A stretch of DNA of 51,926 nucleotides from contig JAPLJI010000154.1 of assembly GCA_026388655.1 (NCBI GenBank), forward strand, positions 1 through 51,926. Direction: 5' to 3'. The notes under the pieces were generated by a model, which saw only the letters and a program-made list of their open reading frames with translations, was not told the origin of the DNA and made no database searches. The DNA is from Pseudomonadota bacterium (GTDB lineage: Bacteria; Desulfobacterota; JAPLJL01). The position numbers and the translations under genes were made by a program. This document shows positions 1-51,926 of the stretch, piece by piece (position 1 is the stretch's first letter; each line of letters begins with the position of its first letter).

Positions 1-207
1 GCCCAGGCCCAGAAAGGCCATCCCCAGGGCCATCAGGACCGGGACGATATGCCGGGTTTGCACCGACCGGGATGGCCGGATGCTTTTGACCCCGGAAAGG
101 GATGAAAAAATTATTCCCCCGCTTCCGCTCAGGAAAAAATAGCGGAGCAGGAATACAACCGGGAGAATTATAATTAAAAGAAGTTCTGGATCCTCAAAGC
201 GAAACAT
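1..207 (-). CDS. BatA-like VWA membrane protein, N-terminal part (runs off window)
   Basis: Reading leftwards from an ATG at 207, the frame stays open to the window edge, giving 69 residues that start MFRFEDPELLLIIILPVVF. An acidic-proline start followed by a hydrophobic segment, an arginine and then a Gly/Ser-rich stretch is the usual N-terminus of BatA/BatB aerotolerance proteins, which carry a von Willebrand factor A domain after the first membrane helices. A second hydrophobic segment begins near residue 55. The VWA domain itself lies outside the window. The position downstream of moxR and a DUF58 gene supports the call, because MoxR-DUF58-BatA clusters are common. The family is thought to act as an envelope-located partner of the MoxR ATPase. 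Confidence 0.7.
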   Translation of the reverse strand, partial: MFRFEDPELLLIIILPVVFLLRYFFLSGSGGIIFSSLSGVKSIRPSRSVQTRHIVPVLMALGMAFLGLG

Positions 208-267
208 TTTGAAATAAATATTTAATAATCTATTACATTAACTATTGATATTAACCTACTGTAATAA

Positions 268-1239
268 CTATATATTTTTACTTTCAATATTTGGAATAGT
301 TTTTTCAATAAACATTTCCGCCTGGCCCATCCTGAGCTCAATTTCATCACCCGGAGGTGCATACTTTGCGTATTTAACCAGGTCAGACCCGTTCAGGAAA
401 TCCTCGGCGCTTTTTTTCAGCTCTTCATCGATCCATTCCATGCTTTTCAGGTACCCGTGAATCTCCTCCTGGGTTGCCTCCAGGGCCGGGAATCTGAATC
501 TCCTTTCCAGGTAACGCCGGAAGATCTCGGAAAGGTGGAAGAAAAAGCTTTTCACCTCACCAGCCTCCAGAAGCTTGAGCTCCGTGAGCCTTTGCAGCTC
601 CTCCCGCGCCAGTTCCCAAGCCGGCCGCTCCGGAACAGCCCTTTCCCTCTGTTTTCTCCTCCGCCAGGCATACCAGCATAAGAGCAACAGTAATATTGGA
701 CCGCCGATGACCGCCGCCCAGAACCAGAAAGGCCGCCCGGGATAAGGGATGATCGGCTTGAGATCGCGGATATCCTTGGCTTCGCCGGCCGGTCCCAGGA
801 CTGAAGCCACCTCCACGTAAACCGGGGCGGCGACGGCCTTTTTGGGGGTATCGCCCTCCTGGTAATTAATCTCCACGTCCGGCAGTATATATGAGCCAAC
901 CAGGTCGGCCCTGAGCTTATACCACCGGCTGGAGACCATCCTTCCTTCCACCCGCTTTTCCGGGTTATATCCCATATCCACGATCCGGAACCCGGTAATC
1001 CGGGGTCCGACCTCGGGAATCTTGGCCTGGACCTCGGGAGCCCGGTTCAGGGTCAGGGTGTAATTGACAATATCCCCGGTGGTGGCAACCGCCCGGTCCA
1101 CGCCTGAGGCGATTTCAACCGGATCCCGGGAAGGAGCGGAAACCGCCTGGCCCTTCTCCCCGCCCTTTCCGCAGGAACAAGACAAGATCAGAAAAAGCAC
1201 AAACCCGCTAATTAATTGGTATCTAAATTTATGCCTCAT
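268..1239 (-). CDS. BatD-like membrane lipoprotein of the MoxR cluster
   Basis: 323 residues. The N-terminus is a signal peptide ending in a lipobox-like ILSC (Cys about residue 21). Residues 40-145 form a beta-rich extracytoplasmic region with the pattern 'sGDIVNYTLTLNRAPEV...' seen in BatD/oxygen-tolerance-type proteins. A single membrane helix lies near 171-192 (WAAVIGGPILLLLLCWY), followed by a basic stretch and an acidic, helical cytoplasmic tail of about 125 residues. It lies 60 bp upstream of the batA-like gene and downstream of a TPR protein, on one strand, so it is probably one operon with moxR and DUF58. The exact biochemical role of BatD proteins is not settled. I infer a scaffold or receptor for the MoxR/VWA pair. 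Assignment to BatD rests on architecture more than on a diagnostic motif. Confidence 0.65.
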   Translation of the reverse strand: MRHKFRYQLISGFVLFLILSCSCGKGGEKGQAVSAPSRDPVEIASGVDRAVATTGDIVNYTLTLNRAPEVQAKIPEVGPRITGFRIVDMGYNPEKRVEGRMVSSRWYKLRADLVGSYILPDVEINYQEGDTPKKAVAAPVYVEVASVLGPAGEAKDIRDLKPIIPYPGRPFWFWAAVIGGPILLLLLCWYAWRRRKQRERAVPERPAWELAREELQRLTELKLLEAGEVKSFFFHLSEIFRRYLERRFRFPALEATQEEIHGYLKSMEWIDEELKKSAEDFLNGSDLVKYAKYAPPGDEIELRMGQAEMFIEKTIPNIESKNI

Positions 1240-1270
1240 TTCAAATTTAGGTCATTCTGCAATCGAAATC

Positions 1271-1322
1271 GTAGTGCGACCTTTTAAGGTCGCAACTCAG
1301 CGAGGCTAAAGCCTCGCACTAC
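1271..1322. repeat. 52-bp double-hairpin repeat with 9-bp terminal inverted repeats
   Basis: The ends GTAGTGCGA (1271-1279) and TCGCACTAC (1314-1322) are perfect inverted repeats. Between them are two separate hairpins, one with GCGACC/GGTCGC arms (1276-1293) and one with GCGAGGCT/AGCCTCGC arms (1300-1317). The GTAGT...ACTAC ends are shared with the larger elements at 7276-7499, 16358-16455 and 21267-21364. It lies in the 152-bp gap between two genes of the MoxR cluster. Confidence 0.7.
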
Positions 1323-1349
1323 ATTCTCGTTGTTCCGCAATTTCTTCAC

Positions 1350-1374
1350 TAACCACCTAGCCACCCAACAACCA
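1350..1374. repeat. Short C/A-rich heptamer-type repeat
   Basis: A run of CACCTAG/CCACCCA/ACAACCA-like 7-mers lies just beyond the stop codon of the gene that ends at 1392. The same motif recurs at 2521-2548 and, inside a coding region, at 8788-8814. Confidence 0.5.
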
Positions 1375-1391
1375 TATTTTTTTCTCTTCAG

Positions 1392-2372
1392 CTACTGCTG
1401 TAAGGCTTCCGGATGTAATTCCACTTTTTCCGCCGCCAGCATGGTCTGGACCAGCTCGTTGAACTTTTCGTTCAGTTTTTCCCGCAGGAGATCCTGCCTC
1501 ACCTGTTCCTTCACTTCCTCCAGGCTTCTCTGCCGGCCGGGTTTCTTCTCGTCTTTCTTATCCTTTTCCATGTACTTTTCCTTGTTCGCCCGGTAATAGA
1601 GATCGATATCCTGATCGGAAACCTGGACCTTATTCTGCACTTCACCCTCGAGCACCCGGTTAATCAAAAGCCCTTTCCTGAACATATCCAGCTGTTTCTG
1701 GATCTCCGGGTCCCGGTCGTATCCAAGTTTTTTGGCTTTTTCAAACATCAGCTCGTTGGCTACATACTGTTTCAGGAAATCGGCCTTTTTTCCGGGTTTC
1801 TCAAAATCTTTCCGCGCCCATTCCGGCATCTTATCCAGCGCCTCGTTTAATTCCCCCAGGGTGACCTCCCGGCCGCCAATCCTGGCGACAACCGCGCCTC
1901 CCTTTTTTTCGCCCGCTTCCTTCTTTTCCAGCCCGGCCCGCGACTCGAGAGCATACTGGGCCGACTGGTATTTCCCCAGTTTTTCCAGGCACTCGACCAC
2001 CCGCGACCCGATCTCGCTTTTCAGGGAGGAATGGGGATCGAAGATCTCCGCCCGGTAATACCAGGAAATGGCGCGGGAAAGATTACCCTGGTCCTGATAG
2101 GTCTTGCCGATGGAAAAAGCTAGCTTGGCCCGGTCTTCCCGGCCCAGCCGGGCCCCATCCAGGTACATTTCATACTGGTCGGCGGCTTCTTCGGAAAGGC
2201 CCACCCCCAGAAGCCGGCTCGCCAGTTCCCGGCGATCACTGGAGCTCATCCCCCCCTTCCCGGGCGCGGAGGGCCGGAGCCAGAGTAGAGTTCCCAGTCC
2301 GACAAATCCTAAAACCAGGATGATCAGAATGGTGGTGGAAATTTTACTACTCATCTTCTCGTTCGCTGGCAT
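1392..2372 (-). CDS. TPR and SurA-N-like membrane-anchored protein
   Basis: 326 residues, start ATG preceded by AGGGGGAAA. One membrane helix lies at about residues 13-31 (ILIILVLGFVGLGTLLWL). Residues 45-120 look like tetratricopeptide repeats (SIGKTYQDQGNLSRAISWYY). Residues 155-260 resemble the N-terminal chaperone region of SurA/PpiC-type peptidyl-prolyl isomerases: 'VVARIGGREVTLGELNEAL' followed by helices and an 'I..yY..NkekY' motif. The parvulin catalytic domain that normally follows is absent; a short charged linker takes its place and leads to a C-terminal helical tail. I infer a periplasmic-facing chaperone-like protein serving the MoxR/BatA complex. It sits between the DUF58 gene and the BatD-like lipoprotein on the same strand. 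Confidence 0.65.
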   Translation of the reverse strand: MPANEKMSSKISTTILIILVLGFVGLGTLLWLRPSAPGKGGMSSSDRRELASRLLGVGLSEEAADQYEMYLDGARLGREDRAKLAFSIGKTYQDQGNLSRAISWYYRAEIFDPHSSLKSEIGSRVVECLEKLGKYQSAQYALESRAGLEKKEAGEKKGGAVVARIGGREVTLGELNEALDKMPEWARKDFEKPGKKADFLKQYVANELMFEKAKKLGYDRDPEIQKQLDMFRKGLLINRVLEGEVQNKVQVSDQDIDLYYRANKEKYMEKDKKDEKKPGRQRSLEEVKEQVRQDLLREKLNEKFNELVQTMLAAEKVELHPEALQQ

Positions 2373-2452
2373 TTTCCCCCTGCCTCCTCATTCATTTGGT
2401 CCATACGTTTTCTTCGGTTCCATTAATTATTTTTTGCTGGCCGCCTGATTTT

Positions 2453-2475
2453 CGCAGGCTGAAGCCTGCGGCTAC
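2453..2475. repeat. Small palindromic repeat (CGCAGGC hairpin)
   Basis: CGCAGGC (2453-2459), a four-base loop and GCCTGCG (2464-2470) form a perfect 7-bp hairpin followed by GCTAC. It is similar in design to the second hairpin of the 1271-1322 element and is probably part of the same broad family. Confidence 0.5.
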
Positions 2476-2563
2476 CGGACACCGGTTGCTTGTCACTTGC
2501 AACCTGCTGCTTTGTTTTTCAAACCACCTAGCAACCTAACCACCGCCATTTTCTGACTGCTGG

Positions 2564-3508
2564 CTACCTTCTCTTCTCTCTCATCCGGAAAAACCTGATC
2601 AGGGTGTCGGTGTAAGGCCGGTCGGTCCGGATCCGGACCAGATCCACCCCCAGGGACCGGAAGAAATTTACCCTTTCCTTTTCCACCCTCCGGGCGTAGC
2701 TTTCAAAATCACGCTCGAAAATAAAGTCGGAGGTGTCGATCACCACCCGCTCCCCGGTCTCGGCGTCCTCGAGTTCCACCAGGCCGATTTTGGGAATCGC
2801 TTCCTCCCGGGGATCGGACAGATGAATGGCGACCAGGTCGTGCTTCTGGTTGGCGATTTTCAAGGATTTTTCAAACCCGGCGGTTAAAAAATCAGAAACC
2901 AGGAAGGCGATGGATCGCTTGTTCACCACCCGGTTCAAATAATCCAGGGCCACCTCGATCCGGGTATCCTTCTGAACCGGGGAAAAGGAAAGAATCTCGC
3001 GGATGACCCTCCAGACATGTCCCCGCCCCTTCTTGGGCGGGATGAATTTTTCCACCCGGTCGGTGAAAATGATCAGGCCGACTTTGTCGTTGCTCTTGAT
3101 CGCGGTATAGGCCAGGACCGCGGCCAGCTCGGCGGCCAGCTCGCTCTTCAGGCGCTGTCCGCTCCCGAATTTCTGAGAGGTGGAGAGATCCACGAGGAGC
3201 ATCATGGTCATTTCCCGTTCCTCGCGGTAGAGCTTGACGTAGGGGTGCCCCATCCGGGCGGTAACGTTCCAGTCGATCATCCGCACATCATCGCCGAACG
3301 AGTATTCCCGGACTTCCTCGAACTCCATCCCCCGGCCTCGGAAAGCGCTTTCGTATTCCCCCGCCATCACCTCGTTGGCCAGGTAATTGGTGCGGATATG
3401 AATCGCCCGGATTCTTCTTAAGACGTCCTCGGGCAGAACCGCCCGGGCTTCCCGGCTGACGGGCGGTTCTTCTTTTCCCCACCGGGTGATTTTATTCAAC
3501 CAGTCCAT
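2564..3508 (-). CDS. DUF58 domain protein
   Basis: 314 residues with the DUF58 signature near residues 60-85: EFEEVREYSFGDDVRMIDW followed by N-TAR. A VWA-like fold then follows with 'LLVDLSTSQKFG' (a MIDAS-type DxSxS start) and 'IAFLVSDF'. No membrane helix is seen, so it is likely cytoplasmic or peripherally membrane-bound. DUF58 proteins almost always lie directly downstream of moxR ATPase genes, as here (moxR ends at 3679), and are thought to be MoxR partners or substrates. The 170-bp spacer to moxR is filled by a 7-bp-period repeat, so co-transcription is plausible but not certain. The ribosome binding site is weak. Confidence 0.88.
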   Translation of the reverse strand: MDWLNKITRWGKEEPPVSREARAVLPEDVLRRIRAIHIRTNYLANEVMAGEYESAFRGRGMEFEEVREYSFGDDVRMIDWNVTARMGHPYVKLYREEREMTMMLLVDLSTSQKFGSGQRLKSELAAELAAVLAYTAIKSNDKVGLIIFTDRVEKFIPPKKGRGHVWRVIREILSFSPVQKDTRIEVALDYLNRVVNKRSIAFLVSDFLTAGFEKSLKIANQKHDLVAIHLSDPREEAIPKIGLVELEDAETGERVVIDTSDFIFERDFESYARRVEKERVNFFRSLGVDLVRIRTDRPYTDTLIRFFRMREKRR

Positions 3509-3570
3509 CTGAGTTTTTTTTCTTACTTCTTACTTCTCACTCTTTCTTTACTTTCTTCTTGATTAGCTTT

Positions 3571-3675
3571 TTACCTTTAACCCTTCACCTTTGACCTTTC
3601 ACCTTTGACCTTTCAACTTTGAGCTTTGAACTCTTTGCCCTTTGCGCTCTGCTCTATGCTCTATGCGCTTTGCGC
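3571..3675. repeat. Degenerate heptamer array (TTCACCT/TTGACCT type)
   Basis: About fifteen consecutive 7-bp units such as TTCACCT, TTGACCT, TTCAACT, TTGAGCT, TTTGCGC and TATGCTC can be read with only one phase slip. The array ends against the stop codon of moxR (3679). A sister array lies at 4914-4972. The drift between units suggests an old short-tandem array of the kind called STRR in cyanobacteria. Confidence 0.75.
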
Positions 3676-3678
3676 TTC

Positions 3679-4674
<996 letters not shown>

Positions 4675-4799
4675 TCACCTCCCCTAATAAAAACAATTAC
4701 CAACAACCAAATCCCAATTACCAAAAATAAAATATCAACAATCAAATCCCAGTAGCCAATTCCTTACAACCTGGATTCACATTCCAAACACTAAATTAT

Positions 4800-4896
4800 G
4801 TCATTCCCGCGAAGCTTGTCCTCGAATTGTTTAATCGGGGAGCGGGAATCCAGTGTTTTTAAGAATCTACTGGATCCCTGCTTCCGCAGGGATGAC
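4800..4896. repeat. Head-to-head pair of dRS3-like palindromic repeats (empty pair)
   Basis: The left arm (4800-4853) starts GTCATTCCCGCG and ends GCGGGAATCCAG, with its loop enlarged by extra sequence. A 16-bp spacer follows, then a right arm (4870-4896) starting CTGGATCCCTG and ending GGGATGAC. The layout gtcattcc...ggaatccag-spacer-ctggat...gatgac is the same as around the GIY-YIG gene at 7842-8196, but no gene is present. The core resembles the neisserial dRS3 type (ATTCCC-N8-GGGAAT). Confidence 0.7.
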
Positions 4897-4913
4897 AATA
4901 TTCCGAATTCAAA

Positions 4914-4972
4914 TGTTACCTTTCCCCTTTGACCTTTCACCTTTCACCCTTCACCCTTCACCTCTTCCTGCG
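4914..4972. repeat. Heptamer array overlapping the end of the upstream gene
   Basis: Units such as TGACCTT, TCACCTT and TCACCCT repeat with period 7. The stop codon of the BatD-like gene (4944) lies inside the array, so the last residues of that protein (VKGEG) are encoded by repeat DNA. Confidence 0.65.
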
Positions 4973-5732
4973 GATACCGGGATTTGATTTTCAGCTCCGT
5001 CCGGCGGTAAATCTCTTCCAGTTCCGCGGGGGAAATCTTCTGCCCCCCATATTTCAGGTGGTTGATTTTCTCCTCCAGGTCCCGGATATACCCGGGATCC
5101 GGCTCCGGGAACCCCCTTTCGAGTTCCGAAATCTTTTCCAGGGCCATGACCTCCTCCCCCCGGATCCGAAACCTGCGGATTTCTTCCAGGGATTGCCGGA
5201 ACCACTCCCCGTCCCGGGGTTCGGGCGCGGGGGTCTCCTTCGCTTTTTCTCCCCCGGTCAAAAGCCAGACCGAAAATCCTATCCCCAGGCCCAGGAGCAA
5301 AACCAGGAGTCCGATCCACTTATAAGCAATCCCGAAAATCCCGCTGGGCAAAATCTCGATGCTGATCGGATCCGCCTGGGCCTCCTGCTCCTGGCCGGAA
5401 ACCGCGTCCCCGTAATAAACCCCGATCCCCTCCAGGTCGTATTTTCCCGCTTCACCGGCGCTGGCTTTCACCTCATATTGAAGGGATTTTCCGGAAGAAC
5501 CGGGGAAAGGCGGTGACCCCGACCGGGCGGAGATGCCCAGGAGCTCCCATCCCTCCGGGGGAGGGAAAACCGGACGGATCTTCCCGGGCCAGGGGCCGGG
5601 TTCTTCCTGGGAAACCGCCAGGGTAACGGTAAAGACCTCACCGGCGTGAACCCGCGAATCGGGAGGGATAGCCTGAACCTTGATCGAGAGCTGAACCAGT
5701 AATGGGACAAGTAAAAGACCCGGGTTTAGCAT
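4944..5732 (-). CDS. BatD-like membrane protein, first gene of the MoxR cluster
   Basis: 262 residues from the ATG at 5732; a TTG at 5741 is an alternative. There is an N-terminal signal segment, a beta-rich extracytoplasmic part ('RVHAGEVFTVTLAVSQEE', 'GWELLGISARSG', 'YEVKASAGEAGKYDLEGI'), one membrane helix near 132-155 (YKWIGLLVLLLGLGIGFSVW) and a charged helical C-terminal region. This matches the layout of the protein at 268-1239, so the cluster carries two related envelope proteins flanking the ATPase genes. The final residues come from the heptamer array. Function beyond membership in the MoxR/BatA group is unknown. Confidence 0.6.
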   Translation of the reverse strand: MLNPGLLLVPLLVQLSIKVQAIPPDSRVHAGEVFTVTLAVSQEEPGPWPGKIRPVFPPPEGWELLGISARSGSPPFPGSSGKSLQYEVKASAGEAGKYDLEGIGVYYGDAVSGQEQEAQADPISIEILPSGIFGIAYKWIGLLVLLLGLGIGFSVWLLTGGEKAKETPAPEPRDGEWFRQSLEEIRRFRIRGEEVMALEKISELERGFPEPDPGYIRDLEEKINHLKYGGQKISPAELEEIYRRTELKIKSRYPQEEVKGEG

Positions 5733-5787
5733 AGTTTTCAATAAATATAGATTATTTTTAAAGAAATTGGTTCACCGGAAAACCGGC

Positions 5788-5820
5788 GGAAAAAAGGGGC
5801 CAGATGTATTCTGGCCCCTT
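5788..5820 (-). terminator. Rho-independent terminator of the FAD oxidoreductase gene
   Basis: On the minus strand AAGGGGCCAGA pairs perfectly with TCTGGCCCCTT around a 5-base loop (11-bp stem, 5794-5820), followed by a run of T. It lies 24 bp past the stop codon at 5844. Confidence 0.93.
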
Positions 5821-5843
5821 CGGGAAAACCGTTATGGCCCGGG

Positions 5844-7235
5844 TTAACCTTTAGAGAGCATCCGGTAAAGCCGCATCGCCGCGTCCGAGGCCAGTTCTCC
5901 CCCGATCCCCTGCAACCCGGAATCGGCACTGCAGTGGTAAAAGTTCTTGACCACCGGGTCGACGATCGGCGGGCGGTTCGGGCCGACCTGTATGAGCGTC
6001 TGCCCCACCCCCACCACGTTCCCTCCCTCCCCGAAAAGATTGTCAATCCACTTCGGGCTGGTGGCCTCCACCCAGAGCACGTGTTTTTCCATCCCCGGGA
6101 AAATCCCGTAAAGGGTCCGCATATAGGCTTCTTCCCATTGCTTCCAGACGGAGGCGGGCGAATCCAGCTTCGTGCGGCAGGCCGCCCCGGCCAGGATCAG
6201 CTGTTTTCCCTCCGGGCAGGCGGTGGGATCGAGGTTGGAAATCACCGGGATCATCAGGATCGGGGCCTTGTCCGGCACCCCGCCCTGCAGGATCAGTTTC
6301 GCCACGTCCACGATATTATCGGGATTAAGATACATGATCAGTTTTTCGTTCGTGATTTTCTGATCCAGGGCCGCCTTGACGATGAAGGTCATCTCCGACC
6401 AGGTATAGTCCTTGACCTTTTCCACGAAGGCGGGGGCGTATTTCTCCGCGCCGACCAGGTCCAGGACGCTGGTTTTGATGTCGGCGTTGGAGATGACGAT
6501 ATCCGCCGGGATTTCTTTGCCGCCCGGAAGGATCACCCCCGTCGCGCGGCCGTTCTCGATCTTGATCCTCTCCACCGCCTGGCTCAGGTGCACCTTCCCG
6601 CCCCTCTTTTCGATCGACCGGACGAAGGCCTCGGGGATGGCGCCGGTGCCCCCGATGGGGTATCCGCTGGCCATGTTCCGGACGATCTCCTGCTGGCAGC
6701 GGGCCCAGTCGCCGGTGGGGGTCTCGTAATCGGGAACCACGAAGTACATCCCGGTCAGATAGGCGAAGATCGCCCGCAGGCGGTTGTCGTCCAGATAATT
6801 CTTCAGGAATTCGGCGATGGACACCGAGTTGAGCCTCGCGAAGTCCGCCTCGGTGAAAGTGGACAGGTCGGAATAAAGCTCGAGGATCTTGGCCATCTCC
6901 GCGTCCCCGAAACCGAGCTTGGCCGCCCCGCTCGGGAACTTGAGCCAGTCATTCCCGTAGACAAAGGTGGGCCCGGGTTTCCGGGTGTAGGCCCATTCCA
7001 CCTTCTCCCCGATCATCTCGCAGATGGTCCCGAAGATACCCTTATCGCAGTTGCCGACGATATGGCAGCCCACGTCCAGGCGGAAATCGCCCTTCTGGTA
7101 GGAGGCGAACCTTCCCCCGATAAAGCGGGTTTTCTCGAAAATCTCAACCTGGAACCCGTCCTTGGCCAGAAGCGCCCCGACCGCGGAGCCGCCGATCCCG
7201 CACCCGATGATCACCACCTTTTTCCCCTTGCCCAT
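5844..7235 (-). CDS. FAD-dependent oxidoreductase of the phytoene desaturase/retinol saturase type
   Basis: 463 residues. The N-terminus has a dinucleotide-binding fold with GCGIGGSA (residues 11-18) and a downstream acidic residue in 'QVEIFEK', then 'RFIGGRFASY', the second-glycine motif of flavin amine-oxidase/desaturase enzymes. Near the C-terminus 'NFYHCSADSGLQGIGGELA' is the usual FAD-contacting end motif. The start is well supported by AGGAGGGTTA before the ATG. It stands alone: a terminator lies downstream and repeat DNA upstream. No carotenoid genes (crtB, crtE) are in view, so the substrate cannot be named. Members of this family act on carotenoids, fatty acids or other polyprenoids. 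Confidence 0.85.
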   Translation of the reverse strand: MGKGKKVVIIGCGIGGSAVGALLAKDGFQVEIFEKTRFIGGRFASYQKGDFRLDVGCHIVGNCDKGIFGTICEMIGEKVEWAYTRKPGPTFVYGNDWLKFPSGAAKLGFGDAEMAKILELYSDLSTFTEADFARLNSVSIAEFLKNYLDDNRLRAIFAYLTGMYFVVPDYETPTGDWARCQQEIVRNMASGYPIGGTGAIPEAFVRSIEKRGGKVHLSQAVERIKIENGRATGVILPGGKEIPADIVISNADIKTSVLDLVGAEKYAPAFVEKVKDYTWSEMTFIVKAALDQKITNEKLIMYLNPDNIVDVAKLILQGGVPDKAPILMIPVISNLDPTACPEGKQLILAGAACRTKLDSPASVWKQWEEAYMRTLYGIFPGMEKHVLWVEATSPKWIDNLFGEGGNVVGVGQTLIQVGPNRPPIVDPVVKNFYHCSADSGLQGIGGELASDAAMRLYRMLSKG

Positions 7236-7275
7236 TAACCCTCCTTTTCATTCGCGAAATGGTGTAATAATCTAT

Positions 7276-7499
7276 TGTAGTGCGTCGTAAATTCCTTTAC
7301 CGTAGTTGTCATTCCGGGCTTGACTAAGCCTGCCCCGGACTTGATCCGGGGGAATCCAGTTCCAATTGAATGGTTCCCTGCTTTCGCAGGGACGGCGTCT
7401 GGATTCCCGCTGGAGTTTATCCTGAGCGTAGTCGAAGGGCGGGAATGACAGTCAAAAAAATCATATAATGAAATGTAAGGAAGCGTTAGACGCACTACA
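7276..7499. mobile_element. 224-bp MITE-like element with imperfect terminal inverted repeats
   Basis: TGTAGTGCGTC (7276-7286) and GACGCACTACA (7489-7499) are perfect 11-bp inverted ends. The similarity extends inward imperfectly through TTCCTTTAC on the left and its counterpart GTAAGGAA on the right (7476-7483). No transposase is encoded. The middle is occupied by a dRS3-like head-to-head pair, which appears to have been inserted into it. Confidence 0.6.
7308..7449. repeat. dRS3-like head-to-head repeat pair nested in the 224-bp element
   Basis: The left arm 7308-7359 runs GTCATTCCGGG...GGGGGAATCCAG and the right arm 7399-7449 runs CTGGATTCCCGC...GGGCGGGAATGAC. Both have enlarged loops; the right one contains a 'tttatcctgagcgtagtcg' phrase. 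The spacer (7360-7398) holds a weaker third hairpin (CCCTGCTTTCGCAGGG). Confidence 0.65.
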
Positions 7500-7822
7500 C
7501 TAGTATATGACGTGCTTGAATTCAAAGTTGTTTTCAAAATAATGCTCACGGACAAATCCTGATGGCAAAAAATAACCGAAACAACCCCACCGGGTCAACA
7601 ATCAGGTTTTTCTCATACCTATCCAAATTATCCAACAACTTCCGAAGGGAAGATGCGTTGAGGACTTGGTTTTATGAATCGTTTATTTTGCCCCCTCACC
7701 TCTCCGAGCCGTAGGCTCCTACCCTCCGGCCTGTAAGCCCTACGGGCTGGAAGCGGAGCCGGAGGCCCCGCCCTCTCCTTCAGGAAGAGTGCCCCTCAGG
7801 ACGAGTCCCTCGAGGGGCATAA

Positions 7823-8228
7823 GCGCTAACTTAGACGTAGAGTCATTCCGGCGAAAGCCGGAATCCAGAGCGACATCAGTGAATAAACAGCCAGCAGTAT
7901 ACATTTTGGCGAGCAAACGAAATGGTACCCTTTATATCGGGGTAACTTCAGACCTCGTTAAAAGAATATGGGAGCATAAAAACAATCTGGTAGAAGGATT
8001 TACTAAACGCTACAATGTTCATCAACTGGTTTGGTATGAATTACACGAGAGTATGGAATCAGCTATTGAACGGGAGAAGCGATTGAAAGAATGGAAACGA
8101 AAGTGGAAACTGGAATTGATTGAGAGCAGTAATCCAAATTGGCAGGATTTGTATCATATAATTCTTTGACTGGATTCCGGCTTTCGCCGGAATGACGAAT
8201 GACAAACCCTCAATTCTTAAGTTAGCGC
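7823..8228. mobile_element. GIY-YIG-carrying unit bounded by two nested sets of inverted repeats
   Basis: The outer arms are GCGCTAACTTA (7823-7833) and TAAGTTAGCGC (8218-8228), a perfect 11-bp inverted repeat. The inner arms are a 27-bp sequence at 7842-7868 and its exact reverse complement at 8170-8196. Each inner arm is itself a hairpin: ATTCCGGC, a GAAA loop and GCCGGAAT. The gene fills the interior: its GTG start lies 10 bp from the left arm and its stop codon abuts the right arm. Gene-less pairs with the same layout occur at 4800-4896, 7308-7449 and 9738-9803. I infer a mobile or formerly mobile repeat unit whose full form carries the nuclease. Confidence 0.65.
7879..8169 (+). CDS. Small GIY-YIG endonuclease
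   Basis: 96 residues from a GTG start chosen because it follows the left inverted repeat; the frame is open further upstream but only through repeat DNA. The GIY-YIG core is read as 'AVYILASKRNGTLYIGVTSD', where VYI stands for GIY, followed by LVKRIWEHK with the conserved Arg and His. The catalytic-side motif is 'SAIEREKRLKEWKRKWKLE' with the expected Glu, and the family ending 'SNPNWQDLY' is intact. Length is normal for this single-domain family (about 90-100 residues). All key residues seem present, so it may be active. No recognisable DNA-binding domain is attached. The ribosome binding site is poor. Its near-perfect enclosure by inverted repeats suggests it belongs to the repeat unit rather than to a host pathway. 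Confidence 0.9.
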   Translation: MNKQPAVYILASKRNGTLYIGVTSDLVKRIWEHKNNLVEGFTKRYNVHQLVWYELHESMESAIEREKRLKEWKRKWKLELIESSNPNWQDLYHIIL

Positions 8229-8249
8229 GTATACCCACCAGGGGAGAGG

Positions 8250-9635
8250 GTGAAATTGTTAATTGGGACAGCTGTGAGGTTTTCCTGGATTTTCATTCTC
8301 GTCTTTCTGCTCTCTTTTCTCTCCTGCGCGGGCGAAAAACAGGCGGATTGGACCCTTCTTTTTTATTTTGACGGGGATAACAGCCTGGCGGAAGACGCTT
8401 TCAAGGATCTGCAAGAACTGGAAAGGGTGGGTTCCAACCCCCAAATACGTCTCGTCGCCCAGGCGGATTTTCCCCAAAACTATAAGCCGGATTTGGCGGC
8501 CACCCGCCGGTTCGAGATCATCCAGGACGATGATCCCGAAACCCTGACCTCTCCCCTCCTCGAATCCCTGGGCGAGGCGGACATGGCCGACCCCCGGACC
8601 CTCACCGATTTTATTATCTGGGGGAAGAAGAATTTTCCCGCCCTCAGCTATGCTCTTATTCTCTGGGACCACGGTGAAGCCTGGTACCAGGAGTCGATCA
8701 CCAGCCAAACTACGGAAGTTCAAGGTTCAAGGTTCCTGCCTGCGCCAAGGCTCCGGCAGGCAGGCAAAGCTCAAGGTTGGAAAACACCTAGCCACCTAGC
8801 CACCCAACCACCAGTTTTTTCCCCTCAACCCGAAGCCATCTTTCTCGATGAGGATAATCATTCCGACCTGATGAAAAATTTTCAGCTTCGGGAAGCCCTC
8901 GAAGCCGCCGGGGTTCATTTCGACCTGCTCGTGTTCGACGCCTGCATTATGGCGACTGTCGAGGTGGCCTACGAGTTGAAAGACCAAGCGGATATTATGG
9001 TAGCCTCCCAGGAGCTGGTGCAGAACAACGGCCTCCCTTATGACGTGATTGTGGCCGGGATCAATGAGAATCCCGAAAAAACCGCGGAGGAACTGGCCGC
9101 GGGCATCGTTGACGATTACCGGGATTACTGCGAAGAAATCTATTATCCCCAGGGCTTGCGCCCCGACCAGACCCTCTCCGCCATCCGCCTGGGGATCGAC
9201 CTCTCCACCCTGGCCTCCGTGGTCGACCAGACGGCTCTACATTTTTTGAATAATCTGCCGGCTGAGGCGGAGAATATTTTCTCGGCTCGAAACGAGGTGG
9301 AAGAGTTTGAATTCGCGCCCTTCCGCGCCCATTTCTACGTGGATCTGTACGATCTCTTTTCCCGGTTAAACCCGCCGGCCAATCTGATCGCCGGCTTCTC
9401 GGAAGGATTCTCCCGGACGATTATCCGGGAATATCACGGCCCGGTTCACCCCCAGACCCACGGGCTTTCGATTGTCTTTCCCAAAACCCCGGACGCGAAC
9501 AGCAATTATGACCCGACTTATTCGGATTATGACCCCGCCTCCGGAACCGGCAGTCCCAGCCTGTTCATGCAGTTATCCTGGGACAATCTCCTCTCCGAAT
9601 ATTACCGGCTTAAATACCCCGGGATCATCCCTTAA
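8250..9635 (+). CDS. Clostripain-family (C11) cysteine peptidase, lipoprotein
   Basis: 461 residues from GTG 8250; TTG 8256 or GTG 8274 are possible starts, since GGGGAGAGG lies at 8241-8249. The signal peptide ends in a lipobox-like FLSC. The C11 fold is recognised from 'LLFYFDGDNSLAEDAFKDL', the catalytic His in 'ALILWDHGEAW' and the catalytic Cys in 'LLVFDACIMATVEVAYEL', followed by 'DIMVASQELV'. C11 peptidases are Arg-specific enzymes that usually self-process. Between the His and Cys motifs is an in-frame insert of about 36 residues (8714-8817) that is plainly repeat DNA: CAAGGTT units, a CCTGCCTGC/GCAGGCAGG hairpin and CACCTAG units. The peptide EVQGSRF it encodes recurs in the M16 protein at 13648-14982. 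The insert lies in a surface-loop position, so activity may survive. Confidence 0.87.
   Translation: MKLLIGTAVRFSWIFILVFLLSFLSCAGEKQADWTLLFYFDGDNSLAEDAFKDLQELERVGSNPQIRLVAQADFPQNYKPDLAATRRFEIIQDDDPETLTSPLLESLGEADMADPRTLTDFIIWGKKNFPALSYALILWDHGEAWYQESITSQTTEVQGSRFLPAPRLRQAGKAQGWKTPSHLATQPPVFSPQPEAIFLDEDNHSDLMKNFQLREALEAAGVHFDLLVFDACIMATVEVAYELKDQADIMVASQELVQNNGLPYDVIVAGINENPEKTAEELAAGIVDDYRDYCEEIYYPQGLRPDQTLSAIRLGIDLSTLASVVDQTALHFLNNLPAEAENIFSARNEVEEFEFAPFRAHFYVDLYDLFSRLNPPANLIAGFSEGFSRTIIREYHGPVHPQTHGLSIVFPKTPDANSNYDPTYSDYDPASGTGSPSLFMQLSWDNLLSEYYRLKYPGIIP
8714..8817. repeat. Composite repeat inserted in frame in the C11 peptidase gene
   Basis: Three parts are visible: a CAAGGTT-type array (8715-8735), a hairpin with CCTGCCTGC/GCAGGCAGG arms (8735-8764), and after AGCTCAAGGTTGG a CACCTAG/CCACC array (8788-8814). 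The first part matches 14311-14331 (opposite strand) over 21 bases. Confidence 0.75.
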
Positions 9636-9737
9636 ATTGACCCCAGGGTATCTTTCTCAAAACGATTCGTAGCTGGTTTGTCGTTCCCGTCCCCCATCAG
9701 AGTGCGGGATAAACTCCAGCGGGAATCCAGCTCTCCC

Positions 9738-9803
9738 GTCATTCCCGCGGAAGCGGGAATCCAGGCGAAAAAATACTGGATTCCGCATCGAGTGCGGAAT
9801 GAC
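9738..9803. repeat. Compact empty pair of dRS3-like repeats
   Basis: The left arm 9738-9764 (ATTCCCGC, GGAA loop, GCGGGAAT within gtc...ccag) and right arm 9776-9803 (ctggattccgca...tgcggaatgac) are separated by only 11 bp. It is the cleanest gene-less version of the arrangement seen around the GIY-YIG gene. Confidence 0.75.
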
Positions 9804-9814
9804 GGAAATAAACC

Positions 9815-9859
9815 GCATTAGTCCCTCCGTTGTCGGGATAAACAAGCTAATGCACTCCA
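9815..9859. repeat. 45-bp palindromic repeat, copy 1
   Basis: GCATTAG...CTAATGC ends enclose TTGT-cgggataa-ACAA, followed by cactcca. Copy 2 at 21142-21186 differs at two positions over 45 bp. Confidence 0.7.
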
Positions 9860-9927
9860 TATAACTTCACCAAAGATAATTGGCCACAGCATTTATCCGC
9901 AGGCAAACCCGCCTCTGAGCGAGCGCC

Positions 9928-9967
9928 GAAAATAAAATACCCCCACCCCGACGAATCGGGGTGGGGG
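9928..9967 (-). terminator. Rho-independent terminator of the 1141-residue lipoprotein gene
   Basis: CCCCCACCCCG (9940-9950) pairs with CGGGGTGGGGG (9957-9967), an 11-bp GC-rich stem. On the minus strand it is followed by the T-rich TATTTTATTTT. It lies 30 bp past the stop codon. Confidence 0.92.
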
Positions 9968-9997
9968 CGAATTTACTCAAGCCGGTTCAGCTAGGTC

Positions 9998-12900
9998 TTA
10001 ATTCCGGACCCACGAAGCCAGGTTCGCATCATAGGAAATGGAATTGTGAGCGGTAATTACATTCCCTCTCACGTCTCGGACGTTGGAAACAGAGATCGAA
10101 GAGCCGCCGGCAGCGGTAAATGAGTATGTATTAATACCAGCCGGGTTTGGAGTCGTACAGGTAATACTAAATTCGCGAGTAGCTGTGGTTTGCGCTACCG
10201 CCGTTACGGTGCAGGGCTGAGCCTGGACGACGTCGTCGGCGTTTGCGCAGATAGCGTCGATACCGCAGTCATGGATACCTACCGTCCAGTTGGCCGGGCG
10301 GTTAGGATCGTAGGTCACCCAGGCGGTCGGTACATCGGCCGGGTTGTCGAGGTTCTCCGTGAAATCGACGCTGGTGATGGTGATTGACGTGTTTTTAGCG
10401 TAGGGAGGGGCGGCGGGAAGCCCGGGAGCGCTGGGATGAAGCCGAGGCGGAATCCCGAACGCGCGGTTGGGATTAGGAGTAGTAGTGCCAATGATATTGT
10501 AATTCTGGTCGGAGAATGAGGTTCTGGTTCCCAGGCCGCTGACGGCGTCCGGATCGTAGGCTCCGGGCTCCGTCGGCTTTCCATACCAGTAAGCCCAGGT
10601 GCCGGGATCGGTTGAGGCGTTAGAAGCCCGGGTGCTATCTTTCCAAGCGTCGTCGGTCAGGCCATCTAAATGGATAAAGTCGCCGGGATTGATAAAGCTC
10701 ACGTCATTAAGGTAGATCGTGATCGTGGACTCATCAGTAGTCCCCTGAACGATGCTATATCCATTGCAGAACCCGTCCGCGCATACACCGTCGGAGAGAC
10801 TGTCGGCCGCGTCTTCTTTGGCAGACGAAAGCGCGGGGGCCCCGGCGGTGTTGTTGGTGAAGTGGTTCAAAGCGAACTTCACCAGGTTGGCCTGGTTGGT
10901 CCCGTCGTCAGGAGCGCCCGCCGGAACCTTTTCGGTCGTGACTATCGTCAGGGTGTCGGTCGCGACATTAACCTTGACGCTCTTCATCATCGGCGGGATA
11001 TCGTCCACCACATGGACCCAGCCACCGCCAATCCCCGTGGTCGCGCTATATGCCGGGACAATATTTCCTGCGATGTCCCGCACGCCGGGGATGATCAACC
11101 GGTCGCCGGTGTCGAGCTTGTAGGCGTTGTTCCATACCAGGACGATGAAGTTTTTGCCCTTGGAATCCACCAGCTTGGGCCCCAGGGTCTGGACCAGGGT
11201 GCCGTCCGTGGCGTCGTTGGGCTCGGTATACCAGCCGGAGCAGAAGGTCAGCTGGCAGATACCGAGCAGCGAGTTTGTGCTGGTGTCCGAGAAGGTCACC
11301 CCGGTGACTGTGGTCGAATCCACATCCTCGAGGATCGGGATCGCCAGGGGCAGATCGCCGTAGTTGCAGGCCATCAGGCCCGGGGTCCAAGCGGTCGGAA
11401 GGCCGGAAGTGGGATACACGAGGGAACTAAGCGTGATGGTATCGTACACCACCGGGCCGACGCTGTTCGAAAAATAGGCGGTGTCGATCAAACCCCTGCT
11501 GAGGGGATTAACACTGAAGCTAAGGTTCCGAATGGCCATCGGTATGGTGTTGTCCTTCAAGGTCACCGAGTTGTCGCTGGTGATCTCCGGACATTCGTAG
11601 CCGTCCCCGTTGACCGTGGTCACCGCCAGCTGAAGAGTCTGGGCGGCTTTGCCGGTCTTGTCGTAACCCCAATTGACGTCACTCAACTGCTCGATTCCGC
11701 CGCTGGCGAGCGCGGCCTGAATCGCGGTGAGGTTAGTAGTGTTATCCAGCACGGATTTCGCCGGCCAGTAATTGGCGTAGGGACCCAGAGTGTTTTCATA
11801 GGCAACCTGGGTCCAGGGATCCATCGAGTTTACCCTGGCATACAGCCGGTAACCCTTGACCCGGACCGGGTCGGAAACGCTGCCCGGGGCGGTCCAGGAA
11901 AGTACCGCCTGGTCAGTTACATACTCGGGGGCGTAATCCGCCGCGGCGGGATTCCAGTAGTCGGCATTCAGAACCGGGCCCTGGATTAAAGCCTTCGGCG
12001 CATTTTTATCCAGGTAAGTCGGTCCGGTAGCGGTGATGGCGTTGGCGGTTTTGGCAATCTGCGCCAGGAGGGTGACCTTCGGGCAGGTTCCGCCGTAGTT
12101 CGTGGTGATGCTGATTTTGCTGTCCCCGTTCGTAGCCTCATGCACCAAGCAGACTGGAGAAGCCGGATTATAGACTCTCCCGGCCAGGTCCTGGAACTTG
12201 TACATAAGGTTGCCAGTTCCGTCCAGCTTGATGTCATACTTCATCCCCAGCATCAGGTCTTCCGTGGGGGTTAGGGTAAGAACCGACACCGTCTGGGCCG
12301 TCGGATACCCTTCCATATTGACCACCGCCGTGCTCCAGGCAAAATCGAAATCGACGGACGGGGGAATTAAGGAAACGGCCTTGTACCCCGTGAAAAGAAT
12401 CTCCACCTCTTCTTTCACCGGCAGGGTCTCATCCATCAGCTCGCTGAAGGTTAAGGTGATCGTCGGGCTCGCGTCGGTAAGATCCTGTTTTTCCGTCGGG
12501 GTCGAAGCGATCAAGCAGGGATCTTCCTTATCCAGACAGGGGATCGGGTTCAGCTCAATGCACTTGACATTGGTGACCGCCAGGTCCCCTTCGGGATCGG
12601 AAAGCTGGGTGGCCAGAACATCAAAATATTCCCCTTTATAGGTGCCCGAGCCCGGGCCGAGATCTGCGTATTCGAAGCAGGGCTTGGCGGATGCGATGTA
12701 ATAGCCCAGGCATTCGTGGACCATGCTGAACTGGTAAGTGCCGTCGGCGCCAACCACCGCCTGGCCTTCCAGGGTATCCTCACCGTACAGGTTGAGGACA
12801 ACTCCCGAGGCCGGGCTTTTATCCTTGCCCCAGTAAGCTTCGCCCACAACCGTGCCTACCGGCTTGCTGGCGTACAGAACTAATCCTCCCGCTAAGCCGT

Positions 12901-13423
12901 CCACGATCGTGACGGCGCCGGAACCGGTGTAGTTAACGACTCCGTCGGACGAGGCCGCTTCCTGCCATTCGTAGAACAGGCAAACTTCCCCTTCCACCGT
13001 GTCCGGATACGGCCTGGCGATCTTGAGGTCGCTAGGATTCTTCTTGTTCCATTTAGCTACCGCGTCGGAGTTCTTCTTGTTATATTTCGCGAAATTGGCT
13101 ACGACGACATAGCAAGTTGAAGGAGAAGAATCGCCATAGTTCACCGGCAGATTCTGGAAAGCGAAAAGCCCGTTGTCGTCGGTGGTGAAGGACTTGATGC
13201 TCCCCTTGATCGCCATGGAAACCTCAACATCGGCGAGCGACAGATCGCTGCAGCGATCAACCACCTTGCCTTGAACATGCCCGATTGGCTTCACATATTC
13301 GGGGTTGGCGACCGCGTTGACATCCCCGGTCTTCTTGGTACAGCTCAAACCCAAGCCGATCCCCGCGACGAACATCGCCGCAATTAAAACGCTAATTACT
13401 CTTTTTCCTTTCGACCAGTGCAT
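9998..13423 (-). CDS. Large Ig-like surface lipoprotein
   Basis: 1141 residues. The lipoprotein signal ends GLGLSC (Cys 28), so it is expected to be lipid-anchored in the envelope. In order: a carboxypeptidase-regulatory-like beta domain at about 45-125 ('GKVVDRCSDLSLADVEVSM', 'DDNGLFAFQNLPV'); a second one at about 190-245 ('GTVVGEAYWGKDKSPASGVV'); an SbsA/Big_5-like Ig domain at about 305-420 ('TDASPTITLTFSELMDETL'); a fibronectin-III-like part at about 500-620 ('LSWTAPGSVSDPVRVKGYRL'); and further beta domains of the SbsA kind to the end. No catalytic motif is visible. Ig/FnIII chains like this serve in adhesion or as S-layer-like surface structures. It is monocistronic, with an excellent ribosome binding site (AAGGAGGTAAAA), a strong promoter and a terminator, and is probably well expressed. 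Confidence 0.85.
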   Translation of the reverse strand: MHWSKGKRVISVLIAAMFVAGIGLGLSCTKKTGDVNAVANPEYVKPIGHVQGKVVDRCSDLSLADVEVSMAIKGSIKSFTTDDNGLFAFQNLPVNYGDSSPSTCYVVVANFAKYNKKNSDAVAKWNKKNPSDLKIARPYPDTVEGEVCLFYEWQEAASSDGVVNYTGSGAVTIVDGLAGGLVLYASKPVGTVVGEAYWGKDKSPASGVVLNLYGEDTLEGQAVVGADGTYQFSMVHECLGYYIASAKPCFEYADLGPGSGTYKGEYFDVLATQLSDPEGDLAVTNVKCIELNPIPCLDKEDPCLIASTPTEKQDLTDASPTITLTFSELMDETLPVKEEVEILFTGYKAVSLIPPSVDFDFAWSTAVVNMEGYPTAQTVSVLTLTPTEDLMLGMKYDIKLDGTGNLMYKFQDLAGRVYNPASPVCLVHEATNGDSKISITTNYGGTCPKVTLLAQIAKTANAITATGPTYLDKNAPKALIQGPVLNADYWNPAAADYAPEYVTDQAVLSWTAPGSVSDPVRVKGYRLYARVNSMDPWTQVAYENTLGPYANYWPAKSVLDNTTNLTAIQAALASGGIEQLSDVNWGYDKTGKAAQTLQLAVTTVNGDGYECPEITSDNSVTLKDNTIPMAIRNLSFSVNPLSRGLIDTAYFSNSVGPVVYDTITLSSLVYPTSGLPTAWTPGLMACNYGDLPLAIPILEDVDSTTVTGVTFSDTSTNSLLGICQLTFCSGWYTEPNDATDGTLVQTLGPKLVDSKGKNFIVLVWNNAYKLDTGDRLIIPGVRDIAGNIVPAYSATTGIGGGWVHVVDDIPPMMKSVKVNVATDTLTIVTTEKVPAGAPDDGTNQANLVKFALNHFTNNTAGAPALSSAKEDAADSLSDGVCADGFCNGYSIVQGTTDESTITIYLNDVSFINPGDFIHLDGLTDDAWKDSTRASNASTDPGTWAYWYGKPTEPGAYDPDAVSGLGTRTSFSDQNYNIIGTTTPNPNRAFGIPPRLHPSAPGLPAAPPYAKNTSITITSVDFTENLDNPADVPTAWVTYDPNRPANWTVGIHDCGIDAICANADDVVQAQPCTVTAVAQTTATREFSITCTTPNPAGINTYSFTAAGGSSISVSNVRDVRGNVITAHNSISYDANLASWVRN

Positions 13424-13598
13424 TTTTACCTCCTTATTAAGTTAACTAGATAACTTCGCTTCTTCTTTAAAACCTTATTTTTTCTCCTCCCGCACCTCCT
13501 TTTTATCGCCCACCTTTTATTATCTCTAGTCTATAAGTAAAAATTTTCCTTAAAAATTTTATTCCCTATATTAAATAGGAAAACAGATTGATTGTCAA
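13424..13598 (-). promoter_or_regulatory. Promoter and about 140-nt leader of the lipoprotein gene
   Basis: On the minus strand, -35 TTGACA (13598-13593) and -10 TTTAAT (13575-13570) are separated by exactly 17 bp. The leader is purine-rich with two GGAGG stretches before the true ribosome binding site. It also has an AAGTTA...TAACTT inverted repeat (about 13438-13456) just upstream of that site, a possible operator or mRNA hairpin. Confidence 0.75.
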
Positions 13599-13647
13599 TA
13601 TATGTTTTTTAATTGCCGTCTGCGGTGACTAAAATCACATATTTCCA

Positions 13648-14982
13648 TCAGTTACCAGTTGCCCCTACTCCTACCATAATCCCTTTTCCCATGTCAAGGT
13701 ATTTGCCTATTATCCCCGGCAGGTCGCTTATGTCCACTTCCTTTATATTGTTGATATAAGCGGCCGCAAAGTCAAACCCCAGACCGTAGGTTTCATCCAA
13801 GGCCATCCCCAGGGCCATTTGTGAACTGGTCTGCCGGGAAGCTTCAAAGGTCCCGATGATATATGCCTTCGCCCTTTTAACCTCTTCCCTGGAAATACCG
13901 CCCGAAACCAGGTTCGCGAGTTCACCGCTCACGGCTTTGATCGCCTGGTCTTTGTTTTCCGGGGAGGTGGCCAGATACAAAGCGAAAAAACCCGGCTCCA
14001 GCCCGATCATGTTGCTGGATCCCACCATATAGGCAAGCCCTTCCCGGTCCCGGATATTTCGAAAGAGCCTGCCCGATTGGCCTGACAAAACCGCGTCGAT
14101 CAACTCGAGGGGAAAACGGTCGGGAGAAAGAAAGGTGGTGCCGGGGAATCCCCAGACCAGATGAACCTGTTTGCTCCCGGGCACCGGGAACCAGAACTCC
14201 CCGGGTTCATTTGTTTCATTTGGCTTGCTTGATCTACCTGATTTAACTGGTTTGTCTGGTTTGTCTGGTTTGTTTGGTTCTTCTGTAATATTTTTATTAC
14301 TTTGAACTTTGAACCTTGAACCTTGAACTTCTTCCTGTTTCCAGCTTCCCCAGAGTTTCCTCGCCTGTTCGATCACTTCCTTCTTTTTAATATCACCGAC
14401 GACGGCAATGACCAGATTTTCCGGGCGAACCACCGATTGATAAAAATCCCGGAGATCGTCCCGGGTCAGACGGGAAACCGACGCCAAAGTGCCCAGGACG
14501 TCATGTCCATACGGTTTCCCCCCGTATCGGGCCTCCCGCAGGCGAAGAAAGGCCAGCTGCAGCAGGTTCTCGTCCCGGGACTTGATTCCCGCGGAGATCT
14601 TTTCCTTGAGCTTGCTGATCTCGGTCTCGAGAAAAGTGGGATCCTGGATCATCTCGGCCGTCAATTCCAGCCCCGGCAACCAGCTGGAAGCCAGAAACAG
14701 AGACTTGAGGCCCAGGCTTTGAAACCCGGAAAAACCCTCCAGCTCTCCCCCCATCAACTTGACGGTTTCGGCAATCCCCAGGGGCCCCAGGCGCTCGTTT
14801 CCCCGGGTCAGAAGCTCCGCGCAAAGATTGCTGATCCCTTCCCGCCCTGGTTTTTCCGCCCGCAATCCGCCCAGGAACACCGAAACAATCGCCACGGTTC
14901 CGGAACCGGGTTTTTCCCGGATGATCAGTCTCAATCCGTTGGGGAATTGGACCTTGGCCCCGAATTCATTTCGCTCCACCAT
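13648..14982 (-). CDS. M16-family peptidase-like protein, non-catalytic subunit type
   Basis: 444 residues of insulinase (M16) fold: 'KVQFPNGLRLIIREKPGSGT' at the start, 'RENLVIAVVGDIKK' at mid-protein and 'REGLAYMVGSSNMIGLEPG' in the second half. The zinc motif HxxEH is missing; the equivalent place reads ISNLCAELLTRG. This matches the inactive partner of two-subunit bacterial M16 enzymes, the active partner being the upstream gene (15001-16450), whose stop codon is 18 bp before this start. Residues about 222-270 form a low-complexity insert (EEVQGSRFKVQ..., NKPDKPDKPVK...) encoded by repeats at 14211-14334. Part of it is the same 21-bp repeat found inside the C11 peptidase gene. The start has a weak ribosome binding site, consistent with translational coupling. 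Confidence 0.85.
   Translation of the reverse strand: MVERNEFGAKVQFPNGLRLIIREKPGSGTVAIVSVFLGGLRAEKPGREGISNLCAELLTRGNERLGPLGIAETVKLMGGELEGFSGFQSLGLKSLFLASSWLPGLELTAEMIQDPTFLETEISKLKEKISAGIKSRDENLLQLAFLRLREARYGGKPYGHDVLGTLASVSRLTRDDLRDFYQSVVRPENLVIAVVGDIKKKEVIEQARKLWGSWKQEEVQGSRFKVQSNKNITEEPNKPDKPDKPVKSGRSSKPNETNEPGEFWFPVPGSKQVHLVWGFPGTTFLSPDRFPLELIDAVLSGQSGRLFRNIRDREGLAYMVGSSNMIGLEPGFFALYLATSPENKDQAIKAVSGELANLVSGGISREEVKRAKAYIIGTFEASRQTSSQMALGMALDETYGLGFDFAAAYINNIKEVDISDLPGIIGKYLDMGKGIMVGVGATGN
14211..14334. repeat. Repeat-derived in-frame insert in the M16 gene
   Basis: One part (14301-14331) is a heptamer array of TTGAACC/TTGAACT units. The other (about 14211-14285) has a 9-bp period (TGGTTTGTC) encoding Asn/Asp-Lys-Pro triplets. 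Positions 14311-14331 are identical to 8715-8735 in reverse complement. Confidence 0.75.
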
Positions 14983-15000
14983 CGGAGCGGTAACCGGCTT

Positions 15001-16450
15001 TCACGCTTCACCCCTTCCGCCGGCTTCATCCCGGAGGTAACCCACCAGTCCCGCGTCCAGGTCGGCCTCGGAAAAGCCCGGAAGCGATTTTTCGGGAAGA
15101 AGCGCGATCATGTTCAGGTTGTCCACCTGCAGATATTTTTCCGCCGCCTGTTGGATCTCCCCGACGGTCGCCTGCTGGATTTGCCGGAGGTATTGAATCT
15201 CATAACTTATCCCGGGCGTAAAGGTATAAATGAATCCCAGCTGTCCGGCCCGCCCCTCGCGGCTTTCGCCGTCCCGGAAATACTCGGAAGCCAACTGGGC
15301 CTGGGCCCTTTTCAATTCTTCCGGGCGGATTTCTCCCCGGCGCAGGGAGCCGATCCCCGCCAGGATGGCCCGGGTCACCTTGGCCAGGTTACCCGGATCG
15401 AGCTCGGCCTGAACGATGAGCAGGCCGGGATCAGCCGGGGTATAGGCGGAGGCGGAAATCGAATACACCAGGCGCTGCCTCTCCTCCAGTTCCCGCCGCA
15501 GTTTCGAATCCGGCCCCTCCCCGAGAATGCTGGCGAGGAGGTCGACCGCGGCCACCCGTTCGTCCCTGATCCCGCCCACGTGAAAAGCCAGCGCCAGGTG
15601 GGCTTTAGCCCATCGCCCCCGTTCCACCTCCCTCCGGAAACCCCGCTGGGGTGGGGAGATCCCCCGCCACCGAGATGACCACTCGTTCCGGTCGGTAATA
15701 CTTTCGGAAAAAAGATTCCAGATCCTGAACCGTGAACCGCTCCACGCTTTCCCAATTTCCGATCACCGGGCGTCCGTAGGGATGCACCCAGAACGATTCG
15801 GAAAACAAGCGTTTCATTAAAAGCCCTTCCGGAAGGTCCTCGGACCGGTTGATTTCCTCGATCACCACCTTTTTCTCTTCCTCCAGATCGGAAGGATTAA
15901 AATCGGGGCCGGAAAAAACCGAGGCGATGGCCTGAAACCCTTTTTCCGAGGATGCCGAGGGAAGGACCAGATGAACCACGGTGCAGTCCGGGGAGGTGTA
16001 GGCGTTGATGTCCCCGCCGGCCGATTCCACCTGTTCCGCCAGTTTCCCCGGTTCCGAACCGGGAGGCATAATCCGGCGAAAGAGCATGTGTTCCAGCAGG
16101 TGGGCCAGGCCGGCCTGATCTTCCTCTTCATTCACGCTCCCGGCCCGGATCCAGGCCTGGATGGCGAAAAGCGGGGCGCTGTGATCCTCTTCGACCACGA
16201 CCCTGATCCCATTGGCGAGCCGGCCGGTCTGCAGGGACGCTTTGCGTTCCTGGGCGGAAACCCCGAATGGAAATAAAAAAAGGGAACAGATTAAAAATAT
16301 CCCGAAAAATCGAAGATTCTTTACCCGAAAAATGCGTTTGATATTTTTAATCTTCCCGTAGTTGCCCGATTTACTTGTCCCGACTTCAGAGGGATTTATC
16401 CCGATACGGGAGGGATCGGGCTCTTTTGAAAACCGCCGATGAATCGGCAT
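15001..16450 (-). pseudogene. M16 zinc peptidase, active-subunit type, frameshifted
   Basis: The N-terminal half lies in one frame down to a stop at 15605 and holds the zinc motif 'HLLEHMLFRR' and 'RPERVVISVAGDL'. The rest is in another frame (end 15001) and continues the family fold: RRELEERQRLVYSISASAY. Sliding from GDL into a phase one base later gives the expected 'PQRGFRREVERGRWAKAHLA', so a +1 shift, for example one extra C, lies within the C-rich stretch at 15641-15658. The signal peptide (RFFGIFLICSLFLFPFGVSAQ) has no ATG, GTG or TTG between it and a repeat element at 16358-16455. The nearest upstream ATG (16450) lies inside that repeat, which would add about 33 foreign residues. Either the gene is decaying, or the shift is a sequencing error or programmed. 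Its inactive partner follows at 14982. Confidence 0.75.
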
Positions 16451-16455
16451 ACTAC
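16358..16455. mobile_element. 98-bp palindromic element, copy 1
   Basis: The ends are GTAGTTGCCCGATTTA and GAATCGGCATACTAC. The core reads tatcccgatacgggaggg-atcgggct. It is the reverse-complement relative of 21267-21364. In this copy an extra CTTGTCCC...GGGA hairpin sits in the left arm; in the other copy a similar one sits in the opposite arm. It forms the 5' region of the frameshifted M16 gene. Confidence 0.75.
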
Positions 16456-16558
16456 AAAAAAATCCATGCGAAAAAGATAGAGGGGTGAATCCAACCACAA
16501 TTTTTGATTTAATCATTTTATTATTCAGGCCAAATTTTTCATTATTAATATTTCTTCC

Positions 16559-16604
16559 GTCATTGCGAGAAGTTCCGCCCACAGCGGGACGGCGAAGCAA
16601 TCTA
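16559..16604. repeat. Interspersed repeat of the GTCATTGCGAG...GAAGCAATCT type
   Basis: GTCATTGCGAGAAG ... GGCGAAGCAATCTA lies between rtcA and the M16 gene, with an inner TTCCGCCC/GGGACGGC hairpin. A related 'gggaagcaatct' end occurs at 48791-48802. Confidence 0.5.
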
Positions 16605-16619
16605 ATTACGAATCAAACT

Positions 16620-17687
16620 TCAACCCGGTTTCACCGTAACTTTTCCCTCGGTTCCCTTTTCCCCCTCGATCTCGATCCGCACGGGGAGAAATTGCGGGAT
16701 CACCCAGGCATTGGTGAGAAAATGCGGGGTCAACTCGGTGACCGTAAACTCCGATTTTCCGGGCAGCAGACAGGCGTAGATAATCGCCTGGTCGGCGATG
16801 TGGGGGTCCAGCGCCCCCCGGCCCTGGGCAAATTTTATCAGCCGCCGGGCCGCTTCCGCGCCCACCTCCTCCGCCGGCTTGCCTTTCTCCCCCAGGGCCG
16901 AAAATCCCCCGAATCCTCCCGCCAGCACCGGGCGGAGAAAGATGAAACTTGAGCGGGATCCCCGCCCCGCCGGGGCGGGGATCTCAGCCGCTTCTATCTC
17001 CGGCCGGAATCCCTCGGCCGAAAGCAGTTCCGAGGCAGCCCGCATCTGGCGCTCGGCCACGTTCAGGGATTGATTCATCGCCACGGAAATTCCCCGGACG
17101 GTTTTGAAATCATCCCGGCGCACCATCTGAAACGACTGACGCCGCGGGCTGCTTTCCACCTGGGCTATGATCTCGCCCCCTCCCTCCGGGTAAAAACCCC
17201 AGGTCTTCAGATCGATCTTTAATTTGAATCCCATCCTCTCCAGGAGCGGGGCGAATACCTGCTGGAGGTAATGAACCGGGGGGCTGAAAGGCACGTGGGT
17301 GCCGCCTTTCAGAGTGATCCGGGAAAACTGGCCGGCCGAAAAAAGCGGGGGCAGGAGGCTCTGCAAAACCAGGGATACCGAACCGGCGCTCCGGGTTTCC
17401 CGGGAGACATCGAAAAAATAATTGCCCGGTTTGATTTTACCCGGCCAAAAGGAAATCCGGAGAGATCCGGGCGCCGCCCCTTCCAGCTTTCCCTGGCTGA
17501 TCTCCCGGAGCGCCTGGACGCTGGTCAGATGCTGCGGCCGCAACCCGGGATCCTTGCGCCCCGCTCGGATTTTCTCGATTTCCACCGGCTTCTGGACCAG
17601 GGAGGACAGCGCCAGGGCGGTTCTCAGAATCTGTCCCCCTCCTTCCCCGTAACTGCCTTCAATCTTCCTGATCGCCTCTGTTTCCAT
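16620..17687 (-). CDS. rtcA: RNA 3'-terminal phosphate cyclase
   Basis: 355 residues from the ATG at 17687, preceded by AGGGGGCGAG; the frame is open further upstream, but that part is antisense to the divergent gene. Family motifs are clear: 'EGSYGEGGGQILRTALALS' at residues 8-26, 'RAGRKDPGLRPQHLTSVQAL', 'LKGGTHVPFSPPVHYLQQV', 'GFYPEGGGEI', and near the C-terminus 'DPHIADQAIIYACL', containing the nucleotidylated His. RtcA uses ATP to convert RNA 3'-phosphate ends into 2',3'-cyclic phosphates for repair or ligation. The RtcB ligase that often accompanies it is not in this window. The gene is divergent from a Cys-rich protein gene, with about 110 bp between starts. Confidence 0.95.
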   Translation of the reverse strand: METEAIRKIEGSYGEGGGQILRTALALSSLVQKPVEIEKIRAGRKDPGLRPQHLTSVQALREISQGKLEGAAPGSLRISFWPGKIKPGNYFFDVSRETRSAGSVSLVLQSLLPPLFSAGQFSRITLKGGTHVPFSPPVHYLQQVFAPLLERMGFKLKIDLKTWGFYPEGGGEIIAQVESSPRRQSFQMVRRDDFKTVRGISVAMNQSLNVAERQMRAASELLSAEGFRPEIEAAEIPAPAGRGSRSSFIFLRPVLAGGFGGFSALGEKGKPAEEVGAEAARRLIKFAQGRGALDPHIADQAIIYACLLPGKSEFTVTELTPHFLTNAWVIPQFLPVRIEIEGEKGTEGKVTVKPG

Positions 17688-17800
17688 CTCGCCCCCTGTC
17701 TTGACTTTCACTTGGAAAGCGGACGAATATCGCTTAAGATTTCCATCGAAAAAATAATTTACTTGCATACAGTTTAACATTTGAGTTTGTGAAATTAACC

Positions 17801-18415
17801 ATGGAACAGAAAAACTGCCCTTTTTGCCGTAAACGCCGGGGGAAGAGATCCTGCCCCGCGCGGCAGACCAAAATCTGCACCGTCTGCTGCGCCCATCTCC
17901 GGGGCCAGGAAATCCGCTGCCCAGCGGACTGCCCCCATCTCTCCGAATCCAAACGCTATTCCCGCAAGCGGATGGAGCCCATCCGGGATTCGGAAATGGC
18001 CCGGCGGGGGGAAAAAATCGCGGAGGTGGGAGAGACCGTGATCCAGCTGGTTTTCGAGCTGGAGTCACGGATCCGGGAGCTGACCAAATCCTTTCCGGAC
18101 CTGACCGACCCCGATATCAAAGAGGGTTTGGAAAACCTCCGGAGCACCTATGAAACCCTCGACAAGGGCATCATCTATAATTTTTCCTCCCCTTCGCCCC
18201 GGGTGCAGGCCCTGATCCGCGACCTCCAGAAGCTGGTGGAAGAAAAACAAAAAGCCCTGGACGCCGCCGGCAACCGGATTTACCCGCTCCAGCATGTCCT
18301 CGCGGCCCTGAAGGAGATCCAGGGTTCCATCGAACAGATTTCCCGGAAGGGAAAAAGCGGCAATCCCTACCTGGAATTCCTGGATTCCACTTTCTCGCTT
18401 TACCCAAATCCGTAA
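17801..18415 (+). CDS. Cysteine-rich putative zinc-binding protein of unknown function
   Basis: 204 residues from ATG 17801; a GTG at 17789 would add four. The first 45 residues hold a dense cysteine cluster: CPFC, then KRSCPARQTKICTVCCAH, then 'EIRCPADCPHLSES', suggesting one or two zinc ribbons. The rest is alpha-helical and charged, with probable coiled-coil segments ('VIQLVFELESRIRELTKSF', 'LIRDLQKLVEEKQKALDAA'). I recognise the cysteine pattern as that of an uncharacterised bacterial family but cannot name a function. It is divergent from rtcA and followed by YhaM-like exonuclease on the same strand, which hints weakly at an RNA-related role. Confidence 0.75.
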   Translation: MEQKNCPFCRKRRGKRSCPARQTKICTVCCAHLRGQEIRCPADCPHLSESKRYSRKRMEPIRDSEMARRGEKIAEVGETVIQLVFELESRIRELTKSFPDLTDPDIKEGLENLRSTYETLDKGIIYNFSSPSPRVQALIRDLQKLVEEKQKALDAAGNRIYPLQHVLAALKEIQGSIEQISRKGKSGNPYLEFLDSTFSLYPNP

Positions 18416-18424
18416 GTACTTATG

Positions 18425-18575
18425 TACACCGTTCAGGGTTCACCGTTCAGGGTTCAGGGTTAAAGACGGAAGATGCCGAAAGTGCCGAATTTATCGAAAC
18501 CGTTTTAATATTTTCTAAAGTTCCTAAACCTTGAACGTTGTTTACCCTGAGCGTAGCGAATGGGAACCGTGAACC
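18425..18575. repeat. Heptamer-type array after the Cys-rich gene
   Basis: CCGTTCAGGGTTCA repeats and later CCTTGAACG, GTGAACC and CAACCTGA units show a broken 7-bp rhythm. It fills the gap between two plus-strand genes; no promoter or terminator was recognised. Confidence 0.5.
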
Positions 18576-18619
18576 TAACAACCTGAGTAGTTACCCAAAT
18601 CCTTGAAAAGGAGTAAGGA

Positions 18620-19588
18620 ATGAACCGAAAAACCGTGGCGGAACTCCGGGAAAATGAGCCGGTGGAGTCGAGTTTCCTGGTCAAATCCAAAAACAGCGGC
18701 ACCGGCCGGACCGGCCGGCTCTTCCTGAACCTGGTGCTGATGGACGCCACCGGTGAGATCGAGGCCAAAATCTGGGACGACGCCGCCGAGTGGGACAAGG
18801 CTTTCGCCGAGGGGGATTTCGTCAAAGTCCGGGGCAAGACCCTGTCTTACCAGGGCCGCCTGCAACTCAACGTTTCCGAGCTCCGGCGCTGCTTAGGCGA
18901 CGAGGTCAACCCGGATGATTATTTCCCCCATTCGCAAAAAAACCTCGAGGAAATGTTCCGGGAAATTCTGACCCTGATCAACTCGATCCAAAACCCGTAT
19001 CTGAAGAAACTTCTCCAGCAGATCTTCCTGGACCCCCGGATCTCCGCGGATTTTAAAATCACCCCCGCGGCCAAATCCATTCATCATGTTTATCGCGGCG
19101 GTCTCCTGGAACATTCCCTCTCCATCGCCCGGCTGGCCCAGAAACTCATCGCCCACTACCGTGATTTCAATCAAGTCCCGATCGACGGGGACCTGCTCCT
19201 GGCGGGCGCGATCCTGCACGATCTCGGGAAAATCCGGGAAATCAGCCCGGAAGGGAACTTCAGCTACACCACCGAGGGAAGGTTGCTCGGGCACATCATG
19301 CTCGGGCTGGATCTGGTCAGCGAGCAGATCAAAAAGATCCCGGATTTCCCCTCCCCGCTCGAATTAACCTTGAAACATCTCATCCTCTCCCACCACGGAT
19401 TTCAGGAATTCGGCTCTCCCCAGGAACCCATGATCCTGGAGGCGATGATCCTTTACTACCTGGACGACCTGGATTCGAAAATCGAAAGCATTTCCACCCT
19501 GCTGGAGAAAGATAAAGCCAGCAACGATGAATGGACCTCCTACCACCGTTCCTACGAGCGCTATTTCTTCAAGGGTAAAACCTCTTAA
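18620..19588 (+). CDS. YhaM-like 3'-5' exoribonuclease (OB fold plus HD domain)
   Basis: 322 residues, ATG preceded by AAAGGAGTAAGG. Residues 10-95 are an OB nucleic-acid-binding fold ('RLFLNLVLMDATGEIEAKIW', 'FVKVRGKTLSYQGRLQL'). Residues about 150-290 are an HD phosphohydrolase domain with metal ligands in 'HHVYRGGLLEHSLSIARLA', 'LAGAILHDLGKIREI', 'GHIMLG' and 'LSHHGFQEFGSP'. This two-domain layout and length are those of the YhaM/Cbf1 family, which trims RNA or ssDNA from the 3' end. All HD metal-binding residues appear intact, so it is probably active. Confidence 0.9.
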   Translation: MNRKTVAELRENEPVESSFLVKSKNSGTGRTGRLFLNLVLMDATGEIEAKIWDDAAEWDKAFAEGDFVKVRGKTLSYQGRLQLNVSELRRCLGDEVNPDDYFPHSQKNLEEMFREILTLINSIQNPYLKKLLQQIFLDPRISADFKITPAAKSIHHVYRGGLLEHSLSIARLAQKLIAHYRDFNQVPIDGDLLLAGAILHDLGKIREISPEGNFSYTTEGRLLGHIMLGLDLVSEQIKKIPDFPSPLELTLKHLILSHHGFQEFGSPQEPMILEAMILYYLDDLDSKIESISTLLEKDKASNDEWTSYHRSYERYFFKGKTS

Positions 19589-19885
19589 GAGCCCTTTGCA
19601 AAAAGCTTTTTTTGTCATTCTGAGCCCTGAGCCTGTCGAAGGGCGAAGAATCTCTCTTCCGTCGGAGAAATCCGGAAAACCAGATCCTTCGCTGGCGTTT
19701 ATCCTGAGCGCATTGAGATTCTTCACGGAGTTTATCCTGAGACCCTTCACTTCGTTCAGGGTGACATGGGGAGAAGGATTCAGAATGACAGTGAGTGAAG
19801 GGTTCAGGCGCCGTCCTGAATGAAATGAAGGAATGACATATCGAGGGTTTTGCCGCGGTCTCCTTAATCTTCAGGGCGGAAGTTA
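19589..19885. other. Intergenic region of interspersed repeats (297 bp)
   Basis: Between convergent genes. It has several GTCATTCTGAGCC...GAAGAATCTC-type units in both orientations, and the phrase 'tttatcctgag' occurs twice (about 19698 and 19733). A possible weak terminator AAAAAGCTTTTTTT lies at 19600-19611. No coding potential. Confidence 0.6.
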
Positions 19886-20653
19886 TCACATTATCGCGCC
19901 GAGGGGATACTTAAAGGCGATTAATAAATGCGCGGCCATGGCCGAGATGAGTCCGCGGCTGGCGTAGAGGTATCCATAAAAAAGATTGAGCAGCAACGAC
20001 ACGGTTACCATTAAAATCAGCGAAATCGAGGGCTCCAGGCTCATCCCGGTCATGAATCCTGACCTGATCCCCAGAAGCGTGGCCAGAACCGCGCCGATGA
20101 ATACCGCCAGATATGTCCGTCGTAATAATCCGGCCAGGATCGTAATCACCCCGTAACGAAGGACGATCTCTTCGAAAATCGAGGATTTCAAGGTAACCCC
20201 GGCCGCCGCCCAGAGATTCCTGGGATTAAGAATTGACATCTTTTTGAAAATAATCGGGTCCAGGACAAAAAGGAAAATGGGAATCAGGATGATGGCGAGC
20301 AGCGCGAATTTATGAATCTCCTGGAACATCTCGGCAAAGCTTCCCAGCCCCGCCAATCCATAACGCCTGCTAAAAAAACGTCCGACCAGGGCGGAAAAAA
20401 AACTGGCTCCCAGGACCACCAGGACCTCTCCCTGGAGGAAGGAATTGAAATCCCGGTCTTCCAGGTGCAACCCGATAGTCTCCGATGGGGATTGGAGCCA
20501 GAGGTAAAGGAAATAGGGGTAACAGGAGATTATGCTCAGCCCGGTCAGGATTACGGTGTCTTCCAGGCCTTCCTTGAGCTTTTTTCTGCCGATCCCGGGA
20601 GCGGTTTTCCGGCCGGGATCCCGAGGCTTCTTATCACCGCCCGGTATGTCCAT
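19886..20653 (-). CDS. CPBP-family intramembrane metalloprotease
   Basis: 255 residues from ATG 20653 (GTG 20659 is an alternative). Several membrane helices are visible. The CPBP/Abi motifs are 'SSIFEEIVLRYGVI' (the EExxxR Glu pair), 'FYGYLYASRGLISAM' and 'AAHLLIAF' with the conserved His. Family members are membrane proteases related to CAAX-prenyl protease 2; bacterial roles vary and the substrate is unknown. The start overlaps the end of dut by about 20 bp, so the two genes are co-transcribed and translationally coupled. Confidence 0.82.
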   Translation of the reverse strand: MDIPGGDKKPRDPGRKTAPGIGRKKLKEGLEDTVILTGLSIISCYPYFLYLWLQSPSETIGLHLEDRDFNSFLQGEVLVVLGASFFSALVGRFFSRRYGLAGLGSFAEMFQEIHKFALLAIILIPIFLFVLDPIIFKKMSILNPRNLWAAAGVTLKSSIFEEIVLRYGVITILAGLLRRTYLAVFIGAVLATLLGIRSGFMTGMSLEPSISLILMVTVSLLLNLFYGYLYASRGLISAMAAHLLIAFKYPLGAIM

Positions 20654-21101
20654 ATCCACCTTTTCCCCGGATGCTCCGGGGAAGGGCCTTCACCTTTTTA
20701 AAATCGGCCCGGGCGAAGGGGATAATCACCCCCTGGGCGATCCGGTCGCCCGGTTGAACCCGGAAAGGTTCCTTACCCAGGTTGATCAAAACCACGCCGA
20801 TCTCCCCGTGATAGTCGGGATCAACCGTTCCGGGAGAATTGAGCACCGTGACCCCCGCATTCCAGGCCAGACCGCTCCGGGGCCGGACTTCGAGCTGGTA
20901 TCCATCCGGGAGGGAGACCGCGATCCCGGTCGGGATCAAGACCCTATCCCCGGGAGGGATGACGGTCTCCCGGTCCAGGACCGCCTGGAGATCAAATCCC
21001 GCGGCCTCGGGAGAATGGTACGCCGGCACCTTTGCTCCCGGTTTCAAAACCTTGATTTTGATTTTGACCTGTTTAGTAGATAGTATCAGGGGGTTTTTCA
21101 T
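20634..21101 (-). CDS. dut: dUTP diphosphatase
   Basis: 155 residues from ATG 21101; the open frame extends upstream only through repeat DNA. All five trimeric dUTPase motifs are present in order: SPEAAGFDLQA, the Ser-containing 'VRPRSGLAWN', 'NSPGTVDPDYHGEIGVVLIN' with the catalytic Asp, 'VQPGDRIAQGVI', and the C-terminal arm RGKGGYGHTG. The usual arm reads RGxxGFGSTG; Tyr and His here are mild variants. It hydrolyses dUTP to dUMP, keeping uracil out of DNA and supplying dTMP synthesis. In related genomes dut follows pnp and an M16 gene directly; here about 310 bp of repeats has come between. Confidence 0.95.
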   Translation of the reverse strand: MKNPLILSTKQVKIKIKVLKPGAKVPAYHSPEAAGFDLQAVLDRETVIPPGDRVLIPTGIAVSLPDGYQLEVRPRSGLAWNAGVTVLNSPGTVDPDYHGEIGVVLINLGKEPFRVQPGDRIAQGVIIPFARADFKKVKALPRSIRGKGGYGHTGR

Positions 21102-21141
21102 AACGTTTATTCTTTGGACTGCATCGGCTTGCCGATGCATT

Positions 21142-21186
21142 GCATTAGTCCCCTCGTTGTCGGGATAAACAAGCTAATGCACTCCA
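21142..21186. repeat. 45-bp palindromic repeat, copy 2
   Basis: It is the same as 9815-9859 apart from two bases, in the same orientation, with GCATTAG/CTAATGC arms. Confidence 0.7.
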
Positions 21187-21266
21187 AAAAAACAATCAGA
21201 TTCGATTAGGGGAGCCCTTCAGGATGAATCACTTCATGATGATCCCTTTTACGGGCGGATTTTTTT

Positions 21267-21364
21267 GTAGTGTGCCGATTCACTTGTCCCTTCGCTGAGG
21301 GGATCGGCGGTTTTTATTAAAGCCCGATCCCTCCCGTATCGGGATAAATAAATCGGGCAACTAC
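21267..21364. mobile_element. 98-bp palindromic element, copy 2 (inverted)
   Basis: It has the same length as 16358-16455 and lies in the opposite orientation. The ends are GTAGTGTGCCGATTC and GAT...CGGGCAACTAC. The nested CTTGTCCC...GGGG hairpin sits in the arm opposite to that in copy 1. Confidence 0.75.
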
Positions 21365-21415
21365 AGGAAGAATACGAAAATGAATTGAATTTTTCGGGTT
21401 AACCTTTACCGCCGA

Positions 21416-22717
21416 TCAGGATTCTTGAAACGGGATAAAAAGTTCTTCCTGTTTAAGTTTGCCTAAAGCCGCTAGGGAAAAAACCCGGGGTTGAAAAATA
21501 TCCTGGGCCACCCGGCTGACCTCTTCCCGGGTCACCCGGGCAAATCCTTCCAGAACCTCCTGGATGGGAACCGGGTTGCCGAAATAAAACTCGCCCCGGG
21601 CCAGCCGGGTCATCCGCCCGTCCGAACCTTCCAAACTCAGCAACAAATTTCCCCGGATCTGCTCCTTGACCCGGTGCAGGTCTTCCTCCGAAATCTCCCC
21701 CGCCTTGACCAGATCCACTTCCTGGCCGATCAGGTTCAAGCATTCCTTCACCTGCCCCGGAGAAGTTGAAAGGCTTATCCCCAGGAGGCCAGTATCCAAA
21801 AAAGCGTTGGTAAACGAGTAGATCGAGTAAGCCAGGCCCCTCTTTTCCCGAATTTCCTGGAACAACCGTGAGCTCATGCCTCCCCCGAGGTAAACGTTCA
21901 GGATCTGGAAAGCGTACCTTCGGGGATGGGTCATCGAATACCCATGGTTGCCGAGGCACAGGTAAACCTCTTCCAGGGGTTTAAAAATCGACTTGATCCG
22001 GATGGGAGGTTTTTCCGGAAGCCGGATCGGGTCCGGTTCCCGGGAAATCCTGTTTCCGGGGAAGGTGGAAAAATACCGGGTAACCCGGTCCCGGAACGTC
22101 CCCATCTCCACCTGGCCGGCGGCCGCCAGGATAATTCTCCGGGGTTGATAGAAACTTCTCCAGAAATCCACGATCCGGTCCCGGGAAATCTCGGCGATGA
22201 CCTTTTCCTTCCCGGTCACTGGACGACCGAGAGAATCTTCCGGGAATAAAATTTCGAAAAACAGATCATGCACGAGTTCGTCCGGGCTGTCCTCGACCAT
22301 CTTGATTTCCCGGAGCACCACTTCCCTTTCGCGTTCCAGTTCCTCCGGGTTAAAAATAGAGTGGATCAGCATATCGGACAGGAGATCCAGGGCCAGATCA
22401 AGGTGTTCCGGCAAAACCTTTACGTAAAAGCAGGTAAACTCCTCGCCGGTGAAACCGTTGAGGATTCCTCCCACCCCGTCAATATCCCGGGCCAGGTCAA
22501 ACGCCGATCTTTTCTGGGTGCCTTTGAAAAGCAGGTGCTCGATGAAGTGAACGATCCCGCTTTCTTCTTCTTTTTCAACCCGGGAGCCGAGCAGGACCCA
22601 GGCGCCGATGGTTATCGAAGGTGAACCGGGGACGTTTTCGGTCAGGAGCCGGATCCCGTTATCCAAAACCTCCTTCTCGTAAACCGAAGGTAAGCCGGCA
22701 TTTCTTCCGATCTCCAT
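21416..22717 (-). CDS. M16 zinc peptidase of the pnp operon (YmxG/MPP-like)
   Basis: 433 residues. The zinc motif 'HFIEHLLFKG' lies at about 52-61, followed by the distal Glu region 'GFTGEEFTCFYVKVLPEH'. The substrate-binding 'REKRGLAYSIYSFTNAF' and 'GLLGISLSTSPGQ' stretches of the second half are intact. Single-chain bacterial M16B enzymes of this size are typically encoded just after pnp. The ATG follows the pnp stop codon with no gap, so translation is coupled. Its exact substrate is unknown; relatives process signal or transit-like peptides. Unlike the M16 pair at 13648-16450, it shows no frameshift or repeat insert. Confidence 0.92.
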   Translation of the reverse strand: MEIGRNAGLPSVYEKEVLDNGIRLLTENVPGSPSITIGAWVLLGSRVEKEEESGIVHFIEHLLFKGTQKRSAFDLARDIDGVGGILNGFTGEEFTCFYVKVLPEHLDLALDLLSDMLIHSIFNPEELEREREVVLREIKMVEDSPDELVHDLFFEILFPEDSLGRPVTGKEKVIAEISRDRIVDFWRSFYQPRRIILAAAGQVEMGTFRDRVTRYFSTFPGNRISREPDPIRLPEKPPIRIKSIFKPLEEVYLCLGNHGYSMTHPRRYAFQILNVYLGGGMSSRLFQEIREKRGLAYSIYSFTNAFLDTGLLGISLSTSPGQVKECLNLIGQEVDLVKAGEISEEDLHRVKEQIRGNLLLSLEGSDGRMTRLARGEFYFGNPVPIQEVLEGFARVTREEVSRVAQDIFQPRVFSLAALGKLKQEELFIPFQES

Positions 22718-24919
22718 TTATCGTTTTCGGTAATCCCTTCTTTCGCCGCGGTCACCGGGGCGGCGGTCCTCCCGCCCGCCGGAGGGGGCCGAACTCCGGG
22801 GGGCCCGGGCCTCAGCCTCGAAATCCTCCGGGCTCATCGCTTCTTTCCGGCTCAGGCGGATCTTCCCGTCTCCATCGATGTCCAATACCTTGACCACCAT
22901 TTCATCCCCTTCGCGGCAGATGTCGGTGACTTTTTCCACCCGGTTCGGGGAGAGCTGGGAAATATGGACCAGGCCTTCCGTCCCCGGGAGAATCTCCACG
23001 AAGGCCCCGAAATCCATGTTTTTCTTGACCTTCCCGACGTAAACCTTGCCGATCTCGGCCTCGGCGGTCAGTCCGCGGACCATCTCAATCGCTTTTTCCA
23101 TCGCCTGAGGATCCACGGAGAATATGTTTACCCTGCCTTCGTCGTAAACGTCGATCTTGGCTCCGGTCAGCTCGATGATCCGTTTGATGTTTTTACCGGC
23201 CGGCCCGATCACGTCCTTGATCCGGCCCGGGTTGATTATCAGACTGCAAACCCGCGGGGCGTAGGGGGAAAGTTCCGGCCGGGGAGCGGCGATAACCGCG
23301 TTCATTTTCTCGAGAATCTTGAGCCGCGCCTCCCGGGCCTCGGCCAGCCCCCGGGCGAAAACCTCCGAGCTTAAGCCCGGGATCTTGATATCCATCTGCA
23401 TCGCGGTTATCCCCTCGCGGGTGCCCGCGACCTTGAGATCCATGTCGCCGAGGTGATCCTCGTCCCCCAGGATATCGGTGAGGACAAAATAATCATCCCC
23501 TTCCTTCATCAGGCCCATGGCAATCCCGGCCACCCCGGACTTGAGCGGAACCCCGGCATCCATCAGGGCCAGGCTGGCACCGCAGACGGTCGCCATCGAA
23601 GAGGAACCGTTGGACTCCAGGATTTCGGAGACCACCCTCACGGTATAAGGAAAATCCTCCGGGTTGGGCAGAACCGCCTGGATGGAACGGGAGGCGAGAA
23701 CCCCGTGTCCGATTTCCCTCCGGCCGGGACTGCCGACCCGCTTGACCTCCCCTACCGAGAAGGGAGGGAAGTTATAATGCAGCATGAATTTCCGGTAATT
23801 AGCCCCCTCCAGATCCTCGATCAACTGTTCGTCTTCCTCGGAACCGAGGGTAACGGAAACCAGGGCCTGGGTTTCACCCCGCGTGAAAAGGGCCGAGCCG
23901 TGCACCCGGGGCAGGATCCCGGGATCGCAGCTGATCTCGCGGATCGAGGAAAGATCCCGGCCGTCTATTCTCCGTCCGTGTTCTCTCACCAGGGAGCGTA
24001 ATTTGCGCTTCTCCCATTCGTTCAGGCATTCTTCCCACCGGAACTTTTCCTGGGCCTGCTCCGGGCCGGAAGTATCCCCCGGAAAGAGCCCGGCCAAAAA
24101 CTGCTTGCGCACCTCTCCGATGGCCCGGTTGCGTTCCAGCTTGGCGGTTTTTTTCAGGCATTCCTGAAACTTGGGCCCGATGCTTTCCTCGATCCGGGCC
24201 AGGTCCGAAGCCGAAAATTCCACCTTGGGCCATTCCATTTTCGGCCGGCCGGCCACCCGCACCAGTTCCGCCTGTAACTTCACCGCCTCGGCCAGATTCT
24301 CCTGAGCAAAACGCAGGGCGTTGACCATGTCGCTTTCGGAAACCACCCGGAAGGAGCCCTCCACCATGATAATTCCATTCTGATCGCCGGAAACCACCAG
24401 GTCCATATCCCCTTCTTTGATTTCCCGGGTGGAGGGATTGACGATGAACTGCCCGTTTTTCCTTCCGACCCTGATCCCGGAGAGCAAGCGGGTGAAAGGA
24501 AGATCGGTTATTCCCAGCGCCGCGGAAGCCCCGACCAGGGCGGGAATATCCGGCAGATTTTCCTGGTCAAAAGACAACACGGTAGCGATGATCTGCGTCT
24601 CCCAGTAGTAGCGCTTGGGAAAAAGCGGGCGCAGGGAACGGTCAATCAGCCTGGACGTGATGATTTCCCTTTCCCCCGGCCTTCCCTCCCGCCGAAAAAA
24701 TCCACCCGGGATCCTCCCCCCGGCGTAGGTTTGTTCCTGATAATTAACCGTCAGGGGAAGATGATCCATTACCTCCAGGTCATCCCGGTTGGTTGAGACC
24801 GTGACCAGGACCACGGTTTCTCCGTACTGCACCCAGACCGAACCGTTGGCCTGACGGGCCACCTTGCCGGTTTCCAGAACCAATCGTTTTCCTCCCCACG
24901 AAGTTTCAACTTTATTCAT
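22718..24919 (-). CDS. pnp: Polyribonucleotide nucleotidyltransferase (PNPase)
   Basis: 733 residues from ATG 24919, preceded by AAGAAGGGAAA. Two RNase PH-like halves ('KRLVLETGKVARQANGSVWV', 'REHGRRIDGRDLSSIREISC') are joined by a helical linker. The active-site region includes 'TRGETQALVSVTLGS' and 'GDEDHLGDMDLKVAGT'. A KH domain ('IINPGRIKDVIGPAGKNI') and an S1 domain ('GKVYVGKVKKNMDFGAFVEI') close the protein, with a basic, Arg/Gly-rich tail. PNPase degrades RNA 3'-5' by phosphorolysis and is part of the RNA degradosome. It follows rpsO after a 123-bp gap, the conserved order. Confidence 0.97.
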   Translation of the reverse strand: MNKVETSWGGKRLVLETGKVARQANGSVWVQYGETVVLVTVSTNRDDLEVMDHLPLTVNYQEQTYAGGRIPGGFFRREGRPGEREIITSRLIDRSLRPLFPKRYYWETQIIATVLSFDQENLPDIPALVGASAALGITDLPFTRLLSGIRVGRKNGQFIVNPSTREIKEGDMDLVVSGDQNGIIMVEGSFRVVSESDMVNALRFAQENLAEAVKLQAELVRVAGRPKMEWPKVEFSASDLARIEESIGPKFQECLKKTAKLERNRAIGEVRKQFLAGLFPGDTSGPEQAQEKFRWEECLNEWEKRKLRSLVREHGRRIDGRDLSSIREISCDPGILPRVHGSALFTRGETQALVSVTLGSEEDEQLIEDLEGANYRKFMLHYNFPPFSVGEVKRVGSPGRREIGHGVLASRSIQAVLPNPEDFPYTVRVVSEILESNGSSSMATVCGASLALMDAGVPLKSGVAGIAMGLMKEGDDYFVLTDILGDEDHLGDMDLKVAGTREGITAMQMDIKIPGLSSEVFARGLAEAREARLKILEKMNAVIAAPRPELSPYAPRVCSLIINPGRIKDVIGPAGKNIKRIIELTGAKIDVYDEGRVNIFSVDPQAMEKAIEMVRGLTAEAEIGKVYVGKVKKNMDFGAFVEILPGTEGLVHISQLSPNRVEKVTDICREGDEMVVKVLDIDGDGKIRLSRKEAMSPEDFEAEARAPRSSAPSGGREDRRPGDRGERRDYRKR

Positions 24920-25042
24920 GTTTTTTTCCCTTCTTTGAATTCTTTTTCTACTTCCGGCTCCAGACAGTTTTCGCACCTCGCCCGCGCCGACCGCCGGGCG
25001 CCCAGGATTATCCCTCTCGGCCTGACCCGGGAAAAAATCTTC

Positions 25043-25318
25043 CTACTTGCGGAGTCCCAGGCTCTCGATCAGGGGCCGATAGCGGTCGGGAGAGTGTTTC
25101 CGGAGATACTCGAGCTGCTTTCTCCGCTTTCCGACCATTTTCAGCAATCCCCGCCGGGAATGGTGATCCTTCCGGTGAGCCTGCAGGTGCTGAGTCAGGC
25201 TCTGGATCCTCCCGGTCAGAAGCGCAACCTGCACTTCCGGAGAACCGGTGTCCTGTTCGTGAACCCGGAACGATTTGATGACCCCTTGCTTGGTTTGTGC
25301 TGATGCCTGCTTTTCCAT
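25043..25318 (-). CDS. rpsO: 30S ribosomal protein S15
   Basis: 91 residues, the normal length. It contains the conserved '[19 protein letters not shown]' and '[19 protein letters not shown]' segments and ends ESLGLRK. The ribosome binding site AGGAAGG precedes the ATG. S15 binds the central domain of 16S rRNA. It sits between truB and pnp as in most bacteria. Confidence 0.98.
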
Positions 25319-25338
25319 TTTCCTTCCTGTTCCTTTTG

Positions 25339-26103
25339 CTATTGGACCAAATATCCGCCTTTATCCTCTTTTTTGAATTCCCGGTCGGGAAGAGCGGAGA
25401 GGCGGGACCTGATCATCGGGATGGAAATTACCATCTGTTCCCAGCAGTTTTTCTCCGCCATTTTCTGAATCTCCTCCAGACTCCACGATTCGCGGAGTCC
25501 GAAACTTCCGCAGCGAACCCGCCGGAGCTCCGCCAGATAAGCCCCGCAGCCTAACTCACGTCCCCAATCTGAGACCAGGGCCCGGATAAACGTGCCCTTG
25601 GAACAATGAACCCCAAAAATCACCTCCGGAAATTTAAAGTCCAGAAGCCTGAGCTGGTGGATCCAAATCTCGCGCGCTTTCCTTTCCACCTCTTCGCCCC
25701 GCCGGGCCCTCCGGTATAAAGGCACCCCGCCTACCTTGACCGCGGAATACATCGGCGGGATCTGCCACTGCCGGCCGATCTTGGAGGCGAACAATTTTTC
25801 AATGTCGGCGCGTTCATAAAGAAAATCCCTGACCTCCCGGACCAGCTTCCCCTCCGCGTCCCCGGTATCCGTCTCCTTCCCCAGGATCATCTTCCCGATA
25901 TATTCCTTGTCCTCTTCGATCAAGAAACGGGAGAGCTTGGTCCCATCCCCGATCAAAACCAGCAAAACCCCCGTGGCCAGGGGATCCAGCGTGCCGGCAT
26001 GGCCGACCTTCTGCTCAGAGATCATCCGGCGCACCCGGTCGACCACCTGGTGGGAACTCATCCCGGCCGGTTTGTCCACCGGGATCAAGCCGCTGGCTTT
26101 CAT
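25339..26103 (-). CDS. truB: tRNA pseudouridine(55) synthase
   Basis: 254 residues from ATG 26103 with GGAGA upstream; the longer open frame is antisense-free but overlaps rbfA and lacks homology. '[18 protein letters not shown]' opens the protein and '[16 protein letters not shown]' contains the catalytic Asp. '[20 protein letters not shown]' and '[17 protein letters not shown]' are further family motifs. It makes pseudouridine 55 in the T-loop of tRNAs. The protein is a little short at the C-terminus, lacking a full PUA domain, which is common outside Gammaproteobacteria. Confidence 0.96.
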
Positions 26104-26134
26104 CCCGTCTCCCCGGCGGGGAGCCCCGGAAGCG

Positions 26135-26479
26135 CTATCCGGTCTTGCTTTCCTCAAGTAAGGCTTCAATCCGGCTGACCTCATCCAGGGATTCATCATA
26201 TTTAAAAGTAATATCGGGGGTGACGCGCAGACCCAGCCGGCGGCCCAACTGCCCCTGGAAAAAACCCCGGGCCCCGGCCAGCGCCGATTCCACCGCCGCT
26301 CTTTCACTCTCTCCCCCCACCATGCGAAAAAACACCCGGGCCTCGCGCAGATCCGGGGTAACCTTGACCTGGGTTATTTCCAGAGTTCCGACCCGGGGGT
26401 CCCGCATTTCCCGGATCAGGATCTGGGAAATCTCCTCCCGAATCAATTTGGCCACCCGTTCCGGTCGACGTAATACCAT
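26135..26479 (-). CDS. rbfA: 30S ribosome-binding factor A
   Basis: 114 residues. 'RPERVAKLIREEISQILIRE' and 'DPRVGTLEITQVKVTPDLRE' are characteristic of RbfA, a KH-fold factor for late 30S maturation. It lies between DUF503 (12 bp upstream) and truB, in the conserved order. Confidence 0.96.
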   Translation of the reverse strand: MVLRRPERVAKLIREEISQILIREMRDPRVGTLEITQVKVTPDLREARVFFRMVGGESERAAVESALAGARGFFQGQLGRRLGLRVTPDITFKYDESLDEVSRIEALLEESKTG

Positions 26480-26491
26480 GTCAGCGCATTC

Positions 26492-26779
26492 CTAAAGGGC
26501 GATGATCTCTTCCTCGGTATTGATCACTTCCACCGGGCGGTATTTTTCCAGCCAATCCCTGATTTTCTGAAATTTTATCGTCACCTGGGATCGGCTCCGG
26601 CCCGCCGCGGCCACCCCGATCTGGGTCCGCTGCCAGATATCCCCGTCTCCCACCTCCAGGGCCGAGACCTGGAATTCCCGGATGATCCGCTCCAGCATCC
26701 CTTTTAAAATCCGGCGTTTGCCCTTGAGGGAATCATTCCCGGGAAGATAAAGATCCAGTTTCAGCACCCCGACCACCAA
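26492..26779 (-). CDS. DUF503 family protein (YlxP-like)
   Basis: 95 residues. The start is a TTG with a strong GGAGGGAAAAA before it; a GTG follows at once as an alternative. 'LDLYLPGNDSLKGKRRILKG' is the DUF503 signature, followed by 'FQVSALEVGDGDIWQRTQIG' and the C-terminal EVINTEEEII. Small proteins of this family sit between infB and rbfA in many genomes and are linked to ribosome assembly, without a settled function. Confidence 0.93.
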   Translation of the reverse strand: MVVGVLKLDLYLPGNDSLKGKRRILKGMLERIIREFQVSALEVGDGDIWQRTQIGVAAAGRSRSQVTIKFQKIRDWLEKYRPVEVINTEEEIIAL

Positions 26780-26794
26780 TTTTTCCCTCCGGCC

Positions 26795-29338
26795 TTACTC
26801 CCGAACCATTTCATAACTCTCAATGATATCCCCGGTCTGGATATCCTCGCAGCCATCCAGCTTGATTCCACACTCGAAATCCGCCAGCACCTCCCGGGCA
26901 TCATCCTTGAACCGGCGCAGGGATGCGACTTTGCCTTCGCTGACCACTTTCCCGCCCCGCACGACCCGGGCCCGGCTCCCCCGGGTGATTTTCCCGGTTT
27001 TGATATAGCTGCCGGCCACGTTTCCGGACCGGGAAATCGGGAAAACCTCCCGGACCTCGGCCCGGCCGATAACTTCTTCCCGAAACTTGGGCTCCAGCAA
27101 ACCATCCCGGGCGGCTTTGATTTCCTGCAGAACCTCGTAGATTACTTCGTAAATTCTGATCTCGACCTTCTCTTTTTCGGCCAAAGCCCTGGCTTTGGCT
27201 TCCGCGCGGACGCTGAAACCAATAATCATGGCCTTGGATGCCGCCGCCAGCATGACGTCGCTTTCCGAGATGTTTCCAGTGGCGGAATGAATCATTTCGA
27301 TGCGAATCTTGTCATTGGTCAAACCCAGCAGGTTCTCGCTCAGGGCTCCCACCGAACCCTGCAAGTCGGCCTTTACCACCAGCCGCAATTCCTTGGTTTC
27401 CCCCTCAATCATCTTTTGCTGCCAATTTTCCAGGGTCCGCTTCCCCTCCTGCACCCGCATTTCTTCTCTTATTTTCTCCTGGCGGAGTTCACCCACCCGC
27501 TTGGCCAGGCTTTCCTCGCTGACCGCCTGGAAGGTATCCCCCGCCTCCGGGACCCCGGAAAGACCGTTCACCTCGATGGGAGTGGAGGGGCCGACTTCCG
27601 TCCGTCTCCGGCCCTGGTCATCCATCATGGCCCGGACCTTGCCGAAATTAACCCCGACCAGAATCGGGTCACCCACCCGGAGGGTTCCCTCCTTGACCAG
27701 CACGGTAGCCACCGGGCCCCGGCCCTTATCCAACCGGGCTTCGATCACCACCCCGGAGGCCATCCGGTCGGGATTGGCCTTTAATTCCAGGACTTCCGCT
27801 TGGATCAATATGTACTCCAGGAGTTCCTTGATTCCTTTCCGGGTCTTGGCGGAAACCTCCGCCATGATCGTGTCTCCACCCCACCCTTCCCAGTTCAGCC
27901 CCTGGTCGGCGAGCTGCCTCTTGATTCGATCGGGATTGGCGGTCGGCTTATCAATCTTGTTGATCGCCACGATAATTCCGACCCCGGCCGCCTTGGCGTG
28001 ATTGATGGCTTCCAGGGTTTGGGGCATCACGCCGTCATCCGCGGCGACCACCAGAATGACAATATCGGTTACCTGAGCCCCCCGGGCCCTCATGGCGGTA
28101 AAGGCTTCATGTCCGGGGGTGTCTAAAAAAGCGATGGCCCCTTCTTTCAATTCCACCCGGTAAGCACCGATCCGCTGGGTGATTCCCCCCACCTCCTGTT
28201 CGGCCACCCGGGTCTCGCGGATGGCATCCAGAAGCAGGGTTTTCCCGTGATCCACGTGACCCATCACGGTCACCACCGGCGGGCGTGGGCTCAGGCCGCC
28301 CGGCGGTGTCTCGTCTTTCCAGGCATCCTCTTCCCGGAAAGAGACATCCTCAATAGTATATTGATATTTCTCCGCCATCTTGCCCGCGGTTTCTCGATTC
28401 AGGCTTTGATTGATTTCGGCCATTACGCCAATTTCCTTCAGATTTTTAATTAATTCCGAAGACTTGACCCCCATTCGATGGGCTAGGTCGCCTACGCTGA
28501 CTCGCTCCTGGATCTTGATCACCCGTTTGCTCGGTCTCGGGACGGTGAGAACCGTCTTTCTGGTACCTTTCTTGGGCGGTTTTTTCCGGACCAGGGGAAG
28601 CCCCCGAAGCCGTTCCGGTTTTTCCCCTGCCACTTCTCCCAGTATTTCTTCGGAACCTTTCAGGAAAATCCGGCGGCGAAAAGCCCCTTCTTCCACCTCG
28701 CCAGGTTTCCGCCTCCGTTTGGGTTTTAAGGTTTTCGGCTTCTCTTTATCTTCGCGAGCCGCCAGCGGGACCCCCGTCACCGGAACGGCGGATTTCAGTT
28801 TCTCGATTACTTTATCGTAGATTTTCCCCTCTTTCACCTGCGGGGCGGTCGGTTTCGGGGGAGGCAAAACCGGGGTCGGCTCGGAAATTATCACCTTGGG
28901 CATGGAAGGCCTGATTTCCAGGGAATGCCCCGCGTGTCTGGCCCCCGTTTTCCGGCGCTCTGGTTCCACCCATCCCGGCGGGTGAGGTGGGGTAAGGACG
29001 GGAATTTTCGGTTCCGGGGGCAATCCCGGCTCCGGACGGGAAACCGGGGGCGCTTTTTCCGCTTCACCTTCGGCGGGAGCGGTCTCAGGTCCGGGTTCCT
29101 CCGCCCCGGCCTCCGCCACTTTTAACCGGCGGCGGATGACGGTAGGCTTGGCCTTCTTCTCGGCTGCGGCTTCTTCCGTCTTGCCCTCCAACCGGGCTTT
29201 GATCCGGTTAAACTCCTCTTCTTCAACCGAACTCGAAGCCGTCTTGGCAAATATCCCGAGGTCGTTGAGACGACTGATCAGATCTTTGCTTTCGAGATTA
29301 AGGCGCTGGGCCAGATCGTAAATTCGCAGCTTCGCCAC
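26795..29338 (-). CDS. infB: Translation initiation factor IF-2
   Basis: 847 residues from a GTG three bases after the nusA stop. It has an N-terminal IF2_N helix domain ('KLRIYDLAQRLNLESKDLIS'), a long Pro/Glu/Lys-rich linker (about 60-250), a second IF2_N copy (about 270-330), and then the G domain with 'TVMGHVDHGKTLLLDAIR' (G1), DTPGHEAF (G3) and AINKID (G4). Domains II-IV follow. IF-2 positions fMet-tRNA on the 30S subunit. No ylxR lies between nusA and infB, a difference from many relatives. Confidence 0.98.
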   Translation of the reverse strand: MAKLRIYDLAQRLNLESKDLISRLNDLGIFAKTASSSVEEEEFNRIKARLEGKTEEAAAEKKAKPTVIRRRLKVAEAGAEEPGPETAPAEGEAEKAPPVSRPEPGLPPEPKIPVLTPPHPPGWVEPERRKTGARHAGHSLEIRPSMPKVIISEPTPVLPPPKPTAPQVKEGKIYDKVIEKLKSAVPVTGVPLAAREDKEKPKTLKPKRRRKPGEVEEGAFRRRIFLKGSEEILGEVAGEKPERLRGLPLVRKKPPKKGTRKTVLTVPRPSKRVIKIQERVSVGDLAHRMGVKSSELIKNLKEIGVMAEINQSLNRETAGKMAEKYQYTIEDVSFREEDAWKDETPPGGLSPRPPVVTVMGHVDHGKTLLLDAIRETRVAEQEVGGITQRIGAYRVELKEGAIAFLDTPGHEAFTAMRARGAQVTDIVILVVAADDGVMPQTLEAINHAKAAGVGIIVAINKIDKPTANPDRIKRQLADQGLNWEGWGGDTIMAEVSAKTRKGIKELLEYILIQAEVLELKANPDRMASGVVIEARLDKGRGPVATVLVKEGTLRVGDPILVGVNFGKVRAMMDDQGRRRTEVGPSTPIEVNGLSGVPEAGDTFQAVSEESLAKRVGELRQEKIREEMRVQEGKRTLENWQQKMIEGETKELRLVVKADLQGSVGALSENLLGLTNDKIRIEMIHSATGNISESDVMLAAASKAMIIGFSVRAEAKARALAEKEKVEIRIYEVIYEVLQEIKAARDGLLEPKFREEVIGRAEVREVFPISRSGNVAGSYIKTGKITRGSRARVVRGGKVVSEGKVASLRRFKDDAREVLADFECGIKLDGCEDIQTGDIIESYEMVRE

Positions 29339-29341
29339 GTC

Positions 29342-30850
29342 TTATTTTTTCCCCCCGGATTTTTTTTGTTCCAGCTGGGTCCGGGCCTCGGCGATTATTT
29401 TTTCCGCTTTCTTGGGCCCCAGCCCTTTGACCTGGGCCAGTTTTTCCACTTCGGCCTGGGCCAGGCTGCGGAGATCGGCAAACCCGGACTCGAAGAGAGC
29501 TTCGGCCAGTTTTTCTCCCACCCCGGGAATCTGCCTTAGCTCCTCCGGCGCCGGGGAAGAAGGGGAATCCGGGGCTTCCGCCGGGGCCGGGATTTCTTCC
29601 GGCGTTTCCAATTTTTTCGCCGTCAGCAATTCACCGGCCCGGGTGAAGATCTGCAGGGCGGTTTCTTCGTCCAGGCCGGGGATCATCTTCAGATGTTCCG
29701 CCCCGTCTTTTATGATTTCTTCGGGGGAACGGTATCCGGCCTCGTAAAGAAGTTCAACCGCGGTATTGCTGATTCCCGGGATCTGATAAAGCTCTTCCCG
29801 GGCCTTCTTGGCGACTTCGGCCGCCTCCGATTCGCTCCGGATATCAATCTTCCAATCGGTCAATTGCACGGCCAGACGGACATTCTGACCTTTCTTCCCG
29901 ATCGCCAGGGAAAGCTGATCATCGGGAACAATCACTTCCATCGCCTTGGAGGATTCATCCAGGATCACCGAGGAAACCGCCGCGGGGGCCAGGGCGTTGA
30001 CCACCAGTTTGGCCGGATTGTCCGAAAAAGTACTAATATCCACTCTCTCGCCCCGCAGTTCCTGAACGATATTCTGGACCCGGGACCCCTTCACCCCCAC
30101 GCAAGCCCCCACCGGGTCGACATTAGAATCCCGGGAGGACACCGCCACCTTGGACCGGGCCCCCGGCTCGCGGGCGACCGCCCGGATTTCCACCACCCGC
30201 TCGTAAATTTCCGGAACCTCCATCTCGAAAAGCTTGATGAGAAATTTAGGGCTGGTCCGGGAAAGCACGATCTGCGGCCCCCGGCCGGAACGATCAATCT
30301 CCACCACCAGGGCCCGGACCCGGTCTCCCGGGCGGTAAGTTTCCCGGGGGATCTGCTCCCGCGGCGGCAGGATGGCCTCAGTTTTTCCCAAATCCACCAC
30401 CACGTTGCCCCGCTCATAGCGCCGGACCGTTCCGCTGACCACTTCACCTTCCCGTTTTTTGAATTCTTCGAAAATGATATCCCCCTCCGCATCCCGCATC
30501 TTTTGAATTATCACCTGCTTGGCGGACTGGGCGGAAATCCTTCCCAGGATGCTGGCATCCAGTTTGATTCCCAGGCTGTCCCCCGCTTCCACCTCCGGAT
30601 CCAAATCCCGGGCCTCGGTCAGGGAGATTTGCTTGATCGGATCTTCAATCGTCTCGGCGACTACCTTGAACTCGAAAATTTCCACTTCTCCCAGGTCTTC
30701 GTTGAAGTGAGCCTCGATTTCCCGTTCCGCCCCGTACATTTTCTTGGCGGCGGCCAGCATGGCCGATTCAATCGTTTCCACCAGGATTTTACGATCAATC
30801 CCCTTGTCCCGTCCGACTTGGTCCAACACCCGGCTTAAATTTTCAACCAT
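29342..30850 (-). CDS. nusA: Transcription termination/antitermination factor NusA
   Basis: 502 residues, ATG preceded by GGGGGGTGAGTA. Order: the N-terminal RNA-polymerase-binding domain (1-125); an S1 domain (about 130-200, 'GEVVSGTVRRYERGNVVVDL'); KH1 and KH2 ('GARSKVAVSSRDSNVDPVGA', 'VIVPDDQLSLAIGKKGQNVR'); then helix-hairpin-helix repeats, the last being 'QIPGVGEKLAEALFESGF' near 440-490. The C-terminal HhH repeats resemble those of long NusA proteins. It modulates pausing, termination and rRNA antitermination. Confidence 0.98.
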   Translation of the reverse strand: MVENLSRVLDQVGRDKGIDRKILVETIESAMLAAAKKMYGAEREIEAHFNEDLGEVEIFEFKVVAETIEDPIKQISLTEARDLDPEVEAGDSLGIKLDASILGRISAQSAKQVIIQKMRDAEGDIIFEEFKKREGEVVSGTVRRYERGNVVVDLGKTEAILPPREQIPRETYRPGDRVRALVVEIDRSGRGPQIVLSRTSPKFLIKLFEMEVPEIYERVVEIRAVAREPGARSKVAVSSRDSNVDPVGACVGVKGSRVQNIVQELRGERVDISTFSDNPAKLVVNALAPAAVSSVILDESSKAMEVIVPDDQLSLAIGKKGQNVRLAVQLTDWKIDIRSESEAAEVAKKAREELYQIPGISNTAVELLYEAGYRSPEEIIKDGAEHLKMIPGLDEETALQIFTRAGELLTAKKLETPEEIPAPAEAPDSPSSPAPEELRQIPGVGEKLAEALFESGFADLRSLAQAEVEKLAQVKGLGPKKAEKIIAEARTQLEQKKSGGKK

Positions 30851-30880
30851 TACTCACCCCCCAATAATTAATGGGCACGG

Positions 30881-31438
30881 TCAGGAAGAGTTCCTTCCCT
30901 TCCGTTGCCTCTTCTTTTTTTCCAGTCCTTCAATTTTTTCCCGTGATTTCAGGGCTTCCTTCCAATCAAACCAAAGCTGGGCCGATTCCAGATCGGCAAG
31001 AGACACCGTCTTTTCACCACGTTCGGTAGCAACGGTTATCCGGTCTCCCGCAAAGGCCTGCAACACCCCGTGCACCGATATTTTCCGTCCATCCGGTTCC
31101 CGCACTATCATCCTGATTTTTTTTCCGATATTCCGGAGAAATTCCTTTTCCCGGGTGAGATGACGCTCCAGGCCGGGCGAGGAAACCTCCAGGCGATATG
31201 ACCCGGGAATATCTCCGTCAACCCCCTGGAGCGATAACATGGTATTCAAATCCTGGCTGACCCGTTCGCAATCTTTAACGTTCACTCCGCTTTCCCGGTC
31301 AATAAAAAGCCGCAAGACCAACCCGTCTCTTTCTCTGCGAAATTCAACCCTTAACAGCTCGAGGCCGAATCCCTGGACCACCGGGAGGGCAATTGCGGAA
31401 ATTTGGTCTTCAATGGTTTGATTAGTTGAGAAACCCAT
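30881..31438 (-). CDS. rimP: Ribosome maturation factor RimP
   Basis: 185 residues. 'LVLRLFIDRESGVNVKDCER' and 'SYRLEVSSPGLERHLTREKE' are RimP hallmarks, and the C-terminal SH3-like part follows. It is the first gene of the nusA-infB operon and acts in 30S assembly. The tail (residues about 165-185) is a Lys/Arg-rich extension. The start has only a weak ribosome binding site (GGAAA), 25 bases downstream of a leader terminator. Confidence 0.95.
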   Translation of the reverse strand: MGFSTNQTIEDQISAIALPVVQGFGLELLRVEFRRERDGLVLRLFIDRESGVNVKDCERVSQDLNTMLSLQGVDGDIPGSYRLEVSSPGLERHLTREKEFLRNIGKKIRMIVREPDGRKISVHGVLQAFAGDRITVATERGEKTVSLADLESAQLWFDWKEALKSREKIEGLEKKKRQRKGRNSS

Positions 31439-31463
31439 GGTAATATTTCCAACCTATACAAAT

Positions 31464-31489
31464 AAAAAAGCGGACCAGCCTCATCCGCT
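31464..31489 (-). terminator. Leader terminator/attenuator before rimP
   Basis: On the minus strand AGCGGA (31489-31484), a 9-base loop and TCCGCT (31474-31469) form a 6-bp stem followed by a run of T. It lies between the promoter at 31539-31511 and the rimP start, so some transcripts should stop here. No other leftward gene needs this terminator. Confidence 0.65.
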
Positions 31490-31510
31490 CCAGAAAGCAG
31501 ATTATTTATT

Positions 31511-31539
31511 AAAATACCGGGAATAAATAATTATGTCAA
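31511..31539 (-). promoter_or_regulatory. Promoter of the rimP-nusA-infB operon
   Basis: -35 TTGACA (31539-31534) and -10 TATTTT (31516-31511) with a 17-bp spacer on the minus strand. Transcription would begin near 31504, about 65 bases before rimP. Confidence 0.75.
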
Positions 31540-31595
31540 TCCATCGAAACGCTCCTGGGAACCAAAACCACCATTCCCGGGTCTAAACTTTTATC

Positions 31596-32252
31596 GTGAC
31601 CGCAAAAGTAAAAAAAATCCTTGTTTATCTGGGTGTTTCCGCGGCCGGGGTTTTTTCCGTCATCCTCCTGATTAGTTTTATTACCGCTCAGATGAAACTG
31701 GTTGAATCCCTTTCCCCGCAGTCCGCCGATACCAACCCATCCGGTTCGGAATCCAAGGCTTCCCCCGACTCTCCCGCTTTCGGAAATCCTTCTTTTCCGG
31801 GAGCCACCCCCGATCGTCAAGGCTCCCTGCCATCCTCTTCCTTTCCTCCCGCTAATCAAGGCTCTGGTAGTGGCCCCAACCCGGGGGGAACCGAGCAAAA
31901 TTCCATTCGATCACCGCAAAACCAATCCCCGCAAGCTTCCGGGTCCGACTGGCCCGCAGGCATGGGCACTCCCCCGGATAGCACTTCCGGACAAATTTCC
32001 GGACCTTCCGCCGGTTCGGGATCCGGACAGAACCAGGGGAATTCCCCCGCCTTTACCCAGCCCCCTGCTACCTGGAACAAACCTTTTATCCCTTACAAAG
32101 GCTATCGGGAAGGGGAACAACCGCCCTGGTCGCGTCCGACCAAATACGTGGTGGAAATGAGGAAAAACGATCCTAATTTCAACCTGCTTGATGAACTGGA
32201 TCGGACCAGAAAAAAATTAACCGAAGAGGCTGAACAGCAGCAAAATCAATAA
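31596..32252 (+). CDS. Membrane-anchored Pro/Ser/Gly-rich protein of unknown function
   Basis: 218 residues from a GTG. A single membrane helix (about 9-30, LVYLGVSAAGVFSVILLISF) is followed by about 120 low-complexity residues rich in Ser, Pro, Gly, Gln and Asn. The C-terminal part is more ordered ('FIPYKGYREGEQPPWSRP', 'DPNFNLLDELDRTRKKL'). That suggests a membrane anchor, an extracytoplasmic flexible spacer and a short folded tail. No family is recognised and the ribosome binding site is poor. It is convergent with the polysaccharide deacetylase gene with only 15 bp between stops, and divergent from rimP. The reading frame is the longest here, but coding status is not certain. Confidence 0.55.
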   Translation: MTAKVKKILVYLGVSAAGVFSVILLISFITAQMKLVESLSPQSADTNPSGSESKASPDSPAFGNPSFPGATPDRQGSLPSSSFPPANQGSGSGPNPGGTEQNSIRSPQNQSPQASGSDWPAGMGTPPDSTSGQISGPSAGSGSGQNQGNSPAFTQPPATWNKPFIPYKGYREGEQPPWSRPTKYVVEMRKNDPNFNLLDELDRTRKKLTEEAEQQQNQ

Positions 32253-32267
32253 GTTAGGCCCGCTTTT

Positions 32268-33152
32268 TTATAGTTTTCTCTCAAAAAGTTCTGATACCCT
32301 GACAAAAGTAATCCCGGCGGCCTTTGCTTTCGGTATCCAAGCCTTCAAGGCAGAAACCGTTTCCGGGTGCGGATGCCCGACCGCGATGGCTTGGCCTTTT
32401 CTGCGGGCGATTTTTTCTGCCAGTTCCAGCTGTTGGATGATTGAATCCCGGGATAAAACGTTATCGATGAAAACGCTCCTCTGTAAATATTTCAGACCTA
32501 CCATGCCGGCGATTTTCTTCGTAACCGTCTTGTTAGTCGTCAGGTTATCCACAAAAAAAAGCCCCTGCTTGTGCAGGACCTGGAACAGGGCTCTCATCCC
32601 TTCCGAATCGGTGGTAAAAAGCGAACCCATGTGAGAACTGACTCCGGAAACAAACGGCAATTCTGAAAGTTCGGCCCCGACCTGGCGCCCAATTTCCTCC
32701 GGCGAAGAACCGGAGATGAGAACGCCTTTTCCCGGTTGGGCTTCATCCGGTGTATTTATGGGCTCCATGGGAATATGCAGGAGAACCTCCTCGCCGGAAT
32801 TCTTCGCCCACTCGGCTGACTTTTTTGAATAGGGATAATAAGGCAGGACCGAAACCGTGAGAGGAATCTCCAGGGACAATACCAGACGGGCGGTTTCCGC
32901 GCTGAACCCCAAATCATCAATGATAATCGCGATCCGGGCGGGAGCCTCGGTTTTAAGCGGAGGAGGGGGTAAGGGTGGAGGCAGGGTTGGGGCGGGAGGC
33001 GGAAGCGGAGGGGAAGTTTTTGTACTCGGGGGCGAAGGAACGGCCGTTTTTTTCCCCTCCGGAGGTTCCGGACCGGGTTTACAGAAATGAAGGACGAGAA
33101 TACCCGCAGACAGGAGAATAAAAAAGATTACGATACCGCCTAATTTCTTCAT
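32268..33152 (-). CDS. Divergent polysaccharide deacetylase family protein
   Basis: 294 residues: an N-terminal membrane anchor (5-24), a Pro-rich linker (about 28-70), then the divergent deacetylase fold with 'RIAIIIDDLGFSAETARLVL', 'EVLLHIPMEPIN', 'VSGVSSHMGSLFTT' and 'QAIAVGHPHPETVSAL'. The paired acidic residues and histidines of the NodB-like metal site are in place. Proteins of this type are periplasmic and often encoded next to ctpA and envC, as here. The true substrate is unknown; a cell-wall glycan is likely. Confidence 0.92.
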   Translation of the reverse strand: MKKLGGIVIFFILLSAGILVLHFCKPGPEPPEGKKTAVPSPPSTKTSPPLPPPAPTLPPPLPPPPLKTEAPARIAIIIDDLGFSAETARLVLSLEIPLTVSVLPYYPYSKKSAEWAKNSGEEVLLHIPMEPINTPDEAQPGKGVLISGSSPEEIGRQVGAELSELPFVSGVSSHMGSLFTTDSEGMRALFQVLHKQGLFFVDNLTTNKTVTKKIAGMVGLKYLQRSVFIDNVLSRDSIIQQLELAEKIARRKGQAIAVGHPHPETVSALKAWIPKAKAAGITFVRVSELFERKL

Positions 33153-33230
33153 GTTCGTGGAAAAAAAGGATCCTATTTTCTCCTTTTTCTCCGCCGAATT
33201 TGGGCGGGATCCCCCGGAGGAAAGGTTTCC

Positions 33231-34538
33231 CTAGGCCTGGGGGGAAAGGATTTTATGAAAAACCTCCCAGCTTTTCAAAAGCTGCCAGGCCCGATCATAC
33301 TGCGGATCACCCGGCTCGCCGGGAATAACCATTTCATTTTCCTCCCCCGGCTTTTCCGTTTCCACTCCCTTTCCCGGCTCCGGAGATTTTCCCGGGGGAA
33401 GCATCCGCTCCGGGAGCGGGAAAAGCACCTCAATATCCGGAGCGATCCCTACCCCCTGGATCGAGGTGCCATTGGGGGTGTAATAACGGGCGGTGGTTAA
33501 ACGGAGGGCGGTATTTTCCCGCATTGGAATTATGGTCTGAACCGAACCCTTGCCGAAGGTCTTGGTGCCCAAAACGATCGCCCGCTTGTTATCCTTTAGA
33601 GCCCCCGTGACAATCTCCGCCGCGCTCGCGGTTCCGCCGTTGATCAGGATGACGATCGGGCAATCCCACTTTTTTTCGACCGGATCGCTGCCGGCCTTAT
33701 ACTCGACCTTCTGGCTTTCCGAGCGGCCCTTGGTATACACGATCAACCCTTCCGGCAGAAAAAAATCGGAAACTTCGATCGCCTGATCGAGCAATCCGCC
33801 GGGGTTATTCCTCAAATCCAGGATAATCCCCTTGAGTCCCCCTTCCGGAGGCACCGAGTCCAGCAAAGCCTTTTTCAAATCCGTCTTGGTCTGTTCCTGG
33901 AACTGGGCAATCCGCGCATATAAATAACCCGGCTCAATTATCCGCTTCTTTACGCTTTTTATCTTGATGATATCCCGAATGATGGAAAAATTTTTCGGCT
34001 CGGTAAAACCGGCCCGCATCACCGCAATGGCCACCTTGGTTCCCTGAGGTCCCCGCAACTTTTTCACCGCCTCGGCCAGGCTCAAGCCCCTGGTCGCCTC
34101 TCCGTCAATTTTTACAATCTGATCCTGAGCCAGGATCCCGGCCCGGGAGGCGGGAGAATCTTCCAGGGGCGATATTACCGTCAACACCCCCTCCCGGATC
34201 GCCACCTCAATCCCCAAACCCCCGAATTTTCCCTTGGTTTCAACATTGATCTCCTGGTACTCGTCCCGGTTCAGGAAAGATGAATAGGGATCCAAGCTCG
34301 CAACCATTCCCCGGATGGCCCCATCGAGAAGCTTGTCGCTGTTCGTCTCATCCACGTAATTTTTCTGGATGGTATAAAGCACATCGGAAAGCAACTCCAG
34401 TTTTTCATAGGTGTTTTCCGCCTGAACACCGCGGCGGGCTCCCAGAAAGAAACCCACCCCTACGGCGGTGGTTAAAACCAGGCCCAGAATGCCTCCCAGG
34501 CTGAGAATCCAAACCTTGCTTTTCCTTTCCACTTTCAC
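33231..34538 (-). CDS. Carboxy-terminal processing protease (S41)
   Basis: 435 residues from GTG 34538, chosen for the GGAAGGAAGAG before it; TTG 34556 is an alternative without a binding site. N-terminal membrane helix (SLGGILGLVLTTAVGVGF), a PDZ domain at about 105-190 ('GGLGIEVAIREGVLTVISPL'), then the S41 core. The catalytic Ser is in 'GGTASAAEIVTGAL' and the Lys in 'TKTFGKGSVQ'. CtpA-type proteases trim periplasmic proteins including cell-wall hydrolase regulators. It sits directly downstream of the EnvC-like gene. Confidence 0.95.
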   Translation of the reverse strand: MKVERKSKVWILSLGGILGLVLTTAVGVGFFLGARRGVQAENTYEKLELLSDVLYTIQKNYVDETNSDKLLDGAIRGMVASLDPYSSFLNRDEYQEINVETKGKFGGLGIEVAIREGVLTVISPLEDSPASRAGILAQDQIVKIDGEATRGLSLAEAVKKLRGPQGTKVAIAVMRAGFTEPKNFSIIRDIIKIKSVKKRIIEPGYLYARIAQFQEQTKTDLKKALLDSVPPEGGLKGIILDLRNNPGGLLDQAIEVSDFFLPEGLIVYTKGRSESQKVEYKAGSDPVEKKWDCPIVILINGGTASAAEIVTGALKDNKRAIVLGTKTFGKGSVQTIIPMRENTALRLTTARYYTPNGTSIQGVGIAPDIEVLFPLPERMLPPGKSPEPGKGVETEKPGEENEMVIPGEPGDPQYDRAWQLLKSWEVFHKILSPQA

Positions 34539-34588
34539 CTCTTCCTTCCGGCTCAAGAATTTTTCCGAACCAATTTTTTATTTGCCGA

Positions 34589-35770
34589 TTATTCACCGGG
34601 AGCCAGCCATTCCTCGGGATCCAGGGGCTGGCCTTGATGTCGGATTTCAAAATAAAGCCCGGCCTCCCCCCAGGGCCCGGGGCCGGAAACCCGGCCGATT
34701 ACTTCCTCAGGCCTGACTTGATCTCCCACCCCTTTCCCCAGTTCCTGCAACCTGGCCGAGAGGGTAAAGTAACCGTTGCCATGGTCGATTATTATAACAT
34801 TGCCGTATCCTTCTAACCACCCTGAATATAATACTTCCCCCGACTCGAGAGCCCTCACCTCCGCGCCCGGCTCGGTTTCAATCTCAATCCCCTTACGGAA
34901 AAGGGTGGTATGAAATTCCGGGTCTTCCACCGCCCCGTATCCGCTGGTGATCACGCCCCGGGCGGGAAAAGCCAGTTTTCCCTTCCGCCGGGAAAAGTCC
35001 GGAGCGCCCTCCTCCCATTTAGCCCCGCGGGGTGAAGGCAGCAGCCGGATTACCTCTTCCAGAGCCCGGGCCGCTTCTTCCAGCTCGGAAATCAGTTGCT
35101 GCCGGACTTCCTCCCGGCTTCGAACCTTCTGGATCAAATGAATTTTAGCTTCCCTGGCCTGGTCCGCTTCAATTTTTTCCAACCGGACTTTTTCCTCGGT
35201 TAATCTCACCTGGACCAGCTGTTCTTGAAACTGCCGTTGTTTTTCCTGGCTCTCCCGCCTCAACTGGACGTATTGACCGATGATTTCTTCAACTACCCCG
35301 GACACGCGCCGAATCATAAACCAGCCCCGATCCAGTTCCCGCAATGAACCCGCCGCCCAGAGAAACTTGGCCCCTCCGAGCGGGCCGAGCTTATTAGCGG
35401 AAATCAGAATCCGCCTCAGCAGATCCCGTTTTTGAGAAATTTCCCCTTCCCGCCTGGCGATCTCTGCCGACGATTCCTGGATTTGAGCCTTCAAATTATC
35501 CGCCTGGACACCCAACCGGGCTATTTCCTTCTCCGCGGCCTGGTACCTTTTCTCGATCCCCTCCATCTCCCTGAGAATTGACCTTTCCCGCTCCTGGTAT
35601 TTTCCGAGGGTTTTCCGCTCCAGTTCGAGTTTTTTTTCGATCTTTTTCAACTCATCTTGTTTTTCCTCGACCGGTCCGGCCCGGAGGAGCTGAACCGGGA
35701 AGATCAGAAATACAACCAAGACTAAAATTGCTCTGGTTTTAACCCCGGGATACCAAGACGGCCTGTTCAT
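34589..35770 (-). CDS. EnvC-like murein hydrolase activator (degenerate LytM/M23 domain)
   Basis: 393 residues: signal peptide, then long coiled coils (about 35-245, 'EKQDELKKIEKKLELERKTL'), then a C-terminal LytM domain (about 275-390, 'RGVITSGYGAVEDPEFHTTL', 'GEVLYSGWLEGYGNVIIIDH'). The zinc ligands are mostly missing: HxGIDI reads RKGIEI, the YAH site reads SARLQ and HLHFE reads GLYFE. As in E. coli EnvC, it should therefore activate amidases rather than cut peptidoglycan. It lies directly below ftsE-ftsX, its expected membrane partner. Confidence 0.93.
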   Translation of the reverse strand: MNRPSWYPGVKTRAILVLVVFLIFPVQLLRAGPVEEKQDELKKIEKKLELERKTLGKYQERERSILREMEGIEKRYQAAEKEIARLGVQADNLKAQIQESSAEIARREGEISQKRDLLRRILISANKLGPLGGAKFLWAAGSLRELDRGWFMIRRVSGVVEEIIGQYVQLRRESQEKQRQFQEQLVQVRLTEEKVRLEKIEADQAREAKIHLIQKVRSREEVRQQLISELEEAARALEEVIRLLPSPRGAKWEEGAPDFSRRKGKLAFPARGVITSGYGAVEDPEFHTTLFRKGIEIETEPGAEVRALESGEVLYSGWLEGYGNVIIIDHGNGYFTLSARLQELGKGVGDQVRPEEVIGRVSGPGPWGEAGLYFEIRHQGQPLDPEEWLAPGE

Positions 35771-35786
35771 TTGTGCTCGGGCAACC

Positions 35787-36686
35787 TTAAAGGACCAGGT
35801 GTTTTCTCACGCTCAATCCGCTTCCCAGCAACCCCGTGATTCCTCCCACCGTCACGATCCCCAGGGAAGTCTTTAAGCTCAAAAAAGACAAGTTCAAATC
35901 CCCGGCAAACCCGAAGGTTTGAAATAACGGCAGCATCCCGAACCGGTAGGTCAGAAAAGCCAGGATCACCGCCACCGCCCCTCCTCCCAAACCCTGAATC
36001 AGGCCCTCCAGTAAATACGGCGAGGCGATAAAACCGGACGAGGCCCCCAGCAGGTTTAAGATCTCGATCTCATCCCTACGGTTCAGAATTATCAGCCGGA
36101 TCGTGTTCCCAATTACAAAAATCGCGGCCATCCCCAAAAGCAGACACAAGCCGAAAAGGGTGGTTTCCACCAGGCGGAAGAATCGATTGGCCCGTCCGAT
36201 CCACTCTTGCCCGTAATCAATCTCATCCACCCCCGGCAGCCGGGACAAGCTTGCCACCAGGGCGGCGCCGTTTTCCAGTTCCCAGAAGGGCTTTTGCAGC
36301 TTGATCTCGATGATTCCGGGCCAGGGCTTGTCCCCGAGGGAATCGAGAAGCTCCGGACCGAGTCGGACCTTTCGGCTCAGCTCTTCCCAAGCCTCCTGGG
36401 GTGAAATAAAACGAGATCGGTCCACCCCGGGATAACCATTCACCATTTTTTGGATTTTGCCCAATTCCTCCGGAGTGATCTCCGGGTTAAGATAAATCAC
36501 CACGCCAATTTCCCGCTTCCAGGACTCAATCGCGTTTTCCACGTTAACCGCCAGGCAGAGAAAAACCGCGAACACCGAGATAATCAACCCGACTATTCCC
36601 ACCGCCGCGAACGTAACCATGAAGTTATTTTTTAGTCCCAGCCAGGATAAATGCAGGGTAGTCCTCAGGTAGCGAGAAAAACGCAA
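35787..36686 (-). CDS. ftsX: Cell division protein FtsX
   Basis: 299 residues from a TTG start with GGAGGGATAAGC overlapping the ftsE stop. Four membrane helices are at about 22-45, 175-197, 225-247 and 270-292. The large periplasmic loop after the first helix ('GVVIYLNPEITPEELGKIQK') would contact EnvC. The C-terminal FtsX domain has 'NTIRLIILNRRDEIEILNLL'. FtsX with FtsE forms an ABC-type complex that couples division to septal peptidoglycan splitting. Confidence 0.95.
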   Translation of the reverse strand: MRFSRYLRTTLHLSWLGLKNNFMVTFAAVGIVGLIISVFAVFLCLAVNVENAIESWKREIGVVIYLNPEITPEELGKIQKMVNGYPGVDRSRFISPQEAWEELSRKVRLGPELLDSLGDKPWPGIIEIKLQKPFWELENGAALVASLSRLPGVDEIDYGQEWIGRANRFFRLVETTLFGLCLLLGMAAIFVIGNTIRLIILNRRDEIEILNLLGASSGFIASPYLLEGLIQGLGGGAVAVILAFLTYRFGMLPLFQTFGFAGDLNLSFLSLKTSLGIVTVGGITGLLGSGLSVRKHLVL

Positions 36687-36688
36687 GC

Positions 36689-37348
36689 TTATCCCTCCAG
36701 TTTTATCCGGCCATTCTCCAGCCAGAAAACCCGGCCGGGATGGTCGGCGTATAGCAAAGGATTATGGGTGGCTACCACTATGGTCGTCCCCCGGGCATTA
36801 ATCTCCTTGAAAAGATTGACAATTTCCAGAGATAATCCCGGGTCCAGATTGCCCGTTGGTTCATCCGCCAGAAGAATCACCGGATCATAAATGGTGGCCC
36901 GGGCAATGGCCACTCTCTGCTGTTCCCCCCCGGACAGATATATTGCTTTGGTCCGCTTGCGGTGGATCAGGCCGATTTTTTTCAGGATAAAAGTCACCCT
37001 CCGCTCGATTTCCGCTCTCTCTACTCCGCGGATATCCAGAGCCAGGGCGATATTCTCTTCCACCGTTCGATCCATCAGCAGGCGGAAATCTTGAAAAACC
37101 ACCCCGATTTTGCTTCGCAAATCGGCCAGTTTTTTTGCCGGCATACGGGAAATATTAATCCCCGCGATTATCGCCTGTCCGCTGGTGGCCTGCTCCAAGC
37201 CCATTAAAACCTTAATTAACGTGGTTTTTCCCGCCCCGCTCAGGCCGGTGAGAAAAACCAGTTCGCCCTTGGAAACCCTGAGGTTAACATCCTGAAGGGC
37301 GTGAACTCCGCCAGAATAAATTTTATTTACATGGTATAATTGAATCAT
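36689..37348 (-). CDS. ftsE: Cell division ATP-binding protein FtsE
   Basis: 219 residues. Walker A GLSGAGKTTL at about 36-45, signature 'YLSGGEQQRVAIARA', Walker B VILLADEPTGNLDP, H-loop VVATHN. The opening 'MIQLYHVNKIYSGGVHALQD' is typical of FtsE. It is the first gene of a four- or five-gene envelope cluster (ftsE, ftsX, envC-like, ctpA, deacetylase). Confidence 0.96.
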   Translation of the reverse strand: MIQLYHVNKIYSGGVHALQDVNLRVSKGELVFLTGLSGAGKTTLIKVLMGLEQATSGQAIIAGINISRMPAKKLADLRSKIGVVFQDFRLLMDRTVEENIALALDIRGVERAEIERRVTFILKKIGLIHRKRTKAIYLSGGEQQRVAIARATIYDPVILLADEPTGNLDPGLSLEIVNLFKEINARGTTIVVATHNPLLYADHPGRVFWLENGRIKLEG

Positions 37349-37482
37349 GATTTCTTAAAAACAGTTCGGTAACTAATCTTATCTTTTAAATAATAATTGA
37401 CTTAATAACAACTATAATTTAAAAAGTAATTTTAATGAACCTTATTTAACCACTTTGAATTTCTTAAAATAAATAATACTGA

Positions 37483-38427
37483 ATGAACCCGACAATGAAA
37501 ATCCGGGGACTTATTCAAATTATCTTGCTGGCAATTTTTACCCTTCCGACCGCTTCCCCCGCTTTCGAAATCGCCATCTTTAAAAGCAAAAATCTTATTC
37601 AGTATAACGACGCGGTCAATGGCTTCAAGGCAAATTGTCAAGCCAAGTTCAATGAATTTGACATGGAAGAGAATTCGGAGCGGGGCCTGCAAATCACCAA
37701 GCTGATCCGGGAGGCCAAGCCCGACCTGATTCTCACCGTGGGAGTAAACGCGGCGATCATCGCCACCCGGGAAATCAAGGATATCCCCATCGTGTTCGCG
37801 ATGGTCCTTACCCCCGGCAATTACAACCTGTCCGGCGGTAATGTTACCGGGGTTTCCCTGGAGGTCCCGGTCAAAACCCAGCTTTACACCTTAAAATCCA
37901 TTGTCCCCAAAGTATCCAAGGTTGGCGTTATATATAACCCCAAGAATACCCAGGATCTGATCAAGGAGGCGCAGAAATCCGCCAAGGAAATGGATCTTAT
38001 TTTGGTGGCAGCCAAGGTTGACGCGCCCTCGGACACGACCCGCGCTTTCCGGGCTTTCTCGGGTGGAATCGACGCCTACTGGATGGTCCCCGACCCCACC
38101 GTCGTCACCCAGGAAGCTTTCCGGATGATTCTGGACTTTACCTATAATAACAATGTGCCGTTCATCGCCTTTTCCAAATCATTCGTGGACGCGGGCGCGC
38201 TGGTATCCCTGTCTCCCAGTTACGCAAGCATCGGTCAGCAAGCCTGCCAGATCGCCCAGAAAATACTGCAGGGAGGAAAGATCGCGGAAATCCCGGTGCA
38301 AAGCCCCAAGGGCCTGGAATTGACGTTCAACATCAACACCGCGAAAAAATTGGGACTGGAAAACATCGCCACCCAGGCGATCACTTTCGCGGCTTCGGAA
38401 GGTTATAAGATCAGCGTCTCCCAGTAG
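37483..38427 (+). CDS. Periplasmic ABC-transporter substrate-binding protein (PF04392 type)
   Basis: 314 residues; ATG 37483, or 37495 as an alternative. The signal peptide ends near SPA-FEIAIF. The fold is recognised from 'GLQITKLIREAKPDLILTVG', 'IPIVFAMVLTPGN', 'GVSLEVPVKTQLYTLKSIVP' and 'KVGVIYNPKNTQDLIKEAQK', the two-lobe binding-protein family often annotated as tryptophan/tyrosine or sugar-like binding. No permease or ATPase gene lies nearby, so the ligand cannot be inferred. It stands alone between divergent ftsE and dprA. Confidence 0.85.
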   Translation: MNPTMKIRGLIQIILLAIFTLPTASPAFEIAIFKSKNLIQYNDAVNGFKANCQAKFNEFDMEENSERGLQITKLIREAKPDLILTVGVNAAIIATREIKDIPIVFAMVLTPGNYNLSGGNVTGVSLEVPVKTQLYTLKSIVPKVSKVGVIYNPKNTQDLIKEAQKSAKEMDLILVAAKVDAPSDTTRAFRAFSGGIDAYWMVPDPTVVTQEAFRMILDFTYNNNVPFIAFSKSFVDAGALVSLSPSYASIGQQACQIAQKILQGGKIAEIPVQSPKGLELTFNINTAKKLGLENIATQAITFAASEGYKISVSQ

Positions 38428-38512
38428 TCTGGTTGCGGCCGGCGACCGGGCCCGGCCCTATTGACCAATTTTGATTTTATCCTTATCCTCCTAAAAAATA
38501 TTCGGCCGAAAA

Positions 38513-39652
38513 ATGATTCCGCAAAATGAATTGCTGGCTTCCCTCGCCCTGTCCTCCCGTCCCGGGGTCGGGGCGGCGACTTACTTTAAACTGTTCAACC
38601 ACTTCGGCGAGGTCGAGAAAGTTTTTTCGGCTTCCTTCGCCGAATTGAAAGCGGTTCCGGAAATTCACTCCGAGGTCATCCGCTCCATCCGGGAATTTAA
38701 CGGCTGGAAAAACCTGGAAATCGAAATTGAAAAAATGCGGGAAAACGGGGTGAATATCATCCCCTGGCAGGACCCCGCTTTTCCCCGCAACCTCCGCGAG
38801 ATTCACGATCCGCCCCCGCTCCTGTATGTCCATGGTGAAATCCGGAAAGAGGACCGGCTGGCCCTGGCCGTAATCGGGTCCCGCTTCCCGACCGAATATG
38901 GAATCGCAGTAGTGGAAATGATTACCCGGGATTTGGTGAACCGGGGTTTTACCATCGTCAGCGGCCTGGCCCGCGGGATTGATGCGCTTTCCCACCAGAC
39001 CGCCCTGAAAGCCGGCGGCCGCACCCTGGCGGTTCTGGGGTCGGGCATTGATATCATCTATCCCAGGGAAAACGCGAAAATATTTTCGGAAATATGCCGG
39101 AGGGGTGCGGTGCTGACCGAGTTCCCTCCGTCCACCCCTCCCGCGGCGGAAAACTTCCCCCGCCGGAATCGAATCATCAGCGGCCTGAGCCTGGGGGTAA
39201 TCGTAATTGAAGCTTCCGTTCATTCCGGCTCCCTGATTACCGCCTCGCTGGCCCTGGAGCAGGGCCGGGAGGTCTTCGCCGTTCCCGGCCGGATTACCTC
39301 TCCCCGCAGCGGGGGCACCAACCAGCTTATCCGCGAAGGTGCCAAGCTGGTATCCCGGGCGGAGGATGTCCTGGAGGAGATTTTGCCCTCCCTCGACTCC
39401 GAGCTGCTCGCGCAAATCCTGCCTTCCCAGAGAGACGGCCCGGTCTCGAAATCCACCCTCGTTTTCGCCCCGGACGAAGAAAAGATATTCAACCTGCTGG
39501 GAGAAGATCCGCTTTCGATTGACCAGATCATTTCCCAGTCCGGTCTGTCTTTTGGAGAAATTTCCGAAGGTTTGTTGAACCTTGAACTCAAGGGAATAAT
39601 TCACCGGCTCCCGGGCCAGCAATATTGCCGGAGCCTGGGCGCGAAAACATGA
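38513..39652 (+). CDS. dprA: DNA-processing protein DprA
   Basis: 379 residues. An N-terminal SAM-like helical part ('LSSRPGVGAATYFKLFNHF') precedes the Rossmann-like core with VIGSRFPTEYG, 'IVSGLARGIDALSHQTALKA', 'AVLGSGIDIIYPRENAKIF' and 'SGSLITASLALEQGREVFAV'. A C-terminal winged helix (about 310-375) follows. DprA loads RecA on incoming single strands in transformation. It overlaps topA by four bases (ATGA), a very common pairing. Confidence 0.96.
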   Translation: MIPQNELLASLALSSRPGVGAATYFKLFNHFGEVEKVFSASFAELKAVPEIHSEVIRSIREFNGWKNLEIEIEKMRENGVNIIPWQDPAFPRNLREIHDPPPLLYVHGEIRKEDRLALAVIGSRFPTEYGIAVVEMITRDLVNRGFTIVSGLARGIDALSHQTALKAGGRTLAVLGSGIDIIYPRENAKIFSEICRRGAVLTEFPPSTPPAAENFPRRNRIISGLSLGVIVIEASVHSGSLITASLALEQGREVFAVPGRITSPRSGGTNQLIREGAKLVSRAEDVLEEILPSLDSELLAQILPSQRDGPVSKSTLVFAPDEEKIFNLLGEDPLSIDQIISQSGLSFGEISEGLLNLELKGIIHRLPGQQYCRSLGAKT

Positions 39653-41970
39653 GCCGATCCCTGATCATCGTCGAATCTCCCACCAAGGTCCGGACCTTGA
39701 AAAAATTTCTCGGGAAGGACTTTGAGATCAAGGCCTCCTCCGGGCACGTCAAGGACCTCCCCAAAAACGGCCTGGGCGTCGACCTCAAGAATGACTTTCA
39801 GCCGGAATACGTCCTGATCCCCGGCAAAAAGAAAATCCTGGACGAAATTCTCCAGGCCTCCCGTAAAGCCACCGCCATTTACCTGGCCCCCGATCCCGAC
39901 CGGGAAGGTGAAGCCATCGCCTGGCATATCGCGGAAGCGCTTAAAGTCGATCCGGAAATCGTTTACCGGGCCGAATTCAACGAAATCACTAAAAGCGCGG
40001 TGCTCAAGGCGATTAAAAATCCCCGCCGCCTGAATTCCGACCGCTACGAAGCCCAAAAGGCCCGGCGGGTGCTCGATCGCCTGGTTGGCTACGAGCTCTC
40101 CCCTCTCCTCTGGGAAAAGGTCAAAAGGGGGTTAAGCGCCGGCCGGGTCCAAAGCGTGGCCGTCCGGATCGTCTGTGACCGGGAAAATCAGGTCCAGGAA
40201 TTCAAACCCGCCGAGCACTGGCGGATCGAGGTGGAACTCCAGGGCCCCTCGGGCCCCCCCTTCCCCGCCCGCTTGGTCAAAATCGAAGGGAAACCCGCGG
40301 AGATTTCCAATCAATCCGGGGCGGAAGAAATCTGCGCTTATTTAAAAAACGCGGTTTTCCAGGTCTCCGAGGTCGAATCCAAGGAAAGGCAGAAAAACCC
40401 TCCTCCGCCGTTTATCACCAGCACCATCCAGCAGGAAGCCTATCGCCGGCTTAATTTCCCGGTCAAGAAAACCATGTTTCTGGCCCAACAGCTTTACGAG
40501 GGGGTCGAGCTGAATGCGGAAGGCCCTGTAGGTCTGATCACCTACCTCCGGACCGATTCGGTCCGGGTGGCCCAGGAAGCCCTGGACGCGGTCCGCCTTT
40601 TCATCCGGGATCAGTATGGCCCGCAATATCTGCCGCCGCAGCCCAACCTTTTCCGCTCTCGCCGGGGAGCCCAGGAAGCTCACGAGGCGATCCGCCCCAC
40701 CTCCCTGGAATACGTTCCGGAAAAGATCGAATCCCAGCTCAGCCCCGATCTTTTCCGGCTCTATCAGTTGATCTGGAATCGTTTTCTGGCCAGCCAGTTT
40801 TCCCCGGCGATATATGATACGATCGCGATCGACATCCAGGCACTCAACGGTTCCGCCGGTCCGAAGAAATTCTCGCTCCGGGCCTCGGGATCGACCCTGC
40901 GCTTTCCCGGATTCCTCTCGGTCTACCGGGATCTCGAGGAAGAGGAAAAAGAGGAGCAGGCCCCGGAAGAAAAAAGCGAGCCCGGGATTTTACCGCCCCT
41001 GTCTCCCCACGCCGCCCTGGTGCCGAAAAATATTTCCCCCTCGCAGCATTTCACCGCGCCCCCGCCCCGGTTTACCGAAGCCTCCCTGGTCCGGGAGCTG
41101 GAAGAAAATGGAATCGGGCGACCTTCCACCTACGCGACCATTCTCTCGCAAATCCAGGAAAAAAATTATATTAAAAAAATAAAGGGCAAATTTTATCCCA
41201 CCGAACTGGGCAAGCTGGTAAATGTGCTGCTGGTCAAAAGTTTCCCGGATATCCTGGACCTGGAATTCACCGCCGAGATGGAGGAAAAGCTCGATCAAAT
41301 CGAATCCGGCCGGGAAAAGTGGACCGAGGTCCTGAAAAATTTCTTTACCCCCTTCCAGGAAAGCCTGAAACGGGCTAAAAGCGAGATGCGCAAGGTCCGG
41401 GGAGCGACCACTCCCACGGACGTGGTCTGCGATGTTTGCGGCAAACCCATGGTGATCCGCTGGGGCCGAAACGGGGAATTTCTCTCCTGTTCCGGATACC
41501 CCTCCTGTCGCAACACCAAAAACTTTACCCGGGGGGAATCCGGCCAGATCCAACCCCTGGCCCGGGAATCCTCGGCCAAATCCATCCCGGAATCGGGAAT
41601 TACCTGCAGCCAGTGCGGCCGCCCGATGGTAATCAAACGCGGTCGCTACGGGGAATTTCTCGCCTGTTCGGGGTATCCCCAGTGCAAGAACACCCTGCCC
41701 CTGGGAAAAGACCTGCCCTGTCCGGCGGAGGGATGTTCCGGGACCCTGGTGCAGAGGCGCGCGAAAGGCCGCCGGTTTTTTTACGGCTGCAGCCGCTATC
41801 CGGAGTGCCGTTTTATCCTCCGCGGCAGTCTGGTCCGGGAATCCTGTCCCCAATGCCAGGCTCCCTTCCTGGTCCAGGAAAACGACGAGACCAAATGCAT
41901 CCGGACCGGCTGCCATTACAGTCGTTCCGCCTCGGAAAGCTTGGAAACCAGCCCCCCGGCTCCCGGCTGA
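39649..41970 (+). CDS. topA: DNA topoisomerase I
   Basis: 773 residues from ATG 39649, overlapping the dprA stop as ATGA; a TTG 24 bases earlier is less likely. Toprim motifs 'SLIIVESPTKVRTL' and 'LAPDPDREGEAIAWH'. The catalytic Tyr is in 'GLITYLRTDSVRVAQ'. 'ENGIGRPSTYATILSQIQE' is also conserved. The C-terminus carries four zinc-ribbon units: CDVCGKPMVIRWGRNGEFLS, CSQCGRPMVIKRGRYGEFLA, CPAEGCSGTLVQRRAKGRRF and CPQCQAPF...CIRTGC. Type IA enzyme relaxing negative supercoils. Confidence 0.97.
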   Translation: MSRSLIIVESPTKVRTLKKFLGKDFEIKASSGHVKDLPKNGLGVDLKNDFQPEYVLIPGKKKILDEILQASRKATAIYLAPDPDREGEAIAWHIAEALKVDPEIVYRAEFNEITKSAVLKAIKNPRRLNSDRYEAQKARRVLDRLVGYELSPLLWEKVKRGLSAGRVQSVAVRIVCDRENQVQEFKPAEHWRIEVELQGPSGPPFPARLVKIEGKPAEISNQSGAEEICAYLKNAVFQVSEVESKERQKNPPPPFITSTIQQEAYRRLNFPVKKTMFLAQQLYEGVELNAEGPVGLITYLRTDSVRVAQEALDAVRLFIRDQYGPQYLPPQPNLFRSRRGAQEAHEAIRPTSLEYVPEKIESQLSPDLFRLYQLIWNRFLASQFSPAIYDTIAIDIQALNGSAGPKKFSLRASGSTLRFPGFLSVYRDLEEEEKEEQAPEEKSEPGILPPLSPHAALVPKNISPSQHFTAPPPRFTEASLVRELEENGIGRPSTYATILSQIQEKNYIKKIKGKFYPTELGKLVNVLLVKSFPDILDLEFTAEMEEKLDQIESGREKWTEVLKNFFTPFQESLKRAKSEMRKVRGATTPTDVVCDVCGKPMVIRWGRNGEFLSCSGYPSCRNTKNFTRGESGQIQPLARESSAKSIPESGITCSQCGRPMVIKRGRYGEFLACSGYPQCKNTLPLGKDLPCPAEGCSGTLVQRRAKGRRFFYGCSRYPECRFILRGSLVRESCPQCQAPFLVQENDETKCIRTGCHYSRSASESLETSPPAPG

Positions 41971-42038
41971 GAATGATTGTTTTAAATCCTGGAATTTTAT
42001 GATAATTTGGGTCCAGGATACTCTCGAGAAAATCGGAA

Positions 42039-42446
42039 ATGGATTTTTCCCTCTCACCTGAGCACCAAGCCGCCCAAGCCACCGCCCGGAAATTCTCCGA
42101 GGAGGAAATCTCTCCGCAGGTTGACATCTGGGAAGAGAAAAAGACCCTCCCCCGGGGCCTGGTCCGGCAGATGGGGAAGCTGGGCTTCTTTGCCTCGGCC
42201 TTTCCCCGGGAGTACGGCGGTTCCGAGCTCGGGTTCCTGGCCCACGGCCTGATCTGTGAAGAAGTGAGCCGGGTCTGGTCCTCCCTGCGCCACCTTTTCA
42301 ACACCCAGGGAATGACCTGCCCCCTGACCATCCTCAAGCACGGCAGTGAGGTTCAAAAACAACGGCTTTCCGCCAACATTCTCAAAATTCTTATCGCCAA
42401 TGACACCCTCGGGTATAAAAAGGCAAATCGGTCTCCGGCCGGTTGA
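42039..42446 (+). pseudogene. Acyl-CoA dehydrogenase with a large internal deletion
   Basis: The 135-residue frame starts as a normal acyl-CoA dehydrogenase ('MDFSLSPEHQAAQATARKF', 'KLGFFASAFPREYGGSELGF') up to about residue 112 (QKQRLSAN). It then jumps to 'ILIANDTLGYKKANR', which resembles the end of the same family (after the EGT-QR motif, 'iiA...LGYKKANR'). About 240 middle residues, including the FAD-binding region and the catalytic base, are missing although the frame is kept. It should be inactive as an oxidoreductase. It lies just before a CoA-transferase, suggesting a former acyl-CoA pathway operon. Confidence 0.75.
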
Positions 42447-42472
42447 ATTTAACTTTTGTTGAAGGAGAAGCC

Positions 42473-43747
42473 ATGGCCAAAGCCAAACGTCTGATCAGCG
42501 CCCGGGAAGCGATTTTGAAAATCAAGGACGGGTCCCGGGTCCTGATTGCCCCGGGTTGCGGGGAACCCAGCCTGCTGGTGGAAGCCCTGATTGAAAACCG
42601 CCACCGCTTCAAAAACCTGAAAATTTTCTTCGGATTCCGCCTGGGCGACTCCCGGCTTCTCGCCGGGGCCAGGGATAATTTTCAGATCTCCACCTGGCAT
42701 GCCACTCCCCTCCTGCAGCCCGCCATCCAGCAGAAAAAAGTTGATTATCTCCCCCTCCGGCTTTCCGAGGTCCCGCAGGTTTTCGGGCCGAGCGGGATCT
42801 GGCCCGTCGATGTCATCCTGCTCTCCGCTTCTCCCCCCGATCTCCACGGTTTTTTAAGCCTGGGGGTATCAACCGGGATCACCTTCCCGCTCGTCTTCCA
42901 TGCCCCCCTGGTAATTGCGGAGATTAATGAAAACATGCCCCGCACCCTGGGACAATCATTCGTCCCGGAATCCCGGATCAATTTCCTGATCGAATCCGAC
43001 CGCCCCCTGGTCAATTACCGGAAAGCCTCTTTCGGCGCGACCGAGGCCGAAATCGCCCGCAACCTTTCTCCCCTCATCCCGGACGGGTCCACCCTGCAGA
43101 TCGGGATCGGATCCGTTCCCGAAGCCACCCTGGAATCCCTCAGCCGGAAAAACGACCTGGGGATCCATTCCGGGATGATCACCGACGGAATAATGGAATT
43201 GATCGAGGAAGGGGTAATCACCAACCGGGTCAAGTCGATCAACCCGGGAAAGGTGGTGACGGGGGAAATCATGGGCTCGATCGCCCTCTACGAGTACTGC
43301 AATCAGAACCCCGGCATTGAAATGCAGCCGGTAACTTACACCCACAGCTGGAGGGTGTTGAAAAATGTCAAAAGATTCGTGGCCGTCAATTCCGCCCTGG
43401 AAATCGATCTCAGTGGGCAGATCAACACCGAAACCCTTAAGGGCCAGGTCGTGGGAGCGGTGGGGGGATTGCTGGATTTCGTGATCGGATCAAACCTGGC
43501 TCCGGAAGGAACCAACATCTTCGCTTTGCCTTCCACCGCGGAGGGAGGCAAAACCTCCCGGATCGTGGCCAGTCTCTCGCGGGGCTCAGCCGTTTCCGTG
43601 CCCCGCTCCCTGGTGCATTATGTGGTTACCGAATACGGGGTGGCCAATCTGAAAGGAAAAGGCCTGGACGAAAGGGCCCAGGCCCTGATCGAAATTGCTC
43701 ATCCCGGTTTTCGGGATGAGCTGAAAAAATCCCTGGAAACTTCCTGA
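42473..43747 (+). CDS. Acetyl-CoA hydrolase/4-hydroxybutyrate CoA-transferase family protein
   Basis: 424 residues from ATG 42473 with GAAGGAGAAGCC; the open frame begins a little earlier. Family features: 'LQIGIGSVPEATLESLSRK', 'DLGIHSGMITDGIMELIEEG', 'VNSALEIDLSGQINTE', 'GGLLDFVIGSNLAPEGTNIF' and the end 'VVTEYGVANLKGKGLDERAQ'. In 4-hydroxybutyrate CoA-transferases the catalytic Glu lies in GIHTEM, 23 residues after the first Gly of GIG. Here that position is Gly (GIHSGM). The enzyme therefore may have lost normal transferase chemistry, or may belong to a subfamily using another residue. It follows the deleted acyl-CoA dehydrogenase and shares its strand with a CitE-like lyase. Confidence 0.87.
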   Translation: MAKAKRLISAREAILKIKDGSRVLIAPGCGEPSLLVEALIENRHRFKNLKIFFGFRLGDSRLLAGARDNFQISTWHATPLLQPAIQQKKVDYLPLRLSEVPQVFGPSGIWPVDVILLSASPPDLHGFLSLGVSTGITFPLVFHAPLVIAEINENMPRTLGQSFVPESRINFLIESDRPLVNYRKASFGATEAEIARNLSPLIPDGSTLQIGIGSVPEATLESLSRKNDLGIHSGMITDGIMELIEEGVITNRVKSINPGKVVTGEIMGSIALYEYCNQNPGIEMQPVTYTHSWRVLKNVKRFVAVNSALEIDLSGQINTETLKGQVVGAVGGLLDFVIGSNLAPEGTNIFALPSTAEGGKTSRIVASLSRGSAVSVPRSLVHYVVTEYGVANLKGKGLDERAQALIEIAHPGFRDELKKSLETS

Positions 43748-43855
43748 ACAATTTTAAGAATTTAGGCCGATTCCAACCTGTCAGTCCTAGAGATAAAACT
43801 CATCCGAGTCAGCGGATCTCGATGCCATTTTATAAGCAAGTATTTGATTGTATTA

Positions 43856-43970
43856 TTGATTTTATTTTTTTTCTGGTATATATAATTTATATATTAAACT
43901 TTGAGGGGAATACCGCAACCCGGATATTTTGAAGAAAAAAATGGAGAAATATTAACTCCGGAGGTGGAAA
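43856..43970 (+). promoter_or_regulatory. Promoter region of the 92-residue protein gene
   Basis: Within an AT-rich 220-bp gap, TTGATT (43856-43861) is followed after 17 bp by TATATA (43879-43884), overlapping TATAAT (43881-43886). The leader is about 75 bases and ends in CCGGAGGTGGAAA before the ATG. Confidence 0.5.
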
Positions 43971-44249
43971 ATGGCTGAAGAAATCACCAAAAAACTGTCA
44001 GAGGAAGAATTCGTGGTACGAGCCATTAAAAAATTAAAGCGTCCACCTTACCGTGGGATTCATAGCGTTTACAGCGGTTTCAACCAGGCTTTCCGGGAAT
44101 ATTTTGGAGCCAACCCGGTTGAAGCCACTAATAAGCTGGCCCAGGAAGGAAAGCTCCGGACCCGTCCGGTTAAGGGAGGGGTAATGCTCTACCTTCCCGA
44201 GGATATTGAAAACGAAACCCAGAGCGTTTTGAAAAAGATCCTGTCCTGA
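43971..44249 (+). CDS. Small winged-helix-like protein of unknown function
   Basis: 92 residues with an excellent ribosome binding site (GGAGGTGGAAA). The sequence has a helix (EEEFVVRAIKKLKRPP), then 'GIHSVYSGFNQAFREYFG' and 'NPVEATNKLAQEGKLRTRPV', then a hairpin-like 'KGGVMLYLPED'. This order (helix, helix, helix, beta hairpin) fits a winged helix, with the 'RGIHSVYSGFNQAF' part as the likely recognition region. No family name is certain. It stands alone between a CoA-transferase gene and a CitE-like gene; a regulatory role is inference. Confidence 0.8.
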   Translation: MAEEITKKLSEEEFVVRAIKKLKRPPYRGIHSVYSGFNQAFREYFGANPVEATNKLAQEGKLRTRPVKGGVMLYLPEDIENETQSVLKKILS

Positions 44250-44403
44250 AATTTATCCGGACCAGAATCTTTTCACTCTGGCTATAGCTTTCTTGGCCCG
44301 GGCCAGACCCCGGTTAATATTTTTCATATACACCAATTAACCCTTGATTGCTAATCAAACCTAACTATTTTCGTTTCTTAATATTTAAGCCGAGGTGAAT
44401 CCC

Positions 44404-45291
44404 ATGGAAGAACTCAAGTTGCGCCGCTCCATGCTCTTTGTCCCCGGAATTTCCCTGAAAATGATCTCCAAGGGAACCGGTCTCCCGGCCGACAGCATAA
44501 TTCTCGATCTGGAAGACGCGGTGGAATTCGCGAAAAAAGCCGAGGCCAGGGCCGTGGTTCAGCAGGCCCTCAAAGAGGTGGATTTCGGCGAAAAAGAAAT
44601 CGTCCTGCGGATCAACAGCCTTGACACCAAATTCGCCGAGGAAGATCTCAAGTCCTGCCTGAACTTAAAAATCGACACCATTCTTCTCCCCAAGGTCAAC
44701 CAGCCGGAAGATATTAAGAAACTCGACTCCCTGATTGGCCGGCTGGCCCGGGAAAAAGGTATCCCCGAAAATAAGACCAGAATCATGGCCATGATGGAAA
44801 CCCCGGCCGGGGTTCTCAATTCGGCGCCCATCGCCCTGGCCAGCCCCCGGATGTCCGGTTTCATGCTGGGCGCCGCGGATTTGACCAAGGATACCCGGGC
44901 AAAAATAACCGAGTCGAGGGTGGAATTGCTCTTCGCGATGAGCCAGGTCCTCTATTCCGCCCGGATTGCCGGAATTGACGCGATTGACAGCCCCTATTTC
45001 AATATTAAAAACGAAAAAGGCCTGGAGGAGCACACCCTGCAGGCCATGCGCCTTGGCTATGACGGAAAAGCCGTCATTCATCCCGGCCAGATTGAAATCG
45101 TCAACCGGATTTTCTCCCCTGCCCCGGAAGAAATCGAAAGAGCCAAACGGATCATCAACGCATTCGAAACCGCCCAGAAGGAAGGTAAGGGGGTAACCAC
45201 GGTTGGCGGAGAATTAATCGAGCACCTCCATGTCACGCAAGCTCAAAGAATGCTTAAAATCGCTGAGCGCACCGGGGCAAGACTGCAGTAA
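44404..45291 (+). CDS. HpcH/HpaI aldolase / CitE-like lyase
   Basis: 295 residues from ATG 44404, with GAGGTGAAT before it. CitE-family motifs: 'RRSMLFVPGISLKMISKG', 'DSIILDLEDAVEFAKKAEAR' with the metal-linked acidic residues, 'IMAMMETPAGVLNSA' with the metal-binding Glu, 'FMLGAADLTKDT', and 'YDGKAVIHPGQIEIVNRIF'. Such enzymes cleave or form malyl-CoA, citryl-CoA or related acyl-CoA thioesters; the exact substrate cannot be read from sequence. Neighbouring CoA-transferase and acyl-CoA dehydrogenase genes point to organic-acid or acyl-CoA metabolism. Confidence 0.9.
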   Translation: MEELKLRRSMLFVPGISLKMISKGTGLPADSIILDLEDAVEFAKKAEARAVVQQALKEVDFGEKEIVLRINSLDTKFAEEDLKSCLNLKIDTILLPKVNQPEDIKKLDSLIGRLAREKGIPENKTRIMAMMETPAGVLNSAPIALASPRMSGFMLGAADLTKDTRAKITESRVELLFAMSQVLYSARIAGIDAIDSPYFNIKNEKGLEEHTLQAMRLGYDGKAVIHPGQIEIVNRIFSPAPEEIERAKRIINAFETAQKEGKGVTTVGGELIEHLHVTQAQRMLKIAERTGARLQ

Positions 45292-45385
45292 ATCCCATCG
45301 CTTTTTAAAATTTCTTTTCGGATCCAAATCCCGAAGGGCCGGACAAACAGCTCCCTCGGGACCCTCCCAACCACATTTTCCGGCT

Positions 45386-47344
45386 TCAACCCGGTTTTCC
45401 GTTTGTTTCCAGCCAAGCTTGAAACATCAACACATCCCAAAGCAGATACTGCCAGTTACATCTGCCTGAAACATGCTCCTGCCATTTTTCTCTAATCGGG
45501 CCGGGAGAGAAAAAACCTTCCTTCACAAGTCTATTTTCACCCAGCAAATCTTCCGCCCAGTCCCTCAACGGCCCCCGTAGCCAGGAATCAATCGGAACCC
45601 CGAATCCCATCTTTGGTCTTTCAAATAATTCCGTTGGGACATACTTGGATAAAATCTTCCGCAAAATCCATTTGCCTTTTCCTTTCCGGATTTTCAAATT
45701 TAAGGGAAGCCGCCAGGCAAATTCCACCACCCGGTGATCCAAAACCGGCACCCGGGCCTCCAGGCTAACCCCCATGCTGGCCCGGTCCAACTTGGTCAAA
45801 ATATCATCGGGAAGATAGCCGATCGTATCCCTGAACATCATTTGGTAATTAAGGTTATCAAACCGGCCGGCCGGCCCGGCCTCCGGGCGGTAATCGCCGG
45901 GCTCCCCGGGGCCATTCACCACCGCGGAGGGATCGGTCCAGTGCGAGAGCAGTAATTTATACAGGCTGGGAAAGTCCCTCACCGTGATGATTTCCGCTAA
46001 TTTATGAACCTTATCACCGATGCGGCCGTCCGGAAATTCCTTCCGGAAGATCGGGTTAAGCGGGGTCAGAATCTGATCCCATCGCGCCGGGTTCAGGATG
46101 GTCAGGGCCCGGGCCAGGCCGGCCCGGATCCGGGGGGGACACCACCCGACCGCTTTCCAGATATTCCTCCCCCAGGCGTACCGGTTATAGCCCCCGAACA
46201 ACTCATCCCCTCCATCACCTGACAGGCTTACGGTCACCTCCCTCCGCGCCAGCTCGGAGACCAGAAACGTGGGAATCTGGGAGGAGTCCGAAAAGGGCTC
46301 ATCATACAAAACCGGGAGCCGGGGAATCACCGCCAGGGCTTCCCGGGGAGTGACATAAAGCTCGGTATGATCAGTTCCCAGATGCCGGGCCACTTCCCGG
46401 GCCCGCTCGGCTTCGTTGTAACCCCCTTCCAAAAAACCGATCGTGAAGGTTTTCACCGGCCGACCGCTCTGGGCCTGCATTAAAGACACTACCGTCGAAG
46501 AATCTATCCCCCCGGAAAGAAACGCACCCAGGGGAACGTCGGAAATCATCCGGAGTTTTACCGAATCTTTCAGCAATATTTCCAGTTGCTCCACGCCTTC
46601 GGAATCCGTCCCCCGGAAAGGATCCGAAATTCCCGCTTGCGCGACCCGGCCGGCCGACCAGAAAGGCTGGGGCTCGGCCTGATCGTTCTCCATCCGGGAA
46701 GATACTTTCAAAAAACACCCCGGCAGAAGTTTCTTGACCTTCCGGTAAATCGAAAACGGAGAAGGAATGTAATTGTGGCGCAGGTAAAGGGCTAGGGCTT
46801 CCCGGTCGATCTCGCCCTGGAAACCGGGAAAGGTTTTCAAGGCTTTCAGTTCCGAGCCGAAAATAAAAGCTCCGCCTTCCCACCCGTAATAAAGAGGCTT
46901 GATACCCAGGCGATCCCGGACCAGATAGAGAGCCCTTTCCTTCCGATCCCAGAGGGCGAAGGCAAACATCCCGACCAACCGGGCCAGCGCGCCCGGGATG
47001 CCCCACTCCTCGACTGCGGCCAGGATCACCTCGGTGTCCGAATGGCCCCGGAAATGATGACCCCGGGGTTCCAGGTCTTTTCTCAGCTCGGGAAAATTAT
47101 AGACCTCGCCGTTATACACGATCGCGAATCTTCCGCTCTCCGAAAACATGGGCTGATGCCCTTCCGAGGAGAGATCGATGATCGCCAGGCGGCGGTGGGC
47201 CAGCCCGATCCCGGCTCCCGGATCGAACCAGATTCCCTCGTCATCCGGGCCTCGATGGGTCAGGGTGCCGGCCATCCGTTTCAGCCTTTCCCCCCAGGCC
47301 TCCGGGCCGATTTCAGCTCCCCAGATTCCAGCAATTCCGCACAT
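45386..47344 (-). CDS. asnB: Asparagine synthase (glutamine-hydrolysing)
   Basis: 652 residues from ATG 47344, which gives the required N-terminal Cys (MCGIAGIWG); the longer frame would mask it. The glutaminase domain has 'RRLAIIDLSSEGHQPMFSES' and 'VYNGEVYNFPELR'. The synthetase domain has the pyrophosphate loop 'FLSGGIDSSTVVSLM' and 'SLSGDGGDELFGGYNRY'. Members of this length in polysaccharide clusters often amidate sugars or peptides rather than make free asparagine. It heads for the glycosyltransferase genes upstream on the same strand, so such a role is plausible. Confidence 0.92.
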   Translation of the reverse strand: MCGIAGIWGAEIGPEAWGERLKRMAGTLTHRGPDDEGIWFDPGAGIGLAHRRLAIIDLSSEGHQPMFSESGRFAIVYNGEVYNFPELRKDLEPRGHHFRGHSDTEVILAAVEEWGIPGALARLVGMFAFALWDRKERALYLVRDRLGIKPLYYGWEGGAFIFGSELKALKTFPGFQGEIDREALALYLRHNYIPSPFSIYRKVKKLLPGCFLKVSSRMENDQAEPQPFWSAGRVAQAGISDPFRGTDSEGVEQLEILLKDSVKLRMISDVPLGAFLSGGIDSSTVVSLMQAQSGRPVKTFTIGFLEGGYNEAERAREVARHLGTDHTELYVTPREALAVIPRLPVLYDEPFSDSSQIPTFLVSELARREVTVSLSGDGGDELFGGYNRYAWGRNIWKAVGWCPPRIRAGLARALTILNPARWDQILTPLNPIFRKEFPDGRIGDKVHKLAEIITVRDFPSLYKLLLSHWTDPSAVVNGPGEPGDYRPEAGPAGRFDNLNYQMMFRDTIGYLPDDILTKLDRASMGVSLEARVPVLDHRVVEFAWRLPLNLKIRKGKGKWILRKILSKYVPTELFERPKMGFGVPIDSWLRGPLRDWAEDLLGENRLVKEGFFSPGPIREKWQEHVSGRCNWQYLLWDVLMFQAWLETNGKPG

Positions 47345-47399
47345 TCTCAATCCCGAATCGAAACTAATTGATACTTCGACGGCACTCAAACCCCGGGGT

Positions 47400-48629
47400 T
47401 CAGACCGGGGAAGTCGAAGGGTTGATTAAATTTAAAAGTGCCTTTTGCGTTCTTTCCACCAGTTTTTCGATGGTATATTCATCCCGGATTCTTTTCCTCG
47501 CCTTTTGTCCCAGTTCCCTTCTTTCACCTTCCGGCAGATCGATTAATTTATCCAGGGCGGAAGCCAGGGCCGCGGAATCCCCGGGGGGTACCGTCTTCCC
47601 GGTGTCACCCACCAGCAAGGCCGAATCCCCCACTTCGGTGACCACGCAAGGAATTCCGCAGGCCATGGATTCTCCGATCACGTTGGAAAACCCTTCCGTG
47701 AAAGCCGAAGAAACCGATATATCCAGGGCGTTATATACCGCGGGCATATCCCTCCGGCTTCCCGTCCAGCTCAACACCTCATCCAAGCCCAGTTTCTTTC
47801 CCAGGCATTTCAGCTCTTCCCGGTATCCGGACGGTCCATCCCCGACGCAAACAAAGCCAAGACTCATCTTTCGGGAATTCAAGCTGGCCGCGGCTTGGAG
47901 AAAATTGCCGTGATCTTTCATCGGGTCCAGCCGCCCGATCAATCCGATCAGGATGGTCCGCTCCGGGATTTTCCACTCTTTCCTGACCGCCATTCGCAAT
48001 TCCGGGGACGGGCGAAAGCAATCGGAGTCTATACCGTTGGGAATCACCATCATTTTCTTTCTCTGATAGCCCCGATCCGCGTGATAGGAAAAACCGCTTC
48101 GGGAGTTGGCGATGATCAAATCCGGCAGATTGGACAACCAGCCGCTGATCCGGAAATTCATCCTGGAACCCCAGTCCGGCAGGCTCTGGTCGATATTTGA
48201 AGCCCGGATGCCCCAGACCACTTTCATTTTAGGAAAAAATATTTTCATCAGGGCGGCTAAATTGTTGGGTACGGATAAAAAGCTGTAGATGATATCCGGC
48301 TTCTCCCGGGAAAGAAACCTGGACAAGGTGGAGACATACTTTAATACCTCCCAGCGCCCCCGGGAAGCCGGATCAGCCGGGGCGGCCCCCGCCGTTTTAT
48401 TTCCTCCGGGACGGACTTTTTCTGACTGACTGGACCCCTCATCCAGGTTGGCCAACGGTATCCCCGATTTTCTCAGCTCGCTCTCCAGGCCGCCTCTTCC
48501 GTAAAAACAGACCGCGGTGACGTCGAATCGGTCCCGGTCCAGGTTCCGCGCCAGGGCGATCAGCTGCCGCTCGCTTCCTCCATATTCCAGTGACAAGGTT
48601 AAAAAGTGAATTTTTACTTTCTGGCTCAT
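47400..48629 (-). CDS. Family 4-type glycosyltransferase
   Basis: 409 residues of GT-B fold. N-terminal: 'HFLTLSLEYGGSERQLIALA', and 'LPDLIIANSRSGFSYHADRG'. The donor-binding part has 'LIGLIGRLDPMKDHGNFLQA' and the EX7E-like motif 'EGFSNVIGESMACGIPCVV', then 'LLVGDTGKTVPPGDSAALA'. It adds a sugar from a nucleotide donor to a surface glycan or lipid carrier. Its stop lies 55 bp before the asnB start. Confidence 0.92.
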   Translation of the reverse strand: MSQKVKIHFLTLSLEYGGSERQLIALARNLDRDRFDVTAVCFYGRGGLESELRKSGIPLANLDEGSSQSEKVRPGGNKTAGAAPADPASRGRWEVLKYVSTLSRFLSREKPDIIYSFLSVPNNLAALMKIFFPKMKVVWGIRASNIDQSLPDWGSRMNFRISGWLSNLPDLIIANSRSGFSYHADRGYQRKKMMVIPNGIDSDCFRPSPELRMAVRKEWKIPERTILIGLIGRLDPMKDHGNFLQAAASLNSRKMSLGFVCVGDGPSGYREELKCLGKKLGLDEVLSWTGSRRDMPAVYNALDISVSSAFTEGFSNVIGESMACGIPCVVTEVGDSALLVGDTGKTVPPGDSAALASALDKLIDLPEGERRELGQKARKRIRDEYTIEKLVERTQKALLNLINPSTSPV

Positions 48630-48986
48630 GGAAAAATCAGCAATCCATCTTTTTCACTCGGGGGGAAAACCCGGAAGGAGCAGTTTGTTAATATTCGCTT
48701 CCAATCAACCCCGCGACTTCCCAGAGTTAAAGCCCGGAGCATATTCGGGGTTGAACATTCAGTGTAAACTCCGCGACGCTTGCCCTGTAAGGGAAGCAAT
48801 CTAATATTTTGATTTGAAGCCAAATCATGTTTTATTTCCAACAAGGCCAGTCATGTGCATAGGCCAATAATTAATATTAAAATTTCCATAATCCATATTG
48901 ATATTACCAAAATAAGTTTTTTATCGAATTGGAAGAAGCCTTTAATGCCGCAAGTGTGACACTAGATCATTGAATCCAGCATTTGT
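48630..48986. other. Intergenic region with a palindromic hairpin (357 bp)
   Basis: TCAACCCCG (48705-48713) and CGGGGTTGA (48746-48754) are perfect 9-bp arms. They are surrounded by weaker outer arms AATATTCGCTTCC (48690-48702) and GGAAGCAATCTAATATT (48792-48808). The rest (48810-48986) is AT-rich with nothing recognised. A 72-residue frame on the minus strand is not convincing. Confidence 0.5.
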
Positions 48987-50132
48987 CTAGTGATACAAAG
49001 AATATATTTGGCCGAGAAGTTGATCATAAAGATTGCTATACGAATCAACCATAATATCCAGATTATATTTTCCAATTACACTGAATCTTGCATTTTGACC
49101 AATTTGGTTTGCCCATTCGATATTTCTAGCTATTTTAGTCAACGCCTCTGCCAATTTTTCCGGATCTCCCGGTGGTATCAGAATACCGGTTACTTGATGT
49201 TCAATAAGCTCTAGCACCCCTCCGACCGCACTGGCAACAATAGGTTTACCCCAAGCCATGGCTTCCATTACCGCATTTGGCATACCTTCGCTCAATGAAG
49301 GCAAAACGAATATATCTATCAGCTCATAAATAGGACGCATATCCTCTTGATAGCCCGTAAATTTTAAATTTTGTTTTATTTCAAGCTCTCGCGCCTGATG
49401 AACCAAATTTTTCATTAATTTCCCTTCACCCACAATAAGCAAATAAAGTCTTGGGTCTGATTTCAATGCAATCTTCAAAGCATTTAAAAGATAAGTATGG
49501 CCTTTTTCTACAGTCAATCTTCCAACTGTTCCAAGGATTATTTTGTCTTTTCCAATCCCAAATTTTTCTCTTTGTTTGAAAATATCCGGTTTTTCAGATG
49601 AGGGAGGCAATTCGATCCCGTTGTATATCACCTCAAGCTTTTCTGGTATTATGCCTAATTCATTGATACAAAATTCTTTTGCTAATTTGGTATTAATAGT
49701 CACCTTGTCGGATAATCTATTGGTAAGATTTTCCAGCCAGATCTGCCATCCCTTCATTTTCAACCCTTCGACCTGGAACCCGCGCACCGAGGAAACGATT
49801 ACCGGCGCCTGGGCCAGCCGGCCGAGAATCCTGCCGATCACGTTGGAGTAGAACAGAAATGACTGGATGATTTCGAATTTTTCCCGGAGAATCAGGAGAA
49901 ATATTTTCACCACTCCGAAAAGGATCAGACTCAACCGGTTATAATCTATTACCTCCATCCCTTTCTTCTTCAAATCCCGGATCAGGATATGGTCCCCCTT
50001 GGTCAGGCTGACCACGGTGGGAAGATATCCCCGCTGCTTCAGGCCGACCAGGAGCTGCACCAATACCTTTTGGGTTCCTCCGCCCCGCCTCAAACTATCG
50101 ATGATGAAGAGAATTTTGATCGTTTTTTTCAC
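48987..50132 (-). CDS. Glycosyltransferase with mosaic base composition
   Basis: 381 residues from a GTG overlapping the methyltransferase stop (GTGA). GT-B fold: 'FIIDSLRRGGGTQKVLVQLL', 'VIVSSVRGFQVEGLKMKGW', 'KIILGTVGRLTVEKGHTYLL', 'EGMPNAVMEAMAWGKPIVA'. By hand count the first third (50100-49741) is about 54% GC like its surroundings, but 49740-49441 is about 35% GC and the AT bias continues to the gene's end. The change falls near residue 130, within the acceptor domain, before the helix that precedes the donor domain. This suggests a recombinant gene, with the 3' part acquired from elsewhere. Confidence 0.9.
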   Translation of the reverse strand: MKKTIKILFIIDSLRRGGGTQKVLVQLLVGLKQRGYLPTVVSLTKGDHILIRDLKKKGMEVIDYNRLSLILFGVVKIFLLILREKFEIIQSFLFYSNVIGRILGRLAQAPVIVSSVRGFQVEGLKMKGWQIWLENLTNRLSDKVTINTKLAKEFCINELGIIPEKLEVIYNGIELPPSSEKPDIFKQREKFGIGKDKIILGTVGRLTVEKGHTYLLNALKIALKSDPRLYLLIVGEGKLMKNLVHQARELEIKQNLKFTGYQEDMRPIYELIDIFVLPSLSEGMPNAVMEAMAWGKPIVASAVGGVLELIEHQVTGILIPPGDPEKLAEALTKIARNIEWANQIGQNARFSVIGKYNLDIMVDSYSNLYDQLLGQIYSLYH

Positions 50133-50905
50133 TTTTTAACCAAAACAAATTCATTACATCCAGTATGTCCGGAAGTAGGCACGAATCTTTTCGTCCGAAA
50201 TCCTTCTCCCTCGATCCTCTTAATAACTTCATCGGGGGAAGCATACTCGTAAGGATACCCACCGACCCAGTCAACCACATCGTGAATAAAATCCATTCCT
50301 CGCATTTTTTCAAACGGGTTTTTAAAGGAGACTAACGATTCTAAAAAGAATATTCCCGCGAAAAAATATACCAGGATAGTTTTCCCGAATTCAGAAGAAC
50401 GATTGTACCTTTGCTTTATATTCTTCCAAATTGGCGAAGTAAAATGTTTGTTGTAAATTGACAGCCATAAAATGCCGCCATTTTTAACCAAATCTGCGGA
50501 ATTCTTTATCGCCTTCCACATATTTCCGGTATGGTGAAGCGAGCCCCAGGCGTAAACCACGTCAAATTTCCCGAGCCGGGAAATACTGTCGTCATTCAGG
50601 ATTGAAACCCGCATGAATTCTGGCCTGGATTGACCTGGTGAATATCTTTCCGCATTCCGTTTCGATACCTCAATGCAAACCGGATCAACATCAATCCCGA
50701 CAACCTTTTCGGCTCCCAAAATCGAAGCACAAATCGAGAAGATCCCTGATCCGCAACCCACATCGATGAAACTTTTCCCCTTAATATCATCGGCACCCAA
50801 GATATCAACCAAAGATCTTTTTGCCTGTTCCAGCCTTTCCGGAGTTAAGGAATATGAAGAGAAGTCTTTCCAATTCTCACCGAAACTAAAAATCTTTTCG
50901 CCCAC
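50129..50905 (-). CDS. Class I SAM-dependent methyltransferase
   Basis: 258 residues from a GTG with GGGAG upstream. The SAM-binding motif is 'SFIDVGCGSGIFSICASILG' followed by KVVGIDVDPVCIEVSKRN. Motif II/III 'FDVVYAWGSLHHTGNMWKAI' is also present. A hydrophobic segment (FGKTILVYFFAGIFFLESL) near residue 185-205 may attach it to the membrane. It starts 18 bp past the end of the DUF5989 remnant and overlaps the next glycosyltransferase by four bases. The substrate is unknown; the context suggests a glycan or lipid-linked sugar. Confidence 0.9.
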   Translation of the reverse strand: MGEKIFSFGENWKDFSSYSLTPERLEQAKRSLVDILGADDIKGKSFIDVGCGSGIFSICASILGAEKVVGIDVDPVCIEVSKRNAERYSPGQSRPEFMRVSILNDDSISRLGKFDVVYAWGSLHHTGNMWKAIKNSADLVKNGGILWLSIYNKHFTSPIWKNIKQRYNRSSEFGKTILVYFFAGIFFLESLVSFKNPFEKMRGMDFIHDVVDWVGGYPYEYASPDEVIKRIEGEGFRTKRFVPTSGHTGCNEFVLVKK

Positions 50906-50922
50906 AATTACTCCCGTTGGTT

Positions 50923-51086
50923 CTAGAAAAGGGTATATATAAATGGAGCCACCGCCGAAGTCTCCGACAACACTACACTATCAACGCTCCCAAAAGCAGG
51001 AGAATAACGATAATCGGCGCGAGCCAGAATTTTTTCCGCGTTTTTAAAAACCCCCAAAAATCCTTCAAGGTTTCCGATTTCGGCAT
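50923..51086 (-). pseudogene. DUF5989 small membrane protein gene broken by a 5-bp duplication
   Basis: Starting at ATG 51086 after AAGGAGGCGAGAA, the frame reads MPKSETLKDFWGFLKTRKKF then WLAPIIVILLLLGALIV and stops. In the next frame the family ending SAVAPFIYTLF follows directly and closes with a stop at 50923. The break is a tandem TAGTG-TAGTG on the minus strand (about 50976-50985). Removing one copy restores an uninterrupted 52-residue protein ending 'GALIVLSETSAVAPFIYTLF'. DUF5989 proteins occur beside carbamoyltransferase and SGNH-hydrolase genes, remnants of which lie just upstream here. Confidence 0.8.
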
Positions 51087-51196
51087 TTCTCGCCTCCTTC
51101 CGGATGCATTTGTATTCCGGCGGGTGGGAGCCCTTCGATCCGCGATGGGAATGGCAAAGGCCGAAGGCAAATCTCCCGACCGGTTTGGGCCGGATT

Positions 51197-51379
51197 TCAA
51201 TTGAGATTCTGGTTTTTCAAAAAATTCTCATGAAGATAAAGTTCCAACTCCTGGGCGGCCAGGAAATGCCCCCGTTCATTCCAGTGCCCTGCTCCTTTTA
51301 GCCGGCCGAATCCATGGGGGTTTTCCCCGGTCCGGCCGGATAGTGAATTGTAACCTCGGAAAAATATTGGCAAAATCAA
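51197..51379 (-). pseudogene. C-terminal remnant of an SGNH/GDSL hydrolase-like gene
   Basis: The frame contains 'LKGAGHWNERGHFLAAQELE', the typical C-terminal D/GHxNxxGH block of SGNH hydrolases that carries the catalytic His. The upstream part of the same frame is stopped near 51409, and no catalytic Ser region is visible. It appears to be the tail of a once full-length gene. Confidence 0.55.
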
Positions 51380-51552
51380 TGCTGTTTCTGCAGACGGTCC
51401 GGGTCAAAAGCTGGCTGGGGCCGGGGCTTCCAGTAGGATTCCTTCCGGCTTTTCCATTTCCTTCCCAGCGGATCCCGGCCGGAAATCCTGTTCACCAGGC
51501 AGGCGGCGCTGTCATGATAAAACGCGGAGATGCCAAGGATCCTAATCGGCAT
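51376..51552 (-). pseudogene. N-terminal remnant of a NodU/CmcH-type carbamoyltransferase
   Basis: From ATG 51552 (GAGATAA upstream) the frame begins MPIRILGISAFYHDSAACLV, the well-conserved start of this family, which carries the metal-binding HD pair. After residue 20 the match ends abruptly and the rest of the 58-residue frame is unrelated. The remaining 500 or more residues of a normal carbamoyltransferase are absent, so a large deletion joined its start to the SGNH-like tail. Confidence 0.7.
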
Positions 51553-51643
51553 TTATCTCTTTAATCACAAACTGGAATAAAAGAAACTTGTCTGAAATTG
51601 GCAAAATATACTTTGGTAACCATAAGAATTTCCAAATATTTTA

Positions 51644-51926
51644 TCAATTTCTCAAGCCTAAATATTCAACAAACCGGACGGCAATCCGCTCCCAGCTGTA
51701 TTCCCGCGCTATTTTTCTCCCCTCCATCCCCATCTGCCGGCGAACCCCGGGCTGGGAAACCAGTTTTTCCAGCGCTTGCGCCAGGCCTTTCAAGTCATCT
51801 TTATCAACCAGAAAACCGTTTTCGCCATCCCGAACCAATTCCTCGCTCCCCGGAACCCTCGTCGCGACGACCGGAAGCGCCGCCGCCATGGCCTCCAACA
51901 ATACATTCGGCATGCCTTCATCCCGG
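51644..51926 (-). CDS. Glycosyltransferase, C-terminal part (runs off window)
   Basis: The frame enters from the window edge as RDEGMPNVLLEAMAA, the EX7E-type motif of GT4 glycosyltransferases. It continues 'LPVVATRVPGSEELVRDGEN', then the usual C-terminal helices to a stop at 51644. About 94 residues are visible. The N-terminal acceptor domain lies outside. It belongs to the same surface-polysaccharide region as the two other glycosyltransferases. Confidence 0.88.
   Translation of the reverse strand, partial: RDEGMPNVLLEAMAAALPVVATRVPGSEELVRDGENGFLVDKDDLKGLAQALEKLVSQPGVRRQMGMEGRKIAREYSWERIAVRFVEYLGLRN

Follow-up and report, generated by a model that had tools for sequence, protein, structure and literature searches.

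A GIY-YIG nuclease gene enclosed by head-to-head CGTC-type REPs: a probable REPtron-like unit with nested inverted repeats

The window analyzed here, by which we mean the whole 51,926-nucleotide stretch of DNA, contains a small gene for a GIY-YIG nuclease that is enclosed by two nested pairs of inverted repeats (Table 1). The two inner arms (7842-7868 and 8170-8196) are 27 nt long, 100% complementary, and spaced by 301 nt, and they are the sole perfect inverted pair of at least 20 nt within 1 kb across the whole window. They frame the gene closely: the GTG start at 7879 is 10 bp past the left inner arm, and the right inner arm begins at 8170, the base right after the TGA stop codon (8167-8169). 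The outer arms are exact over 11 nt and can be extended to 28 nt at 79%; when the two 60-bp flanks were shuffled 3000 times, no shuffle gave outer arms of at least 11 nt. Both pairs, with their positions and their perfect complementarity, are as an earlier note on this DNA had described them.

Table 1. Coordinates of the nuclease unit and of related repeats in the window
Feature	Position	Strand	Details
Solitary divergent REP copy	4870..4896	-	
Gene-less nested element	7264..7511		Outer arms 7264-7286/7489-7511 (differ from those of the unit) around two interrupted REPs, 7308-7359 and 7399-7449
Left outer arm	7806..7833	+	11-bp exact core 7823-7833 GCGCTAACTTA; short-spacer end; extended 28 nt at 79%
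Left inner arm	7842..7868	+	CGTC-type REP (here AGTC), 8-bp stem, GAAA loop, CCAG tail
GIY-YIG nuclease gene	7879..8169	+	GTG start, TGA stop, about 96 codons, purifying selection
Right inner arm	8170..8196	-	Same REP, inverted
Right outer arm	8218..8245	-	11-bp exact core 8218-8228; long-spacer end
Gene-less REP pair	9736..9805		Tags outward (head-to-head type)

The protein matches the GIY-YIG family of Pfam (PF01541, E 4e-18) and has the conserved GIY-YIG residues (Y, YxG, R, and E), with Y7, Y18, G20, R28, and E65, and also N84, invariant in this nuclease family. The dN/dS values of the gene (0.05-0.11) indicate purifying selection. AlphaFold2 models the protein with a predicted GIY-YIG fold (pLDDT 95.7), to which the GIY-YIG domains of UPF0213, the UvrC N-terminus, and Slx1 are the nearest folds. 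By sequence as well as fold, UPF0213 GIY-YIG proteins (PDB 1zg2 and 1ywl) are the nearest solved structures; they are ~25% identical to the window protein, and distant GIY-YIG hits in the genomes have no arms.

Like the GIY-YIG homing endonucleases (PHROG 314 and TIGR01453), with which its product has the catalytic domain in common, the gene is located inside the type of site that it may recognize. Unlike them, the unit has no intron, and the proposed target is not a long unique site but a hairpin repeat; sequence matches to these enzymes are only weak, with that to TIGR01453 under its cut-off. Searches of the INPHARED reference phages and of E. coli gave no match to the protein, and its assignment to a known defense system was rejected, the PADLOC matches being weak only. 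Similarly, the unit corresponds to no known RNA family, the only hit being a sub-threshold one to SorX at 7751-7818. Relatives of the protein are encoded on 31 IMG/VR contigs (L229-L259), which may be possible vehicles or host contamination.

As single-stranded DNA, each inner arm is predicted to form a hairpin with an 8-bp stem and a GAAA loop (-9 kcal/mol, z ~ -5), which agrees with what the earlier note had read from the letters. The anatomy of an arm is a GTC tag, an 8-bp stem starting with AT, a 4-nt loop, and a CCA tail (CCAG in the window); the tag reads CGTC in the right arm and AGTC in the left, where the GTC is kept, and the consensus among homologues is C/T-GTC. CGTC-tagged REPs were described by Di Nocera, De Gregorio and Rocco in 2013 (PMC3733652) as having a tag CGTC, or its variants TGTC and CCTC, a stem of 8-9 bp starting with AT, a loop of 4-5 nt, and a CCA-like tail, and in their family CGTC-1 the tag, stem, loop, and tail are as in the window arms. 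These repeats occur in many bacterial phyla, as many dispersed intergenic copies among which head-to-head dimers predominate, and the same survey found neither a dedicated enzyme gene flanked by them nor a dedicated transposase (PMC3733652). By this anatomy, the inner arms are CGTC-tagged REPs that match family CGTC-1, and they are like that class also in their many intergenic copies and, around the gene and at 9736-9805, in head-to-head pairing. The Neisseria repeat dRS3, ATTCCC(N8)GGGAAT (PMC3898611; for dRS3-type repeats see also PMC2911385), is of the same kind. What sets the present case apart from the CGTC REPs of Di Nocera et al. is that a GIY-YIG gene is REP-flanked in most close homologues.

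Allowing up to 3 mismatches, the inner-arm sequence has three matches in the window versus 0.00 expected from shuffles. Two arm copies in the window stand without a gene (4870-4896 and 9738-9764), and a degenerate REP pattern finds 100 copies in the window's own genome versus 0 for the reversed pattern, so that the gene-less copies reported earlier are confirmed; all REP counts per genome given here come from such pattern searches. The REPs are head-to-head around the gene and at 9736-9805, and 20 repeat loci sampled from the genome had few close pairs, in mixed orientation. Among 87 distinct arms, gathered without requiring inner-stem pairing, this pairing amounts to 95.8% versus 75.0% in shuffles (maximum 78.2%); as pairing had not been demanded, it is the hairpin that is conserved and not a fixed sequence. 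Several REPs, at L022, L051, G121, G157, and window positions 7308-7359, have a second GC-rich hairpin in or beside the loop (e.g., GGCGAACCCCGGATCGGGGTCCGGGGCAGGCGCC), and this recurrent insertion may point to a site where cuts or insertions are favored.

Strong hairpins on both sides of a gene might also be read as terminator-like structures of an ordinary host gene. This explanation is exceedingly improbable, however, because the tag and tail are conserved beyond the stem, ~100 copies are dispersed over the genome, the distribution is patchy, and given sites have the unit in some genomes only, as described below.

Although the inner arms belong to an abundant repeat, the outer arms do not: an outer arm has 2 exact copies only in the genome, and at 3 mismatches its count is not above the reversed control. 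A search of 297 genomes for the pattern GCGCYAASTTA - spacer - GTCATTCC gave just 7 places, and none for the reversed pattern; 2 of the 7 belong to the window unit, one each is beside the nuclease gene in G090 and G121, 2 are in G157, and a partial one is in G075. The two in G157 are complete gene-less nested elements (a REP pair between two outer arms), and gene-bearing nested versions are found in the window, G121, and L051. In elements with two visible ends, a short spacer marks one end and a long spacer the other. Compared with the window, L051 and G121 have these ends swapped around the gene, which is expected if the interior can invert between its arms. The existence of the nested structure with and without the gene argues for a conserved element and not for a coincidence at the window locus.

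It may be asked whether the outer arms instead delimit a separate MITE or transposon, moved by an unrelated transposase, with the REP-nuclease unit inserted into one copy of it. Such an origin would account for the outer arms of the gene-less G157 elements and for the other outer arms around the REP pairs at 7264-7511, and CGTC dimers are known to be sometimes embedded in longer palindromes (Di Nocera et al., PMC3733652). On the other hand, 4 of the 7 places with the combined outer-arm and REP pattern are beside the nuclease and 2 are complete gene-less elements, and we consider a separate transposon unlikely.

Further repeats surround the unit. The 7264-7511 element, with outer arms TGTAGTGCGTC..., has a copy in G001:C294 (226 bp aligned at 87% identity), and G002 contains partial copies. 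Another dispersed repeat (CCCCCTCACCTCTCCGAGCC...) occupies 7686-7783 and has dozens of copies in two congeners, at up to 95% identity over 93 bp. In addition, a repeat-like stretch at 8716-8810 (AAGTTCAAGGTTCAAGGTTCCTGCC...) lies in frame within the C11 peptidase ORF at 8250-9635 and shares 62 bp at 89% with a site in G002.

The association of gene and arms can be followed across homologues, 80 of which were fetched from named genomes at 62-89% identity, including a gene of Neisseria gonorrhoeae. Those that could be classified belong to nine phyla, and the cassette of gene and repeats occurs in at least as many. The nearest named homologues of the window protein come from Desulfobacterales and other deltaproteobacterial MAGs, which makes a lineage related to these likely for the window's organism. 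Inverted arms scoring at least 30 were found within 300 bp of 60 of the 78 homologues, the shuffle maximum being 29. Once more genomes were included, a tagged repeat was found no more than 300 bp away from 107 of 117 close homologues, and the same type is present on both sides in 77 of 117, a figure that is a lower bound: even the window is missed, as its left tag reads AGTC. Near distant GIY-YIG genes such repeats were seen in 0 of 12 cases, and random control placements in the same loci had any repeat in 14 of 293 cases and repeats on both sides in 0 of 293. The earlier note had proposed to test whether the same arms recur around close homologues, and would have seen a refutation in arms no more frequent near GIY-YIG genes than elsewhere in the genome; arms of the same kind do recur around close homologues, and they are commoner there than at the control placements.

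Between the window and its homologues, DNA similarity starts at 7842 and stops at 8196-8199, that is, at the outer edges of the inner arms, and this is seen in other families and phyla. Loci at which similarity is limited to the stretch from arm to arm include L023, L047, L052, L055, L062, and L084. In these alignments, the sequence that the genomes have in common terminates with the inner arms.

The cognate repeats differ by nuclease subclade, and can be written as GTCATTCCnGC...ATCCAG, GTCATYCTGAG...ATCTC, GTCATTGCGAG...AATCTC, GTCATTTCGAC...AAATCTC, and GTCATTGCCCG...CAATCCAG. Mapped on the protein tree, in which many forks are unresolved and which is built on a short protein, the repeat type changes 5 times (minimum 4) versus a shuffled mean of 12.9 (0/200). 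On this tree, the type of repeat is linked to the nuclease subclade, and the window's genome has three paralogues, each with its own repeat variant.

These results bear on whether the gene is simply a passive cassette, spread by homologous recombination between abundant REPs as any gene would be, with no special relation of nuclease and repeat. REPs are indeed abundant, and between inverted copies the interior can flip, which would fit the swapped ends of L051 and G121. However, passive spread fits poorly with a repeat type that tracks the nuclease subclade, with armless distant GIY-YIG genes and double arms in 0 of 293 control placements, and with the enrichment of repeats in carriers reported below; we regard it as quite improbable.

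Several sites allow genomes with and without the unit to be compared. In Azospirillum lipoferum 4B (L179), the gene is located between sufB and sufC and is bordered by REP pairs left and right, and three relatives with flanks ~95-97% identical have no CGTC-type repeat and no gene at this position. The L179 unit splits the sufB-sufC operon, which is continuous in the relatives. On Sphingobium plasmids, some isolates have the armed gene between fnrL and a response regulator and others lack it, and two gene-less isolates have, at the fnrL site, a palindrome composed of one half of each arm (exactly so in one), perhaps an empty target or the scar of a deletion. A pair of Shinella genomes shows the same contrast. 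As judged from these comparisons, relatives differ at a given site in whether they hold the unit; this applies to homologous units and not to the one at the window site.

Palindromes with a REP tag at both ends and no tail were noticed in L185 (Sphingobium TomTYG64) and L175 (4 vs. 296 ordinary REPs among the loci examined); they are possibly scars or empty targets. Rhizobium plasmids and the S. meliloti hflX-mazG site were set aside as insertion cases, as the gene is present and the boundaries are too repeat-rich to define an insertion. At the Azospirillum, Sphingobium, and Shinella sites, neither a target-site duplication nor a clean junction was established. For the window unit, no syntenic empty site was found: the adjacent C11 peptidase is unmatched in both congeners, in which DNA matches around the unit are mostly repeats or the gene itself. 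The question raised in the earlier note, whether syntenic loci exist with and without the unit, is thus answered by presence and absence in the three genera, though not for the window site.

Repeat load and nuclease presence were compared in 297 genomes of the phylum, where 29 of 60 carriers and 12 of 237 non-carriers have at least 20 type A or C repeats (p = 1.5e-14, relatedness uncorrected). MAGs may be incomplete or contaminated, the genomes are related to one another, and copies were counted by pattern, all of which limits such numbers. As predicted by their arms, G048 and G174 have almost only A repeats, and G053 and G146 have C repeats only. Eight genomes with at least 20 copies, some of them incomplete MAGs, have no detectable close nuclease, and 19 carriers have <5 copies of either counted repeat type (A or C). 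That the gene-less copies stem from the unit, as the earlier note suggested, is plausible, but those eight genomes stand against it. Together with the 19 carriers, they also speak against a strict dependence between REPs and nuclease. The more general idea of a repeat unit carrying its own nuclease gains support from the flanking arms, the syntenic presence and absence, and the enrichment of repeats in carriers.

A parallel exists in the REPtrons, in which RAYT (TnpA-REP) genes are associated with GTAG REPs (PMC6006769). In these, as in the window unit, a single-copy enzyme gene is placed between inverted copies of its presumed substrate repeat, with type-specific pairing and a patchy distribution. 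RAYT, however, is a Y1 HUH nuclease with GTAG REPs, whereas the window unit combines a GIY-YIG nuclease with a CGTC-type REP; it is therefore no member of the RAYT REPtrons and would be alike only in the way it works. Our reading, to which we give a probability of roughly 0.7, is that the locus is a small REPtron-like unit, namely a GIY-YIG nuclease gene between head-to-head cognate CGTC REPs, within a rarer outer inverted repeat.

A second parallel is the Ssn family of GIY-YIG site-specific single-strand nucleases, which, according to a report from about 2025, act on a repeat of the dRS3 kind in Neisseria meningitidis and others; in Neisseria, Ssn is also reported to have an effect on transformation. 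The window unit resembles this family in its small GIY-YIG protein and its cognate repeat of the dRS3 kind, and on our reading its nuclease would be of the Ssn kind. The homologue in N. gonorrhoeae DSM 9188 (L093), with 69% identity to the window protein and such repeats nearby, is presumably the characterized Ssn. The description of the locus as an undescribed system was too strong, since CGTC-tagged REPs and dRS3 form a described class of repeats and the Ssn family has reportedly been presented.

The nuclease could also be a factor of genome dynamics that cuts single-stranded REPs, for example in natural transformation, with the REPs spread by recombination or other enzymes and the flanking REPs serving regulation or inheritance through inter-REP recombination. 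The reported effect of Ssn on transformation, the gonococcal homologue with its repeats, and the many genomes that retain REPs without the gene all favor such a role, although arm-to-arm similarity across phyla and presence or absence at single intergenic sites, one of them inside the suf operon, resemble the movement of a discrete unit. We place its likelihood just short of an even chance; our confidence in it overlaps that in the REPtron-like unit because a nuclease that acts in transformation and one that mobilizes a unit are not exclusive.

If the locus is a REPtron-like unit, the GIY-YIG protein would recognize the GTC tag and hairpin of a REP when it is single-stranded, on the lagging strand at replication or in DNA taken up, and would nick it at that point. 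The gene-bearing unit could then be moved or homed through repair, or through strand transfer from one REP copy to another, and the same events might multiply gene-less REPs, as has been proposed of the HUH RAYT enzymes for GTAG REPs. On this view, the nested elements that lack the gene would be the same element in an empty or decayed state. Cleavage and mobilization by the nuclease are what we infer from sequence, helped by the analogy with Ssn.

On the strength of these sequence patterns, the GIY-YIG nuclease is a strong candidate for the dedicated enzyme of CGTC REPs. More tentatively, and at somewhat less than even odds, we propose a widespread class of prokaryotic mobile elements in which a GIY-YIG single-strand nuclease homes into its own REP pairs and has created the CGTC-REP families, with a repeat code specific to each subclade. 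The enclosure of the gene by REPs, the match of repeat type and subclade, and the enrichment in carriers make the origin of CGTC REPs testable on one protein: if this nuclease family is the partner, the question of what makes and moves these repeats would become a direct test of a ~96-residue protein. In addition, since many nucleases are naturally paired with different hairpin repeats, they would form a ready collection on which sequence-specific cutting of single-stranded DNA could be studied and possibly put to use.
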